The notes under the pieces were generated by a model that saw only the letters and a list, made by a program, of their open reading frames with translations, was not told where the DNA came from and made no database searches. DNA of 64,000 nucleotides, taken from Nitrospirota bacterium. GTDB taxonomy: Bacteria > JACPQY01. Made by a program: the position numbers and the translations under genes. How positions within the stretch are numbered: the first letter of the stretch is position 1; each line of letters opens with the position of its first letter. Shown one piece after another: positions 1 to 64,000 of this stretch. The stretch covers positions 56,124 through 120,123 of the forward strand of contig JACPAV010000015.1 in NCBI GenBank assembly GCA_016180645.1, read 5' to 3'.

Positions 1-91
1 AGGTGTTGTATTTGCCGTGACGAGTGGCGAGTGATGAGTGGCACGTTGAAAAACAGGTTGCGGACAACGATCCACGGGCCACGGAAAACGG

Positions 92-126
92 ACCTGTCTG
101 CCGTGCCGGGCACGGCACAGGCAGGT
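92..126. repeat. Imperfect palindromic repeat
   Basis: An imperfect inverted repeat whose arms read roughly ACCTGTCTGCCGTG and CACGGCACAGGCAGGT. A related 30-bp sequence lies in frame inside an RCC1 remnant near 48,437-48,466, so this is probably one copy of a dispersed family. The flanking bases (about 20-55) are degenerate GAGTGGC-type tandem repeats. Confidence 0.45.
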
Positions 127-164
127 CGGACGCCCGTCCCGGTCGCCAACGTCCCATGACCCAT

Positions 165-311
165 CTATATCAAATGCGTGCGCGTCTTGGGCTTGGGAAT
201 GGTAGCCGACCCGTTGCGAGGAATCGGCCGGATGTCGTATCTCTCCATCGTCACAATCGGGTAGGCAAGATCGTCCACGACGTAGGTATCGGTCGATGGA
301 TTGCGCGGCAT
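165..311 (-). pseudogene. Possible C-terminal fragment of an unrecognised protein
   Basis: A 48-codon minus-strand frame from ATG 311 to TAG 165. The peptide has natural-looking composition (it contains YVVDDLAYPIVTMERYDI and ends KPKTRTHLI), unlike most shadow frames here. The frame stays open upstream through about position 345, where it runs into the start of the lipoprotein gene on the other strand, so it may be the tail of a gene whose front has been lost. No Shine-Dalgarno sequence was seen. Function unknown, and it may not be expressed. Confidence 0.25.
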
Positions 312-336
312 TGGCCATGCATAGGTCAGTAGGGTA

Positions 337-3300
337 ATGAAGCGTACCCTCCAATTCCTCCTCTGCGCCCTGGCTCTTTTTCTGCCTGCCTGCGCCGGCT
401 GCTCAAAGAAGTCCCGGAGCGGCGACGTCAGGCCGACACCGCCGATCAATGTGCCCGAAGACTCCATGGGCGTCCGTTTGGCCGTTCCCTTGACGGCGGC
501 GCAAGCCGCCGCCCTGGAGGGCGTGCGCGCGGGCGTTCGAGCCGGCGTCCGCGCGATCACGAGATCGGATGATATCACCCGCCCCGACGACCTCCAGGAA
601 GGAGGAAGTGCCGCAAGAGGGCACCCGGAAGGAATCGATGGAATCGGGCAGGGTACTTCGCAGCCTCCCGGAGCGGCTGACTTGGTCGCCGATATCTCCT
701 GGAATAATGAACTCGTCGCCGAGGGGGTTCGTGCCGGCGTGCGCGCCGGAGTCCGAGCCGGCATAAGAGCCGGGGTGAGGGCGGCCGCGGGCGGCGAGAC
801 CGAACCTATCCCAGGCGCACCGCCTAGAACAAGGGGCGGGTGGCGAGTCGCGAGTGGCGCGCAAGAATCGCCCGATCTTACATCGGGCGGATTTTCCCCC
901 GTAGCGCCCGATTTCGAGGCCGCAGGGACCGAATCGATCTTCTCGGCCTCGTCGGGCGGAGAATCGTCCGGTGTAAAACCGGACGCTACTGCTCGCCACG
1001 GGGAACTTCGCACGTCGCACTTCGCACCACGGCGCCAGGCGTCCGAGCCGCCTGCATTGGCCCTTGGCTTGGAACTCCATTTCTTCCTGCCCAAGCGACT
1101 GGCCCTCACGGGCCTCCACAACCTACAAGCCCGCTTCCGTCCGAGAGGGTACCCCGATCTTTCCCTGCTCGACGTTCGAGTGGAGGTCGAGATCGCCCGC
1201 GTACAGGAGTCGGAAGAGGCCGAGGCGGTTGAAACCATCGTGGAGCGGGAGATCGCCTCTGCCAACGTGCTCCTGCCGGACGACGACGCGGACGGCGTCG
1301 CCACGCTGATCGAGATGGCGACGCACCTCACGCTCTACGGCAGCAAGGAGGAGGCGGACAAGTCTCTTGAAGAAGCCGTAGCGGCGGCCACGAGCAACGA
1401 ACAACGGCCGACAAGCGACGACATTCAGTGGACCTTCTCCAAGCTGGAAAAGTTGCTCGAAAAAGAACTCGACGAAGGGGGCATCAAGACGGATATCGAC
1501 CTTGGGGAAATCGATCTGACGCCGCCGGATACCGCCATCTCATCGAACGTCGAACGTCGAACATCGAACAAGCCGTTCACCTTCATGTTCACATGCACCG
1601 AGGAAATCTGCGTCTATTCGTGCGCCTTGGACGGGGCGGCTCTTGCGATTTGCGCCTCACCCTTCACGGTCTCGTCGCTTGCCGACGGGGCCCACACGCT
1701 TTCCGTCCGGGCGAGCGATCCCATGGGCAACTCCGACGCAACCCCCGCCACATTCACATGGACCGTCGACACCACGCCGCCGGAGACCGCGCTGAGCGCC
1801 GTAGCGGGGCCTTCAGGCTCCGCTACGAGCGTGGCGAGCGGCGCGTTACTGAACAAGACCGAGATCACCTTTACCTTCTCCTGCTCCGATACGAGCAACG
1901 GGCAACGGGCAACGGGCAACGAGGCATGCACCTTCCAATGCTCTCTCGACTCCGCTCCATTCTCCCCCTGCTCATCGCCCACAACCCTCAACTCACAACC
2001 CGAAGGTGCCCACACCTTCAGCGTCCGCGCCGTCGATCCCGCGGGCAACGTTGACTCCACACCGGCAGAATTCACGTGGACGCTCGACACCGCCCCCCCG
2101 TCCGGCGTGTCCGTCTCCATTAACTCCGGGGCCACAAGTTCGACTTCGCTCTCGGTAAGCCTGTCCCTCTCGGCCGGCGGCGCGGAAGAGATGCAAATCG
2201 CCGCGGACGGGACGCCCGATACCGAGCCATTTGAGAAATACTCGGCCACCAAGGCCGTTATCCTTCCTGCCGGCGACGGCACAAGGATCGTCAAGGTCGT
2301 TTTCAGGGACGCCGCGGGCAATACCGCAACCGCGCAAGACGATATTCTCATGGATGCCGGCCCCCCCGGGTTCGGGGGGATAGCGTCTGCGACGGTCAAC
2401 TGCTCGGACCGGATCGATCTCGCGTGGACGGCGGCGACGGACGCCGTGACTGCGTCGTCAAGCATCGTCTATGAGATCTGTCGAAACACCGTGTCAGGAG
2501 CATGCAGCTCCACATGGACCGCGACGTACACAACGGCCGCGGGAGCGACGACTTTCACGGCGACCGGTCTTGCACAAGGGACTCCCTACTTCTTCGTCGT
2601 CCGGGCGCGCGACCAGTTGGCCAACGTCAGCGCCAATACCGAGCAAGCATCCGCCACCACTTCTACTCTCTCCACACCGGCGCTGCTCAGGCCGATGGCC
2701 GACACGTACACGGGCACGAACAAGAAGCCGACCTTCACATGGACGACCGCGAACTGCGCGGACCAGTACGAACTCCAAGCAGACGACACATCGAATTATT
2801 CGAGCGCCTTGGAAATCAACGAGACATCCCTTGCGTCGGCAACCTTCACCCCCATATCGAACATGCCGACTTCCCTCGTTCAGCCCGTCGGCACTCGCTA
2901 CTGGTGGCGCGTGAGGGCCAAGGACAACCAAGGCAACGTGTCCGGGTGGAGTTCGGCGAGAATTGTGAACGTGGGCCGGTTCGAGAACGATTTCAACGGC
3001 GACGGGTATGCGGACTGGATCGTCGGCGCCTACGGGCACGACGCGGGCGCAGGGGCCGGGGCAAACCGCGGCCGGGCGTACGTCTACCTCGGCGGGGGAA
3101 CGCTGGACGGCACGGCGGATCTCACGCTCAGCGGCGATGAAAACAACGCGCGCTACGGCTTCTCCGTGTCGGGGGCAGGCGACGTGAACGGTGATGGATA
3201 CGCGGACTGGATCGTCGGCGCCTACCTCCACGACGCCGGCGGAACAGACCGGGGACGCGCCTACCTCTACCTGGGTGGAAGCGGACTCGATGGGACGCCC

Positions 3301-4299
3301 GATCTCATGCTCAGTGGCGACGAGAACAGTGCCCAGTTCGGAATCATCGTAGCGCCTGCCGGAGACGTGAACGGAGACGGGTATGCCGACTGGCTTGTTG
3401 GAGCCTCCGGGCACGACGCGGGAGGCACGGATCGAGGCCGCGCCTACCTCTACCTCGGGGGAAGCGCCTTGGACGGCACGGCCGATCTCACGCTCAACGG
3501 CGACGAGAACAGCGCCAATCTCGGGATCTCGGCCTCCACGGCCGGCGACATCAATGGCGACGGGTATGCGGACTGGCTGGTCGGCGCCTACTTGCACGAC
3601 GCGGGGGGCACGGATCGGGGGCGCACTTACCTCTACCTCGGGGCAAGCGGTTTGGACGGCACGGCCGATCTGACATTTTCCGGCGACGAAAACAGCGCGA
3701 AGCTGGGCAACTGGGTTGCCACGGCCGGCGACGCCGACAACGACGGCTACGCGGACTGGCTGGTTGCCGCCTACCAGCATGACGCGGGGGCCGGAGCCGC
3801 CGCCGACCGGGGTCGAATCTATGTCTACCTTGGAGGAACGTCGCCTGACAGCTCCGCCGATTTGATTCTAAGCGGCGATGAGAACAGCGCCGAATTCGGC
3901 GTGACCGCAGCGTCGGCAGGAGATGCAAACGGCGACGGTTTCAGCGAGTGGATAGTTGGAGCATGGGCCCATGACGCCGGAGCCGGGGCCGCGGCGGACC
4001 GGGGACGCGCCTACGTGTTTCTCGGCGGCGCCTCGCTGGATGGCACGGCCGATCTTGTGCTGAGCGGCAACGAGAACGGCGCGTCGCTCGGCGATTCCGT
4101 CGCCTCGGTTGGAGACGCCAATGCGGACGGAAAGGCCGACTGGCTCGTCGGCGCCGACGGGCACGATGCGGGAGGCGGCGCGAGCGCCGACCGTGGACAG
4201 GCATACGTGTACCTCGGGGCGAATCCGCTCGACGGCACTTCCGACCTCACCCTGAGCGGCGATGAAGACCTGGCCTCCTTCGGCCTCTCGGTGTTCTAG
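337..4299 (+). CDS. Surface lipoprotein with Ig-like/Fn3 domains and a seven-repeat FG-GAP propeller
   Basis: 1320 residues. The signal peptide ends in a lipobox (FLPAC, Cys19), predicting an outer-membrane lipoprotein. Next comes a module shared with the other lipoproteins here: VPLTAAQAAALEGV, then tetrapeptide GVRA runs (about residues 61-75 and 128-148), an EPIPGAPPR motif and an acidic LLPDDDADGV stretch. Residues about 398-680 hold Ig-like repeats beginning with DTTPPETA-type motifs, about 680-780 an Fn3 domain, and about 886-1320 seven repeats with DVNGDGYADW calcium-loop motifs, the number needed for one integrin-alpha-like propeller. Residues about 165-215 are encoded by repeat DNA. 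The stop codon abuts the ATG of the next gene, suggesting coupling. Role inferred: adhesion or surface binding; ligand unknown. Confidence 0.85.
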   Translation: MKRTLQFLLCALALFLPACAGCSKKSRSGDVRPTPPINVPEDSMGVRLAVPLTAAQAAALEGVRAGVRAGVRAITRSDDITRPDDLQEGGSAARGHPEGIDGIGQGTSQPPGAADLVADISWNNELVAEGVRAGVRAGVRAGIRAGVRAAAGGETEPIPGAPPRTRGGWRVASGAQESPDLTSGGFSPVAPDFEAAGTESIFSASSGGESSGVKPDATARHGELRTSHFAPRRQASEPPALALGLELHFFLPKRLALTGLHNLQARFRPRGYPDLSLLDVRVEVEIARVQESEEAEAVETIVEREIASANVLLPDDDADGVATLIEMATHLTLYGSKEEADKSLEEAVAAATSNEQRPTSDDIQWTFSKLEKLLEKELDEGGIKTDIDLGEIDLTPPDTAISSNVERRTSNKPFTFMFTCTEEICVYSCALDGAALAICASPFTVSSLADGAHTLSVRASDPMGNSDATPATFTWTVDTTPPETALSAVAGPSGSATSVASGALLNKTEITFTFSCSDTSNGQRATGNEACTFQCSLDSAPFSPCSSPTTLNSQPEGAHTFSVRAVDPAGNVDSTPAEFTWTLDTAPPSGVSVSINSGATSSTSLSVSLSLSAGGAEEMQIAADGTPDTEPFEKYSATKAVILPAGDGTRIVKVVFRDAAGNTATAQDDILMDAGPPGFGGIASATVNCSDRIDLAWTAATDAVTASSSIVYEICRNTVSGACSSTWTATYTTAAGATTFTATGLAQGTPYFFVVRARDQLANVSANTEQASATTSTLSTPALLRPMADTYTGTNKKPTFTWTTANCADQYELQADDTSNYSSALEINETSLASATFTPISNMPTSLVQPVGTRYWWRVRAKDNQGNVSGWSSARIVNVGRFENDFNGDGYADWIVGAYGHDAGAGAGANRGRAYVYLGGGTLDGTADLTLSGDENNARYGFSVSGAGDVNGDGYADWIVGAYLHDAGGTDRGRAYLYLGGSGLDGTPDLMLSGDENSAQFGIIVAPAGDVNGDGYADWLVGASGHDAGGTDRGRAYLYLGGSALDGTADLTLNGDENSANLGISASTAGDINGDGYADWLVGAYLHDAGGTDRGRTYLYLGASGLDGTADLTFSGDENSAKLGNWVATAGDADNDGYADWLVAAYQHDAGAGAAADRGRIYVYLGGTSPDSSADLILSGDENSAEFGVTAASAGDANGDGFSEWIVGAWAHDAGAGAAADRGRAYVFLGGASLDGTADLVLSGNENGASLGDSVASVGDANADGKADWLVGADGHDAGGGASADRGQAYVYLGANPLDGTSDLTLSGDEDLASFGLSVF
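965..989. repeat. 25-bp palindromic repeat inside a coding region
   Basis: A 25-bp sequence with core CCGGTGTAAAACCGG is read in frame inside the first lipoprotein gene. An identical 25-bp copy lies at 9,789-9,813 outside any intact gene. The surrounding 840-1,030 also contains intergenic-type degenerate repeats. Confidence 0.8.
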
Positions 4300-7200
4300 A
4301 TGACAACGTGTCATTGCGCTGCTATCCGCCGACCGGCGGAGCCGCGGCAATCTCGCGTGAAGCTTCCACTACTCCTCTTCCTCTCGTGCGCCCTGTTGCC
4401 GACATTGCTTTCCTGCAACCGCAGGGTTCCGGATGAGGACAGGGGCAGCCCCGTTACCCTCACAATTCCCCTGGCGCCGGAGCAGGCCGTGTTCCTAAGC
4501 GGCGTGTTGGACGATGTGGCCGCTGATGTCGTCCTGAACGACGAGACCGTCGCCACCGGCATTCGTGGCGGCATCGGAAGTGATGCTCAGCCTGGCGTCC
4601 GCGGGGGCATCCGCGGCATCGCTCTTCGACGGGCTCATGGCAAACGTGAAACCGCTCGTGCCGATCCCGTCGAAGCAAGACGCCAAGCGGACGATGAAGG
4701 CGCTTTTACTTTCGCCATCACCTTTTTCCTTCCCCCCAACTCGCCACTGGCCACCAGCGACTCCCCACTTCCCCTCACCTGCCGCCTGCGTTCGATCGCA
4801 AACCCCGACCTCGTCTACCTCGAAACCAAGACGGTTCTGGAATGGGCTGCGGACAACGGGCAGCCGGAGACCGGCGACGCATTTGGGATCGACCTGCCCG
4901 ACGACGATGGCGACGGCGTTTCCAACCTCGTGGAGGTCGCCTCCTCGTTCACCCTGAGCGTCGTCGAAGGGGGCGCTTCGACGGGCTCAACACGAGCGGC
5001 GCTTGAGCAAGCATGGGCCGCAGCCACTGACACGGAGCGACGACCCACAGCCGCCGACCTCCAAACCGCCTTCCAAGTCCTCGGTCAGAACCTTCAGACC
5101 AAGCTCAACCGGGAGTCTAAAACGTCCGGTCAAGACTCCCAAACTCTTGGACCCCTGAGCCTTGAAACTCCCGATTTTTCCCCACCGGAGACCACGATCA
5201 CCAACGAGGCCCTCGCCAAGCGCCCGAAATGTCTGGTGGGCAAGGAACTGACGTTCGTCCTGAAGTGCTCCTATCCGGCGCATGACAGCCAATGTACGTT
5301 CCGCTGCTCGCTGGATGGTGGGGAATGGAAGCCTTGCGTATCTTCGGTCACCCTGAGCGTGGTCGAAGGGTCTCATGTTCTTTCCGTTCGGGCCGTGGAT
5401 AGCTTGGGAACCCCTGACCCAACGCCTGCCGAAGTCATTTTCGCCGTCGTGTCCAAGTTCGGCCCGGGCGACCCCCTCTTCCCCGGCGAGACGGCCGAGG
5501 TCATGGTCTCCCCGCAGGGAGGATCGGTGTCGGCGGACACGGGCAATGTGAGTCTCAACTTTCCTTCGGGCGCGCTGAGTGCGGACGCCACCCTTACCGT
5601 TACCAAGCTCGACCCATCAACTTTCCCCTCCCCCTCGACGGGGGAGGGTGCGGGTGGGGGTGGTCCTATCGGATCGATTTACGAATTCGGCCCCGAGGGA
5701 ACGGTGTTCAACGCGTCTGTGGAGATGAGGTTGGCATATCAAGATGCGGATGTTCCTTCCGGAGTCGACGAGGCCAAGCTGGCCTTGGCGACCGAGGTGA
5801 ACGGAGCCTGGCAGGTGATTCCTGGGTCGGGCGCCGATGTCACCCTGAACGAGGTGAAGGGCTTGGTCGACCATTTCTCCCGGTTCAGCCGGATTCAGGA
5901 CACCACTCCACCCCCCGCGCCGGACCCTGCGAAGCTCACTGTGACAATGAATCCACCTGGCGCCGGTGATGCCCTGAGCGGGGCCGCGGGCGCGGTGGAG
6001 GCCTTGGCCGTGGTCCGTGTGTACAAGGATGGTCTCCTGACGACCTCTATCGGTTCCGGGCAGGCCACGGGCAATGGATCACTGATCGCGATTTCGATCG
6101 GTGACAATCAGGCGGATGCGAACAACAAGATTTACCTCATCGCCGTAGACAAGGCGGGCAACATGAGCCCGGTAACAACCATGACCAACGACATCATGCC
6201 TCCGGACACGTCTTTCGTAGGGGCGGGCTTGCCCGCCCTCCTGAGCAACTCCATTTCCGCAACATTCACCTTCACGTCCACCGACACGACGGCGACTTTC
6301 CAGTGTTCCGTGGACAGCGCAGCCTATTCCACCTGCCTCAGTCCGCTCGTCCTGAGCGTGTCGAAGGACGGTCTCCACACCTTCGGCGTTCGCGCTGTAG
6401 ATCAAGCCGGCAATCCGGACCCGACCCCCGCCTCCCACACCTGGACTCTGGATACGACGCCTCCGAACACGCTCTTCGTAGGGGCGGGCTTGCCCGCCCT
6501 CCTGACCAATTCCACGTCCGCCTCGTTCTCCTTCACATCCAATGATACGGCTGCCACTTTCGCGTGCAGTCTGGATGGTGCGACCTTCGCCTCCTGCACC
6601 TCGCCCAAGACGTACACCTCAATCCCGGACGGCCCTCATACCTTCCAAGTGAAAGCAACAGACCAGGCCGGCAACGAGTCCGCTGCCGCCTCATACACGT
6701 GGACGATCAACACGATCCCACCCGACACGATACCCCCCACGTTTGCGGGCCTGGTCTCCGCCACGGCGGTCTCCACTTCCCAGATTGACCTCACGTGGTC
6801 CCCTGGCTCCGACAATCTCAGTCCCGCCTCGGATATCACCTACGAAATCTGCCGGGCGACCGGCGCCGGTGCCTGCACATCGACCTTCACCGCCACCTAC
6901 ATCACCTCCGCGGGTGCGACTTCTTACAGCGTCCCGAGTCTCGCGTCCGGCGTCCGCTATTATTTCGTCGCAAGAGCCAGAGACCAAGCCGGCAACATCG
7001 ACGCCAACACAACCGAGAAATCTGCCCTCACATGGTCAAGCGGAGTAGTCCAGGCAATCAGTGCCCACCGAAGTTTCCACACCTGTGGGCTCCTTTCTGA
7101 CGGAACGGTCAAATGCTGGGGAGTTAATTCTTTGGGTCAATGCGGAAACGGAGCGACAACGCTCCAGCAGACGACCCCTGTGGCTGTTAGCTCGCTTACG

Positions 7201-9273
7201 GGCGTTGTGACGCTGGGGGCTGGGGGTGGTGGTTCCGGCAGCGCGAATGGTCACACATGTGCGGTTCTGTCCGATGGCACGGTCAGGTGCTGGGGGGCGA
7301 ACAGTGCTGGCCAACTGGGCGATGGGACAACGTCGCCTCGGACCACTCCCGTCGCTGTCAGTGGCCTCGCCGGTGCCGTCACTGTCGCGGGCGGATGGAA
7401 GCACACCTGTGCTGTCATTTCGGACGGTTCGGTCAAGTGCTGGGGGTACAACCTCCAAGGTCAGCTTGGGGACGGGACGACAGCTAACGGATTGACTTCT
7501 GCGGCTGTCTCGTCGCTCACCGGTGCTGTTGCAGTCGGGGCAGGGAGCAGTCACACGTGCGCGCTGGTATCCGACAGCACAGTGAAATGCTGGGGATTCA
7601 ATGGTTATGGTTCCCTGGGGGATGGAACGACAGCCGATAAGCTCACCCCCGTCGCGGTGTCGGCTCTTTCCGGCGTGATGGCCTTAGCCATAGGGACTTT
7701 CCAGACCTGCGCGCTTCTTTCGGACGGGACGGTCAAATGCTGGGGACGCAATGAGTCTGGTCAGCTTGGGGACGGGACAACAGTCAACACACCCACTCCC
7801 GTCGCGGTTAGCAATCTTACGGGGGCAACGGCCATAGGCGCAGGAAACATTTACACCTGCTCACTCGTTTCCGATGGGACGGTCAAATGCTGGGGGTCCA
7901 ATAGCTTCGGTCAGCTCGGCGATGGAACGAATGTTGACAAGGCAACTCCTGTTGTCGTCAGCGGCCTTACAAGCGCAATGGCCGTCACAGTTGGGTACCA
8001 GCACACCTGTTCGCTCCTATCGGACGGGACGCCCAAATGCTGGGGATACAACTTTCTCGGCCAACTAGGCGATGGCACCACGGCGACCAAGCCGACGCCC
8101 GTCGCCGTGACCTCTCTCGCCGGCCCGCTCGGCGTGAAACTCCCGCGCCTCCACGAATCCACCGCCTCCGGCGCCCCCGCCCGCCCCTTCCGTGAAGGGA
8201 TCCGTACGGGTGGCAATAGCATTTCAGGCAACACATGCGTACTGGTTTCAGATGGAACAGTGAGGTGCTGGGGATCCAACGCTGACGGGCAGCTTGGCGA
8301 CGGAACAACCGTTGACAAGACAAGACCCGTAACGGTGTCTTCTCTGACCAGTGCAGTTGCAGTTGCCACCAGGGGCCCTTCCGTGTGTGCGCTGGCATCG
8401 GATGGCAGCATCAAGTGTTGGGGAAAGAACTCATCCGGCCAACTGGGAGACGGGACATCCGTGAGCAGAACTGTTCCCGTGGCGGTTTCCGGGCTGACCG
8501 CGGCTATCGCGATCAGCGCGGGAGGCTCTCATGCCTGCGCTCTAGCGTCCGACGGAACCGTCAAATGCTGGGGAAGCAATGCTGGAGGTCAACTCGGCGA
8601 TGGGACAACGGTGAATTCACTCACGCCGTTGACCGTAACTGCGCTTGTGGATGCCATCGCTGTCAGTGCGGGGCTCATCCACACGTGCGCGCTCCTCTCG
8701 GATGGTAGCGCCAAGTGCTGGGGGGATAACCCGTACGGTCAGCTTGGCGATGGAACGAATGTTGACAAGGCAACTCCTGTGCTGGTGTCCACACTAACTT
8801 CTTCGATCTCGCTCGCGTCAGGTGGTTCCCACACGTGCGCCTTGGGATCGGATGGGACCGTGAAATGCTGGGGAGCCAATGGCAATAATCAGCTTGGAGA
8901 TGGGTCAACCGGTGCATCGGGAAGAACCCCCGTGACAGTTACTTCGCTGTCAAGCGTGGTTGCGATAACTGCCGGCGGCTCCATCTCGATAGCTGGCGAC
9001 CATACATGCGCGGTGATCTCGGACGGAACAGTCAAGTGTTGGGGAGCGAATTGGAAAGGGCAGTTGGGTGACGGCACGACGGCCTTTAGATCAACCCCCA
9101 TAGTAATCTCCGGACTTTCGGGCGTTCTTGCCGTCAGCGCCGGCTTCGACCATACCTGCGGCCTTCTGGGCAACGGCTCCGTCTTGTGTTGGGGAAACAA
9201 CAAGTACGGCTCGCTCGGCGACGGGACGACGGTGAATCGGTTGACGCCCGTCCCGGTGACCAACCTGCCGTGA
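4300..9273 (+). CDS. Giant RCC1-repeat surface lipoprotein with ZU5 domain
   Basis: 1657 residues from ATG 4300, which directly follows the upstream stop. GTG 4357 is an alternative start giving a shorter signal peptide; both lead to lipobox TLLSC (Cys39 in the long form). The shared lipoprotein module (LTIPLAPEQAV, PGVRGGIRG, DLPDDDGDGVSN) is followed by a ZU5-like domain (about 400-530), two Ig-like repeats (about 634-810), an Fn3 domain (about 813-910) and 14 RCC1 repeats with the signature [18 protein letters not shown]. The repeats fall into 7+7 around a linker at about 1274-1310 ([19 protein letters not shown]), implying two propellers in tandem. Several peptides such as TLSVVEG and VGAGLPALL come from dispersed repeats. 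Probably exported and surface-exposed; binding partner unknown. Confidence 0.85.
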   Translation: MTTCHCAAIRRPAEPRQSRVKLPLLLFLSCALLPTLLSCNRRVPDEDRGSPVTLTIPLAPEQAVFLSGVLDDVAADVVLNDETVATGIRGGIGSDAQPGVRGGIRGIALRRAHGKRETARADPVEARRQADDEGAFTFAITFFLPPNSPLATSDSPLPLTCRLRSIANPDLVYLETKTVLEWAADNGQPETGDAFGIDLPDDDGDGVSNLVEVASSFTLSVVEGGASTGSTRAALEQAWAAATDTERRPTAADLQTAFQVLGQNLQTKLNRESKTSGQDSQTLGPLSLETPDFSPPETTITNEALAKRPKCLVGKELTFVLKCSYPAHDSQCTFRCSLDGGEWKPCVSSVTLSVVEGSHVLSVRAVDSLGTPDPTPAEVIFAVVSKFGPGDPLFPGETAEVMVSPQGGSVSADTGNVSLNFPSGALSADATLTVTKLDPSTFPSPSTGEGAGGGGPIGSIYEFGPEGTVFNASVEMRLAYQDADVPSGVDEAKLALATEVNGAWQVIPGSGADVTLNEVKGLVDHFSRFSRIQDTTPPPAPDPAKLTVTMNPPGAGDALSGAAGAVEALAVVRVYKDGLLTTSIGSGQATGNGSLIAISIGDNQADANNKIYLIAVDKAGNMSPVTTMTNDIMPPDTSFVGAGLPALLSNSISATFTFTSTDTTATFQCSVDSAAYSTCLSPLVLSVSKDGLHTFGVRAVDQAGNPDPTPASHTWTLDTTPPNTLFVGAGLPALLTNSTSASFSFTSNDTAATFACSLDGATFASCTSPKTYTSIPDGPHTFQVKATDQAGNESAAASYTWTINTIPPDTIPPTFAGLVSATAVSTSQIDLTWSPGSDNLSPASDITYEICRATGAGACTSTFTATYITSAGATSYSVPSLASGVRYYFVARARDQAGNIDANTTEKSALTWSSGVVQAISAHRSFHTCGLLSDGTVKCWGVNSLGQCGNGATTLQQTTPVAVSSLTGVVTLGAGGGGSGSANGHTCAVLSDGTVRCWGANSAGQLGDGTTSPRTTPVAVSGLAGAVTVAGGWKHTCAVISDGSVKCWGYNLQGQLGDGTTANGLTSAAVSSLTGAVAVGAGSSHTCALVSDSTVKCWGFNGYGSLGDGTTADKLTPVAVSALSGVMALAIGTFQTCALLSDGTVKCWGRNESGQLGDGTTVNTPTPVAVSNLTGATAIGAGNIYTCSLVSDGTVKCWGSNSFGQLGDGTNVDKATPVVVSGLTSAMAVTVGYQHTCSLLSDGTPKCWGYNFLGQLGDGTTATKPTPVAVTSLAGPLGVKLPRLHESTASGAPARPFREGIRTGGNSISGNTCVLVSDGTVRCWGSNADGQLGDGTTVDKTRPVTVSSLTSAVAVATRGPSVCALASDGSIKCWGKNSSGQLGDGTSVSRTVPVAVSGLTAAIAISAGGSHACALASDGTVKCWGSNAGGQLGDGTTVNSLTPLTVTALVDAIAVSAGLIHTCALLSDGSAKCWGDNPYGQLGDGTNVDKATPVLVSTLTSSISLASGGSHTCALGSDGTVKCWGANGNNQLGDGSTGASGRTPVTVTSLSSVVAITAGGSISIAGDHTCAVISDGTVKCWGANWKGQLGDGTTAFRSTPIVISGLSGVLAVSAGFDHTCGLLGNGSVLCWGNNKYGSLGDGTTVNRLTPVPVTNLP
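4949..5000. repeat. In-gene copy of a CCCTGAGC...GTCGAAGGG repeat
   Basis: Carries ACCCTGAGCGTCGTCGAAGG followed by a second partial arm (CTTCGACGGGCTCAACACG). It is read in frame as TLSVVEGG. Sister copies lie at 5,348-5,371, 5,839-5,868 (divergent) and 6,348-6,372 in the same gene, and at 33,974-34,000 and 34,536-34,562 in the third RCC1 gene. Confidence 0.75.
5348..5371. repeat. In-gene copy of the CCCTGAGC...GTCGAAGGG repeat
   Basis: CACCCTGAGCGTGGTCGAAG is read in frame as TLSVVEG, just before an Ig-like strand (SHVLSVRAVD). It replaces a segment that is a plain loop in sister repeats. Confidence 0.7.
5626..5668. repeat. In-gene REP-like palindrome (CCCTC / GGGGGAGGG)
   Basis: A G/C-rich palindrome read as PSPSTGEGAGGGG within the ZU5-like domain. 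The same kind of palindrome occurs in the third RCC1 gene (34,340-34,380) and twice in the kinase fusion (38,413-38,520). Confidence 0.65.
6217..6241. repeat. In-gene palindrome GGGCGGGCTTGCCCGCCC
   Basis: Palindrome read as VGAGLPALL at the start of an Ig-like repeat. The same 25 bp recurs at 6,478-6,502, and a variant at 34,065-34,089 is read as VGAGLAPP on the other strand. Confidence 0.75.
6478..6502. repeat. Second in-gene palindrome GGGCGGGCTTGCCCGCCC
   Basis: The second copy lies one Ig-like repeat (about 260 bp) downstream of the first. It could have spread with the domain duplication rather than by a separate insertion. Confidence 0.7.
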
Positions 9274-9354
9274 TGTATGTGATCTCGGCACTCGATATTG
9301 CGAACCGCCCCGGTATCGAACCTACCGTAAGGGGTGATGGGGTGGGGATGAGAC

Positions 9355-9413
9355 TCTTCGGTAGGCGCACCCTTCACGGGTGCGTCCTCAAGCGCAGGCT
9401 GAAGCCTGCGGCT
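9355..9413. repeat. Intergenic palindromic repeat cluster
   Basis: Two adjacent palindromes, CGCACCCTTCACGGGTGCG and GCAGGCTGAAGCCTGC, lie downstream of the RCC1 gene. Related sequence (CAGCCTTCAGGCTG; GCGGGCTGAAGCCCGC) occurs at 45,548-45,598. A transcription-terminating role is possible, but no T-tract follows. Confidence 0.55.
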
Positions 9414-9450
9414 ACCATGGGGTAGGGGGGTGGGGATGAGAGAAAAGTCG

Positions 9451-9705
9451 TCAGCGAGACGTCAAGCGCCGGATCGTCTCGATGTACTCGCCCGCAGCTC
9501 GAAGGTCCCGCTCAATGATCTTGGCCGAGATAACTTCCATGTATCCCGCCGCAACATGTAAGCGAGAATGAAAGTTCGCAAATTTCCCCTTTATGTCTTC
9601 CTTCCGGATTTCAGGGACACGCTTTTCCAAGTCGATCAGATCCTCCTCCTTGCGGTGCGTCCCCGCCGTAATCTTCTTGTGGAAGCGGTCCTGCCTCGTA
9701 GCCAT
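9451..9705 (-). CDS. Small helical hypothetical protein
   Basis: 84 residues from the ATG that begins MATRQDRFHKK. The sequence is rich in Lys, Arg and Glu and is predicted helical (EEDLIDLEKRVPEIRKED). I do not recognise a family. The frame is open further upstream, but that part is encoded by the palindromic repeats at 9,725-9,813, so the internal ATG is preferred. Four-helix-bundle 23S-associated or MazG-like small proteins have similar composition, but no diagnostic motif was seen. Confidence 0.45.
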   Translation of the reverse strand: MATRQDRFHKKITAGTHRKEEDLIDLEKRVPEIRKEDIKGKFANFHSRLHVAAGYMEVISAKIIERDLRAAGEYIETIRRLTSR

Positions 9706-9724
9706 GTCGCACTCAACATCAATT

Positions 9725-9813
9725 CGTAGGGGCGCCCTCCAGGGCGCCCGATCGGGCGGCGTAGACGCCGCCCCTACGCGGAGGGAAACGTCCGGTGTAA
9801 AACCGGACGCTAC
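9725..9813. repeat. Cluster of three palindromic repeats
   Basis: In order: a GGGCGCCC...GGGCGCCC palindrome, a GGGCGGCGTAGACGCCGCCC palindrome, and the 25-bp CCGGTGTAAAACCGG element identical to that at 965-989. The cluster sits exactly where the truncated S74-domain fragment loses similarity, suggesting that repeats fill or mark the deletion point. Confidence 0.7.
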
Positions 9814-9822
9814 CGGAACCTC

Positions 9823-10027
9823 CTTCACCGATGACGGCGAGGCGTCGCCTTGCGACGCCGAGCAATACGTCGGCTTCATCGCCGAGGACGTGCCGAACCT
9901 CGTCGCCACGAACGACCGCAAGGGCCTCTCCTCCATGGACCTCGTCGCCGTGCTCACGAAAGTCGTTCAAGAACAACAAAGACAGATCGAAGAACTGCGA
10001 ATGCGCATCGAGAAGGATGAACGCTGA
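9823..10027 (+). pseudogene. C-terminal remnant of a peptidase S74 (intramolecular chaperone) domain protein
   Basis: The frame ends with YVGFIAEDVPNLVATNDRKG, then SSMDLVAVLTKVV and a coiled-coil tail. This is the typical C-terminus of tail-spike-like proteins with the S74 self-cleaving chaperone domain. Everything upstream of about 9,823 is repeat DNA, with no start codon or remaining fibre domain, so only the last 65 or so residues survive. Family recognition rests on the GFIAEDVP and DLVAVLTKVVQEQQ motifs. Confidence 0.65.
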
Positions 10028-10256
10028 TCCCGAAGGAACCGCGGATCACCTCCCTTCCGCGGTGCGTAGGTCCCAAACCGCAAGAGACGAACTGGGGCGC
10101 TTCTCGGAGAGCCCGAACGAGACCGCCTCCGACGCCATCCGATGGGAGACGCTCATGAACAACCTGGGGGCAGGCCTGACCGCGCGGACTGTACCCGCAT
10201 GACAACGGCAAGATGGCATCGCTTCGGCGGACCCCTATGCGTGATATGCTACCACC

Positions 10257-11798
10257 GTGTGGCGTCGAGCACTTGCGGTTGGATTGATTCTCGCGGGGTG
10301 TGAGTCGGCCCAAACGGGGCCGCTGCCCGACGGGACCGAGTTGGAGATATCGGGTCAGCTTGTCGCCGGTTCGGCGGTGGAAGGAGTGCGTACCGGCGTG
10401 CGTGGCCTGACGGAAACGGAGCCGATCCCCGGCATCACAAGACCGGATGAAGGAGCAGGGACCTCACCGCGCCGGACCGGTAGGGAAAAGCGGCAATCGA
10501 GCTTCGAGGCCGGACAGCCGCTGCCGGACTACGGCCTCTTCTGCGTCACTTTCGAAGAGAACCCCCGCTCAGGGAAGGGGGCGGCGAACAAGCAAGGCCG
10601 TTTTGAACTGAAGATACAGGCTGCGGGGATTCCATTCGGATGTTTCGTTGTTGATCCGAGCGGAAAACGCATCGCAGACCTCTTCTTCGTCGGGGATAGA
10701 CAACTCTCCTCCGGGGATCATGAGCTCACGGGCGCGATGGTCTTCGATCGCCATCAGAATCTGGGCCGGGTATGGGTTGATTTTTCCACCGCGGTTGCCT
10801 TGGCAGGCACTCCCCTCGAAACCGGTCCTTCTCCACCGGCCGAAGAAGATGCCTGGGATCCCACCGGCACGTGGGCGTTTGCTGAATGCCTCGACATCGC
10901 CGCAGACAAACCGTGCTCCGGCGCGGATCTCCTGCTCCACGCGGCGCTTTCCGCCACCTACCCCGCACTGTACTATCATCGGATTGAGGGACGCGACGAC
11001 TTGACCGGGAAACGTAGATACCTATTCGACATCTGGCACGACAAAGAGAGCTACGTCGCGTGCGGTCAAACGGAGGGGATGAGCCGCCAACAGGCCCGCG
11101 ACCTTCACGGGTTGGAACTTGATCCCGAAGTGAATACGACCCCCTTCGGTTTTCTCGGCGAGCCGCCGGGGCCGAACAGTTGGGATGCGAATGACTCCTG
11201 CGTGGGACCGACTGACCTGAAAGGAACGATCGGACGTTGCGTCTCCGTGACCGACCCCGGGTTACAGGCACTCTGCTACAAAAGCTGCTGGCAGAACTAC
11301 GACTCGCAAGGATTGGCCACGTGTCATCGGGCTCGGACGTGGAATGACGCGTACATACAGCGGCACCTGGAATCGCTGGAGAGAGGCGAGAGTCCCGTGT
11401 ACGACCGAGCCGCCTATCTGACGCTGCTCCCTTTCCCTCAACGTTCCTTGATCTCGTCCCTGGGAAGCAATGCCTTGCACCCTGAGATGCGGTACCAGAA
11501 CGGCCATACGTGGTCGATAGCCACATTATCGATCAATCCATCGTACTTCAAGGACACTTCGGGCCGTTACCGTCAGTGTGACATTGTTTTCAGCTTCCAG
11601 ATGAATGCTTCGCGCTTATCCCCCGAGGATGCCCTGGCGACGGCCGTCGTGGGGGCCAACGTGTCCAACACTTCACCCGATTTTCAGTGGTGCCTCCAGT
11701 ATGCGAGGCAAAGCCTTCCACAAATCGGCCTGAACCTTTCAGATCCCACCGGGACCGGTATTCGCTTCCGCACACGGCTCCGGCGGGTGAAGGAGTAG
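10257..11798 (+). CDS. Lipoprotein of unknown function with the shared GVR module
   Basis: 513 residues. Start GTG 10257 follows TATGCT by 6 nt, a leaderless pattern. The signal peptide ends with LILAGC (Cys15). Residues about 25-70 carry a short form of the module seen in the giant lipoproteins (EGVRTGVRG, ETEPIPGI). The rest contains many cysteines and short GTW-type motifs but no domain I recognise; it resembles hypothetical deltaproteobacterial lipoproteins. It lies alone between convergent genes, with a 337-bp gap downstream. Probably exported; no enzymatic role can be proposed. Confidence 0.7.
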   Translation: MWRRALAVGLILAGCESAQTGPLPDGTELEISGQLVAGSAVEGVRTGVRGLTETEPIPGITRPDEGAGTSPRRTGREKRQSSFEAGQPLPDYGLFCVTFEENPRSGKGAANKQGRFELKIQAAGIPFGCFVVDPSGKRIADLFFVGDRQLSSGDHELTGAMVFDRHQNLGRVWVDFSTAVALAGTPLETGPSPPAEEDAWDPTGTWAFAECLDIAADKPCSGADLLLHAALSATYPALYYHRIEGRDDLTGKRRYLFDIWHDKESYVACGQTEGMSRQQARDLHGLELDPEVNTTPFGFLGEPPGPNSWDANDSCVGPTDLKGTIGRCVSVTDPGLQALCYKSCWQNYDSQGLATCHRARTWNDAYIQRHLESLERGESPVYDRAAYLTLLPFPQRSLISSLGSNALHPEMRYQNGHTWSIATLSINPSYFKDTSGRYRQCDIVFSFQMNASRLSPEDALATAVVGANVSNTSPDFQWCLQYARQSLPQIGLNLSDPTGTGIRFRTRLRRVKE

Positions 11799-12135
11799 TT
11801 GTCCTCGACGGATACTGAAATGCGCCCCCCCTCTGCCGGTTCCTCGTGCTCGTGCACGGTGTTGACAACTGCATCGCAACTGCCGGGGGCCTTGTGCTGA
11901 TGCAGTGACACACTGTTATGCTCGAATGCCTGGAGGGGTGAAGAGATCGGAACGGATCGTGATTGCGGCACGCCCAACGCAGGCGTTCGAATCTTGACGA
12001 AATCCTCGAAGTTCACGCCGCACAAGTTGTAACTTCTCTTGGCCGTTTCACAGCCGACCCTTCGGAAAAAGGGGCCAACCATCGTAATGCAAGGATTTCG
12101 TCCGGACCCTCACGGAGGGTGTGGGTTTCGAACGG
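11799..12135. other. Convergent intergenic region without a clear gene
   Basis: This separates the 513-residue lipoprotein from the copper-enzyme gene on the other strand. A minus-strand frame crosses it but shows no start signal or family motif. A CCCTCACGGAGGG hairpin at about 12,108-12,120 could end transcription from either side. Nothing else is supported. Confidence 0.4.
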
Positions 12136-13086
12136 TCAGTACTTCGTGCCGTACGGTTCGGCTTCGATGGAGAACTTGACGTCCGGGTTGGCGGCGACGG
12201 CGTCGAGAAGGGCATCGACTTCCTTCACGTAAAACACCGGCGCGATGCACATCTCATTGGTGTCCGCAGACGGACCGAAGCCGATGGTCTCGGGGACGTC
12301 ATCGTTGGCAAACTGGCATTCGAACTTCAGCTTGGCTCCCTTGGACTTCCTAAGGACCAGCGGATCGGGGAAAACCTGCAAAGGCGGGGCGGCCCAATCG
12401 TTGTTGAAATAGACCTGAGTTTCCTGACCATCTTCCACTTTCCAGATGGTGAACGTCTGGCCGTGGCGATGCATGTGGGAGGTCATGAGGAGGACGGCGA
12501 CGTCCTCCTGAGGGTTCCATTCGCCGGTGGTCACCGAAGTGCCCTTGTAGGGAACGGCAATCTGGATTGAACCCGGAAGTTCGGGGCGCGCGAGGAAGTG
12601 CATTTGCTCGGGGGGCACGACTTCGATCTCGACCTCCGTCTCCCCGTAGGTGATCTTGTCGGAGGTGTTGATCCAGTGGCCGTTCAAGACCAGATGGCTG
12701 TTTGCCGGGATGAAAACGCCCACGGTACTTCCGGTGTCGATTCGGACGTTGCGGTAGATCGAGCCGACGAGTGTGTTCGAGCCGGCGATGAGCGCGAGTG
12801 AAGGGCCGCTGAAGAGATCGTGGGGCCCACCGGACGGGGGATTGGACTCGGAGTCTTGCCAATGATTCACGAGAAAGTGATGGCAGACCTCGCCTTTCTG
12901 CCGGACTTCCAGCCGGAGAATGGCGCCGTCTTCGAGATTGCCCATGGGCATGGCTTGGTAGACTTGGCGGTCGGAATACGGTTGAAGTTCGACGGGTCCG
13001 AGTTTGAATGTGTAGACTTGACCGCGCGGTCGGTTGGCGTCCGAACACGAGACGAGCAGTAATCCCCAGAAGAGAAATCGCCTCAC
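12136..13086 (-). CDS. Copper type II monooxygenase-like lipoprotein
   Basis: 316 residues from GTG 13086, with lipobox LLVSC (Cys14). It matches the beta-sandwich fold of copper type II, ascorbate-dependent monooxygenases (PHM/DBM C-terminal domain): residues near TSHMHRHGQTFTIWK give the His-X-His copper ligands, and the segment with NEMCIAPVFY gives the Met ligand. An earlier HHFLVNHW could belong to the other copper domain. This supports a periplasmic or surface copper-binding protein; substrate unknown. It is divergent from the selenoprotein peroxiredoxin, and the two promoters overlap at their -35 boxes. A consensus TTGACA and a TACGCT -10 lie 8 nt upstream of the start, so the mRNA is nearly leaderless. 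Confidence 0.75.
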   Translation of the reverse strand: MRRFLFWGLLLVSCSDANRPRGQVYTFKLGPVELQPYSDRQVYQAMPMGNLEDGAILRLEVRQKGEVCHHFLVNHWQDSESNPPSGGPHDLFSGPSLALIAGSNTLVGSIYRNVRIDTGSTVGVFIPANSHLVLNGHWINTSDKITYGETEVEIEVVPPEQMHFLARPELPGSIQIAVPYKGTSVTTGEWNPQEDVAVLLMTSHMHRHGQTFTIWKVEDGQETQVYFNNDWAAPPLQVFPDPLVLRKSKGAKLKFECQFANDDVPETIGFGPSADTNEMCIAPVFYVKEVDALLDAVAANPDVKFSIEAEPYGTKY

Positions 13087-13094
13087 TGGTTTCG

Positions 13095-13123
13095 AGCGTA
13101 CTCATGGTGACCGCGGTTGTCAA
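13095..13123 (-). promoter_or_regulatory. Promoter of the copper-enzyme gene
   Basis: Minus strand: TTGACA (13,118-13,123), a 17-bp spacer, TACGCT (13,095-13,100), then 8 nt to GTG 13086. The -35 overlaps the -35 of the divergent peroxiredoxin promoter within GGTTGTCAAC. Confidence 0.6.
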
Positions 13124-13145
13124 CATATACTGGCGGGAGTAGACT
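13117..13145 (+). promoter_or_regulatory. Promoter of the peroxiredoxin gene
   Basis: Plus strand: TTGTCA (13,117-13,122), a 17-bp spacer, TAGACT (13,140-13,145). An in-frame GTG lies 6 nt downstream (13,152), and the Shine-Dalgarno AAGGAGG for the preferred start is at 13,197-13,203. Confidence 0.55.
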
Positions 13146-13208
13146 GTGCGGGTGAAAGTCTGGCAACTGATCAGATATCTGCTGAGCCCTCATGGGAAGG
13201 AGGAGACG

Positions 13209-13649
13209 ATGGTGAAGGTGGGAGAGGCGGCGCCGGAGTTTGACGCGCCGGATCACACGGGAAAGACGAGGCGTCTTTCGGAGTTCAAAGGAAAGAAGGT
13301 GGTTCTGTGGTTTTATCCGGCGGCCGACACACCTGGGTGAACGGCCGAGGGTTGCGGGTTCCGCGACAAACTGAACGACTACGAGAAGCGAGGCGTCCAA
13401 GTTCTAGGGATTTCATTCGACTCGGTTGAGTCCAATGCCAAGTTCGCGCAGAAGTACAATTTCAATTTCCCGCTCCTGTGCGATACGGAGCGACGGGCCG
13501 GCCTGTTGTACGGCGCGTGCGACTCGAAGGAGGCGGGCTATGCGAAGCGGATCACCTACATCATCGACGTGGCGGGAAAAGTGACCCACGCGTTTCCGAA
13601 GGTGGATCCGCGGATCCACGTCGAGGAGATTCTAAAGGCAATAGGCTGA
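13209..13649 (+). CDS. Bcp-type peroxiredoxin with in-frame TGA (selenocysteine) at the peroxidatic position
   Basis: 146 codons if TGA 13338-13340 is decoded as Sec44. Both sides belong to one peroxiredoxin of normal length: KVVLWFYPAADTPG before the TGA and TAEGCGFRDKLNDY after it, where cysteine homologues read DTPGCTxEACGFRD. The TGA therefore occupies exactly the peroxidatic Cys codon, and the resolving Cys49 is kept. A hairpin directly downstream fits a bacterial SECIS. Start ATG 13209 has Shine-Dalgarno AAGGAGG with 5-nt spacing and matches the family N-terminus; leaderless GTG 13152 would add 19 residues. Role: thiol- or selenol-dependent reduction of hydroperoxides. No sel genes are present in this window. 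Confidence 0.85.
13338..13367 (+). promoter_or_regulatory. Sec codon plus candidate SECIS hairpin
   Basis: TGA 13338-13340 is followed by stem GTTGCGG (13,351-13,357), loop GTT, stem CCGCGAC (13,361-13,367): seven pairs with one U-G. The apical loop starts with G and lies 18 nt after the TGA, within the spacing and loop rules known for bacterial SECIS elements. Confidence 0.65.
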
Positions 13650-13767
13650 GCCGTACGGGAGACCCCAGAGTCCGTAGAATACCTGCGCTTCTGCCGCCGG
13701 ATTCCATCATCGCGCCGGGCGCCGCCTGCCGCAAGCGCTTGTTCGGCGGCCCCTTGTACCGATAGGT

Positions 13768-14199
13768 TCATGGCAGCAGTTCCAGTGCCCGAGTGAACCC
13801 TCGTCCGATTCGGATCGCGCCGAAATCGCGCCGATCCGTCGTCAACACCCTGTAGACGTCCCGCCGCTCGGCCACGGCGGCCACCGTGCCGTCGACCAGC
13901 CCTATGTGGAGGTCCCTGAACCTGGCGTCGAACTCCAGCGCGCGAACGATGTCGGATGCCAGCGGAAGTTCGTATTCGTACCGCGTCCGAGCATCGAAGA
14001 CGTCCGTGATCAACCTGCGCATGGCGCTTCGGTTTTCTCGCAGGAAGTAATCCACTTCCGCCAAGACGAGCCCCGGCACGATGACTACCCTTGCGGAGGT
14101 CAACACAGCTTCGTAGTCCGGGAAGCTCGGACCACCCTCGCCGGTGCGGGCCAGCGCACGAAGCAGCCCGCCGGTGTCGGCGATGACAGGCGCCGTCAA
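13768..14199 (-). CDS. PIN-domain toxin (VapC-like)
   Basis: 143 residues. Acidic residues expected for the PIN ribonuclease site are present: Asp8 in VIADTGG, Glu in LAEVDYFL, Asp in GLVDGTVAAVAE and Asp in LTTDRRDFGAI. The start appears to be TTG 14199, which overlaps the antitoxin stop (TTGA), as expected for a translationally coupled toxin-antitoxin pair. Predicted activity is Mg-dependent RNA cleavage, restrained by the upstream ribbon-helix-helix protein. Confidence 0.8.
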   Translation of the reverse strand: MTAPVIADTGGLLRALARTGEGGPSFPDYEAVLTSARVVIVPGLVLAEVDYFLRENRSAMRRLITDVFDARTRYEYELPLASDIVRALEFDARFRDLHIGLVDGTVAAVAERRDVYRVLTTDRRDFGAIRIGRGFTRALELLP

Positions 14200-14423
14200 T
14201 CTTCCAGGCCGCGGAACAGCTCTGACTCATCCCCGAGCTTCGTGTCCGTGGATTCGAACAGACGTGTCGAAGGAGGACGGCGCCCCGAGTAGTAGCGCGC
14301 AGCGACAACGCGCAGGCCCTTCCGGACCAGGTCAGAGGCGGAGAGCCCCGCGGTTCGCGCGCGCTTCAGAGCGCGTAGGTCCTCCTCGTCGAGACGAATC
14401 GTTGTCGAAATCAACCTTGCCAT
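14196..14423 (-). CDS. Ribbon-helix-helix antitoxin
   Basis: 75 residues beginning MARLISTTIRLDEEDL, a typical RHH beta-strand and first helix, followed by ALKRARTAGLSASDLVRKGL. The C-terminal tail is acidic, suitable for binding the toxin. ATG 14423 is preferred over the longer frame from 14441 because TATGGT lies 6 nt upstream of it, with TTGTCT 17 bp further on. Likely autoregulates the operon with the PIN toxin. Confidence 0.75.
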   Translation of the reverse strand: MARLISTTIRLDEEDLRALKRARTAGLSASDLVRKGLRVVAARYYSGRRPPSTRLFESTDTKLGDESELFRGLED

Positions 14424-14429
14424 ACATTC

Positions 14430-14458
14430 ACCATACAACAACCACGGCGAGAAGACAA
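14430..14458 (-). promoter_or_regulatory. Promoter of the toxin-antitoxin pair
   Basis: Minus strand TTGTCT (14,453-14,458), 17-bp spacer, TATGGT (14,430-14,435), then 6 nt to ATG 14423, implying a leaderless transcript. Confidence 0.55.
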
Positions 14459-14716
14459 GGGATCGCGGCGGGAGTGGCCGCCCCGAGATCCTTGTCCGAG
14501 TACGCGCAGATCATGGTTCTTGGGTCGATCCGTGCCTCCACGCGAATGAGATCCTGAAGGCGCCGGGCGGGTAGCGGCCTCCAAAGCCATCTGATCGGGC
14601 TCTTTTTCAACGGCGCGCGCCGCTCGACGATATCCACTATTGGGGATACCCTTTCCCCCTGGCGCCGGCGCCAAATCGCAAGCGACTCTCCGGCCCCAAG
14701 AATTCCTGTGGAGGAT

Positions 14717-15069
14717 TTATCCCTTCCGTGGCTCTCGGTCGGCTGATTCGGCGGCTTTGCCCTCTCGATACCGTGCATAAAGAAACGATCCGACCAGCCC
14801 GGCCAGTGCCACAATAATCGCCGCCATCCCCTGGGCATCCTTGTCGTGTGCAACCAGGTAGAAACCTCCGAGAATCGTGGCCCCGGCCAGGGCAAAACCC
14901 ATCCATTGGCCGCGACCCTTTGATTGTATGTAGCGAGAACCTGGGGAGGCGGGATAGGGCCTTGGAAACTGAATTCTTGGAGCTGAATCTGTTGAATCTG
15001 AGTCTGCGAAGCCGCGCTAGCGCTCGTTTTCGGTTGCTCGCCCGGCATATTGCCGCCTTCCGACGGCAT
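14717..15069 (-). pseudogene. DUF2335 membrane protein remnant with internal deletion and frameshift
   Basis: The N-terminal part (QIQLQEFSFQGPIPPPQVLA) and the C-terminal part (GQWMGFALAGATILGGFYL, then a second transmembrane segment AAIIVALAGLVGSFLYARYR) both match DUF2335 proteins, but they lie in different frames. They are joined near 14,920, where about 30 residues of the usual amphipathic helix (the AERI...MAEKQ region) are missing. Stop at 14717. It is directly downstream of the 82-residue gene at 15,084-15,332. DUF2335 function is unknown; copies often lie on mobile DNA. Confidence 0.65.
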
Positions 15070-15083
15070 GACCTGGATTGGAG

Positions 15084-15332
15084 TCAGGCGACCGGAGACG
15101 GCTTGCGGGAAACAGGTGACGGGCTGGCTACGTACGCGAGGCCCAATGCTTTGAATGTCGTTCCCAGGTCAGCACCAACTGTTTTCCAATCGGTTGAGAG
15201 GGCCTCACTCGTGCTCAGTGGCACGTAGCGCGCTATCGAGGTCCCTGGTCCGAGGGTGCCCCAGAAATCGAGGACGCGTCCAAAGCCGTGAATTGCAGGG
15301 TGGGCTGAAAAGAGAGTTCTCACGCAGTTCAT
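15084..15332 (-). CDS. Small hypothetical protein upstream of the DUF2335 remnant
   Basis: 82 residues from ATG 15332, preceded by TACTAT at 6 nt (leaderless pattern). The sequence includes HGFGRVLDFWGTLG and ALSTDWKTVGADLGTTFKAL, like short proteins often encoded next to DUF2335 genes, but I do not know a named family. The last 15 or so residues (PSPVSRKPSPVA) come from degenerate GAAACAGGTGACGGGC-type repeats, so the natural C-terminus may have been replaced. Confidence 0.5.
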   Translation of the reverse strand: MNCVRTLFSAHPAIHGFGRVLDFWGTLGPGTSIARYVPLSTSEALSTDWKTVGADLGTTFKALGLAYVASPSPVSRKPSPVA

Positions 15333-15459
15333 TGGATGATAGTATCAGAAATGATCGCGCCGGGGAATAGTGGTATGGCTGCGGATACAGGGTAGGGAGT
15401 GACGGACGATGCGGGCCTTACTTCCAGGAGAACGGGTGCGCCTTGGCCTGAATCCAGTC

Positions 15460-16323
15460 CTACTTCGGGTACCGGTAGAAGCCGCGGCCGGTTTTCTGGC
15501 CGAGGTGGCCGGCGTCCACGTATTTGCGGAGGAGCGGGGCGGGGCGGAACTTGGGATCGCCGATCTCGTGGTGCATGACTTCGAGGATGGCGAGACACAC
15601 ATCGAGTCCGATGAGATCGGCCAACGCGAGGGGTCCCATGGGCTGGTTCGTACCAAGCTTCATGGCCTTGTCGATGTCCTCCGCCGTGGCCAAGCCTTCC
15701 TGAAGCGTGTAGATGGCTTCGTTGATCATCGGCAGGAGGATGCGGTTGACGATGAATCCGGGTTGCTCGACACATTTCACGGCAGTTTTGCCGAGTCTCT
15801 CTGCGAGATCTTTCGTGAGCATCTGAGTTTCTTCGCTGGTGTCGAGCCCCGGAACAATTTCCACGAGCTTCATCAGGGCGGGCGGGTTCATGAAGTGCAT
15901 GCCGACGACCTTGTCCGGTCGCGACGTCGCGGCGGCAAGCTTGGTGATGGGGATGGAGGAGGTATTGGAGGACAGCACGGCATTCGGACGCAGAGTCTTA
16001 TCCAGCTCTTTGAAAATCGAAAGTTTCAGGTCCACTCTCTCCGTCGCAGCTTCGATGGCGAAGTCACAGGCTTGCAGGTCGGCAATCTGCGAGGTGGATT
16101 TCAACTTCTGCTGAGCGTCTTTCGCCTGTTGTTCGGAGATGACTTTCTTCGCCGCGAATTTGTCCAGCGACTTTCGGATGGCCGCCATCCCCTTCTCGAT
16201 TTGCTTCGGGGCGACGTCGTGGAGAACGACCGAAAATCCGGCGGTCGCGCAGACCTGCGCGATGCCACTGCCCATCTGCCCTGCGCCAACCACTCCGATG
16301 GTACGAACGTCGATCAAAGTCAT
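15460..16323 (-). CDS. hbd: 3-hydroxybutyryl-CoA (3-hydroxyacyl-CoA) dehydrogenase
   Basis: 287 residues, the usual length. The Rossmann motif GVVGAGQMGSGIAQVCA binds NAD near residues 9-25. SSNTSSIPI and the catalytic His in GMHFMNPP (His-Glu pair with VEIVPG) are intact, and the C-terminal domain carries GFIVNRILLPMINEA and TGRGFYRY. It oxidises 3-hydroxyacyl-CoA in the cytoplasm, in butyrate or fatty-acid/PHB metabolism. ATG 16323 has GGAGG just upstream; the longer frame beyond it is encoded by direct repeats and is rejected. No other fatty-acid genes adjoin it. Confidence 0.9.
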   Translation of the reverse strand: MTLIDVRTIGVVGAGQMGSGIAQVCATAGFSVVLHDVAPKQIEKGMAAIRKSLDKFAAKKVISEQQAKDAQQKLKSTSQIADLQACDFAIEAATERVDLKLSIFKELDKTLRPNAVLSSNTSSIPITKLAAATSRPDKVVGMHFMNPPALMKLVEIVPGLDTSEETQMLTKDLAERLGKTAVKCVEQPGFIVNRILLPMINEAIYTLQEGLATAEDIDKAMKLGTNQPMGPLALADLIGLDVCLAILEVMHHEIGDPKFRPAPLLRKYVDAGHLGQKTGRGFYRYPK

Positions 16324-16364
16324 CTGCCTCCGGGCATGATAGTCGCGCGGTTCATTTAGAGCAA

Positions 16365-16467
16365 GCCAGCCATGGATGGTGCGGTACTTGCCGCAACGGG
16401 CGGAGCGTGATGCGGAGCCTTGGAATGGCAAGTGCCAGCCATGGATGGTGCGGTACTTGCCGCAACG
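16365..16467. repeat. Pair of 34-bp direct repeats upstream of hbd
   Basis: Identical 34-bp copies at 16,365-16,398 and 16,434-16,467 (core CCATGGATGGTGCGG), 69 bp apart, with a third partial CCCATGGATGGGCGG at about 16,475. They sit between the divergent hbd and cytochrome-like genes, where operators would be expected, but could also be a minisatellite-type repeat. Confidence 0.7.
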
Positions 16468-16594
16468 AGAGCGGCCCATGGATGGGCGGCGTTGGGACGG
16501 CAAGTGCGATGACGGCGACCCATCGAGTGCCTCTTCGACGCTTGACTTGGGGACTCAAATCGTCAACAACTGCACGAAGCTGGAGGCCTGAGTG

Positions 16595-17017
16595 ATGAGA
16601 CGAAAACTGATGGTCATGATTCTCGTGACGGCATCGTTGGCGGCGTGCGGCGATGCCTATGAGGGAACGGATTCGAGCCCCTGCACGGTGGTTGAAGCAT
16701 CATTCGGTGTGATCCAATCGGAAGTTTTCTCGAAGTCGTGCGCGTTTTCCGGATGCCACGGGCGCGGATCCAAGAATGCGGGTCTGAACCTGGATGCGAA
16801 CGGTGGCGACGTTTATGAGAATCTGGTCGGGGTTGATTCAACGGAAGTGACGCTGAAACGCGTGGCTGCGGGGGATCCTGAGAACAGCTACCTCGTCAAG
16901 AAACTCGAGGGCAAGGACATTGTGGAGGGCCGTATGCCGCTCACGGGCGCCAAGCTCCCTTCGTGTAAGATCCAAGCCGTTCGGGACTGGATCGCCGCCG
17001 GCGCGCCGAAGAACTGA
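16595..17017 (+). CDS. Cytochrome-c-like lipoprotein with a CX4CH motif
   Basis: 140 residues from ATG 16595, with GGAGG 8 nt upstream (one codon shorter than the GTG start). Lipobox SLAAC. It resembles small deltaproteobacterial and planctomycete cytochrome-c-like domains: IQSEVFSKSCAFSGCHGRGS, then ENSYLVKKLEG, RMPLTGAKL and IRDWIAAGAP-like endings. The heme-binding motif is CAFSGCH, with four residues between the cysteines instead of two, as is common in this subgroup, so heme binding is probable but not certain. Located in the periplasm or on the outer membrane. Confidence 0.7.
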   Translation: MRRKLMVMILVTASLAACGDAYEGTDSSPCTVVEASFGVIQSEVFSKSCAFSGCHGRGSKNAGLNLDANGGDVYENLVGVDSTEVTLKRVAAGDPENSYLVKKLEGKDIVEGRMPLTGAKLPSCKIQAVRDWIAAGAPKN

Positions 17018-17078
17018 CCGGTATCGCTTTCCCGCGGCGGGTATGGGGCGAAAAGGGGAGCCAGGCTTCCCCACCGAC

Positions 17079-17106
17079 TTGATTGGTTCATCCCGTGTGT
17101 TAGTAT
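17079..17106 (+). promoter_or_regulatory. Promoter of the RCC1 / lipoprotein / barrel operon
   Basis: TTGATT (17,079-17,084), 16-bp spacer, TAGTAT (17,101-17,106), then 6 nt to GTG 17113. This supports the long signal peptide start and a leaderless mRNA. Confidence 0.6.
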
Positions 17107-17112
17107 CACCTC

Positions 17113-20100
17113 GTGTTATGTGGGGTTAGGAGCGGGCTGCGCGGTGTTCCCGGCGCACAAGTCGCCTTGGCGCGCCTTCAACCTGTGCGTTTCGGGTCGG
17201 TTCTCTTTCTGAGCTTCCTCTTTTCGGCCTGCGGGGACGGAGGTTCGCCGCCACCTGACCTCCCATCCGGAGAACCGCAAGCCGTTTCCGCTTCTTCACC
17301 CGACCCGCCTGACACGATGGCCACCTGTCCCTCCGATGCCTCGGATGGAAACAGCGTGTCGGTGGGTTTCTCCTCACCCGTTTCGGGTGCGGCTTTCTTC
17401 TGCAAGTTGGACAACAAGGCAGCCGTGCCGTGCGCCTCGCCGTTCGAAACGGGTCCGCTCGCGGTGGGCGCTCACAGCTTGACCGTGGGATCGCGGGACG
17501 GGAACGGCAACACGGATCCCACGCCGGTCACCTGCCAATGGTCCGTGGCGCGGGATGCAAACTCGGAAGGGACCAAGCCGCCGTCGGCCTCTGATCTGGG
17601 CGCTCCTTCAAGTGTGAACATCGTGCCGGGGAATGGGTCGATGACCCTGAGTTGGACGGCCGTCCCACAAGCTGTGAGCTACGAGATTCTCTACAACACC
17701 CAAACCTTTTTTGTGGGACCGGAAGGGGGGGTCGTCACCGCTTCGAAGTCGGTGGTGACGACCGCCACCCAGGTGACGATTGCGGATCTTTCAAACGGAA
17801 CGAAGTATTTCTTTGCCGTTTTTGCGATCGATTCGGCCGGAAAGAAGAGCGGAGCCTCCACCGAGGTCAGCGCGACGCCCGTTGCACCGGTGGTCACGGC
17901 TCCCACCGATACGACCGCGCCGATCTTCCTGGGATTGACGTCGGCCGCCTCCCTTTCCAGCACCCAGATCAATCTCGCCTGGACGGCCGGGAGCGACAAT
18001 GTGGCCGCTCCAGCGGACCTCAGTTACAAAATTTGCCAAAGCACGACTTGGGGGGCGTGTCAGACGGCGTTCGCGGCGACGTACACAACGACGGCGGGGG
18101 CCACAAGCTATTCGGTGACCGGTCTTACGGCCTCGATGCTTTATTACTTTGTCGCGCGCGCGCAGGACCCTGCGGGAAACACCGATGGCAACACGATTCA
18201 AAAGAGCGCGACGACGCAGGCCGGTGCGGATACGACACCGCCGACGTTTTCCGGGATTTCCTCGGCCACCGCGGTTTCGAGTAGCAAGATCAATCTTGCC
18301 TGGTTCGCGGCCTACGATGGCGTCACCCTGACCAGCGCCCTGGTGTATGACGTTTGCCAATCCACAACATCAGGCTCATGCGCATCGAGTTTCGCAGCCA
18401 CCTATTCCAGCTCGGCCGGCGCGACGGCTTACTCCGCAACCGGCCTCACTCCGGACACCCCTTACTACTTTGTTGTCCGCGCGAAGGACACGGCGGGCAA
18501 TCGCGATACGAACACCGTGCAGAAAAGTGCAGTGACGAGTGTGACGCAGGTTGCCCAAGCAGTGACCGCCCACATGGGGGGCCACTCTTGCAGCCTCCTG
18601 GCGGACGGCTCGGTGAGTTGTTGGGGAATCAATACCTACGGCCAACTTGGGGATGGTACGACCGTGAACAAACTCACCCCTGTGGCCGTGAGCGGCCTGT
18701 CCACTGCCTTGGCGGTGTCAGGGGGCGACTCACACACCTGCGCCCTTCTTTCCGACGGCACGGTGAAATGCTGGGGATACAATTTCTACGGTGGGCTTGG
18801 GGACGGGAGCACGGCCCACAGATCGACCCCGGTGGTGGTGAACAGCCTCTCGGGCGCGGTGGCCGTCGCGGGGGGTGGATCTTACACCTGTTCGCTACTG
18901 TCCGATGGCACGGTGAAGTGCTGGGGGTACAACAACTCGGGCCAGCTTGGGGACGGGACGACAGTGGGCAAATTGACGCCCGTGGCCGTGAGCAGCCTCT
19001 CGGGTGCTGTGGCCGTTGCGGGGGGCGGCACTCACACCTGTTCCCTTCTTTCCGAGGGGACGGTGAAATGCTGGGGGTACAACAACTCGGGCCAGCTGGG
19101 GGACGGGACAACAGTGTACAAATCGACGCCCGTAGCCGTGAGCAGTCTCTCGGGCGCCCTGGTCGTCGCAGAGGGCACCTCGCACACCTGTTCTCTGCTT
19201 TCCGATGGGACGGTGAAATGTTGGGGGTACAATGTCTCCGGCCAGCTGGGGGACGGGACGACGGCGGACAAGTCAACCCCGGTAGCCGCGAGCAGCCTCT
19301 CGGGCGTAGTGGCCGTTGCGGGGGGCAACAATCACACTTGTTCCCTCCTTGCGGACGGAAAAGTGAAGTGCTGGGGGCGCAATGATTTTGGCCAGCTTGG
19401 GGACGGGACGACGATGAACAAGTCAACTCCTGTGACCGCGAGCAGCCTCTCGGGCGCCGTAGCCGTCTCAGGAGGTGTCTATCACACCTGTTCCCTTCTT
19501 TCCGAGGGGACGGTGAAATGCTGGGGGGGCAACGGGTACGGTCAGCTTGGGGATGGGACGCTCGTGAGCAAATCGACCCCTGTGACCGTTCCCATAACCG
19601 GGGGAGCGCTCGGCGTGATTTCGCCCAACCTCCACGAATCCGCCGCATCCGGCGCACCGGCGCGGCCCTGGCGGGAGGGCTTGAGCGGTGGAATGGATCA
19701 TTCTTGCGCGATCCTTTCGGATGGCACGGGACGATGCTGGGGGGAAACTACTGGTACCAGTTAGGCGAAGGGAACTGGGCCTACGACGACAAGTCCGTCC
19801 CCGTAGTGGTGACGAGCCTGAGCGGCGCCGTGAGCATCACGGGAGGGGTCTACCACACTTGCGCACTGATCGCGGATGGTACGGTTCGGTGCTGGGGGTA
19901 TGGGTCCTCCGGCCAACTCGGGAGCGGGGGAACCTCGTCGAATGTGGCTCCGACGGCGGTCTCTTCTCTCTCCGGCTCGAGCGGAGTCTCAGCGGGCCAG
20001 ATCCACACCTGCGCGCTTAAGTCCGACGGTACGGCCAAATGCTGGGGGAACAATCTGTACGGTCAACTGGGTGACGGAACGTCAACCAATAGAACAACGC

Positions 20101-20726
20101 CCATAAGCGTCACCTCGCTGACCGGCGTGCTGGCGATCTCGGCAGGGGGTTCTCATACGTGCGCCCTGCGCGTCGACGGAAGCGCCATGTGCTGGGGGGC
20201 CAATGACTACGGACAGGTAGGCGATTCGACGTCGGCGAACAAGAGCGTTCCCACCGCCGTAACGTCCCTCTCCGGCGGCGTCGCGGTGGTCGCGGGTGGC
20301 AGTGGGTCGTGCGCGCTCTTGGCCGACGGCACGGTGAAGTGCTGGGGACGCAACAACTATGGTCAAATCGGAGACGGTACAACGGTGGACCGTCTGTCAC
20401 CCACCGCAGTCTCGGCCCTCACGAGCGCCACCGCCGTCTCCGGAGGCCAGTCCCACAACTGTGCCCTGATTTCGGATGGATCCATCAAGTGCTGGGGGTA
20501 TAACGCCTACGGTCAGATCGGAGACGGCGCCTCCGTGAACCGCACGACGCCCGTTGCCGTTTCGGGGCTGAACTCCGCCGCGTCCGTAACCGCGAGGGGT
20601 TCTCATTCGTGTGCCCTGCTTTCAGACGGGACCGCAAAGTGCTGGGGCCGAAACAGCTCGGGCCAAGTTGGCGATGGAACGTCCATCCAGCGGCTGGTCC
20701 CCACTCCCGTGACAGGGTTGCCATAG
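17113..20726 (+). CDS. RCC1-repeat surface lipoprotein, interrupted by a frameshift
   Basis: The product runs in one frame to TAG 19764 and in a second frame from about 19,740 to the stop at 20726. The reading frame breaks in the G tract 19,739-19,744: six Gs, where a seventh would restore CWGGN-YWYQLGEGN and link both halves. Lipobox FLFSAC (Cys40 from GTG 17113). The order is an Ig-like segment, three Fn3 domains (about 165-475) and then RCC1 repeats: seven blades, a linker with [14 protein letters not shown], and seven more blades. The intact length would be about 1204 residues. First gene of an operon with the two genes downstream. Whether the shift is a sequencing error, slippage or inactivation cannot be told here. 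Confidence 0.8.
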
Positions 20727-20743
20727 CCGATGAAATCAAACAG

Positions 20744-23059
20744 ATGAATCGTCTGGACGCGGGCGCCATCCGAGTATTGTTCTGGGTCGGCATGGCGGTG
20801 GTTTCCTGCAAGATTGACGCCTCCAGCGTGGTCAGCGAATCGTTGGTCTACGGGAAGATCACGGATGGCGATGGGAATCCCCTGGGCGGAGTGCAGGTGC
20901 AGGCTCTCCTCGGCGGACGGATTGAGAAGTCTGCCTTCTCGATGACGGTTGACGATCCTTCCTCGATCGAGGATGATACCGGCGCCTACCGGGTCTTCGG
21001 CGTGCCCGGAGGAGACGTCCAAATCCGATTCACCCGGGAAGGATTCGCGCCGAAATTCCACAGCATCACACTCGCGCAAAAGAACCTTCGATTGGATACC
21101 ACTCTGGTACCGATGGATGGGCGTCTGAAAATAAACGTTCAGAGCATTATCGGTCCACAGGCCGGCGCCAAGGTCATTGTAAGCCACCCGAACTACGACC
21201 TGGCATCGCCGTCTGCTTCTCCTTCGCGGGGCATCGAGGCGCGGCGAGCGAGCCCTCGCACGCGCTCCACGGGATCGGATGGGATCGTGAGTTTCGACGA
21301 ATTGCCCGCCGACGATGGCTTTGTCGTCACCGTGCCGGACGTGGACCTCGACAACGACGGCGTGGGGGACATGGAGGGGGGCAAGCAAACGGCCAACCTC
21401 ATGAAATCTTCGCCCTCCGTGGCGCGCTCGCTCAACTTTTTTCTCAACAAGAAGGTGACCTACACGGGTACGCTTTCCGTTCAGGTGTACGGCGTATCGG
21501 GGCCGGTACCTGCGGCGACCGTGACCCTCGTGAACTCCGAGCACGGTCTGACCACGGAACGCAAGACGAACGAACTCGGCGTGGCCGACTTTTCGTCCCT
21601 CCCCACCACCACGGGCTACCAGATCTACGTCAGTCCTCTCGACACGGACGGCGACGGCGAATTCGACTACGAGGCTTACATCCACCCCATCAACGACCTC
21701 AACGAATTCGGCGACAGTCCGGGCGTCGCGTCCACCTTTGCCCTCAACACCTACACGGGAACCACGGTCAAGGTCCGGCTCAAGCGGGCGGCCACGTTTC
21801 GAGTGGTGTACACGGACATCGGGGCGGACGATGCCGTGGCGCCGGGTGACAAGATCAGCATTCTTTTCTCGCATGAGGTGGAGAAGTTGAGCGTGGATGA
21901 GCCCAATCAGGATCTCTTCATGGCCGCCGATCTGAACCGCGATGGATCATTCGACTGTTCGGTGGACTCGGCTTCCTCCTCCGAGTGCATCCCGTTCAAA
22001 TCGGCCTTGGACAGCAGTCCCGGAACGAAACTGACGATCGAATTTGTGGAGAAGCCGCGCGCGGGGTTCCGGTACCTGCTCGATATGGGATTTGTGTCCT
22101 CGACAGCCGGACAACTCCTACAGTGGGACGATCCCACGAATGCCTCCCTGATGTTCTGGGTGAGGTCGGGTGCGAGCAAACCGACCAGCCCGACGATAGC
22201 CCTCTGCTCGGTCTCGGCGCTCAGTTGCAGCACCCCCGTGGCTACGGCGATCAATTACAACACCGTGCCGGATCTTCAGTGGCCCTCCGTTGCCGGCGCC
22301 CTCGAGTACCGCTTGTACGCCAAGAATTCGAAGGGCGTTACGGGGTGGGTGCGCCTGGCCTCCTTCGCGCCGCGCTACCCGGAGGGCACGGAATTCATCA
22401 CGGACAGTCAATACACCATGCCGAGCGTGTTTCTGATCTATCCCACGCTGCCTACGAGCATCTTCGGCGGGTCCACCTCGGTCACGTATGCGGTCACGGC
22501 CGTAAGCTCGGATGGAATCGAAGGCGACATCGATGCCTCCCGCGCGTTGGTGCTGTCGGACAAGGTGGCGCCGCTCAACTTCGGCACGATCATGACTTCC
22601 ACGGACCAGAGCGTCGTACCGGGGCAGGATGGGTCAAAAATCAGGGCCAGCAGCAGTTCCGCCGACAACACCAAGTCCACGGATACGGGGGTGACTCCTC
22701 CCACGGACTCAAAAAAAATCCAGGTGATTGTCCGGACCTTCCTCGAACCGATGAGCGGTTCGGTAAGCATCGATGTCATTGAGGAGGGGACGGCGGGCTG
22801 TCCCGCCTCGGGCGCAGCCAATGTGGAGTCGCTGTCGAAGCCGAGCTGGGTGTGGGGGCCGTTGGCCATGGAGGGGGTCATGGACATCACCATCGGTTCG
22901 AACAGGGACAACTCGGGTGACTGTCTCTTGTTGAAATTCGACGGGATCAGCGACGCGTCTGGAAATCGGGAATCGTTGACGACCCCCACCTCGAATCCCA
23001 ACCCGACCTACGGCTTTCTGGTGTGCAGCGGGGACGTCTGCATCTATCAGCTGGATTGA
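20744..23059 (+). CDS. Lipoprotein with carboxypeptidase-regulatory-like domains
   Basis: 771 residues. ATG 20744 is preferred (MNRLDAGAIRVLF, lipobox VVSC) because everything upstream belongs to the RCC1 gene. Residues about 30-120 form a CarboxypepD_reg-like beta-sandwich (VYGKITDGDGNPLGGVQVQA, then GAYRVFGVPGGDVQI), with a second at about 235-330 (TGTLSVQVYGVSGPVPAATV). DLDNDGVGDME and DTDGDGEFDYE are calcium-loop-like. The C-terminal half has Big_5-like and Fn3-like stretches. One loop (SPSASPSRGIEARRASP) looks repeat-derived. It starts 17 nt after the RCC1 gene stop and is followed after 1 nt by the barrel gene. Confidence 0.7.
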   Translation: MNRLDAGAIRVLFWVGMAVVSCKIDASSVVSESLVYGKITDGDGNPLGGVQVQALLGGRIEKSAFSMTVDDPSSIEDDTGAYRVFGVPGGDVQIRFTREGFAPKFHSITLAQKNLRLDTTLVPMDGRLKINVQSIIGPQAGAKVIVSHPNYDLASPSASPSRGIEARRASPRTRSTGSDGIVSFDELPADDGFVVTVPDVDLDNDGVGDMEGGKQTANLMKSSPSVARSLNFFLNKKVTYTGTLSVQVYGVSGPVPAATVTLVNSEHGLTTERKTNELGVADFSSLPTTTGYQIYVSPLDTDGDGEFDYEAYIHPINDLNEFGDSPGVASTFALNTYTGTTVKVRLKRAATFRVVYTDIGADDAVAPGDKISILFSHEVEKLSVDEPNQDLFMAADLNRDGSFDCSVDSASSSECIPFKSALDSSPGTKLTIEFVEKPRAGFRYLLDMGFVSSTAGQLLQWDDPTNASLMFWVRSGASKPTSPTIALCSVSALSCSTPVATAINYNTVPDLQWPSVAGALEYRLYAKNSKGVTGWVRLASFAPRYPEGTEFITDSQYTMPSVFLIYPTLPTSIFGGSTSVTYAVTAVSSDGIEGDIDASRALVLSDKVAPLNFGTIMTSTDQSVVPGQDGSKIRASSSSADNTKSTDTGVTPPTDSKKIQVIVRTFLEPMSGSVSIDVIEEGTAGCPASGAANVESLSKPSWVWGPLAMEGVMDITIGSNRDNSGDCLLLKFDGISDASGNRESLTTPTSNPNPTYGFLVCSGDVCIYQLD

Positions 23060-23060
23060 G

Positions 23061-24026
23061 ATGAGGCCGTCTCGAAGGCGGAGCGCGCGGCGGTGGGCCG
23101 CCGGTGTCGCTTGCGCTGTGGTTCTGGGTGTCCGGGCCGCTGAGGCATCCGCACAATCCAGCACGCCGACACCGGTATTTGTCGTGGATGGCTCGAACAA
23201 ATTGGTTTCGATGGATCGGGTGAGAGCGGCCGTGGAGTCGGCGGGGTTCTCCTTGAACGGCATCCGGCCCGCGAAGAAGAAGACGGACAAGACCTATGTT
23301 CTGTGCGAAGAAAGCGCCAAGTCCGAGGCCGTGCGCCTGGTCGATCAACTCGGATTGAGCGCGGAGATTCTGACACGGGGGAAGATAAAGCAGGCTCCGA
23401 TCATGCTCGTCCTGGGGGCCGACTGGGCCGATCCGCCCGGACCCAAGAAGACCGTTCGCAACACCAAGCGGCGCCGATCCCGATCCCTCCCTTGGATGGT
23501 TGGTCTTGCGGCAGGGTTCATTCCCGTCGGCTCGCTGACCCAGGACGAATTGGGGGAGCAATCTTCTTATTCCCAGTCGATGGACGTGGGGCCGGAGCTG
23601 ACGATCGAAAGAGTTTGGGCGCGATGGATTTCGACGGGGTTGGCCCTGTCATCCCTGGTTACTTTCCATGCCGAAACGGAAAACCTCAATGAGCCGGAGG
23701 CCAGTTCGAATCTTGGCCAGCAAATCATGCTGGCTCCCTACCTGCGCGTTTCACTTCCGGTGGCGGATGAATACACGGCGTTTGCGAGGGGAGGGATCGG
23801 TCCGGCCTACTTTCGGCCGAACGGCGACGAGGAGACGCAAGCGGCAGGCTACTCAGGCTCGGCGGGCGTCGGTGCGATGTGGTCCGCGAAAAAAAAGAAG
23901 TCACTCCGCCGGTGGAGCGTGCTCGGTGAAGCCTCGGCGCACTTCACGCAGTTCTATCCCTACATTATCAACAGTTGGACACTCTACTACGCCCGGCTCG
24001 GCTTGGGCGTGGGCTATCGGTTCTAA
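23061..24026 (+). CDS. Outer-membrane beta-barrel protein with N-terminal LytR_C-like domain
   Basis: 321 residues. The signal peptide ends near EASAQ. Residues about 38-125 resemble the LytR_C fold (VFVVDGSNKLVSMDRVRAAV, AGFSLNG, IMLVLGADWADP). After a basic linker (TKRRRSRS), residues about 150-321 alternate hydrophobic and polar residues and end in a C-terminal Phe (LGLGVGYRF), as in outer-membrane barrels. ATG 23061 lies 1 nt after the upstream stop, so translation is probably coupled. A second protein of this architecture is at 56,847-57,974. Inferred role: an anchor or pore associated with the co-transcribed surface lipoproteins. Confidence 0.7.
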   Translation: MRPSRRRSARRWAAGVACAVVLGVRAAEASAQSSTPTPVFVVDGSNKLVSMDRVRAAVESAGFSLNGIRPAKKKTDKTYVLCEESAKSEAVRLVDQLGLSAEILTRGKIKQAPIMLVLGADWADPPGPKKTVRNTKRRRSRSLPWMVGLAAGFIPVGSLTQDELGEQSSYSQSMDVGPELTIERVWARWISTGLALSSLVTFHAETENLNEPEASSNLGQQIMLAPYLRVSLPVADEYTAFARGGIGPAYFRPNGDEETQAAGYSGSAGVGAMWSAKKKKSLRRWSVLGEASAHFTQFYPYIINSWTLYYARLGLGVGYRF

Positions 24027-24076
24027 GCTCGACTTTTGCCATTTTTTGAAAGGTTTATGTTGGTCATTATGCGTAG

Positions 24077-24124
24077 GGGAGGGTCTTCAGACCCTCCCGA
24101 CAAGAGGGAGCATCTGAAGATGCT
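24077..24124. terminator. Two stem-loops between convergent genes
   Basis: GGGAGGGTCT/AGACCCTCCC (24,077-24,098) and AGCATCT/AGATGCT (24,109-24,124) are perfect hairpins between convergent genes. T-tracts are weak, so a dispersed palindromic repeat acting as a bidirectional terminator is the best description. Confidence 0.5.
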
Positions 24125-24130
24125 ATTCTG

Positions 24131-25423
24131 TTAGAGGCTCTTAACTTCGCAGTAGACGGGGATGAGCCACTCGGGGCTCCGTTCTCCGAGGATCAGATCG
24201 GGTGTCAGCCGGGCGCATACGCCGGCGAACCGTCCCCCGATCACGAATATTCCAAGGTTGAGCCGGAGGTCCCCGTACTTGGCCAACCCCAACTCGCGCG
24301 GCGCGCGGAAAGGCGGGGGTAGCACCAGTTTCTGGAGAGCGCCTTCTCCGCGCCGGGCCTTTGCAACCAAGCCGAGCCACGATGCGCGATTCAAATGTGC
24401 CCCCAGACGGATTCCCTTTCCCTGGTTTCGATCGGCCGGCTTGTATAGGTAATCGTTCTGTTGGCGGATCGCCCGGTCCGCAGGAGGTCCGATGAGAATT
24501 CGGGGAATGTGCGGTTCCAGGCGTATTCGCTCTTTGGGCGGCAGCGAGTCGAGCGCCCATTGGAGGGACGCCTTGTGAAAGCCCGGATCGGAGTGGAAGG
24601 ACCCGACGACGCAAATGGCTTTCGAGCGGTACGCCGCGAGGAAGGACCTGAAGTCGTGAGGCCGCGTGAAGATTTCGCGGGAAGTGGCGCGGCGGTAGAT
24701 GATGTCGATGGGCGTTTTACCGCGGTAGAGCCGACCAGCCCGGAAATTCAGCTCTCGCGGATCGACCGTCATGCTGGGCAGGCCGCGGTCCACCAGGTAG
24801 ACCGCGATGTTCGTTTGGTCCTGCCGCGTCTTAACTTCGCGGTAGTCCATGATGGCCACGAGAGGATTTGACTTCGGGCGTCGTCCCGAGGTCGCGCAAA
24901 ACTGCCGGTAGGATTCGAGGAGGGTGTCCAGGAGAGCTTGTCTCACGGAGAGAGATTCGAATCGCCGGGCGTGCGAACCGAGGAACGGCCCCATGACTTC
25001 GAGGTAGTGGCTGTTCAATCGATCGGAATAATCGATGTAGGCCGTTCCGTCCGTGTTGATTTCCAGGAATTGAGGCCCTCGGGTCGTCCAATACGCATCA
25101 ATTCTGGCGATGGGGACGGCGCGTGGGTAGCCGGCTGGCGCAGTTACAAACTCCTCTTGAAGCCGAGAAAATCCCATGCCTTGTACTCTTCTCTCCCGTA
25201 GCCTTTGGCGGGTGAAGGACTCCAAACCCCCGGCAACCGCGGAGGATAGCCGGCGGAGAAGGTTCGTTTCAGAAGCGGAGAGGACGAGGGGCAGTCCGAG
25301 CAGGGGAAGGGGTTTGTTGCCGTACTTCAGGCGGGCCGAATTCGGCGATCTTCGAAAGGGCTGGGCATTTCGAACCACGAAGCCCGCCTGTGCGAGGGGT
25401 AATACTTCGTGCAACCAGTACAT
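24131..25423 (-). CDS. ATP-grasp-like protein (circularly permuted or glutathionylspermidine-synthase-like)
   Basis: 430 residues, no signal peptide, probably cytoplasmic. The motifs point to an ATP-grasp carboxylate-amine ligase: ARIDAYWTTRGPQFLEINTD (acidic metal-binding segment) and YLYKPADRNQGKGIRLGA (nucleotide-binding loop), with LRLNLGIFVIGGRFAG near the end. The arrangement is closer to uncharacterised circularly permuted ATP-grasp proteins than to classical ligases. Substrates cannot be named. It is convergent with the barrel operon and stands alone. ATG 25423 is the first plausible start; no Shine-Dalgarno sequence was found. Confidence 0.6.
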   Translation of the reverse strand: MYWLHEVLPLAQAGFVVRNAQPFRRSPNSARLKYGNKPLPLLGLPLVLSASETNLLRRLSSAVAGGLESFTRQRLRERRVQGMGFSRLQEEFVTAPAGYPRAVPIARIDAYWTTRGPQFLEINTDGTAYIDYSDRLNSHYLEVMGPFLGSHARRFESLSVRQALLDTLLESYRQFCATSGRRPKSNPLVAIMDYREVKTRQDQTNIAVYLVDRGLPSMTVDPRELNFRAGRLYRGKTPIDIIYRRATSREIFTRPHDFRSFLAAYRSKAICVVGSFHSDPGFHKASLQWALDSLPPKERIRLEPHIPRILIGPPADRAIRQQNDYLYKPADRNQGKGIRLGAHLNRASWLGLVAKARRGEGALQKLVLPPPFRAPRELGLAKYGDLRLNLGIFVIGGRFAGVCARLTPDLILGERSPEWLIPVYCEVKSL

Positions 25424-25565
25424 GGTGATTTAGGAGTGGACAATTTACGGACAGGAATCCTTTCCCACGACCCGATGGATGGCGTGAAATCGGCGGGGCA
25501 AAGACTCGCGGACGCTCCAGCGCAGTGCTATCCGTATCTCCGTCGGATGGCACTCCCTGGAGAAA

Positions 25566-25602
25566 GAGAAAAGCCGCGCCCCAAGCGGAGCCTGGGGCGC
25601 GG
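25566..25602 (-). terminator. Rho-independent terminator of the small lipoprotein gene
   Basis: Minus strand: CCGCGCCCCA, 9-nt loop, TGGGGCGCGG, then GCTTTTC. A ten-pair stem followed by a short T run, 17 nt after the stop codon. Confidence 0.8.
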
Positions 25603-25618
25603 GGAAGTTGTGACTGCC

Positions 25619-25822
25619 TTACTTCGGCTGCTCAGCCGGAGCTTCAGCCGGAGCTTCGGCCGGGGCGCCCTCAACCGGTGGGGCTGCCTGCTCCATCGGA
25701 ACCGGGGCTACCGCCTCGGCAGGGGGCATCGTCGGGGGAGCCGAAGACTCCTCCGCTTGCTTGGTGCAACCGGCAACGCTCATGACAAAGAAGAGCGCCG
25801 TTGCGGAAATCAATTTCTTCAT
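25619..25822 (-). CDS. Small proline/alanine-rich lipoprotein
   Basis: 67 residues. Lipobox SVAGC (Cys19) follows a clear signal peptide; the mature part is low-complexity, with three APAE repeats before the C-terminus (PAEAPAEAPAEQPK). Shine-Dalgarno GAAGGAGG precedes the ATG. A perfect consensus promoter lies about 120 nt upstream and a strong terminator follows, so this is probably a highly expressed single gene, like small structural lipoproteins. Function unknown. Confidence 0.8.
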   Translation of the reverse strand: MKKLISATALFFVMSVAGCTKQAEESSAPPTMPPAEAVAPVPMEQAAPPVEGAPAEAPAEAPAEQPK

Positions 25823-25948
25823 GTGGATTCCTCCTTCGTTGGAATATCGGCCGGGATTACCCTTGCCGACGGTGAATTGGGCAGGTCGAAACCCCCGGGG
25901 GGGTCAGTTGAACCAATTCTTGATGCTGACTCATTTATGACGCGGCGC

Positions 25949-25977
25949 ATTATAGGTAGAGCCACTCCGGATGTCAA
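25949..25977 (-). promoter_or_regulatory. Perfect sigma-70 consensus promoter
   Basis: Minus strand TTGACA (25,972-25,977), exactly 17 bp, TATAAT (25,949-25,954). It drives the small lipoprotein and leaves a 5' untranslated region of about 120 nt. That leader contains a CCCCCCCGGGGG stretch of unknown role. Confidence 0.85.
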
Positions 25978-26013
25978 GCCTAACCGCGATAAAAAATTCC
26001 TGTTTTCAGGGCG

Positions 26014-28617
26014 TCACGAAACCGGGGCGGGCAGATCGATCCGGAACTCCGTGCCTTTGTGGGGATCACTTTCCACCGAAATGGTTCCCTTGTGCTTCGT
26101 GACGATCTGGTGGCAGATGTAAAGCCCCAGCCCGGTGCCCTGGCCTGCCGGCTTGGTGGTGTAGAACGGTTTGAAGATGTCCACCAGGATGTCTTTCGGA
26201 ATGCCGCTGCCGTTGTCCTTGCAGAAGAAGATGACGGACCCGCCTCGACCGTCGTCCCGACGAAGGCGAGTTCCGACTTCGATCTTCCCGCCCTGATTCG
26301 GCAGGGCCTGGATGGCGTTCTGGATGATGTTAATGGCGACTTGTCCGAGCTGCGAGAAATTGCCGACGATCATCGGGAGTTTCTCTCCAAACGATTTCGT
26401 AATCTCGACGGGGCTGCGCTTGTACTTGTTGTAGAGCACGCGGAGGGCGTCCTCCACCACGTCGTTCAGGTTGATCATTTCCGTGTAGCTTTCCGATTGC
26501 CGAGAGAGATCGAGGAGACTCCGGATGATATCGCGCGCCCGCTGTTGCTCTTTAAGAATGAACTTGAGATCGTCTTTCACGGCCTCGACGTTTTCGCCCT
26601 GCATGGCTCTCTTCTCTTCCACGTCTTCGAGAATGCTCTGAATGAGGCTGTAGGCGCTGGCGAGGGGATTGTTGATCTCATGGGCCACGCCGGCCACGAG
26701 TTGTCCGATGGCCGCAAGGCTTTGGGAGCGGACCAATTCCTCCTGCGTCTGTTCCTTCTCCTTCAATGCCTCTTCGAGTTCGCGCGTCCGTTGCTGGACC
26801 TTTTCTTCGAGGTTGAGGTTGAGCACCTTGATCGTTTGGTACGAGATCGCATTTTGGAGCGAAACGGCCGTTTGGTTGGCGATCGTGCGGAGGAGGTCCA
26901 TGTCTTCATCGGAGAAATGCCCGCCGTCCTTCCGTTCGCCCAGGATGAGCAGACCCTTCATCTCCTCCTGGAACAGGATGGGGAGGATCACGGTGGCTTT
27001 CACCGCGTCGAGTGCGGGGATGCACATGGGGCAGAATTCGCGGAGCCGGGGCGATTCGAGAATTTCATACGTGGTCAGTTCCCGTCGCATGGTTTTGAGG
27101 AGCTGCACCAGTTCCGTATCGGCCATGAGCACGACGTCCGACGCTTGCAGGGGCGCGTCCCCTTCCGTCATGACCACCTTGAAATCGCCGCCGGAGGACG
27201 TGGGGAGCAGGAAGACGCCGTGCGACAGATTCATGTATTTCACGAGGGTGTGGAGGACCTGGCGGAGGATCTCGGTGACGTCGAGAAGATGCGTGAGGCG
27301 CGAGCTGACGTCCTGGATCGCCTTCTGGTACGAGTAGTCCACCCCCATCCGCCGCGCGAGCCACCGGCTGAGGCGGCGTTGCAGCGGATACACGAGGATC
27401 AGAGTCAGCAGGAAGATGAGCCAGGCGAAGCCGAGGGCGTAGATGAAGCCGATCTTGTCGGCGAGCCAGAAGAGGATGACGAGATTCGCGCCGTAGATGA
27501 GAATGGCCGGGACCGAGGCAAGGGTGAAGGACAGGCCCTGCGTGAAGAGGCGGTCCATCGTGAAAAGGTCGAATCGGATGATGCTGTAGCCGACGGCGAG
27601 CGGGTAGGCGATGAGGAACAAGAAGAGAGGGCCGAGGGGGATGACCACGTCCGTGAAGGTCATGATCGCCAGCGGAATGATGACGGGACCGAAGGAGACC
27701 CACCCGCCGACGTTCAGCGCCTTCGCGCGCTGACGGTCCAGGCTCGTCGGTGGATGGCGCCACTTGTACATGCCCACCACGCCCAGGATGCCGAGGGAGG
27801 CCAGGGCGTAGAGATTGGCAGCGGTGCTGACGGTGCGATAGGTCGCGCCTCCCCTCATCGAGGCCAGCGCAAGACCGATCAACAGGACTGTGGACAGGGC
27901 GGCGATCGTTCCAAGCCACCTCCATCTGGCCTTGGCCGAGATGGCGAGCGGATAGGGAACGTGGAGGTAGCCGACGGCCACGGCGAGGGGAAAATAGCAG
28001 TAGAAAATCATCGAGAGCGGCACGAAACGATGGCCGAGGGTCAGGTCGTAGAGGCACAGTACGGCGGCACCGACGCCGTACATGATGATGAAAAACGGGA
28101 GGGCGGTGGCCACGTGATGGCGCCGGACGAAAATGACGAAGCCGAGGAGGAGGTAGATGAAGGCCACCCACGGAAGGACACCGATCGAGTAGAACCAGTC
28201 CCGAGCCGAGAAGTCCATCGTGGCGACGGAAACGGTCTGAATCTTTCCGTTTCGCCGGATGGAGTAGCTGACGCTTTGGGAGAGAGCGTGTGCGATTCCG
28301 ATTTCGTCGTCAAAGTCTCTTCGGGACATCGTTCGCAAGGCTTTCCCATTGATCGTGAGGATTTGATCCCACGTTTTCAGTTCCGCTTCCCGCCCCGTCC
28401 ATCCCTCAAATCCGGAGTAGAAGACCGAACCGGCGCGCGTCATGAGAAAACCCTGGAACGGTTTCCCAATCCGGCTGACGGAGTCGTACAGCCCCAGGAC
28501 GGCGGCGGGCGCGATCACCGCCATCATGACGACGACGAGGGTCCATCGGGACCAGTGGGTGCCGTGGTGGGCGGGCGGATGAATGGGATCGTGCGGGGAG
28601 TGGACGTGTGAAGTCAC
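26014..28617 (-). CDS. Multi-pass membrane sensor histidine kinase with GAF domain
   Basis: 867 residues. One N-terminal transmembrane helix, then a PDZ-like extracytoplasmic segment (TWDQILTINGKALRTM), then about eight transmembrane helices (about residues 150-430). A GAF-like domain (about 440-600) contains CPMCIPALDAVKATVILPIL, followed by a coiled coil, a HisKA domain with the phosphorylatable His in GVAHEINNPLASAYS (about 645), and a HATPase domain with NIIQNAIQAL, DNGSGIP and GTGLGLYIC. It is 12 nt downstream of the response-regulator/cyclase gene on the same strand, so the two probably form a signalling pair coupling an envelope signal to cAMP. The signal is unknown. Confidence 0.85.
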   Translation of the reverse strand: MTSHVHSPHDPIHPPAHHGTHWSRWTLVVVMMAVIAPAAVLGLYDSVSRIGKPFQGFLMTRAGSVFYSGFEGWTGREAELKTWDQILTINGKALRTMSRRDFDDEIGIAHALSQSVSYSIRRNGKIQTVSVATMDFSARDWFYSIGVLPWVAFIYLLLGFVIFVRRHHVATALPFFIIMYGVGAAVLCLYDLTLGHRFVPLSMIFYCYFPLAVAVGYLHVPYPLAISAKARWRWLGTIAALSTVLLIGLALASMRGGATYRTVSTAANLYALASLGILGVVGMYKWRHPPTSLDRQRAKALNVGGWVSFGPVIIPLAIMTFTDVVIPLGPLFLFLIAYPLAVGYSIIRFDLFTMDRLFTQGLSFTLASVPAILIYGANLVILFWLADKIGFIYALGFAWLIFLLTLILVYPLQRRLSRWLARRMGVDYSYQKAIQDVSSRLTHLLDVTEILRQVLHTLVKYMNLSHGVFLLPTSSGGDFKVVMTEGDAPLQASDVVLMADTELVQLLKTMRRELTTYEILESPRLREFCPMCIPALDAVKATVILPILFQEEMKGLLILGERKDGGHFSDEDMDLLRTIANQTAVSLQNAISYQTIKVLNLNLEEKVQQRTRELEEALKEKEQTQEELVRSQSLAAIGQLVAGVAHEINNPLASAYSLIQSILEDVEEKRAMQGENVEAVKDDLKFILKEQQRARDIIRSLLDLSRQSESYTEMINLNDVVEDALRVLYNKYKRSPVEITKSFGEKLPMIVGNFSQLGQVAINIIQNAIQALPNQGGKIEVGTRLRRDDGRGGSVIFFCKDNGSGIPKDILVDIFKPFYTTKPAGQGTGLGLYICHQIVTKHKGTISVESDPHKGTEFRIDLPAPVS

Positions 28618-28629
28618 ACGACTCCCTTG

Positions 28630-29649
28630 CTAAAGCACGCGGAGGAGTTCGTAAGCCGTGACGGGCTTGTCGAAGCCCTTGATCTTCAGATCGGTGAGGG
28701 CACGGGCTTCCACCCGGCCGCTGACTTGCGCGTGGGCCGCCTCCGAGAGGAGGATCTGGCCGGGGGCGGCGGTGGATTCCAGACGAGAGGCCAGATTCAC
28801 CGTGGATCCCAGGGCGGTGTACTCCTTCTTGTGTTGGGAGCCGAGCAGGCCCGCGACCACGCGGCCTCGAGCCACGCCCACGCCGATTCGGAGCTCATGC
28901 AGCCCGCCGTTGCGGTGAGACGTGAGCTCGGCGCTCATGGACTGAATTTTCTGCCGTATTTCCTCCGTGGCGCGGATGGCCCTGAGACAATCGTCCTCGA
29001 ACGAGACCGGCGCGCCGAAGATGGCCATGATGCCGTCCCCGATATGCTTGTCGATGATTCCGTTGTGCTTCATGATCGTCTCGCCGATTGGGGTGTAGTA
29101 GTGGCTTTCGAGGTCGCGGGAGAGGGCTTCGGGCTCGGCCAGTTCGCAGGCCTGCGTGAAACCGCGGATATCGACGAACACGATCGTGGCGTCCTGCCGC
29201 CGGGGATTCAGGAGCTTCGGGTTCCGCTGGATGTGCTCGAAAATCTGGGGCGACACCAGTTGGCGCAGTTTCTTCTTGAGATAGAAATCGCGGATGCGGA
29301 TCCGCAGTTCCTCGTTTTCGAACGGCTTGGTCAGGAAACCGTCGATCCCGTGGTTGGTGGCGTCGATGGCGCTTTCGAGGGTGGCGTAGCCGGTGAGGAC
29401 GATGCGGGTGAGGTCGGGGCGTATGCCGCCGATCTGTTCGAGGGTCTCGATCCCGTCCATCCCCGGCATTTTCAGGTCGGAGATGACGATTTCGATGCCC
29501 GGCTCGGATTGAACCATCCGGACGGCCTTGCCGCCCTCTTCGGCCAGGTGGATGGCATAGGATTCTCGCTGGAGCGCGCGGTGGATGCTCCGCCGCACTC
29601 CCTCTTCGTCGTCGACGACCAGCACTCCGATTCCGGCGGAATCTTCCAT
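28630..29649 (-). CDS. Response regulator fused to class III adenylate/guanylate cyclase
   Basis: 339 residues from ATG 29649 (TTG 29670 would add 7). The receiver domain is at about residues 5-120: VLVVDDEEGVRRS acidic pair, phospho-Asp in VISDLKMPGMDG, Lys in FLTKPFENEE. The catalytic domain at about 150-339 has the metal-binding Asp in VFVDIRGFTQA, the second Asp in IGDGIMAIFG, and the LGSTVNLASRLE transition-state segment. It should make cAMP or cGMP under control of the adjacent histidine kinase. A TATACT box lies 9 nt before the start. Confidence 0.88.
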   Translation of the reverse strand: MEDSAGIGVLVVDDEEGVRRSIHRALQRESYAIHLAEEGGKAVRMVQSEPGIEIVISDLKMPGMDGIETLEQIGGIRPDLTRIVLTGYATLESAIDATNHGIDGFLTKPFENEELRIRIRDFYLKKKLRQLVSPQIFEHIQRNPKLLNPRRQDATIVFVDIRGFTQACELAEPEALSRDLESHYYTPIGETIMKHNGIIDKHIGDGIMAIFGAPVSFEDDCLRAIRATEEIRQKIQSMSAELTSHRNGGLHELRIGVGVARGRVVAGLLGSQHKKEYTALGSTVNLASRLESTAAPGQILLSEAAHAQVSGRVEARALTDLKIKGFDKPVTAYELLRVL

Positions 29650-29724
29650 GGTGGTGGGAGTATACCCCAAAGCGGGGCGTGCGTCACCCCCGGAAGCGGG
29701 GCGAATTGACGCAGTGCGTCAACA

Positions 29725-29815
29725 GGAATGGGGTCATGTAGGAATGGTGCCATGGAGTCATGTAATCATCGGGTCATGTGTTCATGTTCCCATGCGGCCA
29801 TGGGGTCAAGTGGCC
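29725..29815. repeat. Degenerate GGTCATG/CATGG repeat tract
   Basis: About 90 bp of imperfect 8-10-nt units (GGGGTCATGTAGG, GGAGTCATGTAATC, GGGTCATGTG, GGCCATGGGG). A very similar tract is at 43,997-44,070, sharing CATGTAATCATCGGGTCATG exactly. Confidence 0.75.
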
Positions 29816-29884
29816 GGCGTAGCGCCCCGGGCAGGAGGGGGACCGGGGCTCGCCATTGCCGCCCGAGGGATCTACAATGGGCCG

Positions 29885-30079
29885 ATGCGGTTCCGCACGG
29901 CCATTGTCGACGAGCAGGATATTCGAGATGCGCGCCGTTTGACGGACGAGGACAGGGCGAGAATCATGCGTGAGCTGGCAAGATGGGCCGATCCACTGTG
30001 GAAACTTCCAGAGGAAAGAACATGGGGATTTTCGAGACGCGACTTGAGGAGACGTTCCAAAGGGCCGTCGGCGCGCTAG
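29885..30079 (+). CDS. Possible small partner protein of the nucleotidyltransferase
   Basis: 64 residues from ATG 29885, preceded by TACAAT at 6 nt. The first 45 or so residues look natural (LTDEDRARIMRELARWADPLWKL). The end overlaps the next gene by 58 nt and is very basic, so the functional stop may once have been earlier. Its position just upstream of a small nucleotidyltransferase suggests a toxin-antitoxin-like pair. No family recognised. Confidence 0.4.
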   Translation: MRFRTAIVDEQDIRDARRLTDEDRARIMRELARWADPLWKLPEERTWGFSRRDLRRRSKGPSAR

Positions 30080-30627
30080 AGAGAAAACATTTCCGCTTCT
30101 TTCTCATTGGCGCGGTTGCGCTGGGACACCGTCTTGTTCCCCAGGCCACGCAGGACGTCGACATCATCGTCGACCCGATGCCTTTTGGACCGGAGGCCGT
30201 CCTTGGCTCGATGCTCGGGGCCGGATTCGATCTCGACACCTCGAAGCATTCCAAGGAGGGCCTGCGCCGTTTCTTCGCCCAAGGGCGCTTCATCCGATTC
30301 TACCGCGACGTGCACTGGGTGGACCTGTCCGTGGTGACGACCGGGCAGGACCGGCGTGCGCTCGACAACGCCACACCTCTGAAGGTATTCGGCCGCAGGG
30401 TTGCGGTTGCGACGGTCGAGGATTTGCTTGTCTACAAACTGCTTCGGGACGAGCCGAAGGACATCGAGGACAGACACTTGATCATGAGCCGCCGGCTGCC
30501 GGAACTGGACCTTCGTTACGTGGAGGAAGCGGTGGTGGGGACCTACGATCCGCGAGCACGGCGGTTGTGGGCAAAGCTCAAGGCGGAATATCGGCGGAAG
30601 AGGCGACGCCGCGCGGCGCGGGAATGA
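30022..30627 (+). CDS. Small nucleotidyltransferase-fold protein
   Basis: 201 residues from ATG 30022, with a GAGGAAAG Shine-Dalgarno. The N-terminus has an MNT-type nucleotidyltransferase motif: HFRFFLIGAVALGHRLV, then ATQDVDIIVDP with the two metal-binding Asp residues. VATVEDLLVYKLLRDEPKD matches the second conserved block of AbiEii/DUF6036-like proteins (a key Lys after the acidic segment). It may nucleotidylate a protein or RNA; such proteins are often toxins paired with a small upstream protein. It ends 6 nt before the convergent RCC1 gene. Confidence 0.7.
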   Translation: MGIFETRLEETFQRAVGALERKHFRFFLIGAVALGHRLVPQATQDVDIIVDPMPFGPEAVLGSMLGAGFDLDTSKHSKEGLRRFFAQGRFIRFYRDVHWVDLSVVTTGQDRRALDNATPLKVFGRRVAVATVEDLLVYKLLRDEPKDIEDRHLIMSRRLPELDLRYVEEAVVGTYDPRARRLWAKLKAEYRRKRRRRAARE

Positions 30628-30633
30628 TTCGTG

Positions 30634-33600
30634 TCAGGGGAGGTTTTGCACTTGGACGGGGGTGGATTTGTTGGTCGTTGTTCCGTCGCCGAGTTGGCCG
30701 TTGGCATTGTTGCCCCAGCATATCACTGTGCCGTCGGAAAAGAGGGAACAGGTGTGATATTCGCCCCCCGCGACGGCCACACCGCCCGAGAGGCCGCTCA
30801 CGGCCACGGGGGTCGATTTGCTTGCCGCCGTCCCGTCCCCAAGCTGACCTTCGAGATTGCGCCCCCAGCATTTCACCGTGCCGTCGGAAAGAAGGGAACA
30901 GGTGTGAGATTTGCCCGCCGCGATGGCGACAGCCGCGCTCAGCGTGGACACAGCGACGGGGGTCGATTTGTCCGCCGTTGTCCCGTCCCCAAGCTGACCG
31001 GAGAAATTGTACCCCCAGCATTTCACCGTGCCATCGAAAAGAAGGGAACAGGTGTGATAGTAGCCCCCCGCCACGGCCACGCCGCCCGACAGGCTGCTCA
31101 CGGCGACGGGGGTCGATTTGGGCGCCGCCGTCCCGTCCCCAAGCTGACCGTAGAGATTGTACCCCCAGCATTTGACCATGCCGTCGGAAAGAAGGGAACA
31201 GGTGTGATAGTAGCCCCCCGCCACGGCCACACCGCCCGACAGGCTGCTCACGGCCACGGGGGTCGACTTGTCCGCGGTCGTCCCGTCCCCAAGCTGACCG
31301 TTGACATTGCGCCCCCAGCATTTCACCGTGCCGTCGGAGATGAGGGAACAGGTGTGAGAGTAGCCCCCCGCCACGGCCACGCCGCCCGACAGGCTGCTCA
31401 CGGCCACGGGGGTCGATTTGTCCGCCGTCGTCCCGTCCCCAAGCTGACCGAAGTTATTGATCCCCCAGCATTTGACCGTGCCGTCGGAAAGAAGGGAACA
31501 GGTGTGATTGCCGAGGTGGGCGGTGAGGCCTTCGCGGAATGGCCGGGCGGGGGCGCCGGAGGCGGTGGATTCGTGGAGGCGGGGGAGTTTCACGCCCATT
31601 GGTCCGGCGGGCATCGAGACGGTTACGGGTGTGGACTTGTCGATGGTCGTCCCGTCCCCAAGCTGACCGAAGTTATTCCGCCCCCAGCATTTCACCGTGC
31701 CGTCGGAGATGAGGGAACAGGTGTGAGAGTCGCCCCCCGCCACGGCCACGCCGCCCGACAGGCTGCTCACGGCGACGGGGGTCGATTTGGGCGCCGTCGT
31801 CCCGTCCCCAAGCTGACCGTTGCTATTGATCCCCCAGCATTTCACCGTGCCGTCGGAAAGAAGGGAACAGGTGTGATAGTAGCCCCCCGTAACGGCCACG
31901 CCGTTCGACAGGCTGCTCACGGCCACGGGGGTCGATTTGTCCGCCGTCGTCCCGTCCCCAAGCTCACCGTCGCCATTGTATCCCCAGCATTTCACTGTGC
32001 CGTCGGAAAGAAGGGAACAGGTGTGAAGGTAGCCCCCCGCGACGGCCACGCCGTTCGACAAGGAGCTCACGGTGAGCGGAGTGGCCCGATCGGTGGTGGT
32101 CCCGTCCCCAAGCTGACCGTTGCTATTGTACCCCCAGCATTTCACGGTGCCGTCGGAAAGAAGGGAACAGGTGTGAAGGTAGCCCCCCGACACGGCGACG
32201 CCGTTCGACAAGGAGGTCACGGTGACCGGAGTGGCCCGATCGGTGGTGGTCCCGTCCCCAAGCTCACCGTCGCCATTGAACCCCCAGCATTTCACCGTGC
32301 CGTCGGATAGGAGGGAACAGGTGTGATCGCCGCCCCCCGACACGGCGACGCCGTTCGACAAGGAGGTCACGGTGAGCGGAGTGGCCCGATCGGTGGTGGT
32401 CCCGTCCCCAAGCTGACCGAAGTTATTCCGCCCCCAGCATTTCACCGTGCCGTCGGAAAGAAGGGAACAGGTGTGTCGGTAGCCCCCCGCCACGGCGACG
32501 CCGTTCGACAAGGAGCTCACGGTGAGCGGAGTGGCCCGATCGGTGGTGGTCCCGTCCCCAAGCTGACCGTTGCTATTGTACCCCCAGCATTTCACTTCGC
32601 TTGAGGCGGACAGGCTACAGGTGTGATTGCAGAGGTGGGTGGTGACGGCCACGGCGGCGCCGGTGGTGGACCAGGTGAGGGCGGATTTTTCGGTGGTGTT
32701 GGTGTCTGAGTTGCCGGCCTCGTCCTTGGCCCGGACGACGTAGTAGTAACGGGTGGCCGCCGAGAGGCCGGTCGTGTCGTTGTAGCTTGTGGCGCCGGCG
32801 GTGGAGGTGTACGTCGCGGAAAACGCCGAGCATCCGCCCGAGGTGGCCGATCGACAGATGTCGTAGACAATGGCTCCGGAGGCGCTCACGGTGTCGGTCG
32901 CGGCCGACCAGGAGAGGTTGATTTGGGTTGTTGACACGGCCGTTGCGCTCGTGAGTCCGCCGAAGGTCGGCGCGGACCAGTCGTTGGTCCACGTGATGTC
33001 CAAATTGTTCGCCGTGGAACTGCCGTTCCCGGCGGCATCCACGCAGGCCATGTATCGGGCGTAGGTGGCATCCGCGGCGGCGGCGCCGGTAAGCTGGCAG
33101 GCCGTTGCGCTCGCGCAGGCCGTCCCCGTCCCGCTGCTGTACGCGCTGTCGGTTGTGTACCACCGGCAGGCGGTGGTGCCGGAGACGGCATCCGTGCTGG
33201 TGAAGACGATGTCCGTATTGGAATCGTTCGCCGTGTCGTAGTACGTCGCCGCCGCGTCCCCCTCCACACTCGTCAGGGTGAGCGGCGGGGCGGTCCAGTC
33301 GTTCGTCCACGCAACGGCGACGTTGGTGGCCGCGTCGTTCGCGTTCCCGGCACTGTCAATGCAAGCGATGTATCGCGTGTAGGTCGTGCCCTCCGTGGCC
33401 GCCGCCGTGATGGTGCAGAGGCTTGTGGACGCGCAGGTGTTTGCCATCGAGCCGTAGGCGATGTCCGTGGTGTCCCACTTGCACGTGGCGACGCCGGCGG
33501 AGTCGGTGGCGGAGATGGCGATGTCGGTGTTCGTGTCATTGACGGCGTCGTAGTACGTGGAGGCGGTATCCCCTTCGACATTCGTGATCGAGATCGAGGG

Positions 33601-36132
33601 AGGGACCCAGTCGTTCGTTTTGGACGTTGAGCCGCCTTGGTTCCCGGCGGCGTCGGTGGCGGTGACGTAAACGGTTGCATTGGTATTGTCGCCGATGCTG
33701 ATCGCATCGAAGACGCCGCTCGCGGAGGCCGTGCCCTGACCGAGAAGCGCGGTGAGAAGCGCGTCGGCCCATACTTTCACAGTAGATGAGGCTTCCACGG
33801 CACCCCCTGCTCCGCTCACCGTATCGTTTGTTCCAGGATTATTCTGTGAAATGGTGAGCTTCGCAGGGTCCGGGGCGGAGGGGGCGGTCGTGTCGAGGGT
33901 CCAGGTGTATGAAGTCGTGCCTGGGTTTCCGGCGGGATCGGTGGCTTGAACGGTGAAGGTGTAAGAGCCGTCGCCCTTCGACAGGCTCAGGGCGAGCGGG
34001 GAGGAGCAGGTTGCGTACGAACCGGCGGCGCCAGGTTGATCGAGTTTGCAGGCGAAGGAGCAAGAGGGCGGGGCAAGCCCCGCCCCTACATCGGAACAGG
34101 CAAGAGAGAAGGAGACGGAGACTTGATTACTGACGGCTGAAGGCTGAGAGCTGATCGCTACAGTGGGCGGTGTGAGGTCGATGGTCCAACTGTAGCCCGC
34201 GGGGGTCCCGTCGGCATTGCCGGCGGGGTCGAGGGCCCGCACACTGAACGTGTGTGCTCCCGCCGTGAGGGGTGAGAGGGTGAGGGGTGAGGCGCAAGAG
34301 GCATAGGAAGCAGAGTCCGCGGAGCACTCGAACGAGCACCCCCCACCCGAACCCTCCCCCGCGGGGGGGGAGGGGCAGGAAAAGGTGAATGAGCCCGAAG
34401 TCTGATTGCTGACCGCTGACGGCTGACTGCGGATCGCTGTTTCAGGCGGTGTCGTATCGACCGTCCACGTGAACGAGGCCGGTGTGGGATCCTTGTTGCC
34501 GGCGGGGTCTACGGCGTAGACGGAGAAGGTGTGCGACCCTTCGACGGCGCTCAGGGTGAGCTGACTTGTACAGGGAGAAGGGGTGCCGGTGTCGAGTTGG
34601 CAGTAGAAAGAGCAGGACTGAGGGCTGAGGGCCGAGGACTGAGCCGAAGAATCGGAGCACGAGAACCCAAAGGTTGCCGTGGTCTTGTTGCTGATAGCTG
34701 ACGGCTGTACGCTGATGGCTGTCTCGGGCGGGATCGTGTCGGTGGAGGGGGGCACGACCGCCCAGGTGTAGACGATCGGGTTTGAGGTTTTTCCATCCGA
34801 GGCGGTACCGCGAACGGAAAGGGTGTGGTTTCCCGCGGCAAGGCCCGTGAAGGTAATGGGGCTTGGACAGGCCGCGAACGGCCCGCCGTCAAGAGCACAA
34901 CTGAGGAGGCAGGTTCCGTTGCAAGCGAAGGAGAATGAGGCCGTCGTGTCCGTGGCGGCTTTCGGGGTTTCCGTGAAGCTTACGCTCGGCGGATTCTCCG
35001 CGCTCGGGGTTGAAGTCCCTCCGGAATCGCCGGCAGGCAGTTTGACGAGGAAAACCGCGTTCGCCGCCGAACCGACGACGCCCCCGCCGGTCTTGGGGCG
35101 GACCGCGAAGCTGTGCGCGCCATCGGCAAGGCCCTGCCAGACATAGGTGGCTTCGCAGTCCGCGAAAGCTCCTTTGTCGAGAGAGCACTCGAACGCGCAC
35201 CCTGCCGCGCGGTCGCAGCCGAAAGTGAAGACCACCGAGGTTGTCGCCAAGGTTACCCCCGAGCCGCACTTGTCCGTTCCTGCCGCCACGCACTGGAAGT
35301 TCGCTATCGAGGGCGCGGAGAGGACGGCGGCATCGACCGGGAGCGCAACCTGGACGTTCTGCTTGATCTGGATTTCAGCGGCGAGATCCTTGGCCGCGCC
35401 CTCGAGTTGCGGCTTGAGAGCAGCGACGATCCTGGAAATCTCCTCTTCCGTCAGCGGCCGCGTGTCTTTCGTGGGGTCGATCCCGAGATCCGGGGCTTTT
35501 TCCATGGCGAACGCCTGGACGAGGTTGGGCAGGCCGGACTTGTTGTTGGAGGGCATCGCTACGTCGATGGGGTCGATGGGGGCATCCTGTATCCGGCCTC
35601 CGCTCACCGCCACGGAGGTCTCTGCCTTCAGGAGCGATATTTCAGGGTGGCCGGGGAGAATGAGAACGACGACAAACACGTGCACCCCTTCGGAAAGCGC
35701 CAGGGGCAAGGTGAGTTCCGTGACGAAGGCAAGCGCGTTCGGGCTTCGGGGCTGCCTGCCGATCCTGTCTCCAGAAAGTTCTTGCCTGGGCGGCGCGCCT
35801 GGAACCGGTTCCGGTTCCCCTCCGATCGCTCTCCTTCCCGCGCGAACACCGCCCATTGCGCCCGAGAGGATCTCTCCTCGGACGCCTTGGCCCACCATCT
35901 CATCGTCCACGCTCACGTCCACGGTTGCCGCCCGCACGCCCTGAAGCATCGCCGCCTGCTCGGACGTGAGAGGAACGGCCACGGTGACATCGCGGGCGCT
36001 TTCGCCGGCGGGATCAACGGAAACTCTTTTCTTCTTCTTGGACTTCCCACACCCGAGAGGTCCACATATCGCAAGGACGAGAAGCGCGAATACGATGGTC
36101 GGCCATCGGCGCGATCGGCCCTCTGCTCCCAT
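30634..36132 (-). CDS. Giant RCC1-repeat surface lipoprotein
   Basis: 1832 residues. ATG 36132 gives a compact signal peptide with lipobox GPLGC (Cys28) and lies 12 nt after a TACAAT box; the longer frame to 36,279 adds a non-signal extension. The shared module follows ([33 protein letters not shown]). Next come several Ig-like repeats ending RAxDPAGN, then three repeats with [13 protein letters not shown]-type motifs (about 860-1220), an Fn3 domain and 13 RCC1 repeats, seven before and six after a linker with [22 protein letters not shown]1 repeats are nearly identical at the DNA level, implying recent duplication. Seven dispersed repeats are embedded in frame. Predicted surface location; ligand unknown. 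Confidence 0.85.
33974..34000. repeat. In-gene CCCTTCGACAGGCTCAGGG repeat
   Basis: Read on the minus strand as LALSLSKGD inside an Ig-like repeat. Same family as 4,949-5,000. Confidence 0.7.
34065..34089. repeat. In-gene GGGCGGGGCAAGCCCCGCCC palindrome
   Basis: Read on the minus strand as VGAGLAPP. Variant of the palindromes at 6,217 and 6,478. Confidence 0.7.
34124..34159. repeat. Degenerate CTGACGGCTGA-type repeat, in gene
   Basis: Heptamer-like units (CTGACGG, CTGAAGG, CTGAGAG, CTGATCG) encoding [12 protein letters not shown] on the minus strand. Two more copies lie in this gene at 34,403-34,439 and 34,687-34,722. Confidence 0.7.
34340..34380. repeat. In-gene REP-like palindrome
   Basis: CCCTCCCCCGCGGGGGGGGAGGG type palindrome, read as [11 protein letters not shown] on the minus strand. 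Confidence 0.7.
34403..34439. repeat. Degenerate CTGACGGCTGA-type repeat, in gene
   Basis: Encodes [12 protein letters not shown] on the minus strand at the start of an Ig-like repeat. Confidence 0.7.
34536..34562. repeat. In-gene CCCTTCGACGGCGCTCAGGG repeat
   Basis: Read on the minus strand as TLSAVEGSH. Same family as 5,348-5,371, and inserted at the equivalent position of an Ig-like repeat. Confidence 0.7.
34687..34722. repeat. Degenerate CTGATAGCTGACGG-type repeat, in gene
   Basis: Encodes [12 protein letters not shown] on the minus strand. Confidence 0.7.
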
Positions 36133-36202
36133 CCGGCTGCGGGGATTGTACATCATGCTCACGGCCGATGACACTCGTCTTGCTCTTTCGTTCCGGGTCG
36201 CA

Positions 36203-36616
36203 TCATCTCGCGCTGAAGGCCGCGAACGCGAGCCACAGAAGGGCCCACGGACCGATCTCTCGGCCGAGAAACAAAACACCCTTGAATACGGTCTTGGTCG
36301 ATCCTGTCATGCGATACCTCCTTTGCTCCATGAACCTGACGTTGAAATCATGCGCGATCCCGCCGGCCAACGGCCCGACCGACTCCATCGGGACCTCATC
36401 GTCGTCAGGCAATGTGGTTGGGCCTCCATGGGAGCGATCGTGGCAGGCCATGCAATAGGGACCGTCTGAATAGCGCGGTTCACCCGGAGAAATCTCCCTT
36501 CCGCATTTGAGGCATGCGCACACCCAAGACTTCTGCTTCCTGTTTTCGAGACTCGGTTCCACGCCTCCCCCCTTTCGGTTATGTCTTTCCGTGTTGCTTG
36601 GTTGTTGACTTTCCAT
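36203..36616 (-). CDS. Hypothetical zinc-ribbon protein with C-terminal hydrophobic helix
   Basis: 137 residues from the ATG of [12 protein letters not shown] zinc ribbon is formed by [20 protein letters not shown] and the following CMACH. Next comes a segment identical in style to a histidine-kinase H-box ([11 protein letters not shown]), but without any kinase domain. The end (about 103-137) has a hydrophobic helix [13 protein letters not shown]. An internal ATG at 36310 is preceded by a perfect Shine-Dalgarno (AAAGGAGGT), so a separate 35-residue membrane peptide may be made in the same frame. I do not recognise a family; it could be a chimera of fragments. Confidence 0.4.
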
Positions 36617-36949
36617 TGCACTTGTCTTGGAGAGAGCAACGGCCATGCCAGCGGGCGAGGGATGACCGTCGGTCCACCGAGAACGAGGTCGTGGCACGAA
36701 GCGTGATTTGCGAATGGAATTGCACATCTTGTTTCCGTGTGCCGGGGGCGTGGCTTCGGTCGCCGGACTGCGCCATTCCTGAGCGTGGGCCGGAAGGCGT
36801 TGTTGGAGAAGTGTCCCGACTCGTACCCATGTTGTGCCGAACCCCGTTGAAGGGATGGAGGAAGACGCCGACCGCGCGCTTTCGATTCAATTATAGATAC
36901 ATACAGTCCAGGACAGGCTCCGTCCGGAAAAAAGACGGCGCCGTATGGA
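36617..36949. other. Region upstream of the kinase fusion without a clear gene
   Basis: Long frames exist on both strands, but none has a family motif or start signal. It contains an A/T-rich stretch at about 36,884-36,905 and, at its right edge, the kinase promoter. No repeats of the dispersed families were noticed here. Confidence 0.35.
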
Positions 36950-36977
36950 TTGAAAACGGCACCCGTTCCCGTAGAAT
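36950..36977 (+). promoter_or_regulatory. Promoter of the kinase/sigma-54 activator fusion
   Basis: TTGAAA (36,950-36,955), 16-bp spacer, TAGAAT (36,972-36,977), then 7 nt to ATG 36985, implying a leaderless transcript. Confidence 0.55.
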
Positions 36978-36984
36978 CGCGCGG

Positions 36985-39900
36985 ATGGGAGTCGTTGTGC
37001 TGGAGAGATTTGAAGTGCGCGAGATATTGGGGGAAGGACATTTCGGCAGGGTCCACCGCGCGTTCGACCGAGTGCTGAAGAAGGAGGTGGCCCTCAAGGA
37101 ATTTTTTCCGGACCCGTCGGATTCAGGCGGGGAGTCGTCCAAGCGCGAAATGGAGTTCCTAGCGCACCTGAGCCATCCGGCGCTCGTCCGAGTCCACGAT
37201 TTCCTGATCGACGAAAGTTCGGGGACCCACTATCTGACTCAGGATCTGGTCCGAGGAGAGAGGCTGTCGGACTTTCTACTTGCCGCTGATTGGGAAGCCC
37301 GGCTGAACGTTTTCATCCAACTCCTACACGGCCTTGAGTACCTGCATCAGCGAGGGGTGATCCATCTGGACATCAAGCCCTCCAACGTGCTGGTGTCGAT
37401 TCCGACGGCTCCGGGTCTTCCTGAGGCGCGGATCCTTGATTTCGGCGTCGCCGAGAGGATGGATCCTACCCGCCGGAGGGCGCTCATCACCGGAACGTTC
37501 CCCTACGTCGCGCCGGAGGTTGTGCGGGGCGATCCGGTGGACGGCCGCGCGGACCTTTACTCGTTGGCGCGGATCTACTTCGAATCGTTGCGGCCGCGGC
37601 CTTTGCCGGCCGGAGATGGAGCTTCGGACCCCGCCGGTCGGGACGGGGACGATCTGGAAGCGATGATCCGTGAAACGCTCCGCCGAAAGGCGCCCGAGTT
37701 GGAGGATTTTCCCGAGGAGATTCCGCTCTACTTTAGGGAGATTCTTGTGTCGCTTCTCCAGCCCAATCCGCGCGGACGGTTCTGGTCCGCCAACGAGGTG
37801 GTCCGGCGGATCAACATGCGGACGGGCCTGGCCTTCCCGCTTGAGCCGGGCCGCGTGCGGCTTCCCGACAAGACGAGCGCGATTCTCGCCGGCCGGACGG
37901 CGGAATTTGAGACTCTTTGCCGGTGGTTTGAACAACACCTCCAAGGGGCACGGGCGCTTTCATTTGCGGCCGTGTTCGGCAAACCGGAAACCGGCAAGAG
38001 CGCATTGCTGGACGAATTCCGTCGCTGGGCCGAGCTTCGGGAGATGGAGGTGATCAGTCTGCAACATCCCGATGACGGAGTGGGGGATCTTTTTCGACGA
38101 GCCGCAAAGGATTCCGACCTCGAATCGCTTCGGCCCTTCGCGCCGTTTCTCAAGAACGTCCTTCCCGGTCCCTTCGGAAATGCGCCGGACCCTCCCGTCA
38201 TCGAGGCGAGTCCCGATCTCCAGCAGGCGCGCGCCTTCGACAAGTGGACGGAGGCCCTGCGCGTTTTGCTCGATCGTCGGCCCGTCGCCATCCTCGTGGA
38301 CGATGCGCATCTGAAGCCCCCGCTTGCGGATCTTCTGCTCCGGCTCGTCCATCGATTACGCGCGCCGGGCGGGATCTCGGACGTTCCGGGCCCGGCAAAG
38401 ACTTTCATCAGCGTTCACCCCCACCCTGACCCTCCCCCGTCGAGGGGGAGGGAGAAAGAGGGTGAGGCGCGCTCCTTCTTGTCCCTTCCCCCCTTGCGGG
38501 GGAAGGTGAGGATGGGGGGTGCTGAACGATTACAGACTTTCATTCTGTTCACGGCTGCGGCGGAGGGATTCATTCCGCCCCAGGCCGCGCCGGATTGGAG
38601 CCTCGGCTTGGCGGCCTGGACCAAGGGTCAGGCAACGGGTGTTCTTTTGCGGTTGCTTGGTGTTGACACCGTGCCGGAGTATTTGTTGGAGCGGCTCGTG
38701 GGCGCGACCGAAGGGGTTCCCGGTCTGTTCGTCGAGTGTGTGCGAAGAATGGCAAGCGACGTCCTCCAGCCCGGCGAAAACATGGAGGCCCAACTGGACG
38801 CGCTTGACCCGAGCAGGGTCGACGGCATTCTCGATGCGGGCGCATGGTACGGCGGAGAGATCAAGGCCCTGCCCGGTTCGGAACAGGACGTGCTGGCTTG
38901 GCTCGCCGTTGCCGCGGCGGAACTCCGTTCGGAGGATCTTGAACGCCTTGAGCCCTCCGTGGCCGGGAGTTCGGTTGCGTTGCTGCGTCGGCTGGAGAGT
39001 CTGGGTTGGGTACGATCGGGTCTGCATGGGTATCAGCTTGCCGGGGACCTCCGTCGGGCCGCGGTCGACCGAGCGCTTGAACCGGGCCGGCGCCAGGAAA
39101 TGCATTTCCAGATTGCGCGGCGCTGGCGGGAACTGTCCCTGCATCATGCGCGAACGGGGCTTGGTCATGACGGGGCGGCTCTCGCGCAGGCGGGCCATTG
39201 CTTCCGGGCCGGGCGGGCGGAGACGGCGTTTGAGATCGCCGCTCCCGAACTTGCGTTGAGGCTGCGCCTGCACCAGCCGGAACCGGTCCTCCGGTTCTTG
39301 GAGGAGCATCGAGAAGCCGCCGGTCGCCTGCCCCCCGATCCTGGCCGGATGTATCGCAAGCTCCTTGCCGAGGCTTCCTTCCTCACCTCCAATTTCGCGG
39401 CCGCGGCCGCGACCTACCGGGACTTCGCAAGCCAGGGCCTTACGCCCGAAGAACGCGCGGAGTGCACGGCCGGGCTCGCCCGTTCGCTCCGCTTCGGGGG
39501 AAAGCTTGCGGAGGCCGCGGAGGTGATCGAAAGGTCCGGATCGGAGATCCGAGGCGATTCACCCTGGCGGCCGGAGCTGGACGCCCTGTATGCCGACATT
39601 CTCCTCGAACAGGCTCGATACCCGGAGGCGGCGGCCGTCTGTCGGCCCTACCTCGACGGAGGCAGACCCTGCGGGCCGGACGAAATTCTCGCGTTCCGGC
39701 ACGTGCTGGCCAAGACGCATTTCTACCGACGCGAAACGGAGCAGGCGATCGCCCTCTTCAAGCAAAACAGCCAGGAGAGTCGGAGGTCCGGCAGGCTCGC
39801 TCGACATGCACTCTCTCTCAATTCACTTGGGGCCGCGTACCTTCTGGCCGGGGCGACCGACGCCGCCGTCGAATCGCTTCATGCGTGCTCGGTCCTAAGC

Positions 39901-42354
39901 CAGGAGATCGGCGATCTTCGCGGCATGGCTCTGGCGCATGTCAACCTCGGCGTCTCGTACCAGAAGACGGGCCGTTCCGAGCTGTCCGCCGAACACTATG
40001 AAAAGGCGCTCGCCATCTCCCGCGGGATCGGGGCCCGAACGGAGGTCGCGCGCATCTTGTACAACCTGGGCATGCTCCGTTGCGCGGTGGGCGATCTGGA
40101 AGGCGGCGAAGACGCCCTGGCTGAGGCCGCGTCCCTCTGCTCTGAATTGGGCATGTCCCATCTGGAGGCGAAGGTTTGTTTCGAACGGGCGGGTGGCCTC
40201 TTGCGACGCGGAGATCGAGCCCGCGCGCGGGCGGAGTGCGAGAAAGGCGAGGCGCTCTATGAAAAGCTCCGAATGCCGACGGAGCTGCTGGAGATGCGGC
40301 TCAAGCGGGCGCAGGTTGAACTGGAGGACGGCCGAGGGGACGAAGCCACGAAGATCATTGAAACCGCGGGAGAGGAGGCGAGTAAGTCACCCACGCCGTG
40401 GCTGCAAGCCCGCATCCTCTACCTGAAGGCCAGGCTCGCCGGCCGGCGCATCGACGTGGCGCGCGATTTGCTGGAACGTTCGATGGTGAAATTGGAGTCT
40501 TCGGATCGAAAGGATGAGGATCTGAAGCGTCTTGTCATGGAGGAGTTGGGCAGGCTGTCTTCCCCCGGCGGCGCGAGCCGAGAGCCGCCGGAAGCGGGAG
40601 GAGCCGCGCCCGAGCCGACCGGGGAGCGAAGAGCGGGAGGACCGGAGTCGGAGGAGCATGGGGAAACAACGCGCATTCCTCTCCAACGGAGAAGGGCGGA
40701 CACCCTGGGTCTGACGCTCTTGGAAATCGCGCGCAAGATCAGCTCCCCGTTGAATGCGGAGGGCGTGCTGGTGGAAATCGTGGATTCACTTCTCGCCTTC
40801 ACGGAGGCCGATCGCGGGTTCCTGTTGCTGATGGAGAAAGGACATCTGGACGTGCGGGTGGCCCGATCGAGGGACAGGAAGGACATCCTGGACCCGGCCG
40901 AGAAGTTCAGCCTGACGGTAGCCGAGGAGGCCTTGAAGGAGCGGCAACCGGTCGTCTCCATGGACGCCGCGAGCGATCCTCGGTTCAAGGACTCCGCCAG
41001 CATCTACCAGCTTCAACTGAGGTCCGTCGTCGGCATCCCATTCTTCGTGGGCCGGGAGCCTTTGGGGGCGCTGTACCTCGACACCCAGGAGGGGGAGGGA
41101 CGGTTCGGCGAGGCCGATTTTCCGCTGCTCTCTTCCCTCGGCGAACTGGCCGCCGTGGCCATCCACAAGGCCGATCTCACGGCTCAGCATATTCGTGACC
41201 AGCGTGAGCTTAGGAAGACCGTCCGGGAACTGCGGGAAGCCAAGAACAGGGTGGACGACCTGGCCCGGAGTCTCGAAGATTCCAACCGCAAACTCGAGGA
41301 CAAGGTTGCGACGCAGGAGGGTGAATTGGAGGAAGCCCGGGTTCGCCTGACGGCCTTGATCCACCAGGAGCAACCCAAGTATGGGTACGACCGAATCATC
41401 GGTTCAAGTCGGGCCCTCCGGGACGTTCTCCTCATGGTGGACCGCGCCGTTGAGAGCCGCGTACCCGTCTTGATCGAGGGCGAAAGTGGAACCGGCAAGG
41501 AGCTGGTCGCGCGCGCCATTCATTTCAATTCTTCCAGGAAGGAGAAGCCCTTTGTCCCCATCAACTGCGGGGCGGTGCCGTATGACTTGTTCGAATCCGA
41601 GTTGTTTGGACACGTAAAGGGCGCCTTCACGGGGGCGGATCGCGACAAGCCGGGCCTGATCGAAGTGGCGGCCGGAGGAACCCTGTTCCTAGATGAGATC
41701 GGGGAGATGCCCCTGGGGCTCCAGGTGAAGATGCTCAGAGTTCTCCAAGAAAGCGCGGTGCGGCGCATCGGAGGCGTGGCGGAGGTTCCGGTCGACGTGC
41801 GCATCGTGGCTGCGTCGAACAGGGACCTGAAGACGCTCGTCTCCGAAAAGAAAGTCCGCGAAGACTTCTATTATCGCCTGAGCGTGTACCGTATCACGGT
41901 CCCGCCGCTTGGCCGGCGGAAGGAGGATATTCCACCCTTGGCGGAGCACTTCTTGAAACGAATTGCCGAGGAAGAGGGCAGGCCGGTGAAAAGCATCTCC
42001 CAACAGGCCTTGTCTCTTCTGGCGGGTTTCCATTGGCCCGGCAATGTGCGGGAGTTGGAGAACGCCGTGAGGAATGCCGCCGTGGCTTGCCGCTCGAACC
42101 GGATCGACGTTCAGGATTTGCGGCACAAGCCCGAGCTGTTCGGGGAGTCCGCCTTGATTTCAGCCTCCGGAAATCGAAGGCTCCGGGATCTTCTCCGAGA
42201 AGTTCAGAAGAAAGCGATTGTGGAGGCTTTGCGAAGAAGGGACGGCAACATCACCCTGGCGGCTCAAGACCTCGGTGTGGGCCGATCTCTCCTTTCCCTT
42301 TGGGTGAAGAAGTTTCGACTCAAGTCAAAGGCCGCCGCGGAAAGGACGGGTTAG
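36985..42354 (+). CDS. Ser/Thr kinase - ATPase - TPR - GAF - sigma-54 activator fusion protein
   Basis: 1789 residues. Residues 1-282 are a Hanks-type kinase (GEGHFGRVHRAF, Lys in VALKEF, DFGVAERM), but the catalytic HRD reads HLD (VIHLDIKPSN). At about 300-700 is an AAA/NACHT-like ATPase with P-loop GKPETGKSALL; its Walker B region is split by about 45 residues encoded by palindromic repeats. TPR-like helices span about 770-1170, a GAF domain about 1250-1395 and a coiled coil about 1405-1460. An NtrC-type domain follows at about 1465-1705 (GESGTGKELVARAIH, GAFTGA loop, FLDEIGEMP), ending in a Fis-type helix-turn-helix (NITLAAQDLGVGRSLLSLW). It should activate sigma-54 promoters in response to signals sensed by GAF/TPR and phosphorylation. 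The longer frame upstream is rejected. Confidence 0.88.
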   Translation: MGVVVLERFEVREILGEGHFGRVHRAFDRVLKKEVALKEFFPDPSDSGGESSKREMEFLAHLSHPALVRVHDFLIDESSGTHYLTQDLVRGERLSDFLLAADWEARLNVFIQLLHGLEYLHQRGVIHLDIKPSNVLVSIPTAPGLPEARILDFGVAERMDPTRRRALITGTFPYVAPEVVRGDPVDGRADLYSLARIYFESLRPRPLPAGDGASDPAGRDGDDLEAMIRETLRRKAPELEDFPEEIPLYFREILVSLLQPNPRGRFWSANEVVRRINMRTGLAFPLEPGRVRLPDKTSAILAGRTAEFETLCRWFEQHLQGARALSFAAVFGKPETGKSALLDEFRRWAELREMEVISLQHPDDGVGDLFRRAAKDSDLESLRPFAPFLKNVLPGPFGNAPDPPVIEASPDLQQARAFDKWTEALRVLLDRRPVAILVDDAHLKPPLADLLLRLVHRLRAPGGISDVPGPAKTFISVHPHPDPPPSRGREKEGEARSFLSLPPLRGKVRMGGAERLQTFILFTAAAEGFIPPQAAPDWSLGLAAWTKGQATGVLLRLLGVDTVPEYLLERLVGATEGVPGLFVECVRRMASDVLQPGENMEAQLDALDPSRVDGILDAGAWYGGEIKALPGSEQDVLAWLAVAAAELRSEDLERLEPSVAGSSVALLRRLESLGWVRSGLHGYQLAGDLRRAAVDRALEPGRRQEMHFQIARRWRELSLHHARTGLGHDGAALAQAGHCFRAGRAETAFEIAAPELALRLRLHQPEPVLRFLEEHREAAGRLPPDPGRMYRKLLAEASFLTSNFAAAAATYRDFASQGLTPEERAECTAGLARSLRFGGKLAEAAEVIERSGSEIRGDSPWRPELDALYADILLEQARYPEAAAVCRPYLDGGRPCGPDEILAFRHVLAKTHFYRRETEQAIALFKQNSQESRRSGRLARHALSLNSLGAAYLLAGATDAAVESLHACSVLSQEIGDLRGMALAHVNLGVSYQKTGRSELSAEHYEKALAISRGIGARTEVARILYNLGMLRCAVGDLEGGEDALAEAASLCSELGMSHLEAKVCFERAGGLLRRGDRARARAECEKGEALYEKLRMPTELLEMRLKRAQVELEDGRGDEATKIIETAGEEASKSPTPWLQARILYLKARLAGRRIDVARDLLERSMVKLESSDRKDEDLKRLVMEELGRLSSPGGASREPPEAGGAAPEPTGERRAGGPESEEHGETTRIPLQRRRADTLGLTLLEIARKISSPLNAEGVLVEIVDSLLAFTEADRGFLLLMEKGHLDVRVARSRDRKDILDPAEKFSLTVAEEALKERQPVVSMDAASDPRFKDSASIYQLQLRSVVGIPFFVGREPLGALYLDTQEGEGRFGEADFPLLSSLGELAAVAIHKADLTAQHIRDQRELRKTVRELREAKNRVDDLARSLEDSNRKLEDKVATQEGELEEARVRLTALIHQEQPKYGYDRIIGSSRALRDVLLMVDRAVESRVPVLIEGESGTGKELVARAIHFNSSRKEKPFVPINCGAVPYDLFESELFGHVKGAFTGADRDKPGLIEVAAGGTLFLDEIGEMPLGLQVKMLRVLQESAVRRIGGVAEVPVDVRIVAASNRDLKTLVSEKKVREDFYYRLSVYRITVPPLGRRKEDIPPLAEHFLKRIAEEEGRPVKSISQQALSLLAGFHWPGNVRELENAVRNAAVACRSNRIDVQDLRHKPELFGESALISASGNRRLRDLLREVQKKAIVEALRRRDGNITLAAQDLGVGRSLLSLWVKKFRLKSKAAAERTG
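38413..38520. repeat. Tandem REP-like palindromes inside the kinase fusion gene
   Basis: Two palindromes (CCTCCCCCGTCGAGGGGGAGG, here split by the unit CTCCCCCGTCGAGGGGGAG, and CCCCCCTTGCGGGGG-type) within about 110 bp. They are read as HPHPDPPPSRGREKEG and LSLPPLRGKVRMGG. They interrupt the beta-strand leading to FILFTAAAEGF of the ATPase domain without breaking the frame. Confidence 0.75.
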
Positions 42355-42389
42355 ATTAAATGAACGAGCCAGCAACCGGCGTGATTGTT

Positions 42390-43757
42390 TGGTATACGCG
42401 GGTTACGCCTCCGATGAAGGGGGCGCCTATCCGCAAAACAACACGGAGGTACTGGCTCATGACGGAAGATAACAGAATTTTGGTGGGATTGGATGTGCAT
42501 AAGGATTCGATCGCGGTGGCGGTGTTGCCGCCGGGATCGGACCGTGTGACCGAGGCGCCGTCGATCTCGAATGACCCGGGCAGCCTTCGGAGGCTGGCCG
42601 ACCGGTTGTCGAAGGGAGGAGCCTTGGCGTTTGTGTACGAGGCGGGACCCTGCGGCTACGAGGTCCACCGGCAGATCACTGGGATGGGACATGCCTGCGA
42701 GGTGATCGCTCCGGCGCTGACCCCGGTGCGTCCGGGCGACCGGGTCAAGACGGATCGGCGGGATGCCGAGAAGTTGGCGCGATTCTACCGGGCGGGAGAG
42801 CTCACGCCCATTCGGGTCCCGACGCGAGAAGAGGAAGCGGCGCGAGACTTGGTGCGGATTCGGGAGGATGCCCTCTCCGATCGGCTTCGGGCGCGTCACC
42901 GGCTCGGAAAGTTTCTGCTTCGGCAGGGGCGTATCTACCGGGAGACGAAGGCGTGGGGGGTGGCCCATCGAGCATGGCTCAAGAAAGAGCGGTTTGAGTT
43001 CGATCCCTTGCAGCGGACCTTCGAGGGCTATATCCGCGCCCTGGAGGAAACCGAGGCCCGTCTCGCCGTGCTCAGTCAGCAGGTGTTGGACTTGGCCGAG
43101 CGTGAACCCTACCGCGAGACGGTGAAGGCCTTGCGGTGTCTCAAGGGCATCGACACGCTGGGCGCGATCACGCTCAGCGTTGAGGCGCAGGAGTTCAGGC
43201 GATTTGGGAAGGCGCGGGCGTTCATGAGTTACACGGGCGCGGTCAGTTCGGAGTACAGCTCGGGCGAGAAGACCCGCCGGGGGAGCATCACCAAGGCGGG
43301 CAACGCCCATCTCCGGAGAATCCTGGTCGAGGCGGCTTGGAGTTACCGGCGTCCAAACTTGGAAGGTCGATCCTTGTCCGAGCGCCGGAAAGGCTGCCCG
43401 CCCGAGGTCGTGCGGATCGCCAAGAAGGCCCAGGATCGGCTGACTCGGAAATTCGCCCGGATGGTCGGCCGGAGCAAGCCTTCCCAGGTGGCCGCGGTCG
43501 CGGTGGCGCGCGAACTCTCCGGCTTTGTCTGGTCGATCGCCCGGCACGTTCCGGAGGGGAAGACGGCCTGATGCACGGCCTATCCTTGGGAGAGTCCCGG
43601 CCCCGGAGGCCAGGCAGCGGAAAGGAGAACCCTCGGCGACACTATGTGCAGTGGATGAGAGATCATTCATGACGCACGACTCTAGATCGAGGCAGCTCCC
43701 GACGAATCACCATCATGCGCCTCTGTCCCGCCTCGGCGGGATAACACGCGAATATCA
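42390..43757 (+). mobile_element. IS110 family element, IS1111-like, with imperfect inverted repeats
   Basis: Inverted repeats of about 25 bp, 19 matching, at 42,390-42,414 (begins TGGTATACGCGGGTTA) and 43,733-43,757 (complement begins TGATATTCGCGTGTTA) bracket the transposase. Total about 1.37 kb. The non-coding right part (43,572-43,732) is longer than the left, as in the IS1111 group, where it encodes the target-guiding seekRNA. The left end lies 36 nt after the stop of the kinase fusion gene. Exact ends and target site cannot be fixed without an empty-site comparison. Confidence 0.7.
42459..43571 (+). CDS. IS110 family transposase (DEDD)
   Basis: 370 residues from ATG 42459, which has GGAGGT 8 nt upstream (the frame is open for 33 codons more). 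The RuvC-like DEDD domain has GLDVHKDSIAVAV with the first Asp, YEAGPCGYEV with Glu, and VKTDRRDAEKLARFYRAGEL with two Asp. The C-terminal Transposase_20 domain has LRCLKGIDTLGAITLSVE and RRGSITKAGNAHLRRILVEA with the catalytic serine region. It appears intact, so the element may be active. Confidence 0.92.
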   Translation: MTEDNRILVGLDVHKDSIAVAVLPPGSDRVTEAPSISNDPGSLRRLADRLSKGGALAFVYEAGPCGYEVHRQITGMGHACEVIAPALTPVRPGDRVKTDRRDAEKLARFYRAGELTPIRVPTREEEAARDLVRIREDALSDRLRARHRLGKFLLRQGRIYRETKAWGVAHRAWLKKERFEFDPLQRTFEGYIRALEETEARLAVLSQQVLDLAEREPYRETVKALRCLKGIDTLGAITLSVEAQEFRRFGKARAFMSYTGAVSSEYSSGEKTRRGSITKAGNAHLRRILVEAAWSYRRPNLEGRSLSERRKGCPPEVVRIAKKAQDRLTRKFARMVGRSKPSQVAAVAVARELSGFVWSIARHVPEGKTA

Positions 43758-44078
43758 GTTTGATTCACCGTCGCAAACCAAGAAGAAAAGAAAAAACACG
43801 CTCAGCGTTGACCGGCTCGTTCAAATCAGTACCGCGTTGAGTAAGTCCTGCAAGATTCCCTGTACGGGCTTCCAGCGTCAACACGGTACATACGCCCCGC
43901 CGCCATTCGGAAATTCAAACGGAGAGCGGGGCTACCGCACCGCGACCAAGCCCGAAGTATTTGCGGAACTTGTTCAACGCGGTACTAGAGGCAGGTCAGA
44001 AATGGGGGCCATGGATTCATGTAATCATCGGGTCATGTGGACATGATTCGATGACCACATGGTTCCATGATTACATTC
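43758..44078. other. Region between the IS and the NtrC gene, with a repeat tract
   Basis: No gene is supported. Positions 43,997-44,070 are a degenerate GGTCATG tract nearly identical to that at 29,731-29,800. The stretch 43,775-43,800 is A-rich. Short fragments of coding-like sequence appear on the plus strand but have no recognised family. Confidence 0.5.
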
Positions 44079-45494
44079 CTAGGAGAGTCCGTACTCCTTG
44101 AGTTTGCGCTGGAGTGTGCGGAGGCCGATGCCGAGGGACTTCGCCGCCTGCGTGCGATTTCCCTCCTGGGCGGAGAGAGCGGATTGGATGGCCATTTTTT
44201 CGATCTCCTGCATCGTCAGTCCCGGAGTAACCCTGAAACCGTCGGATTCGGATTCGTTCGCCGCTCCGCGAATCGGATGGGGAAGATCGTTGACTCCCAG
44301 GGTGGGGGAGTGTCCCAGCACGACCATCTGTTCGATGACGTTACGCAATTCGCGGACGTTCCCCGGCCAGCGATAGTTGACCAAGTGCTCAAGCGCGGCG
44401 GGCTCCACGCTGCGAATGGTCTTGTGGTTTTCCTCCGAGGTGACTTGGATGAACGCTTCCACGAGCAAGGGGATGTCTTCCTTCCGGTCGCGGAGAGGAG
44501 GGACTTCCAAGGTAATGACTTTCAGGCGGTAGAGCAAATCGTCCCGGAATTTTCCCTGGTCCACCAGGGCCTCAATGTTGCGGTGGGTGGCGGCAATCAC
44601 TCGAACGTCCACGGAGATCGTCCGGTCGCCGCCCACGCGCATGAACTCGCGCTCTTCGAGGACGCGGAGGAGTTTGGCCTGCATGGTGTGGGGCATTTCG
44701 CCGATCTCATCGAGGAACACGCTTCCCCCATGGGCGAGTTCGAACCGGCCCAGTCGTCGTTCATAGGCCCCGGTGAAGGCTCCGCGTTCGTGCCCAAACA
44801 GTTCGCTCTCCAGGAGGGTTTCCGGGAAGGCGGAGCAGTTGATCGCCATGAAGGGGCGTTCCCTCCGGGGCGAGAGCGTGTGCAGGGCGCGGGCGACGAG
44901 CTCTTTGCCTGTTCCGCTTTCGCCCAGAATGAGGACGCTGGCTTTCGCGGGGGCCACGCGGCGGATTCGTTCGAAGAGTTCCCGAATGTTGGCTGACTGC
45001 CCGATCACGGCGGGAGAGCGGTGCTTTTCCGCGTCGTGCCAGAGGTGCATCAGCTCTTCGTGCTTGCGGGAATCGGCGAGGATCTTTTCGATGCGGACGA
45101 AGAAGTCCCGGAGATCGACCGGTTTGGCGAGGTAATCGGCGGCGCCTTCTTTCATCAGCTCCACTGCGTCGTTGATGTTGCCCTCGGTGGCCACCATGAT
45201 GACCGGGAGATTGGGGTGGGTCTCGCGGACGACCTTGAGGATGTCGATGCCTTTCCGGTCCGGGAATTCCGCGTCGCAGATGATGAGATCGAGATCCGCC
45301 GCCTTCAGGACTTTGAGCGTTTCCCTCGCCCGTTCCGCTTCGAAAACGCTGTAGCCTTCCGAGGTCAGCGCGCGGGCGATGCTGAGCCGGTCGTCGGCCT
45401 CGTGAAGGGCGACGAGGATGGACTGGGCGGCCTTGGCGCCCACCCGGGGGGGCTTGGCTCGGACAATCGCCTGGGTTTCTTTGTCGTTGTTCAT
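44079..45494 (-). CDS. NtrC-family sigma-54-dependent response regulator
   Basis: 471 residues. The receiver domain is at about 25-140, with the phospho-Asp in LIICDAEFPDRKGID and Lys in YLAKPVDLRD. An AAA+ sigma-54 interaction domain at about 160-390 has GESGTGKELVARALH, the GAFTGA loop (HERGAFTGAYERR), FLDEIGEMPHTMQ and RWPGNVRELRN. A Fis-type HTH at about 430-471 reads NRTQAAKSLGIGLRTLQRKL. No histidine kinase adjoins it, so its partner is elsewhere or is the kinase at 26,014. It lies downstream of efp on the same strand, separated by a 236-bp repeat-filled gap. Confidence 0.92.
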   Translation of the reverse strand: MNNDKETQAIVRAKPPRVGAKAAQSILVALHEADDRLSIARALTSEGYSVFEAERARETLKVLKAADLDLIICDAEFPDRKGIDILKVVRETHPNLPVIMVATEGNINDAVELMKEGAADYLAKPVDLRDFFVRIEKILADSRKHEELMHLWHDAEKHRSPAVIGQSANIRELFERIRRVAPAKASVLILGESGTGKELVARALHTLSPRRERPFMAINCSAFPETLLESELFGHERGAFTGAYERRLGRFELAHGGSVFLDEIGEMPHTMQAKLLRVLEEREFMRVGGDRTISVDVRVIAATHRNIEALVDQGKFRDDLLYRLKVITLEVPPLRDRKEDIPLLVEAFIQVTSEENHKTIRSVEPAALEHLVNYRWPGNVRELRNVIEQMVVLGHSPTLGVNDLPHPIRGAANESESDGFRVTPGLTMQEIEKMAIQSALSAQEGNRTQAAKSLGIGLRTLQRKLKEYGLS

Positions 45495-45497
45495 CTT

Positions 45498-45725
45498 GGA
45501 GCTGTCAGCAATCAGCCGTCAGCCTCCGGTGCAGGGGATGTGGTAGCCGCAGCCTTCAGGCTGCGTCCGGGACGCGGGCTGAAGCCCGCGCCTACCGGTC
45601 TCCCGCATTGGCCATCGATAGACTGTCCGCTGGATGCTGATGGCTATTGTAGCCCCTACCGCCCTTCCGAATCCAGGACGGCCCTCATTCGTAACGTGAC
45701 ACGGGACACGTGGCACGTGGCACGG
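45498..45725. repeat. Composite repeat island between efp and the NtrC gene
   Basis: In order: CTGTCAGCAATCAGCCGTCAG heptamer-like units, with a second set at about 45,620-45,650; palindromes CAGCCTTCAGGCTG and GCGGGCTGAAGCCCGC (about 45,548-45,598); and CACGGGACACGTGGCACGTG units (about 45,697-45,724). These are the same kinds of sequence found inside the lipoprotein genes. Confidence 0.75.
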
Positions 45726-45730
45726 TGACC

Positions 45731-46294
45731 CTACGCCTTGACGCGTTGGAGGAACGAATTGTCCCGCGTGTCGATCATGATCTTCTCGCCGGTGACAACG
45801 AACTGGGGGACTTGGACCATCAGGCCGGTTTCCAGCTTGGCGGGCTTCTTGGAGGCGCTTTGCGTGGCGCCGGCCAGGGAGGGATCCGTCTCGACGACCG
45901 TCAGGGCGACTTGGGTCGGAGGTTCCACGGCGGTGGGTTTCTCATCGCAGAAATCGACCGTTACCGTGGTGTTGGGAAGAAGATAGTTGGTCGCTTCGCC
46001 GACGATGTCCTTGTGGAGCGAAAGTTGGTCGAATGTCTTGCTGTCCATGAAGACGTAGTTTTCGCCGTCCAGATACAGATACTCCATGTCTTTGCGCTCC
46101 AGGACGGCGACGTCCACTTGGTCCTCCGAGCGGAAGCGGTGGTCCAGCGTGCGCCCGGTGGCGATGTTGCGGATTTTCGTCTGGACCATCCCGCGCCAGT
46201 TTCCGGGGGTGACGTGCTGGATTTCCGACACACGGCAGAGCTTTCCCTCGTAGTAAATGATCATGCCGACCTTGAGCTGCGTTGCGGGGATCAT
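45731..46294 (-). CDS. efp: Translation elongation factor P
   Basis: 187 residues from ATG 46294. It has the three EF-P beta domains: MIPATQLKVGMIIYYEGKLC, the loop VTPGNWRGMVQTKIRN, the OB-like middle (LDHRFRSEDQVDVAVLERKD) and the C-terminal RVKA end. EF-P relieves ribosome stalling at polyprolines. At the tip of domain I, the residue aligned with E. coli Lys34 is Asn, so neither EpmAB-type lysylation nor the Arg of EarP systems applies; some bacteria carry unmodified EF-Ps of this kind. TACTAT lies 10 nt upstream, with TTGATC 17 bp before it. Confidence 0.92.
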   Translation of the reverse strand: MIPATQLKVGMIIYYEGKLCRVSEIQHVTPGNWRGMVQTKIRNIATGRTLDHRFRSEDQVDVAVLERKDMEYLYLDGENYVFMDSKTFDQLSLHKDIVGEATNYLLPNTTVTVDFCDEKPTAVEPPTQVALTVVETDPSLAGATQSASKKPAKLETGLMVQVPQFVVTGEKIMIDTRDNSFLQRVKA

Positions 46295-46304
46295 GAGGGG
46301 CGGG

Positions 46305-46333
46305 ATAGTAGACCAGATGGGGTAAAGGATCAA
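46305..46333 (-). promoter_or_regulatory. Promoter of efp
   Basis: Minus strand TTGATC (46,328-46,333), 17-bp spacer, TACTAT (46,305-46,310). The leader would be only a few nucleotides. Confidence 0.5.
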
Positions 46334-46428
46334 GCGCCCGAATTGTCGGCCTTCTCCGCCGACCTTGCTTCGTCCGCCAGAGCGGGTTTCGCGAAGGTGG
46401 GAGCACCGCCCGACGTGGATTCCAGAGG

Positions 46429-46821
46429 TTATCGGGCTTGGGCCTTGCCTTCACGAGGCGTGAGCCATGCCAGCACAGCCGCTATTGCGAACAGAGCCGA
46501 AACATCACCCCAGAGGTGACCCCTGTTATGGTCGCCGTCGAACGACTGCACGGTCATGACCCCGCCGTGTACGATGCTGGACCAGACGGTGAACCAAATG
46601 AGACTTCGGTGTGCGAGGGGGTTACGGGCGGCGAGGATGAGAAAGACCCCGAGCGTGGCGTAAACGGCGAGGATCATTTCAAAGTAGTACGAACGACCCT
46701 CGGCATGCCACGACCAGCCGGACGGCCAGACGACCGTGAGCGGCCATAGGCCGAAAACAAAAGCCAGCCCGACAAGCACCAGAACGATGCGCAGATACTT
46801 GATGCGATCAGATTCAGTCAT
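46429..46821 (-). CDS. Four-helix membrane protein (DUF6632-like)
   Basis: 130 residues with four predicted transmembrane helices: IVLVLVGLAFVFGLWPLTV, MILAVYATLGVFLILAA, LIWFTVWSSIVHGGVMTV and ALFAIAAVLAWLT. The HGGVM and DHNRGHLWGD motifs fit the small uncharacterised DUF6632 family. AAGGAG lies upstream of the ATG. Inner-membrane location, function unknown; it stands alone between efp and a kinase gene. Confidence 0.7.
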   Translation of the reverse strand: MTESDRIKYLRIVLVLVGLAFVFGLWPLTVVWPSGWSWHAEGRSYYFEMILAVYATLGVFLILAARNPLAHRSLIWFTVWSSIVHGGVMTVQSFDGDHNRGHLWGDVSALFAIAAVLAWLTPREGKAQAR

Positions 46822-47027
46822 GGTCTTCTCCTTCGGATCATCATAAATCGCGTACTTCAGGAATCGCCTCTCGCGTGCGCCGGGAGACGAAAGTCCTTGA
46901 GGGATAATCCCATGCCATCAATGGCGACGAGTGAGCTAAGTGGACGAGGGAATCCCAGCGGCACGAACTTGCGAAGCGACGCTGGGGCGTCCGAGTGGAG
47001 CGCGCTGATAGCTGCAAACCGTTGCAT

Positions 47028-48266
47028 CTATAGCTTGACCTTGCTCAGAATGTTCTTTCTGAACTCAGCCTGAGCTGCCTGTTTCTCCAGAGCTGCACGT
47101 TCTTCACGCTCCTGGCGGGCAGCATGCTCCCGTTGTCGCTCGACATAGCCACGGTTTGCAGCAGTCACGTAGTTCCTGGCGTGATTAATCAGCCGCTGCA
47201 CGAGTTGCTCGTCCTCGCGGACGGCGATTGTCATCGTGTCTCCCCGAATCTCAAATGTTTCTGGTCCAAGGCCAATAATTGCGCCGCGCGCGCCGCGCGG
47301 CTGCCGAAACTCCTGCGACCACCCGGGTGGGGCATTCCGACTCAGCCTGAGAGTCAAGCTGCCATTGTTGTAGTCAAACCCGACAAGGGAAATGGGTACA
47401 AACTCAGGTGGCGTAGAAGCCGACAAGACTTGCCTACTGGCGGCGTCGTACTGCTGGAGTGCCACAAAGGCGTTCTTCCGCGCAATGAGTTCCTTCTTAA
47501 TTGCCTCGATCGTGGGTGGCCGATTTTGGGGATTCTGCTGGATCATGGGCTCCACGATCTCATCGATGTAGGCGTACGGCGGGTTCACGTCCTTCACATG
47601 CTTGAACCCCGCGCCTTGCGGCACCGCCGTGGTGAACAACTCATTAAGCATGAGTCCGAGCGAGAATATGTCGGCACGGTGATCGACTTGGGCGCCTCTA
47701 GTTCTTTGTTCCGGTGCCGAATAAAGGAAATTCGCCATACGAGCGACAAGCTTCGTTTCAACGGCCGTGTAGATTTCCTCTACTTCGAAGTGTGCAATGC
47801 CAAAGTCGGCTACCACCGGAATGTTCTCGGGGTCATTCCACAAGATGTTCTCTGGCTTCAGGTCGCGATGCCAGACACCGGTGAGGTGTGCAGCCTCAAC
47901 GCCGTCGAGTATTTGGGCAAAGACGCGCAAGGCCTCGTCCGGCTTTAATTGGCCCATCTGGGTCCGCAAAGTCCCAGCGTAGAGGCGCATTACGTAAAAC
48001 GGACATTTCACACCGTGGTCTGATGTGGCGCCCGTGTCGAGTACTTTTACGATGTTTGGGTGATCTTGTATCTGGCAGAAAGCGACCTCGTTCTTGAAGC
48101 GTTTGAGTCGCTCTGAATTGACACGCTCAGGCGCCAGGCACTTGAGGGCGTACGTCTCACCGGCGGTGTTGGCCACCTCGTAGACGCGGCCCGCGCCACC
48201 TTCGCCGATAACCTTCGTGGCGCGGTAGGACTCGAAGGGCGTTTCAAACGACGTCTGTTTGATCAC
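47028..48266 (-). CDS. Hanks-type Ser/Thr protein kinase
   Basis: 412 residues. All kinase motifs are present: GEGGAGRVYEV glycine loop, Lys in YALKCL, HRDLKPENILWN catalytic loop, ADFGIAHFE, and APEQ activation segment. After about residue 280 comes a domain of unknown fold (VPISLVGFDYNNGSLTLRL) and a charged coiled coil (ERQREHAARQEREERAA) that could mediate oligomerisation. No transmembrane helix, so a cytoplasmic kinase. Start GTG 48266 is tentative. The gene is less GC-rich and stands alone, so horizontal gain is possible. Substrate unknown. Confidence 0.85.
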   Translation of the reverse strand: MIKQTSFETPFESYRATKVIGEGGAGRVYEVANTAGETYALKCLAPERVNSERLKRFKNEVAFCQIQDHPNIVKVLDTGATSDHGVKCPFYVMRLYAGTLRTQMGQLKPDEALRVFAQILDGVEAAHLTGVWHRDLKPENILWNDPENIPVVADFGIAHFEVEEIYTAVETKLVARMANFLYSAPEQRTRGAQVDHRADIFSLGLMLNELFTTAVPQGAGFKHVKDVNPPYAYIDEIVEPMIQQNPQNRPPTIEAIKKELIARKNAFVALQQYDAASRQVLSASTPPEFVPISLVGFDYNNGSLTLRLSRNAPPGWSQEFRQPRGARGAIIGLGPETFEIRGDTMTIAVREDEQLVQRLINHARNYVTAANRGYVERQREHAARQEREERAALEKQAAQAEFRKNILSKVKL

Positions 48267-48409
48267 GATAGCGGTCGTGTGCGGCGAATCATTGATTACC
48301 TACCATTTTGCCCTGAAAATGCGCACTCTCGTTTTCGGGCAGTTTTGCCCGAAGCCGGCTATCAGCGATCTCACGGTGTCATTACAAGAGACCTATATGC
48401 CTGGTTTGA

Positions 48410-48547
48410 CAAATAGGCAACGGCCAACTCGGCGACTTGTCTGCATGCGTTCACGCACAGGCAGGCGGGACGGCCGCCAACAAATCCACCCCCGTCCCGG
48501 TTCAGAACTTGCCGTGGTTTCTCATCGGGCGTAGGATGAGGCTGTGA
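48410..48547 (+). pseudogene. C-terminal remnant of an RCC1-repeat protein
   Basis: The frame reads GNGQLGD, then LSACVHAQAG, then GTAANKSTPVPVQNLP, matching the last RCC1 blade and C-terminus of the intact genes (which end TPVQVQNLP and TPVPVTNLP). The ten inserted residues are encoded by a 30-bp palindromic repeat (48,437-48,466) like that at 92-126. Everything upstream is gone, and the frame reads on past the usual end to TGA 48,547. Confidence 0.7.
48509..48537 (+). promoter_or_regulatory. Promoter of the retropepsin-like gene
   Basis: TTGCCG (48,509-48,514), 17-bp spacer, TAGGAT (48,532-48,537), 6 nt to GTG 48544. The -35 lies within the last codons of the RCC1 remnant. Confidence 0.5.
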
Positions 48548-48939
48548 GCAAGCCCGTTCTCGAAGTCGGTCTCACCACGCTGGAGGGCAAGAATACGCGC
48601 CTCCGCGCGGTGTTCGATACGGGAGCCTATCCTTCCATCGTTCGTGAGGACAGAATCCCAACAGGAGCCACGGTCATTCGCAGAGCCGAGCCCGCTGAAA
48701 TGAGGACAGCGGCCACCGGAGGCAAGCTCAGAATCACGGGAGGCGTCATTTTTGTCATTGAAATCGGGGAAAAGTTGGTTCAGACGTATGCGTTGGTCTC
48801 TCCCGACTTGGCGCAGGACATGCTCATTGGGTCGGAAACCATGCAGGCTTGGGACATCACGATTCAGAACAGCAACGGTCGGACGAAAGTGATCGTCGGA
48901 CGAGACCTTCGCGACCCGGATATCCAGGAAGTTGACTGA
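48544..48939 (+). CDS. Retropepsin-like aspartic protease-fold protein
   Basis: 131 residues. AVFDTGAYPSIV carries the DTGA catalytic motif of retropepsin-like proteases; LITLG-type later motif is LAQDMLIGSETMQAWDI, the flap-distal beta hairpin. One copy of the fold implies a homodimer, as in retroviral proteases and bacterial orthologues. No signal peptide, so cytoplasmic. GTG 48544 with TAGGAT at 6 nt (leaderless). It ends back-to-back with the permease gene (stop codons adjacent at 48,939/48,940). Substrate unknown. Confidence 0.7.
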   Translation: MSKPVLEVGLTTLEGKNTRLRAVFDTGAYPSIVREDRIPTGATVIRRAEPAEMRTAATGGKLRITGGVIFVIEIGEKLVQTYALVSPDLAQDMLIGSETMQAWDITIQNSNGRTKVIVGRDLRDPDIQEVD

Positions 48940-50484
48940 TCAGATTCGGTTCTTGGCGACCTGGCCGATTCCGAGGACCAGGATCGCCGCCATCGCGTAG
49001 GCCCCCGCGAGAACGAGGGGCATGCTGCCCGGCGCGGTCCACGGGAGGAAAAGGCTCCCGCTTTCCAAGGGGCTGTGGACGATCCCGAACAGGGAGCATC
49101 CGCCCAACAGGAGCAGGCAAGCCGCCGCCGCCCGCGCGCGCCCATCGATCAGGAACGCGAGCGTCGATCCCCAGAGCATTGATGAGACGACGAATCCGTT
49201 CCCGAGCAGGAGCAGCCAGGTGTAGGTGTGGACGAATTCGCCGGTGAGGTCGGCAGACGATTTTCCCAAACTTCCGAAGGCCATTCCGAGCATGATGGTG
49301 ACGAGCGTGGCGGTCACGGGGACGAAACAGAGCGCAACCGCGGGAGCATGGCGCGGCTCGCTCGCGCGGAACGCCTGGGACATGATTTCGATCCCGATGA
49401 AGACCAGAATCGCCGTGATCGCAACCTTGGGAATCACTTGAACAAATACGTCCAAGAGTCCGAAGCAGCCGCCGATTCCCATGGCGATCGCGACCGCCAG
49501 CGTGTAGCCCGCCTTCCCGCCCATGGATTTGTAGGCCGGGTGGCCGATGTAGGGTGTGTTCTGAATCACGCCGCCGAAGAGACCCGCGATCAGGGTTGCG
49601 AAGGCTTCGGTCAGAAGGATGCTTCTCGTCCCGTACTTGTCGCCCGCCACCGCCGCGCTCTCCGTTACGTCGATTCCGCCGACGACCGTCGTGAGCGCAA
49701 AGGGAATGGCGATGGGGAGGTATGGAACCGCGTCGCGCAATCCTTGTCCCATCGAAGGCATGAACTCGAAGAAATGGAACGAAACATCGGCGTGCAGTTC
49801 AGGGAATGCGGTTCCGGTCGTGATCCACTGGATGAGGTAGTAGAGCACGGTGCCCACGGCAACGGCCGCGACGGCCCCCGGAACACCCCAAGGCATCCGG
49901 ATCTTGGCCACGAGAGCGGCGAGGATCACCACGAGCGCCGCAAGACCGGCTATGGGTGACTGAAAAAGATCCAGCGCGGGAATGAACGCGATCAGGAGAA
50001 TCGCAACGGCGGCGATGCTTCCCAAGAGCCCGGCGCGGGGCACACGCGCACGGATCCATCCCCCGAACAGAGAAGTGACCAGTTTGAAAAGTCCCATCCA
50101 CACCATGAGTCCCGCAGCCATGTGCCAAGCGGAGGCTGCCGCTTGTTCCAACGGCATCACGCCTTTCATCTTGAGAAAGAACGGCCCGATGGCGCCGAAG
50201 GTGATTCCGAAGGTGGACGGTGTATCGAGGCCGAGGGGCATGGCGGTGACGTCCGCACGGCCCTCGCGTTTCGCGAGTCGAAACGCCATCCACGTGTAGA
50301 TGAGATCGCCGACGAGCACCCCGAGCGCCGTTCCGGGGATCATCCCCGTGACACTGTGGGTTGGGAACCCGTACACGTGGATCAGAATGGCCGACAGAAC
50401 GATCAGATTGGATGAATTGTCCAGGAACAGCCCGAAGAACGCCCCGACGTCGCCGGGAGCGAGCACCGATCGAAGCGATTTCAT
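48940..50484 (-). CDS. Multi-pass permease (NCS2/AzgA-like xanthine-uracil permease family)
   Basis: 514 residues from ATG 50484, which begins MKSLRSVLAPGDVGAFFGLF. About 12-14 hydrophobic helices. Features typical of nucleobase/sulfate-type permeases include PLGLDTPSTFGITFGAIGPF, TTVVGGIDVTESAAVAGDKY and GGVIQNTPYIGHPAYKSMG, where the conserved Asn-Thr-Pro and acidic residues bind substrate. Probable cation-coupled import of a purine or related compound; the substrate cannot be set. Upstream sits a 13-bp-arm inverted repeat (50,507-50,549) that may regulate it. The long frame to 50,532 is rejected because it reads through this hairpin. Confidence 0.8.
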   Translation of the reverse strand: MKSLRSVLAPGDVGAFFGLFLDNSSNLIVLSAILIHVYGFPTHSVTGMIPGTALGVLVGDLIYTWMAFRLAKREGRADVTAMPLGLDTPSTFGITFGAIGPFFLKMKGVMPLEQAAASAWHMAAGLMVWMGLFKLVTSLFGGWIRARVPRAGLLGSIAAVAILLIAFIPALDLFQSPIAGLAALVVILAALVAKIRMPWGVPGAVAAVAVGTVLYYLIQWITTGTAFPELHADVSFHFFEFMPSMGQGLRDAVPYLPIAIPFALTTVVGGIDVTESAAVAGDKYGTRSILLTEAFATLIAGLFGGVIQNTPYIGHPAYKSMGGKAGYTLAVAIAMGIGGCFGLLDVFVQVIPKVAITAILVFIGIEIMSQAFRASEPRHAPAVALCFVPVTATLVTIMLGMAFGSLGKSSADLTGEFVHTYTWLLLLGNGFVVSSMLWGSTLAFLIDGRARAAAACLLLLGGCSLFGIVHSPLESGSLFLPWTAPGSMPLVLAGAYAMAAILVLGIGQVAKNRI

Positions 50485-50503
50485 GCGCGTTGACGCAATA
50501 TAA

Positions 50504-50552
50504 GAGGTGACAGTATACTTGAATAGGATCAATTAGAGTATACTGTCACCCT
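50504..50552. repeat. Large inverted repeat GTGACAGTATACT / AGTATACTGTCAC
   Basis: Perfect 13-bp arms (50,507-50,519 and 50,536-50,548, or one base on), extended to about 18 with two mismatches; the loop of about 16 nt is A/T-rich. It lies between the J-domain/CheW gene and the permease, both on the minus strand. It could be an operator, a terminator or the end sequence of a small transposon-derived element. Confidence 0.7.
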
Positions 50553-50555
50553 TTA

Positions 50556-51188
50556 TCAGAGGCCGAAGAAGGCGGGGGAGACGACGGTGACGGAGCCCTG
50601 AGGGGCCGGGAAAGTCCGCATGCCGTCCTGCGTCAGAATCTGCGAGGCGGCGACGGTGGACACACCGTCCACGCGATCCACCACAAAGCCCTTCAGCGAT
50701 CGATCCACTTTGAGCAGGAGGATCTGGGCGGTTTCCAGCGGCGAGGCGGAGGCGGAGGACCGTCGGGACGCATCGAGCGAGAAGATTCCGATACGGTCGT
50801 GTATCCACCGAGGGAGACTCCCATCCGATTTCTTCATATCCCGGACATTGCGCACGCCCAGCACCCAGCCGACCTCGCAGGCGAACGGCTCGCCATCCAC
50901 CATAAACAGGACGAACTGGTGCTCGGTGGCCCGGACTTCCGGCTCGGGGGGGGGGGAGTAGGAGTCGTGCCGGATTCCCGAATCGAAGACGGATTCCGGG
51001 CTCAGCGCGGCCTTGCGATACCACTCCAGAATCGTTCTCGTGCGGCTCTCGGCGGCCAGGCGGTCGCCGGCGTTGCGATCCGGATGGTGTTTGAATAGAA
51101 GACGGCGCACTTCACGCTTGAGTTCATCGCGCGTAATCCGGCGGGCCTGGAGCTCCCGCTGAAGGGTCTGAATTTCTTCCACCGTCAT
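50556..51188 (-). CDS. J-domain / CheW-like fusion protein
   Basis: 210 residues. Residues about 1-70 resemble a DnaJ domain: a helix, then REVRRLLFKHHPDRNAGD with the HPD motif at 35-37, then a third helix. Residues about 88-208 match CheW: HQFVLFMVDGEPFACEVGW, PRWIHDRIGIFSLDA, ILLLKVDRSLKGFVVDRVDG. The linker (SYSPPPEPEVR) is encoded over an 11-nt C run, 50,946-50,956, at codons 78-81. A J-domain recruits Hsp70, while CheW couples receptors to CheA, so the protein may tie chaperone activity to a chemosensory complex. No che genes adjoin it. No signal peptide. Confidence 0.65.
   Translation of the reverse strand: MTVEEIQTLQRELQARRITRDELKREVRRLLFKHHPDRNAGDRLAAESRTRTILEWYRKAALSPESVFDSGIRHDSYSPPPEPEVRATEHQFVLFMVDGEPFACEVGWVLGVRNVRDMKKSDGSLPRWIHDRIGIFSLDASRRSSASASPLETAQILLLKVDRSLKGFVVDRVDGVSTVAASQILTQDGMRTFPAPQGSVTVVSPAFFGL
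50946..50956. repeat. 11-nt G/C homopolymer in the J/CheW gene
   Basis: Run of 11 Gs on the plus strand (C on the coding strand), between the J and CheW domains. A one-base slip would remove the CheW domain. Confidence 0.9.
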
Positions 51189-51304
51189 GAAAGAGCATCG
51201 GAAGGCGGCGGCGGACCTTTAGAGAAAGCTCAAGCATCACAATAACTTGAAGGGAACTTAAGAACCCCATCCAAATTCCGATCATTAACCTTGAGAGGTA
51301 GAAC

Positions 51305-51535
51305 ATGACTTTGGGGGCCATTACAGGAGCCAGTGTGCTTTCGCCGCAGCTCTCGTTTTTCACGAGCAGCTTCGGGAATCTGTTTTCGGGGTCTACGCAG
51401 TTCACGCCGAATTTTCTGGAGGCGTCCACCCTCAGCACGCTCGGTATGACCAACTCGGAACTGACGGGTCTTGCCGATCCGATGACGCAGCTTTACGCCG
51501 GTTACGTCGGCACGATTCTGAACACGTTTGCCTGA
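51305..51535 (+). CDS. Small hypothetical protein
   Basis: 76 residues from ATG 51305, with AGAGGT 7-12 nt upstream. Ser/Thr/Phe-rich (LSFFTSSFGNLFSGS), no charged stretch, and no signal peptide of the usual form. Not recognised. The codon usage seems natural for the window. It is divergent from the J-domain/CheW gene, so regulation may be shared. Confidence 0.5.
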   Translation: MTLGAITGASVLSPQLSFFTSSFGNLFSGSTQFTPNFLEASTLSTLGMTNSELTGLADPMTQLYAGYVGTILNTFA

Positions 51536-51538
51536 CTA

Positions 51539-51580
51539 CAAGCTTTCGGCTATCAGCAGTCAGCTTTCAGCATTCGGACA
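51539..51580. repeat. Degenerate heptamer-like repeat CTATCAGCAGTCAGCTTTCAGC
   Basis: Units such as CTATCAG, CAGTCAG, CTTTCAG downstream of the small ORF. Same kind as 34,124-34,159 and 45,498-45,525, here outside any gene. Confidence 0.7.
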
Positions 51581-51655
51581 AAGATAGGCTCGGGACGCGG
51601 GCGTCTCGCCCATCGTCCTAATCCGGGACTGGCTCCGCAAGGCTTGCGTTTGATC

Positions 51656-51661
51656 TATAAT
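51656..51661 (+). promoter_or_regulatory. Consensus -10 box of the synthase-like gene
   Basis: TATAAT six nucleotides before ATG 51668. No clear -35 hexamer. It supports ATG 51668 over the upstream GTG/TTG starts and suggests a leaderless mRNA. Confidence 0.55.
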
Positions 51662-51667
51662 GCGGCG

Positions 51668-53215
51668 ATGACGAGCCAAGAGGGACCGGCTTTCGGGCGT
51701 ACACGGACCGCCTTCATCCTCTCAACGGTTTTCATCGCGGGCGCCGCCGTCATGGCGATTGAAATTCTGGGGAGCCGCGTCCTCGGTCCTTTTTTCGGCG
51801 CCACGCTTTACGTTTGGGCGGCGCTCATCACGGTGGCCCTTGTCGCGCTTGCCGTGGGTTACTTCGCGGGCGGGCGCCTTGCCGATGGACGGCCCCACTC
51901 CCCTCTGATCGAGACCCTCACCTTTGCCGCCGCCCTCGCGGCCGCCGCCATCCCCGTCCTGCGCGTGGGTGTCCTCGAATGGACCGGCCCCCTCGGGGCG
52001 GTCTCGGGCGCGTTTGTGGCGACGCTCCTCCTGTTTTCGCCGGTCCTGTTCGCCTTGGGGATGGTGACTCCCATGGCTATTCGATTATCGGAGGGGGCCG
52101 CGGAAAAGGCCGGAAGCCGATCGGGAACGATTCTGGCCTTGTCCACGATGGGGGGGGTGTCGGGCTCTCTCTTGAGCGCATTCGTCCTGATTCCCCATGC
52201 AGGAGTCCGCGCATCGATAGGGGGTATTTCCGGGCTCCTCGCGCTTACGGCTGCGGTCGGATTCGCCCTCGGCCGGCGTTGGGCTCGGGCCACGGCTTCC
52301 GCGGCGCTGATGATTCTCAGCCTTGGGTTGGCGGTGCGATCCCGACCTCCTTCGATATCGGCTGTTGTGAGTGAGGGAATTTTCAAGGGGCCGCGGGTCC
52401 TCTACAACGGCGAGAGTTTCTACGGCCGGATCCGGGTGGTGGATTCGGGCCGATACCGGCTCCTCATGATCGACGCCTACGCTCAGTCCATGGTCGATCG
52501 ATCGACGGGGGAAAGCGGGTATGCCTATGTGCGGGCCTTCGGCTCATTGCGCCCGATCCTGTCGCCGTCGGCTCGATCCGCGCTGCTCGTGGGGGGGGGG
52601 GCCGGGCATATCGCGTCCGAGCTGGCGGCCCAGGGCCTTCGTGTGGACATGGTCGAGGTGGATGGGAAGATCCTGGACGTGGCGAGGAAATACTTCGGAT
52701 TTCAGGAGAGGGGCGAGGTGTTCGTTGAGGATGGCCGAAGTTTTCTGAACCGGACCGACCGCGTTTATGATCTCATCGTTCTCGATGCGTACGCGGGCGG
52801 TTGGGTCCCCGCTCACCTGGCGTCGAGGGAATGTTTTCTCGATGCCCGCCGGGTCCTGAAGGGCGACGGCCTTTTGGCGGTCAACTGGGTGTCCACGGGT
52901 CGGATCGGCGCGGAGCAGGCGTCGGTGTATCGAACCCTGAGAGATGTTTTCCCTTCGGTGCGGGTCCATCGCCTGGAATCGTCCGGTCTCGCCAATTTCC
53001 TGTATTTGGCGTCGGCGGCGGCCGGCGGGGGGCCTGCCGGAGACGGTTCGATTTTCACACCGGAGAATGATGTCACGGCGGAGATCGTCGCGATGTCCGA
53101 GGGAGAGATTTTGACCGACGACCGCAATCGGACCGATCTTCTCCAGACGCCGAAAGCCGAGGCGTTCCGGAATACGATGGTCCGCCTGCTGGGCGAGTCG
53201 GTCTTCCTGGACTGA
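51668..53215 (+). CDS. Membrane protein fused to spermidine-synthase-like domain
   Basis: 515 residues. The N-terminal half (about 1-220) has seven or so transmembrane helices, including IEILGSRVLGPFFG. The C-terminal half is a SAM-dependent aminopropyltransferase-type fold: SALLVGGGAGHIASELAAQG (nucleotide motif), VDMVEVDGKILDVARKYF, FVEDGRSFLNRTDRVYDLIV (catalytic Asp region), EPxxL absent. It is typical of bacterial fused-spermidine-synthase proteins of unknown substrate. The GGG motif is encoded across an 11-G run (52,591-52,601, codons 308-311). No polyamine genes adjoin it. Confidence 0.8.
   Translation: MTSQEGPAFGRTRTAFILSTVFIAGAAVMAIEILGSRVLGPFFGATLYVWAALITVALVALAVGYFAGGRLADGRPHSPLIETLTFAAALAAAAIPVLRVGVLEWTGPLGAVSGAFVATLLLFSPVLFALGMVTPMAIRLSEGAAEKAGSRSGTILALSTMGGVSGSLLSAFVLIPHAGVRASIGGISGLLALTAAVGFALGRRWARATASAALMILSLGLAVRSRPPSISAVVSEGIFKGPRVLYNGESFYGRIRVVDSGRYRLLMIDAYAQSMVDRSTGESGYAYVRAFGSLRPILSPSARSALLVGGGAGHIASELAAQGLRVDMVEVDGKILDVARKYFGFQERGEVFVEDGRSFLNRTDRVYDLIVLDAYAGGWVPAHLASRECFLDARRVLKGDGLLAVNWVSTGRIGAEQASVYRTLRDVFPSVRVHRLESSGLANFLYLASAAAGGGPAGDGSIFTPENDVTAEIVAMSEGEILTDDRNRTDLLQTPKAEAFRNTMVRLLGESVFLD
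52591..52601. repeat. 11-nt G run in the synthase-like gene
   Basis: Eleven Gs covering the SAM-binding GGGAG motif. A slip would truncate the enzyme domain. Confidence 0.9.
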
Positions 53216-53218
53216 GTC

Positions 53219-53716
53219 CTACGATCGCGTAAGGACTACGGCCACCGGGCCGGCCGAGCCGAGCAGAAAGCTCAACCGATTTCCCTGCATCTCGACGTTC
53301 GTGGCGACGAGTTGCCGCCCGCCGGAAAAGGAGAAGAGGAGCGCGTTCGCGTTGAGCACGCGGAATCGCACCGCTCCGCCCAGGCCGGTGACTCGGACTT
53401 GCGAGAGCGTCCCATCGCTCGAAAAGGTGAGGGACTGTCCGGCGACTTCGCGGAATCGCCCGTTGGGATCGGACTGGACGGAGATGCCCGACCACTTCCC
53501 GATCACGCGGGTTGCGAGGTCATGCTGCTGGGAAAGCAGGGTTTCCGCATTCTGGAGTCTGGCTTCCAGCGCGTCCGCCCTGGACCGAAGTTCGGAAGAC
53601 GACGTCTCCAAGGCCTCGACCCGTTGCGACAATTTGCGGACTTTCGTTCGTGTGCATCCTTCGAGCGGAATCAGGGCCGTGCCCAGGAAGAACATGATCA
53701 GTGCTTTGCGCAGCAT
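53219..53716 (-). CDS. Coiled-coil lipoprotein
   Basis: 165 residues from the ATG of MLRKALIMFFLG, with Shine-Dalgarno GAAGGAGG. Lipobox LEGC (Cys21). Residues about 25-70 form a heptad coiled coil (VRKLSQRVEALETSSSELRS), and the rest is a beta-rich domain (IGKWSGISVQSDPNGRF, then SLTFSSDGT). It may trimerise via the coil and bind other envelope parts. It is convergent with the synthase-like gene, with 3 nt between the stops. Family not identified. Confidence 0.65.
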   Translation of the reverse strand: MLRKALIMFFLGTALIPLEGCTRTKVRKLSQRVEALETSSSELRSRADALEARLQNAETLLSQQHDLATRVIGKWSGISVQSDPNGRFREVAGQSLTFSSDGTLSQVRVTGLGGAVRFRVLNANALLFSFSGGRQLVATNVEMQGNRLSFLLGSAGPVAVVLTRS

Positions 53717-54148
53717 TGAAGCCTCCTTCACCAAAGATCCAGCCAATGGGGGTTTCCTTTTCTTGCGGTTGCGCCCCATTCTACGCCGAGCCGCGAGCAT
53801 GACAACCAACATTTGTGGGAAAGGTCTTCTCATCTCGCCCCTCGTCTTCGAGGCCGAAACCCTACCCTCCATGGCACGGGGTTCGGCCTCTACCGGCGCA
53901 CCCGTTGGGGTTTGAGCAGCGGTCCGTCTGGACCCCACTTCACGATAAAAGTGTCAATTAGTAACGCACATGTTACATAGAAAAACGTCTTTTCTATTCG
54001 CATGTGAGTACAGTGTACTAATTATGTATGCCCGTGTGAGTAGTTTCGATTAGATATGTGAATGTTATAAATTAACGTGTGAATCTATATGTGGACCTTT
54101 ACTTGCATGTGGGAGGGTGTGGAAACTTTCAACCGTGGGGGTGATGCG
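53717..54148. other. AT-rich divergent promoter region between two envelope genes
   Basis: About 430 bp that drive the coiled-coil lipoprotein (-) and the ZU5 protein (+). The part 53,940-54,125 is unusually A/T-rich and repeats TGTGAGTA/TGTGAATG-type words (54,004, 54,031, 54,055, 54,075) at irregular spacing, some with a CATGTTACAT palindrome. It could bind a regulator; no gene is seen. Confidence 0.4.
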
Positions 54149-55501
54149 ATGAACAAGATACTTCAGCGGGAGATGTTGCTTCCTCTTATCATGATCGCCG
54201 GCATCGTCGGCGGTGCCGGAACGGTCCGGGCGGCGGAATCGTCCGGTCAACCCGGGCGCTGCAACGCGGCTGCCCAAATTGCATCCAAGAATGCGGGCAA
54301 AGGGGGGATCACGGCATTGCACAGGGTGGGTTGTCAGGATCCGGCCGGAGCCGACGAGGGGGGCGGCTCCGGTTCGGGTTCAGCGACGATCGGTCCCGAC
54401 GGCGGAAAGGTCCTGAGCACGGATGGGATGGCTGAACTTTTTGTGCCGGCGGGCGCGTTGTCCGCCTCATTGGAGATCTCCGTGCGGGCGGTGTCGTATC
54501 CGGACGGGGAAAAACTCGAGTTCGTCACCGCGGCCTACGACTTCCAACCGGACGGACTGACCTTCGCGGTGCCCGCCACGCTCACGCTGCACTATGATCC
54601 GTCCCGTCTGCCTCGTGGGGCGACGGAGAACTTGATGAACGTCTATTTTCAGCACACGGACACGGGGAAATGGGAAGGTCTGTATGGGAAGGCGGACACA
54701 GCCACACATACCGTCACGGCGAACGTTCCCCACTTCACCACGTTCTCCGGAGCGCCCGACCGCCATATTCTCATCTACGCCATCTCCAACCGGACGGACA
54801 GCACCGCCTTCGGCACGATGTGGTACAAGGACCCTTCCGATTTCAGCAAGTTGATCGGCGACCTTTCGTCGGCGGGCTTCAACCGGATGGATGCGAGGGA
54901 TGAAGTCGATCTCCCCGAGCTCGATGCCACCACGATCTCGCGCTATCGGCAGGTCTGGGTTCTGGAGGGGGACGGGGATGCCACCATCGACGTGACCGCC
55001 GCAGAACGAGACCTCCTCCTGCAATACTATTCATTCGGCCGCAGCGTGTGGATCTCGGGCGAGAACAACATGAATCAGACTTTTCTCGGCCTCGGCGGCG
55101 AGACGAATCTCTACTGGTATGAGGATACGAATTTTCTCATGCAGGGTTTCGGGGTGGACAATCCGGGCACGATGATCCTGACGAACGACGTCACCTACAC
55201 GTACGCCGCGCACCCGCTCTTCAACAAGATCGATTGGATTTCGTTCAACGGGGAGACCGGGCGGCTGACGACCACCAATCCCGCCCTCCAGTGGGTGGTG
55301 ACGTACGTGAACCAGTTCGACGGACCCGATGCCCCGGCCGGAAAGTACACCGGCATGGGCGTGCTCGATGAAAAAGGCAAGGGGGCTGGTCGCGCGGTGT
55401 TCGATGCCGGCTGGGTGTTGGGCTACTCGTACTTCCGGCTGCACGCCGGCGACGACAACCCTGCCTTCTGTGTGAACATGGCTAATTTTTTGGCCAACTG
55501 A
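54149..55501 (+). CDS. Secreted ZU5-domain protein with glutaminase-like C-terminus
   Basis: 450 residues from ATG 54149 (GGGGGTG upstream; the frame is open for 20 codons more). Signal peptide ending near TVRAAES, without a lipobox. Residues about 85-205 form a ZU5 domain (TIGPDGGKVLSTDGMAELFV, VPAGALSASLEIS, YDFQPDGLTFAVPATLTLHY). The rest resembles a class I glutaminase-like, DUF4350-type fold: YRQVWVLEGDGDATIDVTAA, LLLQYYSFGRSVWISGENN. ZU5 domains mediate protein contacts, so it may bind an envelope partner. The next gene is a paralogue; the two probably form a transcription unit. The second domain's catalytic residues were not identified. Confidence 0.7.
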   Translation: MNKILQREMLLPLIMIAGIVGGAGTVRAAESSGQPGRCNAAAQIASKNAGKGGITALHRVGCQDPAGADEGGGSGSGSATIGPDGGKVLSTDGMAELFVPAGALSASLEISVRAVSYPDGEKLEFVTAAYDFQPDGLTFAVPATLTLHYDPSRLPRGATENLMNVYFQHTDTGKWEGLYGKADTATHTVTANVPHFTTFSGAPDRHILIYAISNRTDSTAFGTMWYKDPSDFSKLIGDLSSAGFNRMDARDEVDLPELDATTISRYRQVWVLEGDGDATIDVTAAERDLLLQYYSFGRSVWISGENNMNQTFLGLGGETNLYWYEDTNFLMQGFGVDNPGTMILTNDVTYTYAAHPLFNKIDWISFNGETGRLTTTNPALQWVVTYVNQFDGPDAPAGKYTGMGVLDEKGKGAGRAVFDAGWVLGYSYFRLHAGDDNPAFCVNMANFLAN

Positions 55502-55544
55502 TCACATGTTCCTTTCATTCATCGTGGGGGTGAGGGGAACCCTC

Positions 55545-56720
55545 ATGAGACTGCGCACTTCGGTGAAAGATGCCATGCTGTCACTATTCCTCCTCGTCAC
55601 TCTGGGGGTCTCCCCCGTTCAAGCGATGATGGACGATGAGGACGACGACCTCCAGGGGTTTGACGAGGAGGCATCCCTCCCGGAGTCCGACTCCGGCCGC
55701 GACGCCCTCTGCGCCGGCCCGCGCGAGCCCGGATCCAGGACCAAGGACCGGAAGATGAGTGACTCACAGTCTCTATCCGAATGTCGAGGAGCGGAGGGCT
55801 TTTCCGGAGGCGGCGTGCGGGGTCCCGAATCCGCTCTCCTTGGGCCGGAGGGCGGAACCCTTTTCAGCCGAGACGGGCGCGTGGAGCTTCGCGTTCCCTC
55901 CGGCGCCTTGGACTCCTCGGTCCGCATCACGGTCCGCCCCGTGGCGTATCCCGCCGGGGAGAACCTGGAGTTTGCGAGTCCTGCCTACGATTTTCAGCCC
56001 GACGGCCTCCGGTTCGCCGTGCCGGCCCGGCTGACGGTTCGCTACGACCCCTCGGACTTGGATCGGGTGGTGGACCGGCTCCGCAACGGGGGATTCCCGA
56101 GGACCGATGCCGTGGATGAAGCGCTTCGGCCCGATCTGGACTCGGCCACGCTGTCGCATTATCGGCAGGTCTGGATCGTCGAAGGGGACGGCGATCGGAC
56201 GATCGACGTCACCGCCGCGGAGCGCGACCTCCTGCTCCGGTTCTATTCCACGGGTCGGGGAGTATGGATCTCAAGCGAAAATGACATGGACCGCCCGTTC
56301 ATCAGTTTTGGAATGCCCGAGACGAACCTCTCGTGGTACGAGGACGCGAATTTCCTCATGCAGGGTTTCGGGGTGGAAAACCCGGGGGACATGATCCTGA
56401 CGCACGACGTGGCCTACACGTTCAATCATCCGGAGTTGTTCAGGCGGATTGACTGGCTGTCCTTCAACGGAGAGATCGGGCGGCTCACGGGAACGAATCC
56501 GTCGATCCGATGGGTGCTGACGTTCGCCAAGGCCGCCGACGGTCCCGATATCCCCGCCGGAACGTACAACGGCATGGGTATACTCGATGAGCGCGCCACC
56601 GGCGCGGGACGGGCGGTCTTCGATTCGGGGTGGGTGCTCGGCTACGCGTTCCACCGGCTGCACCCCGGCGACGACAATCGCCGATTCACGCTGCGGGTCG
56701 CACGCTGGATGGACAACTGA
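55545..56720 (+). CDS. Paralogue of the ZU5/glutaminase-like protein with an internal deletion
   Basis: 391 residues from ATG 55545; the preceding frame is less likely. Signal peptide ends PVQA, followed by an acidic stretch (MMDDEDDDLQGFDEE). The first half of ZU5 is kept (LLGPEGGTLFSRDGRVELRV to PARLTVRYDPSD), and the sequence then jumps to the glutaminase-like domain: relative to the neighbour, about 78 residues are missing, with the junction in the shared tetrapeptide DPSD at about 56,045-56,057. The reading frame is intact and the C-terminal domain complete (HYRQVWIVEGDGDRTIDVTA). Confidence 0.7.
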   Translation: MRLRTSVKDAMLSLFLLVTLGVSPVQAMMDDEDDDLQGFDEEASLPESDSGRDALCAGPREPGSRTKDRKMSDSQSLSECRGAEGFSGGGVRGPESALLGPEGGTLFSRDGRVELRVPSGALDSSVRITVRPVAYPAGENLEFASPAYDFQPDGLRFAVPARLTVRYDPSDLDRVVDRLRNGGFPRTDAVDEALRPDLDSATLSHYRQVWIVEGDGDRTIDVTAAERDLLLRFYSTGRGVWISSENDMDRPFISFGMPETNLSWYEDANFLMQGFGVENPGDMILTHDVAYTFNHPELFRRIDWLSFNGEIGRLTGTNPSIRWVLTFAKAADGPDIPAGTYNGMGILDERATGAGRAVFDSGWVLGYAFHRLHPGDDNRRFTLRVARWMDN

Positions 56721-56722
56721 AA

Positions 56723-56842
56723 ATGGAATCCGATCGAACCGGGAGCGGAGTGTACGCGACGAGACTGTTTTACGTGGAAGCGGGATTCTACGCCGTTTTC
56801 TTCGGATTCATGGTTGCCGCGATTGCCGTGGCGGCCTGGTGA
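56723..56842 (+). CDS. Small single-helix membrane protein
   Basis: 39 residues from ATG 56723, 2 nt after the upstream stop, so probably co-translated. MESDRTGSGVYATRLFY, then the hydrophobic helix FYAVFFGFMVAAIAVAAW. Convergent with the barrel gene, 4 nt between stops. Not recognised; too short for certainty. Confidence 0.4.
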   Translation: MESDRTGSGVYATRLFYVEAGFYAVFFGFMVAAIAVAAW

Positions 56843-56846
56843 GAGC

Positions 56847-57974
56847 CTACAAGCCCACGCCCAGCGAGAAACGAATTCCCGAACCCTCCCGCGAATCGGC
56901 CAGCGTCCCCTCCGGGGCGAGCCAGGCCAACTCCGCGCGCATCACCGCCCTCCGTCCGATGGAAATCGACGCTCCTCCGCGAACGGCGTAGCCGAACGCA
57001 AGCGCGGTCTCCCCGCCCGCCTGCGTCCCCTCGATCGTGGCGGCGTTGCTGAGCGAGACAACCTCGATCACCGGTCCCGCCCCGAAAAAGGGACGGACCG
57101 CGCGCGCATGGCCCGTCTCGTGGAGGAGGGTCAGCCCGATGGGCATAAGGCTCAAACGTCCCTCCGTCGGTTCGTTCGACCGGAGATCGATCACGCTGAC
57201 GCTTCCCGTGTAGTAATCCGTGTTGAGTTCGACGGCCCACGGGTTGGACCACGCGTAGCCGAGGGCGGCCCCCCCCCCGAACATCTGGCCGAAGGTCTGC
57301 CCGATCCGCCCGCCGGGTGAAAGCACCGCGCCGTACGCCGTGGCGCGGAGCCCCTTGCGGGAGGCTTCCTTGGGCGGCTCGGTCGCGGATTCCGCCTGAG
57401 CGTTGGGCGGCGCGGGCGGAGGGATTCGATCGAGCATGGCATTGAGTTTCGTTTCCAGCATCGACAGTCGGCGATCGAGCATCCCGACGCTCGCCTCGAG
57501 ATTCCGGAAAGGCTGCCGGAGATCCGCCTCCAGGTCCGACGCCGGCGTGAACGCGATGTCCTCCGACAAGTCCACCGCCACGTCGAAGGCCGCCGTGTCC
57601 TCGACGCGCGCCATCGGAAAGGCGCCCAAAATCCGGCTGATCTCCCGCGCCTCTTTTTCGTAGGGCTCCTTGTAAAGCACGCCGTTCAGAAGTCGCGCTG
57701 AAAAGGGCTGGAGCGAATCGATCCGGAACCCCCGCGCGCCGAGTTTGGCGTTGACCAAATCGATGGAGTCCGATCGAACCGCCGGGGAGACGAACAGGGT
57801 GATGTGGAGCGAGGCGGAGGGAGGCGTCGGGGCGTCCGACGCCGGTTCCGCGCGGCCGACACGGGCGAACGCCAATGCAGCAATCAGCCAAATCCAAAAG
57901 AATCCAGTCATCCTCACCAAGCTTTCGCCATTCTCGCCCATGCCGGAGCGACTTGCAACTGTGATCTGGATCAC
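56847..57974 (-). CDS. Outer-membrane beta-barrel protein with LytR_C-like N-terminus and coiled coil
   Basis: 375 residues from GTG 57974, which has TACATT 6 nt upstream; ATG 57911 would give a shorter signal peptide (FFWIWLIAALAFARVGRA). Residues about 55-140 have a LytR_C-like layout (LHITLFVSPAVRSDSIDLVN, AFDVAVDLSEDIAF), then a coiled coil (EASVGMLDRRLSMLETKLNA), then a barrel of alternating beta strands ending in SLGVGL. It has the same domain order as the barrel at 23,061. A run of 10 Cs (57,269-57,278) encodes FGGGAALGYAW. Predicted to be the membrane partner of the neighbouring secreted proteins; no direct evidence. Confidence 0.65.
   Translation of the reverse strand: MIQITVASRSGMGENGESLVRMTGFFWIWLIAALAFARVGRAEPASDAPTPPSASLHITLFVSPAVRSDSIDLVNAKLGARGFRIDSLQPFSARLLNGVLYKEPYEKEAREISRILGAFPMARVEDTAAFDVAVDLSEDIAFTPASDLEADLRQPFRNLEASVGMLDRRLSMLETKLNAMLDRIPPPAPPNAQAESATEPPKEASRKGLRATAYGAVLSPGGRIGQTFGQMFGGGAALGYAWSNPWAVELNTDYYTGSVSVIDLRSNEPTEGRLSLMPIGLTLLHETGHARAVRPFFGAGPVIEVVSLSNAATIEGTQAGGETALAFGYAVRGGASISIGRRAVMRAELAWLAPEGTLADSREGSGIRFSLGVGL
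57269..57278. repeat. 10-nt C run in the barrel gene
   Basis: Ten Cs on the plus strand (G on the coding strand) within the barrel-coding part, at codons about 232-236. Confidence 0.9.
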
Positions 57975-57980
57975 AGGGGC

Positions 57981-57986
57981 AATGTA
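57981..57986 (-). promoter_or_regulatory. -10 box of the beta-barrel gene
   Basis: Minus strand TACATT six nucleotides before GTG 57974. No convincing -35. The intergenic 57,975-58,211 is A/T-rich and divergent, so it also serves the Reg_prop gene. Confidence 0.45.
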
Positions 57987-58211
57987 TCAGAATATCGGTT
58001 ATTCCAGAGTGTTATGGGCTGAATAACGGTGTGAAGATACCTTCACAAGATGCTCGATATTTCCCCCTATTTCGCGAGTGAGAGGTGGTTCTGAGCGGTA
58101 TGTAATCCATCGCCAATAGTATTTACATAACGTATTGAAATATCATGAAATAGAATGCGATCGGCAACGAAAAATCACAACGTGGAAGAAATCTTGCTTA
58201 TTTCTTAGCAG

Positions 58212-60314
58212 ATGGACAAGTCTATTTCCCTATCCGCAGGCAAAACGGCGAGTCGGAGTATCCTTTCGATCGTTTGCCTCGTCGGGCTGCTTCTCATGGC
58301 GCTGGGCGCTCCGGCCTGCCATCGGAAGGTGAGGAAGGATCGCCGGCTCCCCGAAGGATTTTCGACTTTCTCGGTTGAGCCGACGCTTGCGAAGGCGGGG
58401 GATGTGCTGAACGTTCGCGTGTCGGTGCAGCTCGCCGCTGCCAAACCGCCTGAAGTCCTTGTCACGGACAGACCCGCGGAGTTGGTCGCGGAGCCGTCGG
58501 AGGATTCCGCGTCGATCTGGACCTACGAGTACTCCTACACCGTCGCCGGTGACGAACCGGAAGGCGACGCCGAGGTGAGGGTGAGCTTCCGCGACCGACA
58601 AGGCGGAAAGCATGAGGCGGGCGATCAAGTCCGGTTCGATTTCACGCCGCCGAGTTTCCAGGTCACATCGCTCTTTCCGGGCCGCGCCGAGCGGCCGTGC
58701 GGAATTGTCAAGGGGTCCGGGGGGGGGGAGGATCGAGCGGCGTCCTACGCCGGGGATTCCTACGCTGAAGACAAGGTCGCCACGGTTCAGGTGGTCGCCA
58801 CCGAGACGTTGACCGGACCGCCCTCGGCGAGCATCGCCGGGTCGCCCGCGTACGGGCCGGCCATCGGCGGCGAGCGGTTCAGTCTCGAAGCCCCCGTGGT
58901 CGTTCGTCCGCTTTCGGAATCGTTTCCCGGCCGGCTGTTTTCGAACGAGTCGCCGGTTGCGGTGAGCGTGGAAGGCCGGGATCGGGCGGGGAACGTGGGG
59001 CGGGCGGACGTTCAGGTGATTCCAACCGGCGCCCCGCGGTTCTGTCTGCATCTCACCCAGCCCGCGGAGGGTGTCTCACTGGCGGGGGAGATCACCGTGG
59101 CGGGCACGGTGGAGCCGAAAGGCTCGGAGGATCGCGTGGAGGTTTATCTCAACCGCGAACCGCTGGCCCGCGCGCGTTCGGCGCCGTTCCGCGAGAGCGG
59201 GAGACCCGGCGTGAGCGCGCTCGGCGCCGCCGAACTTCTCGTGGCCGCCGTGAGTGGAAACGGCCGGTGGATTTACGTTCTGCGTCGGCTCGAACTGGAA
59301 GCGGCGTTGCCCGAGGTCTCGGCCCTCGGCCCGGGCCCGCTGAGCGCGCTGCGCTCGCTGGAATTGGGCACGGGTCCCGTTACGCCGAAAGGGATCGTGG
59401 GATCCCAGGGCCGCGTGATCCGCGCGCTCGCGGTCGATCCGCAGTCCGGCTCGGTGTGGATCGGCACCTCCGGCGGACTCAGCCGGTTCGACGGCGGGCG
59501 TTTCCGCGGATTCGGCGTGGACGACGGACTCGGCATGACCATCATCCGGGGCGTGGCGGTGGGTGAGGACGGGCGGGTGGCGGCCGCGGGTCACGGCGGC
59601 GTGGCGATTTCTTTCGGGGGCACGTGGCGCAGTTTCGGAGTGAAACAGGGCCTGCCGAGCGAGGCGGCCTACAGCGTGGCGATCGCGCCGGACGGGAGTG
59701 TGTGGGCCGGAACGGCTGCCGGATTGGCCAGGCTGGAGCCGGAAGCGTCGCGGTTCGAATGGGTCGAGGAACTCGGCGATGAGAGGGTCGCCGCGCTCGA
59801 AGTCGTTCCGACCAAGGCGAAGAAAGGCTCGCCTGCGTTCTACGTGTACGCGGCGACCGGCGCGGGACTGTTTGTGGTCGATCCGCGCGCCCTGACCGCA
59901 ACGAAAGTCCGCGGATTGCCGGATGCAGCCATGTCGGCGCTCCGGCACTCGCCCGACGGCCTCCTCTGGCTGGGGAGTTGGGGCGATGGAGTCCTCGGAG
60001 TGCAACTGGCGGAGCCGGATCGCGCCGTTCCGGTCGAAGGGCTGACCTCGCGCGATGGCTTGGGCAGCGACCAGGTGGTGACGCTCTCGATCGGTCCCGC
60101 CGAAGAGGCGGAAGGATCTGAACACAAGAAATTGAAATCCTACTCGCTCTGGGTGGGAACGACCCGCGGGCTCGGGCGGTGGGACGGAGCGGAACTCAAG
60201 AGTTTCACGCCCGCGGATGGACTGCTCGATTGGAGCGTAAACGCGGTCGCCTTCGATCCGGCGGGCGGCCGCTGGTTCGGCACCAGCCGCGGGCTGACGA
60301 GGATTGGGGGCTGA
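58212..60314 (+). CDS. Lipoprotein with Reg_prop (two-component regulator) propeller repeats
   Basis: 700 residues. The signal peptide ends GAPAC (Cys36, a weak lipobox). Residues about 45-270 are Ig-like or cadherin-like (VRVSVQLAAAKPPEVL, VSVEGRDRAGNVG). From about 370 there are repeats of the sensor-propeller type, e.g. VWIGTSGGLSRFDGG, VWAGTAAGLARLEP, LWVGTTRGLGRWDG and RWFGTSRGLTRIGG, five or six detectable and probably one seven-bladed propeller. Unlike hybrid two-component sensors with these repeats, no kinase follows: it is an exported form. A 10-G run (58,719-58,728) lies at codons 170-173. The stop is 1 nt before the next gene's ATG. Confidence 0.75.
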   Translation: MDKSISLSAGKTASRSILSIVCLVGLLLMALGAPACHRKVRKDRRLPEGFSTFSVEPTLAKAGDVLNVRVSVQLAAAKPPEVLVTDRPAELVAEPSEDSASIWTYEYSYTVAGDEPEGDAEVRVSFRDRQGGKHEAGDQVRFDFTPPSFQVTSLFPGRAERPCGIVKGSGGGEDRAASYAGDSYAEDKVATVQVVATETLTGPPSASIAGSPAYGPAIGGERFSLEAPVVVRPLSESFPGRLFSNESPVAVSVEGRDRAGNVGRADVQVIPTGAPRFCLHLTQPAEGVSLAGEITVAGTVEPKGSEDRVEVYLNREPLARARSAPFRESGRPGVSALGAAELLVAAVSGNGRWIYVLRRLELEAALPEVSALGPGPLSALRSLELGTGPVTPKGIVGSQGRVIRALAVDPQSGSVWIGTSGGLSRFDGGRFRGFGVDDGLGMTIIRGVAVGEDGRVAAAGHGGVAISFGGTWRSFGVKQGLPSEAAYSVAIAPDGSVWAGTAAGLARLEPEASRFEWVEELGDERVAALEVVPTKAKKGSPAFYVYAATGAGLFVVDPRALTATKVRGLPDAAMSALRHSPDGLLWLGSWGDGVLGVQLAEPDRAVPVEGLTSRDGLGSDQVVTLSIGPAEEAEGSEHKKLKSYSLWVGTTRGLGRWDGAELKSFTPADGLLDWSVNAVAFDPAGGRWFGTSRGLTRIGG
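58719..58728. repeat. 10-nt G run in the Reg_prop gene
   Basis: Ten Gs at codons about 170-173 (GSGGGED), in the linker before the second Ig-like part. A slip here would remove the whole propeller. Confidence 0.9.
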
Positions 60315-60315
60315 G

Positions 60316-62544
60316 ATGGCGCCTTTTCTGCGCCGGCTCGTACCTGCCGCCTGCGTGCTTGCGCTCGCCCTGTTGGGCGGCGCAAGGCACGCAAGAGCCG
60401 CCGCCTGCCCGGACGATACGATGACGGCGTTCGGCCCGGAATCGTCCGGAATGGCGCCGGAGTTCGCCAACGTCGTTCCGAACGCCGGTGACGAAGACCT
60501 CTGGGTCGGTTCCTTCCGCGTGCGGCGCACCGGCGGCGGGGGCGGAGCGATCTCGTTCCTGTCTTTCATCCTCGCCGAGTACGGCACGATCACGGCGAAT
60601 ACGGGCGTTACCGCGGTGCGCGTGTATTTCGACAATGACAACAACTATCGCGGCATCGATACGGGCCTTCTGGTGTGCGGGCCCATTACCTTCGATGCCT
60701 TGTCCAATGCCAACTGCGATTTGGTCCCGGATCAAGGCGTGGACACGAATGACTATTGGCTCCACGTCGCCGTGGATTTGGCCGCCGACGCGCCCGTCTC
60801 GACCGTCGGTGTCCGGATCGACGCGGTGGCGAATCTCGTGGTCAGCGTGGGCGATTGCACGGCGCTCAACGCGACTCCTCTCCCGCTCGGAACGGTCAAC
60901 ATCCTGGCGCCCACGGTCGCTTCCGTGGCGCCGAACCTCTTCAGCAGCCAAGTGGACCCCGCGCAAACGCTCACGGTGACCGGCACGAACTACGCCACGG
61001 GAAACGCATCGAACGGGGCGAACGACAACACCGATCCGCTCCGCATTCGAGATTTCACCGATGGCGTGGAGTTCACGGGCGAGGCGACGACGAGCTCGAC
61101 CGTCGTCACCGGCACGTTCGATCCCTCCGGCGTGGCGGCGGGCTCCGGAAAAGTGCTCCGCGTGTGCAACTACTCCCGATGCAGCGCGGCCGAACCGGGC
61201 GTGATGGAGATCTACAGCACGGCATCGGGAGTGAAAGTGACGAGCGTCGCGCCGACGACCGGACAAGCGGGGGTGGACGTCGACCTCACCCTCGGCGGTC
61301 GAAACTTCAAGTGGGGCGGGGCGTCGCCGCCGGTCTTCAAGGCCTACCTCTGCACCATCGACGGGGGCGACAACTGCACGGCGAACGTCTGCAATCTGAC
61401 GAACGTTACGATTGTCGACGATCGTTCGATGACGGCCCGCGTCCCTTCCACCTGCGTCCTCGGCGCGGCGACGCACCGGGTCATCGTCGAACCCACCTCC
61501 GGCAACGACAACCAGGCCGACGGGAACAAGACGGACGACAAGTACACCGTGGTCGTGCCGAAGGTCTACTACGTGGCGAAAACCGGCGCGGATGCCGGCT
61601 GCGGCGGTCGTGTGGACAATCCGGCCAGCCCCTTCCTCACGATCAACGCCGCCTTCGACTGCATCGTGGCGAATACCGGCGCGAACCTGACCGACGGCGA
61701 CGGCCCCCATGCGATCCAGATTCAGGATTCCGGGGCCTACCTCGAGAACTCCGGCGCGGCGGGCCGCGGCGTGGATCTCACGGGCCTCACCACCAGTTTG
61801 GCCAACAACCTCGCGATCCGCGCGGCGGCGGGCCAAACCCCCGTGGTCAAAGCGGACGTGGCGACAAAAGATGCGATCTATCTCGGGACCGGGGCCGCGG
61901 GCAGTTTGGATGGCACCAAGATTTCGGGATTGGTCATCCGCGATTCAGCCCCCAGCGGCAGCGGCACGGCCTACGCGGGAGTCCGCATCCGCGCTTCCGA
62001 TGTAACCATCGAATATTGCACGTTCACGAACGACGACTACGGCCTCCACACCATCGCCGGGGTGAACAACAATAATCTGACGTTTGCGTACAACACGTTC
62101 TACCAAAACAACCCTCAAGACGACGCCGGCGGCGCATCCAACCGGTTCGAGGACGATACGAACGTGTCCTTCCACCACAACCTGCTTTTCTCGAACGATT
62201 TCGGAAACGGTCTCGATTTGCGGAATGTGGATGGGATCGAAATCTACAACAACACCTTCTACAGCAATGGGAACGAGGACAACAATCAATCCGAGCTCTA
62301 CATCCGGGACAACGGGAGCGGCGATTCGTCCAACGTTACGCTTCGAAACAACATTTTCGTCATGCGCGACATCCGGGCCGGGGCACAGACCCGGAGGGGA
62401 TACCGTCTGAAGGATGGTTCGCAAGTCGGCTTCGCAGCCGATTTCAACGTTTTCTACCGCGATCCGAATTCAAACGATTTCGGCGACCTCAACGTGGTGG
62501 AGAACATCGCCATTCGCCGGGGTAGAATACTGCCCGAAACGTAG
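60316..62544 (+). CDS. Secreted IPT/TIG and parallel beta-helix protein
   Basis: 742 residues from ATG 60316, coupled to the upstream gene (1-nt gap; the TTG frame start is rejected). Signal peptide ends ARHARA. Residues about 195-410 hold two IPT/TIG-like domains (TVASVAPNLFSSQVDPAQTL, VKVTSVAPTTGQAGVDVDLT). From about 420 a DUF1565-like start (VYYVAKTGADAGCGGR) leads into a right-handed beta-helix with repeated NNxFYxN motifs (YNTFYQNNPQ, NNTFYSNGNE). The helix ends abruptly after VVENIAIRRGRILPET, short of the usual capping domain, close to where base composition changes. Confidence 0.75.
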   Translation: MAPFLRRLVPAACVLALALLGGARHARAAACPDDTMTAFGPESSGMAPEFANVVPNAGDEDLWVGSFRVRRTGGGGGAISFLSFILAEYGTITANTGVTAVRVYFDNDNNYRGIDTGLLVCGPITFDALSNANCDLVPDQGVDTNDYWLHVAVDLAADAPVSTVGVRIDAVANLVVSVGDCTALNATPLPLGTVNILAPTVASVAPNLFSSQVDPAQTLTVTGTNYATGNASNGANDNTDPLRIRDFTDGVEFTGEATTSSTVVTGTFDPSGVAAGSGKVLRVCNYSRCSAAEPGVMEIYSTASGVKVTSVAPTTGQAGVDVDLTLGGRNFKWGGASPPVFKAYLCTIDGGDNCTANVCNLTNVTIVDDRSMTARVPSTCVLGAATHRVIVEPTSGNDNQADGNKTDDKYTVVVPKVYYVAKTGADAGCGGRVDNPASPFLTINAAFDCIVANTGANLTDGDGPHAIQIQDSGAYLENSGAAGRGVDLTGLTTSLANNLAIRAAAGQTPVVKADVATKDAIYLGTGAAGSLDGTKISGLVIRDSAPSGSGTAYAGVRIRASDVTIEYCTFTNDDYGLHTIAGVNNNNLTFAYNTFYQNNPQDDAGGASNRFEDDTNVSFHHNLLFSNDFGNGLDLRNVDGIEIYNNTFYSNGNEDNNQSELYIRDNGSGDSSNVTLRNNIFVMRDIRAGAQTRRGYRLKDGSQVGFAADFNVFYRDPNSNDFGDLNVVENIAIRRGRILPET

Positions 62545-62580
62545 AAAGCTCGGCCTGCAGAAGGCCCTCGGCAAAATCGG

Positions 62581-62612
62581 AAGGGCCCTCGACATCGTCG
62601 AGGGCCCTTTTT
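62581..62612 (+). terminator. Strong rho-independent terminator
   Basis: Perfect 13-bp stem AAGGGCCCTCGAC / GTCGAGGGCCCTT with a 3-nt loop, followed by TTT. Located 37 nt after the beta-helix gene stop. Confidence 0.85.
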
Positions 62613-62739
62613 CATTCCTCTGCCAACTCAAAGCCTGTGGTTAGGAAATTCACATTAACCGTGATAGAAATAAAGCGGATGTGCTCGCAAGTCGAACAGT
62701 TCGACTTGCGAATTAAATCATGCCACAGCGGAGGACCGA

Positions 62740-63227
62740 GTGAACAAGCGGATCGCGGTGCTCGTATCCGGTACTGGCTCACTACTCGATGCGATGATCA
62801 AGGACGGTCTCCCGATCGACCTGGTCGTGGCTGATCGCCCCTGCCGCGGGATCGACGTGGTGACGCTAAGCGCCCAGCCGGCGATACCTGCAGCTGTTCT
62901 CTACCGCGCTAGCTACGGAAAGGGGCTAGCCTTCAAGCGGGAACTCTACACGGCCTGGCTCACGGACTTCCTGGAGCGGTTTGGCATCGACATCGTGGTG
63001 ATGGCGGGGGAGATCGCGCGGTTCGAGACGCACTCGCTTCCGGCGTGCAGATCACCGGGACCACGATCCATGTCGCGACACCCGAAGTTGACAGCGGTCC
63101 CATTCTCGCTCAGGAGGAGGTGCCCATCCTCGATGGAGATACCGAGGGAACGCTCCATGAGCGTATCAAGCAGGTGGAGCGGGTCCTGTACCCCAAGACC
63201 ATCCGCGCCTTCGCAGCTCACCTGTAA
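62740..63227 (+). pseudogene. purN: Broken phosphoribosylglycinamide formyltransferase
   Basis: GTG 62740 with GGAGG five nucleotides upstream. The first frame carries the PurN start (MNKRIAVLVSGTGSLLDAMI) through [10 protein letters not shown]; the second frame, from about 63,010 to TAA 63,225-63,227, carries [20 protein letters not shown] and the C-terminal [19 protein letters not shown]. Between them about 35-40 codons, including the catalytic HPSLLP-type segment, are absent and the frame changes. As read, it cannot be active. Intact PurN would formylate GAR in purine synthesis. Whether the break is biological or an assembly artefact is unclear. Confidence 0.75.
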
Positions 63228-63242
63228 CCGCCAGGAGGAAAC

Positions 63243-63413
63243 ATGAGTTCTCCACAGACGGGACTCGAGGGCGAGATCTGCTCGGACTGTCACGACAAGG
63301 GATTCGTCTGGACAGGGCCTAGGAATGACCCCAAGAACCGGATTCCCTGTGATTCCAGCGGCTGTCCCTTCCGCAAGTCGCTTCAGGAGTTGCAGGACCT
63401 TCGGCCGCGATAA
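63243..63413 (+). CDS. Small zinc-binding protein
   Basis: 56 residues from ATG 63243, AGGAGG 7 nt upstream. Two Cys pairs, CSDCHDKG and CDSSGCPF, may bind one zinc ion, like short phage or patescibacterial zinc-ribbon proteins. It follows the purN remnant by 15 nt and is followed at once by a terminator. Function unknown. Confidence 0.6.
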   Translation: MSSPQTGLEGEICSDCHDKGFVWTGPRNDPKNRIPCDSSGCPFRKSLQELQDLRPR

Positions 63414-63414
63414 C

Positions 63415-63472
63415 AAGGCCATCCTCGAGAGACGGAGAAAGTGGCCGTCTCTCGGGACGGCCTTTCTTTTTT
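63415..63472 (+). terminator. Nested-hairpin terminator
   Basis: Inner stem GAGAGACGG / CCGTCTCTC (63,427-63,453) within an outer AAGGCC / GGCCTT pair (63,415-63,464), then TCTTTTTT. Confidence 0.85.
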
Positions 63473-63601
63473 ACATATCCAGGCAAATCAACAGCGAGCC
63501 TTATCTCAGTATTTTTGCGAAATACTACATTAATAATATGAAGTAGTTATAGCCGTATGTTCCTTAATAGTAACGGTCGTATGTATTATGGAACACCTTG
63601 A

Positions 63602-64000
63602 TCATTCTTCCATTTCTTCTATCAAACCGAGTCGATAAATATCGAACGAGTGGTCGCCCTCGAACATGTCGGAGGGGTTCGGCAGCCAGATACGCCGGCG
63701 GGAGATCTCGGCGGTAGCATCCTCGATAAGCCGGCGGAAGACTACGAAGTCGCGCTCGAGCGTCTGATAATCGAGCACGTAGCGTTTGAGCTGAGCGGAC
63801 CCGTCGGCGTTCCTCGTTTTCTTGCATTCATAGACGATGAACCGCCGCACCGGCTTCTCAAAGAGCTTCCCGACCGTGTAGTAATTGAATAGCGCCTGAA
63901 GGACGAAAAGCGTTTTGGCCGAGCCGCCTTTGCTGAACGCAGTGACGAACTTGTGATCCACTATATCCACCGCGCCCGATTCTGCTCGCGCGTCTGCGCG
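63602..64000 (-). CDS. RecB/Cas4-like PD-(D/E)XK nuclease, partial at the window edge
   Basis: 133 codons of the C-terminal part; the frame continues past position 64000, so the start is outside. GAVDIVDHKFVT matches motif II (Asp-X-Asp-X-Lys-like) and VLQALFNYYTV the downstream Gln/Tyr motif of RecB-family nucleases; RFIVYECKKTRNADG is the usual next strand. Phage and patescibacterial single-domain nucleases of this kind are common. The gene is convergent with the purN/zinc-protein unit. Confidence in the family is moderate because motif I is missing here. Confidence 0.5.
   Translation of the reverse strand, partial: RADARAESGAVDIVDHKFVTAFSKGGSAKTLFVLQALFNYYTVGKLFEKPVRRFIVYECKKTRNADGSAQLKRYVLDYQTLERDFVVFRRLIEDATAEISRRRIWLPNPSDMFEGDHSFDIYRLGLIEEMEE

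Follow-up and report, generated by a model that had tools for sequence, protein, structure and literature searches.

Peroxiredoxins in which selenocysteine (Sec) occupies the position of the peroxidatic cysteine are an already described kind of selenoprotein. In the 2005 survey of the Sargasso Sea, the peroxiredoxin with the TxxU motif (COG1225) was counted among the known selenoproteins and was represented by 43 sequences (PMC1088965), and the Global Ocean Sampling set yielded 253 TxxU peroxiredoxin sequences (PMC2398784). A 2026 review lists the Sec peroxiredoxin with reference to work on Eubacterium acidaminophilum published in 2001 (PMC13188914). PrxU of this organism, now Peptoclostridium acidaminophilum, is a characterised Sec peroxiredoxin and is annotated as a thioredoxin-dependent peroxiredoxin.

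The gene discussed here is located in a stretch of 64,000 nucleotides, referred to as the window, from the genome of a Nitrospirota bacterium, and belongs to this known kind, its contribution lying in the lineage and in a natural series of Sec and Cys forms. Like the described TxxU family (COG1225/PF00578), it falls in the same Pfam family with Sec predicted at the peroxidatic T-x-x-U position, has widespread Cys homologues and possesses a SECIS-like hairpin right after the UGA; nothing essential differs, only the host lineage. PrxU carries its TGA at the codon aligned with that of the window gene, but the two proteins are 36–37% identical, PrxU sits apart on a long branch in the tree, and its position 49 is Ser where the window protein has Cys. 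Bcp of Escherichia coli shares the family, the P-x-x-x-T-x-x-C motif and a second Cys five residues later, whereas it contains Cys instead of Sec and is 38% identical to the window protein, which lies under the NCBI cut-off for the Bcp equivalog. The features of the locus are the following.

13197–13203, plus strand: Shine-Dalgarno-like AAGGAGG, 5 nt before the ATG, read from the sequence
13209–13649, plus strand: Bcp/PrxQ-type peroxiredoxin gene, predicted to contain Sec, of 146 codons and a stop, codon 44 being TGA
13338–13340, plus strand: in-frame TGA at the position of the peroxidatic Cys (Sec44), from the frame and the alignment with relatives
13351–13367, plus strand: SECIS-like hairpin of 7 bp with the loop GUU (stem 13351–13357/13361–13367), from comparative evidence
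13353–13355, plus strand: candidate resolving Cys codon (Cys49), from the alignment with E. coli Bcp
13647–13649, plus strand: terminating TGA of the peroxiredoxin gene, from the frame

The peroxiredoxin gene stands alone, with both flanking genes on the opposite strand, and nothing in its neighbourhood suggests a selenium operon. The upstream gene (12136–13086, minus strand) encodes a protein of 316 aa with a lipoprotein-like start and the C-terminal domain of copper type II ascorbate-dependent monooxygenases (PF03712, E 1.1e-6), with no match to an N-terminal domain in Pfam. Downstream (13768–14441, minus strand), a gene for a PIN-domain protein (PF01850, E 3.3e-5) is preceded by an overlapping gene of 81 aa; the arrangement resembles a VapBC-type toxin-antitoxin pair, although the 81-aa product matches no Pfam family. 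Large RCC1-repeat proteins with fibronectin type III or Ig-like parts are encoded at 17113–19764 and 4300–9273 (both plus strand), the former assigned by Pfam and the latter by eye from the repeated motif SDGTVKCWG.

The TGA of codon 44, in the context AADTPGUTAEGC, is the sole internal stop of the frame. The read-through protein matches the Pfam AhpC-TSA family over residues 4–127 (E 4.5e-38), the nearest solved structures are the Bcp-type 3drn and 5enu, whose match spans the TGA, and when the protein is aligned to E. coli Bcp and other sequences, the TGA coincides with the invariant peroxidatic Cys, and P37, T41 and R114 are retained. The protein thus combines an AhpC/TSA domain with the P-x-x-x-T-x-x-U motif and the conserved Arg of Sec peroxiredoxins. 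Five residues past the peroxidatic position, Cys49 corresponds to the resolving Cys of helix 2 in Bcp/PrxQ proteins, a role that is predicted from this correspondence. Among the NCBIfam models, the top match is thioredoxin-dependent thiol peroxidase (PRK09437) with 112.2 bits, below its cut-off of 140, while the PrxU model (NF040737) gives 63.7 bits against a cut-off of 270. A preliminary description of this DNA had given the same frame, coordinates and TGA at 13338, had placed the TGA at the reactive Cys of Bcp-type enzymes, and had noted that similarity, frame and a resolving Cys continue past it; all of these points are borne out here, with Cys49 as the candidate resolving residue.

The genome is a 4.7-Mb draft in 65 contigs, with 97% completeness and 2.6% contamination, and it contains the Sec machinery expected of a bacterium that makes selenoproteins. 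SelA is full length (461 aa, E 2.9e-143) and scores above the NCBI curated cut-off; SelB is represented by a 762-aa open frame with a match to the C-terminal domain (E 4.5e-17), the part read also matching the selB profile (E 1.3e-65); SelD is found with E 1.3e-106; and a tRNA-Sec with the anticodon TCA scores 73.3 bits. A second tRNA-Sec match above the cut-off (L004, 47.2 bits) was rejected, as ARAGORN identified it as tRNA-Cys. The absence of this machinery was named in the preliminary description as the observation that would overturn the selenoprotein reading, and the search recovered selA, selB and selD together with selC in the form of the tRNA-Sec. Since selA, selB, selD and the tRNA-Sec are located on contigs C22, C42, C5 and C11, respectively, and the peroxiredoxin gene on C15, contamination would have to have supplied all five pieces.

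The selD gene (L011 1501–2526, G000:C5) is itself a selenoprotein gene, with an in-frame TGA within CAG-TGA-AGKIG (R-C-A-G-U-A-G-K-I-G), where SelD proteins usually carry Sec. The TGA is followed by a 7-bp hairpin, GTCCAGG-GGA-CCTGGAC. Searches of the genome for formate dehydrogenase, in which none of the listed matches has an internal TGA, and for SelW-like proteins, which gave no match, leave selD as the only other selenoprotein gene found.

Comparison with relatives extends this picture. TGA occurs at the codon of the peroxidatic residue in 18 relatives besides the window gene, including PrxU of P. acidaminophilum, and the remaining fetched relatives have TGC or TGT, so that the in-frame UGA is aligned with a conserved Cys of homologues, as proposed for checking in the preliminary description. 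The TGA forms come from independent assemblies of Acidobacteriota, Rokuibacteriota, Myxococcota, Gemmatimonadota, Armatimonadota and others; no relative was found in viral contigs with the patterns used. Across the 40 genomes searched, selA is present at full length in all 16 with a TGA form, without exception, and matched in 3 of the 24 with a Cys form (Fisher p 1.5e-8, a value that overstates independence because 14 of the 24 Cys-form genomes represent one Nitrospinota clade). One genome in which the nearest peroxiredoxin is a Cys form carries selA as two overlapping pieces, possibly through a frameshift (G077:C12:42326–43325). In another (L043, G040:C61), two peroxiredoxin genes lie next to each other in tandem, and each has TGA as its peroxidatic codon. 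On the tree, about nine exchanges of Sec and Cys forms are required, four of them forced by well-supported branches. Most of the nearest Sec forms carry Ser, Asn, Thr or Ala at position 49.

The preliminary description had also reported a 7-bp hairpin with a G-starting loop 18 nt downstream of the TGA. The hairpin and its loop are confirmed, but the distance of 18 nt applies to the first loop G (13358), and the stem begins 11 nt after the UGA. A predicted SECIS element, with G in its small apical loop, is present shortly after the UGA, although its stability is ordinary (z −0.19, with 80 of 200 shuffles as good); energy-based folding, which does not separate the hairpin from shuffles, was dropped as support, and the case for the element is comparative. 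RNAalifold recovers the same hairpin across the nine nearest TGA forms, in which the second position of codon 49 (a Cys, Ser, Thr, Ala or Asn codon) covaries with the third base of Arg codon 52, the pair at 13354/13364 being C-G in five, G-C in two, A-U in one and A-G, hence broken, in one. As Arg52 is constant throughout, the base change on the Arg side is synonymous. For this pair, 8 pairings were observed against a shuffled mean of 4.2 in the nine nearest forms (permutation p 0.009) and 11 against 5.9 in a wider set of 14 TGA forms (p 0.003), compared with 11 against 10.5 in 23 Cys forms (p 0.50), which show no covariation pattern; these p values are optimistic and serve as a guide, since the sequences share ancestry and the pair is one of seven examined. 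Conservation of the element has its bounds: some close TGA relatives do not form stem pairs 2 and 3, counted from the base, the covarying pair is also broken in L049 and L072, and TGA forms at a greater distance lack a stem at the position seen in the window gene.

Several other explanations of the TGA have to be considered against this evidence. A draft genome of 65 contigs may contain sequencing or assembly errors, and a TGC, TGT or TGG codon of an ordinary Cys peroxiredoxin could have been misread as TGA; the recurrence of TGA at the same codon in independent assemblies of several phyla, the constant presence of selA in the TGA-form genomes checked and the covariation of the downstream hairpin at a synonymous position make such an error very improbable. 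A true nonsense mutation in a decaying pseudogene is comparably hard to credit. It would be in keeping with a Cys-type paralogue in the same genome (C11:93740–94180), which has no internal stop, is 44% identical to the window protein and could have replaced it, but the window gene shows no further stop or frameshift, retains the catalytic Pro, Thr and Arg together with a good ribosome-binding site, and is affected at exactly the catalytic codon in a genome with the full Sec machinery. The preliminary description had judged disruption of that single codon by chance unlikely, and the 18 other relatives with TGA at the same position agree with this judgement.

Reading of TGA as Trp or Cys through a changed code or a suppressor would account for the open frame and nothing more; as TGA also terminates the peroxiredoxin gene and a Sec-type tRNA with the anticodon TCA exists alongside SelA, SelB and SelD, this explanation is extremely improbable. 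Taken together, the Sec machinery, the Sec/Cys pairs, the association of TGA with selA and the conserved hairpin uphold the earlier suggestion of a likely selenoprotein, and on sequence grounds the window gene almost certainly encodes a Sec-containing Bcp-type peroxiredoxin.

In the proposed mechanism, SelD would supply selenophosphate, SelA would convert Ser-tRNA-Sec into Sec-tRNA-Sec, which would be brought to the UGA by SelB docked on the hairpin just past codon 44, so that Sec is placed where Bcp-type peroxiredoxins have the peroxidatic Cys. By analogy with the family, the selenolate would act as a peroxidase: it would attack the peroxide, and the resulting selenenic acid would most likely form a selenenylsulfide with Cys49 of the neighbouring helix and be recycled by a thioredoxin-type reductant. 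Because most of the nearest Sec forms have Ser, Asn, Thr or Ala at residue 49, a selenenylsulfide with that residue cannot be a general feature of the subfamily.

The chances are evenly balanced that these proteins constitute a Sec subfamily distinct from PrxU whose members come from several phyla, mostly represented by environmental genomes, with repeated exchange of Sec and Cys; the resolving Cys at +5 would be absent from most of its Sec forms and kept in the window form. If so, mechanisms using one Sec and those using a Sec/Cys couple could be compared within one subfamily. In practical terms, a gene caller for which UGA always means stop would truncate or lose the window gene. With this gene a known family gains a Sec-using lineage, and the gene and its close Cys relatives form a natural set in which to study how Sec and the resolving residue are gained and lost.
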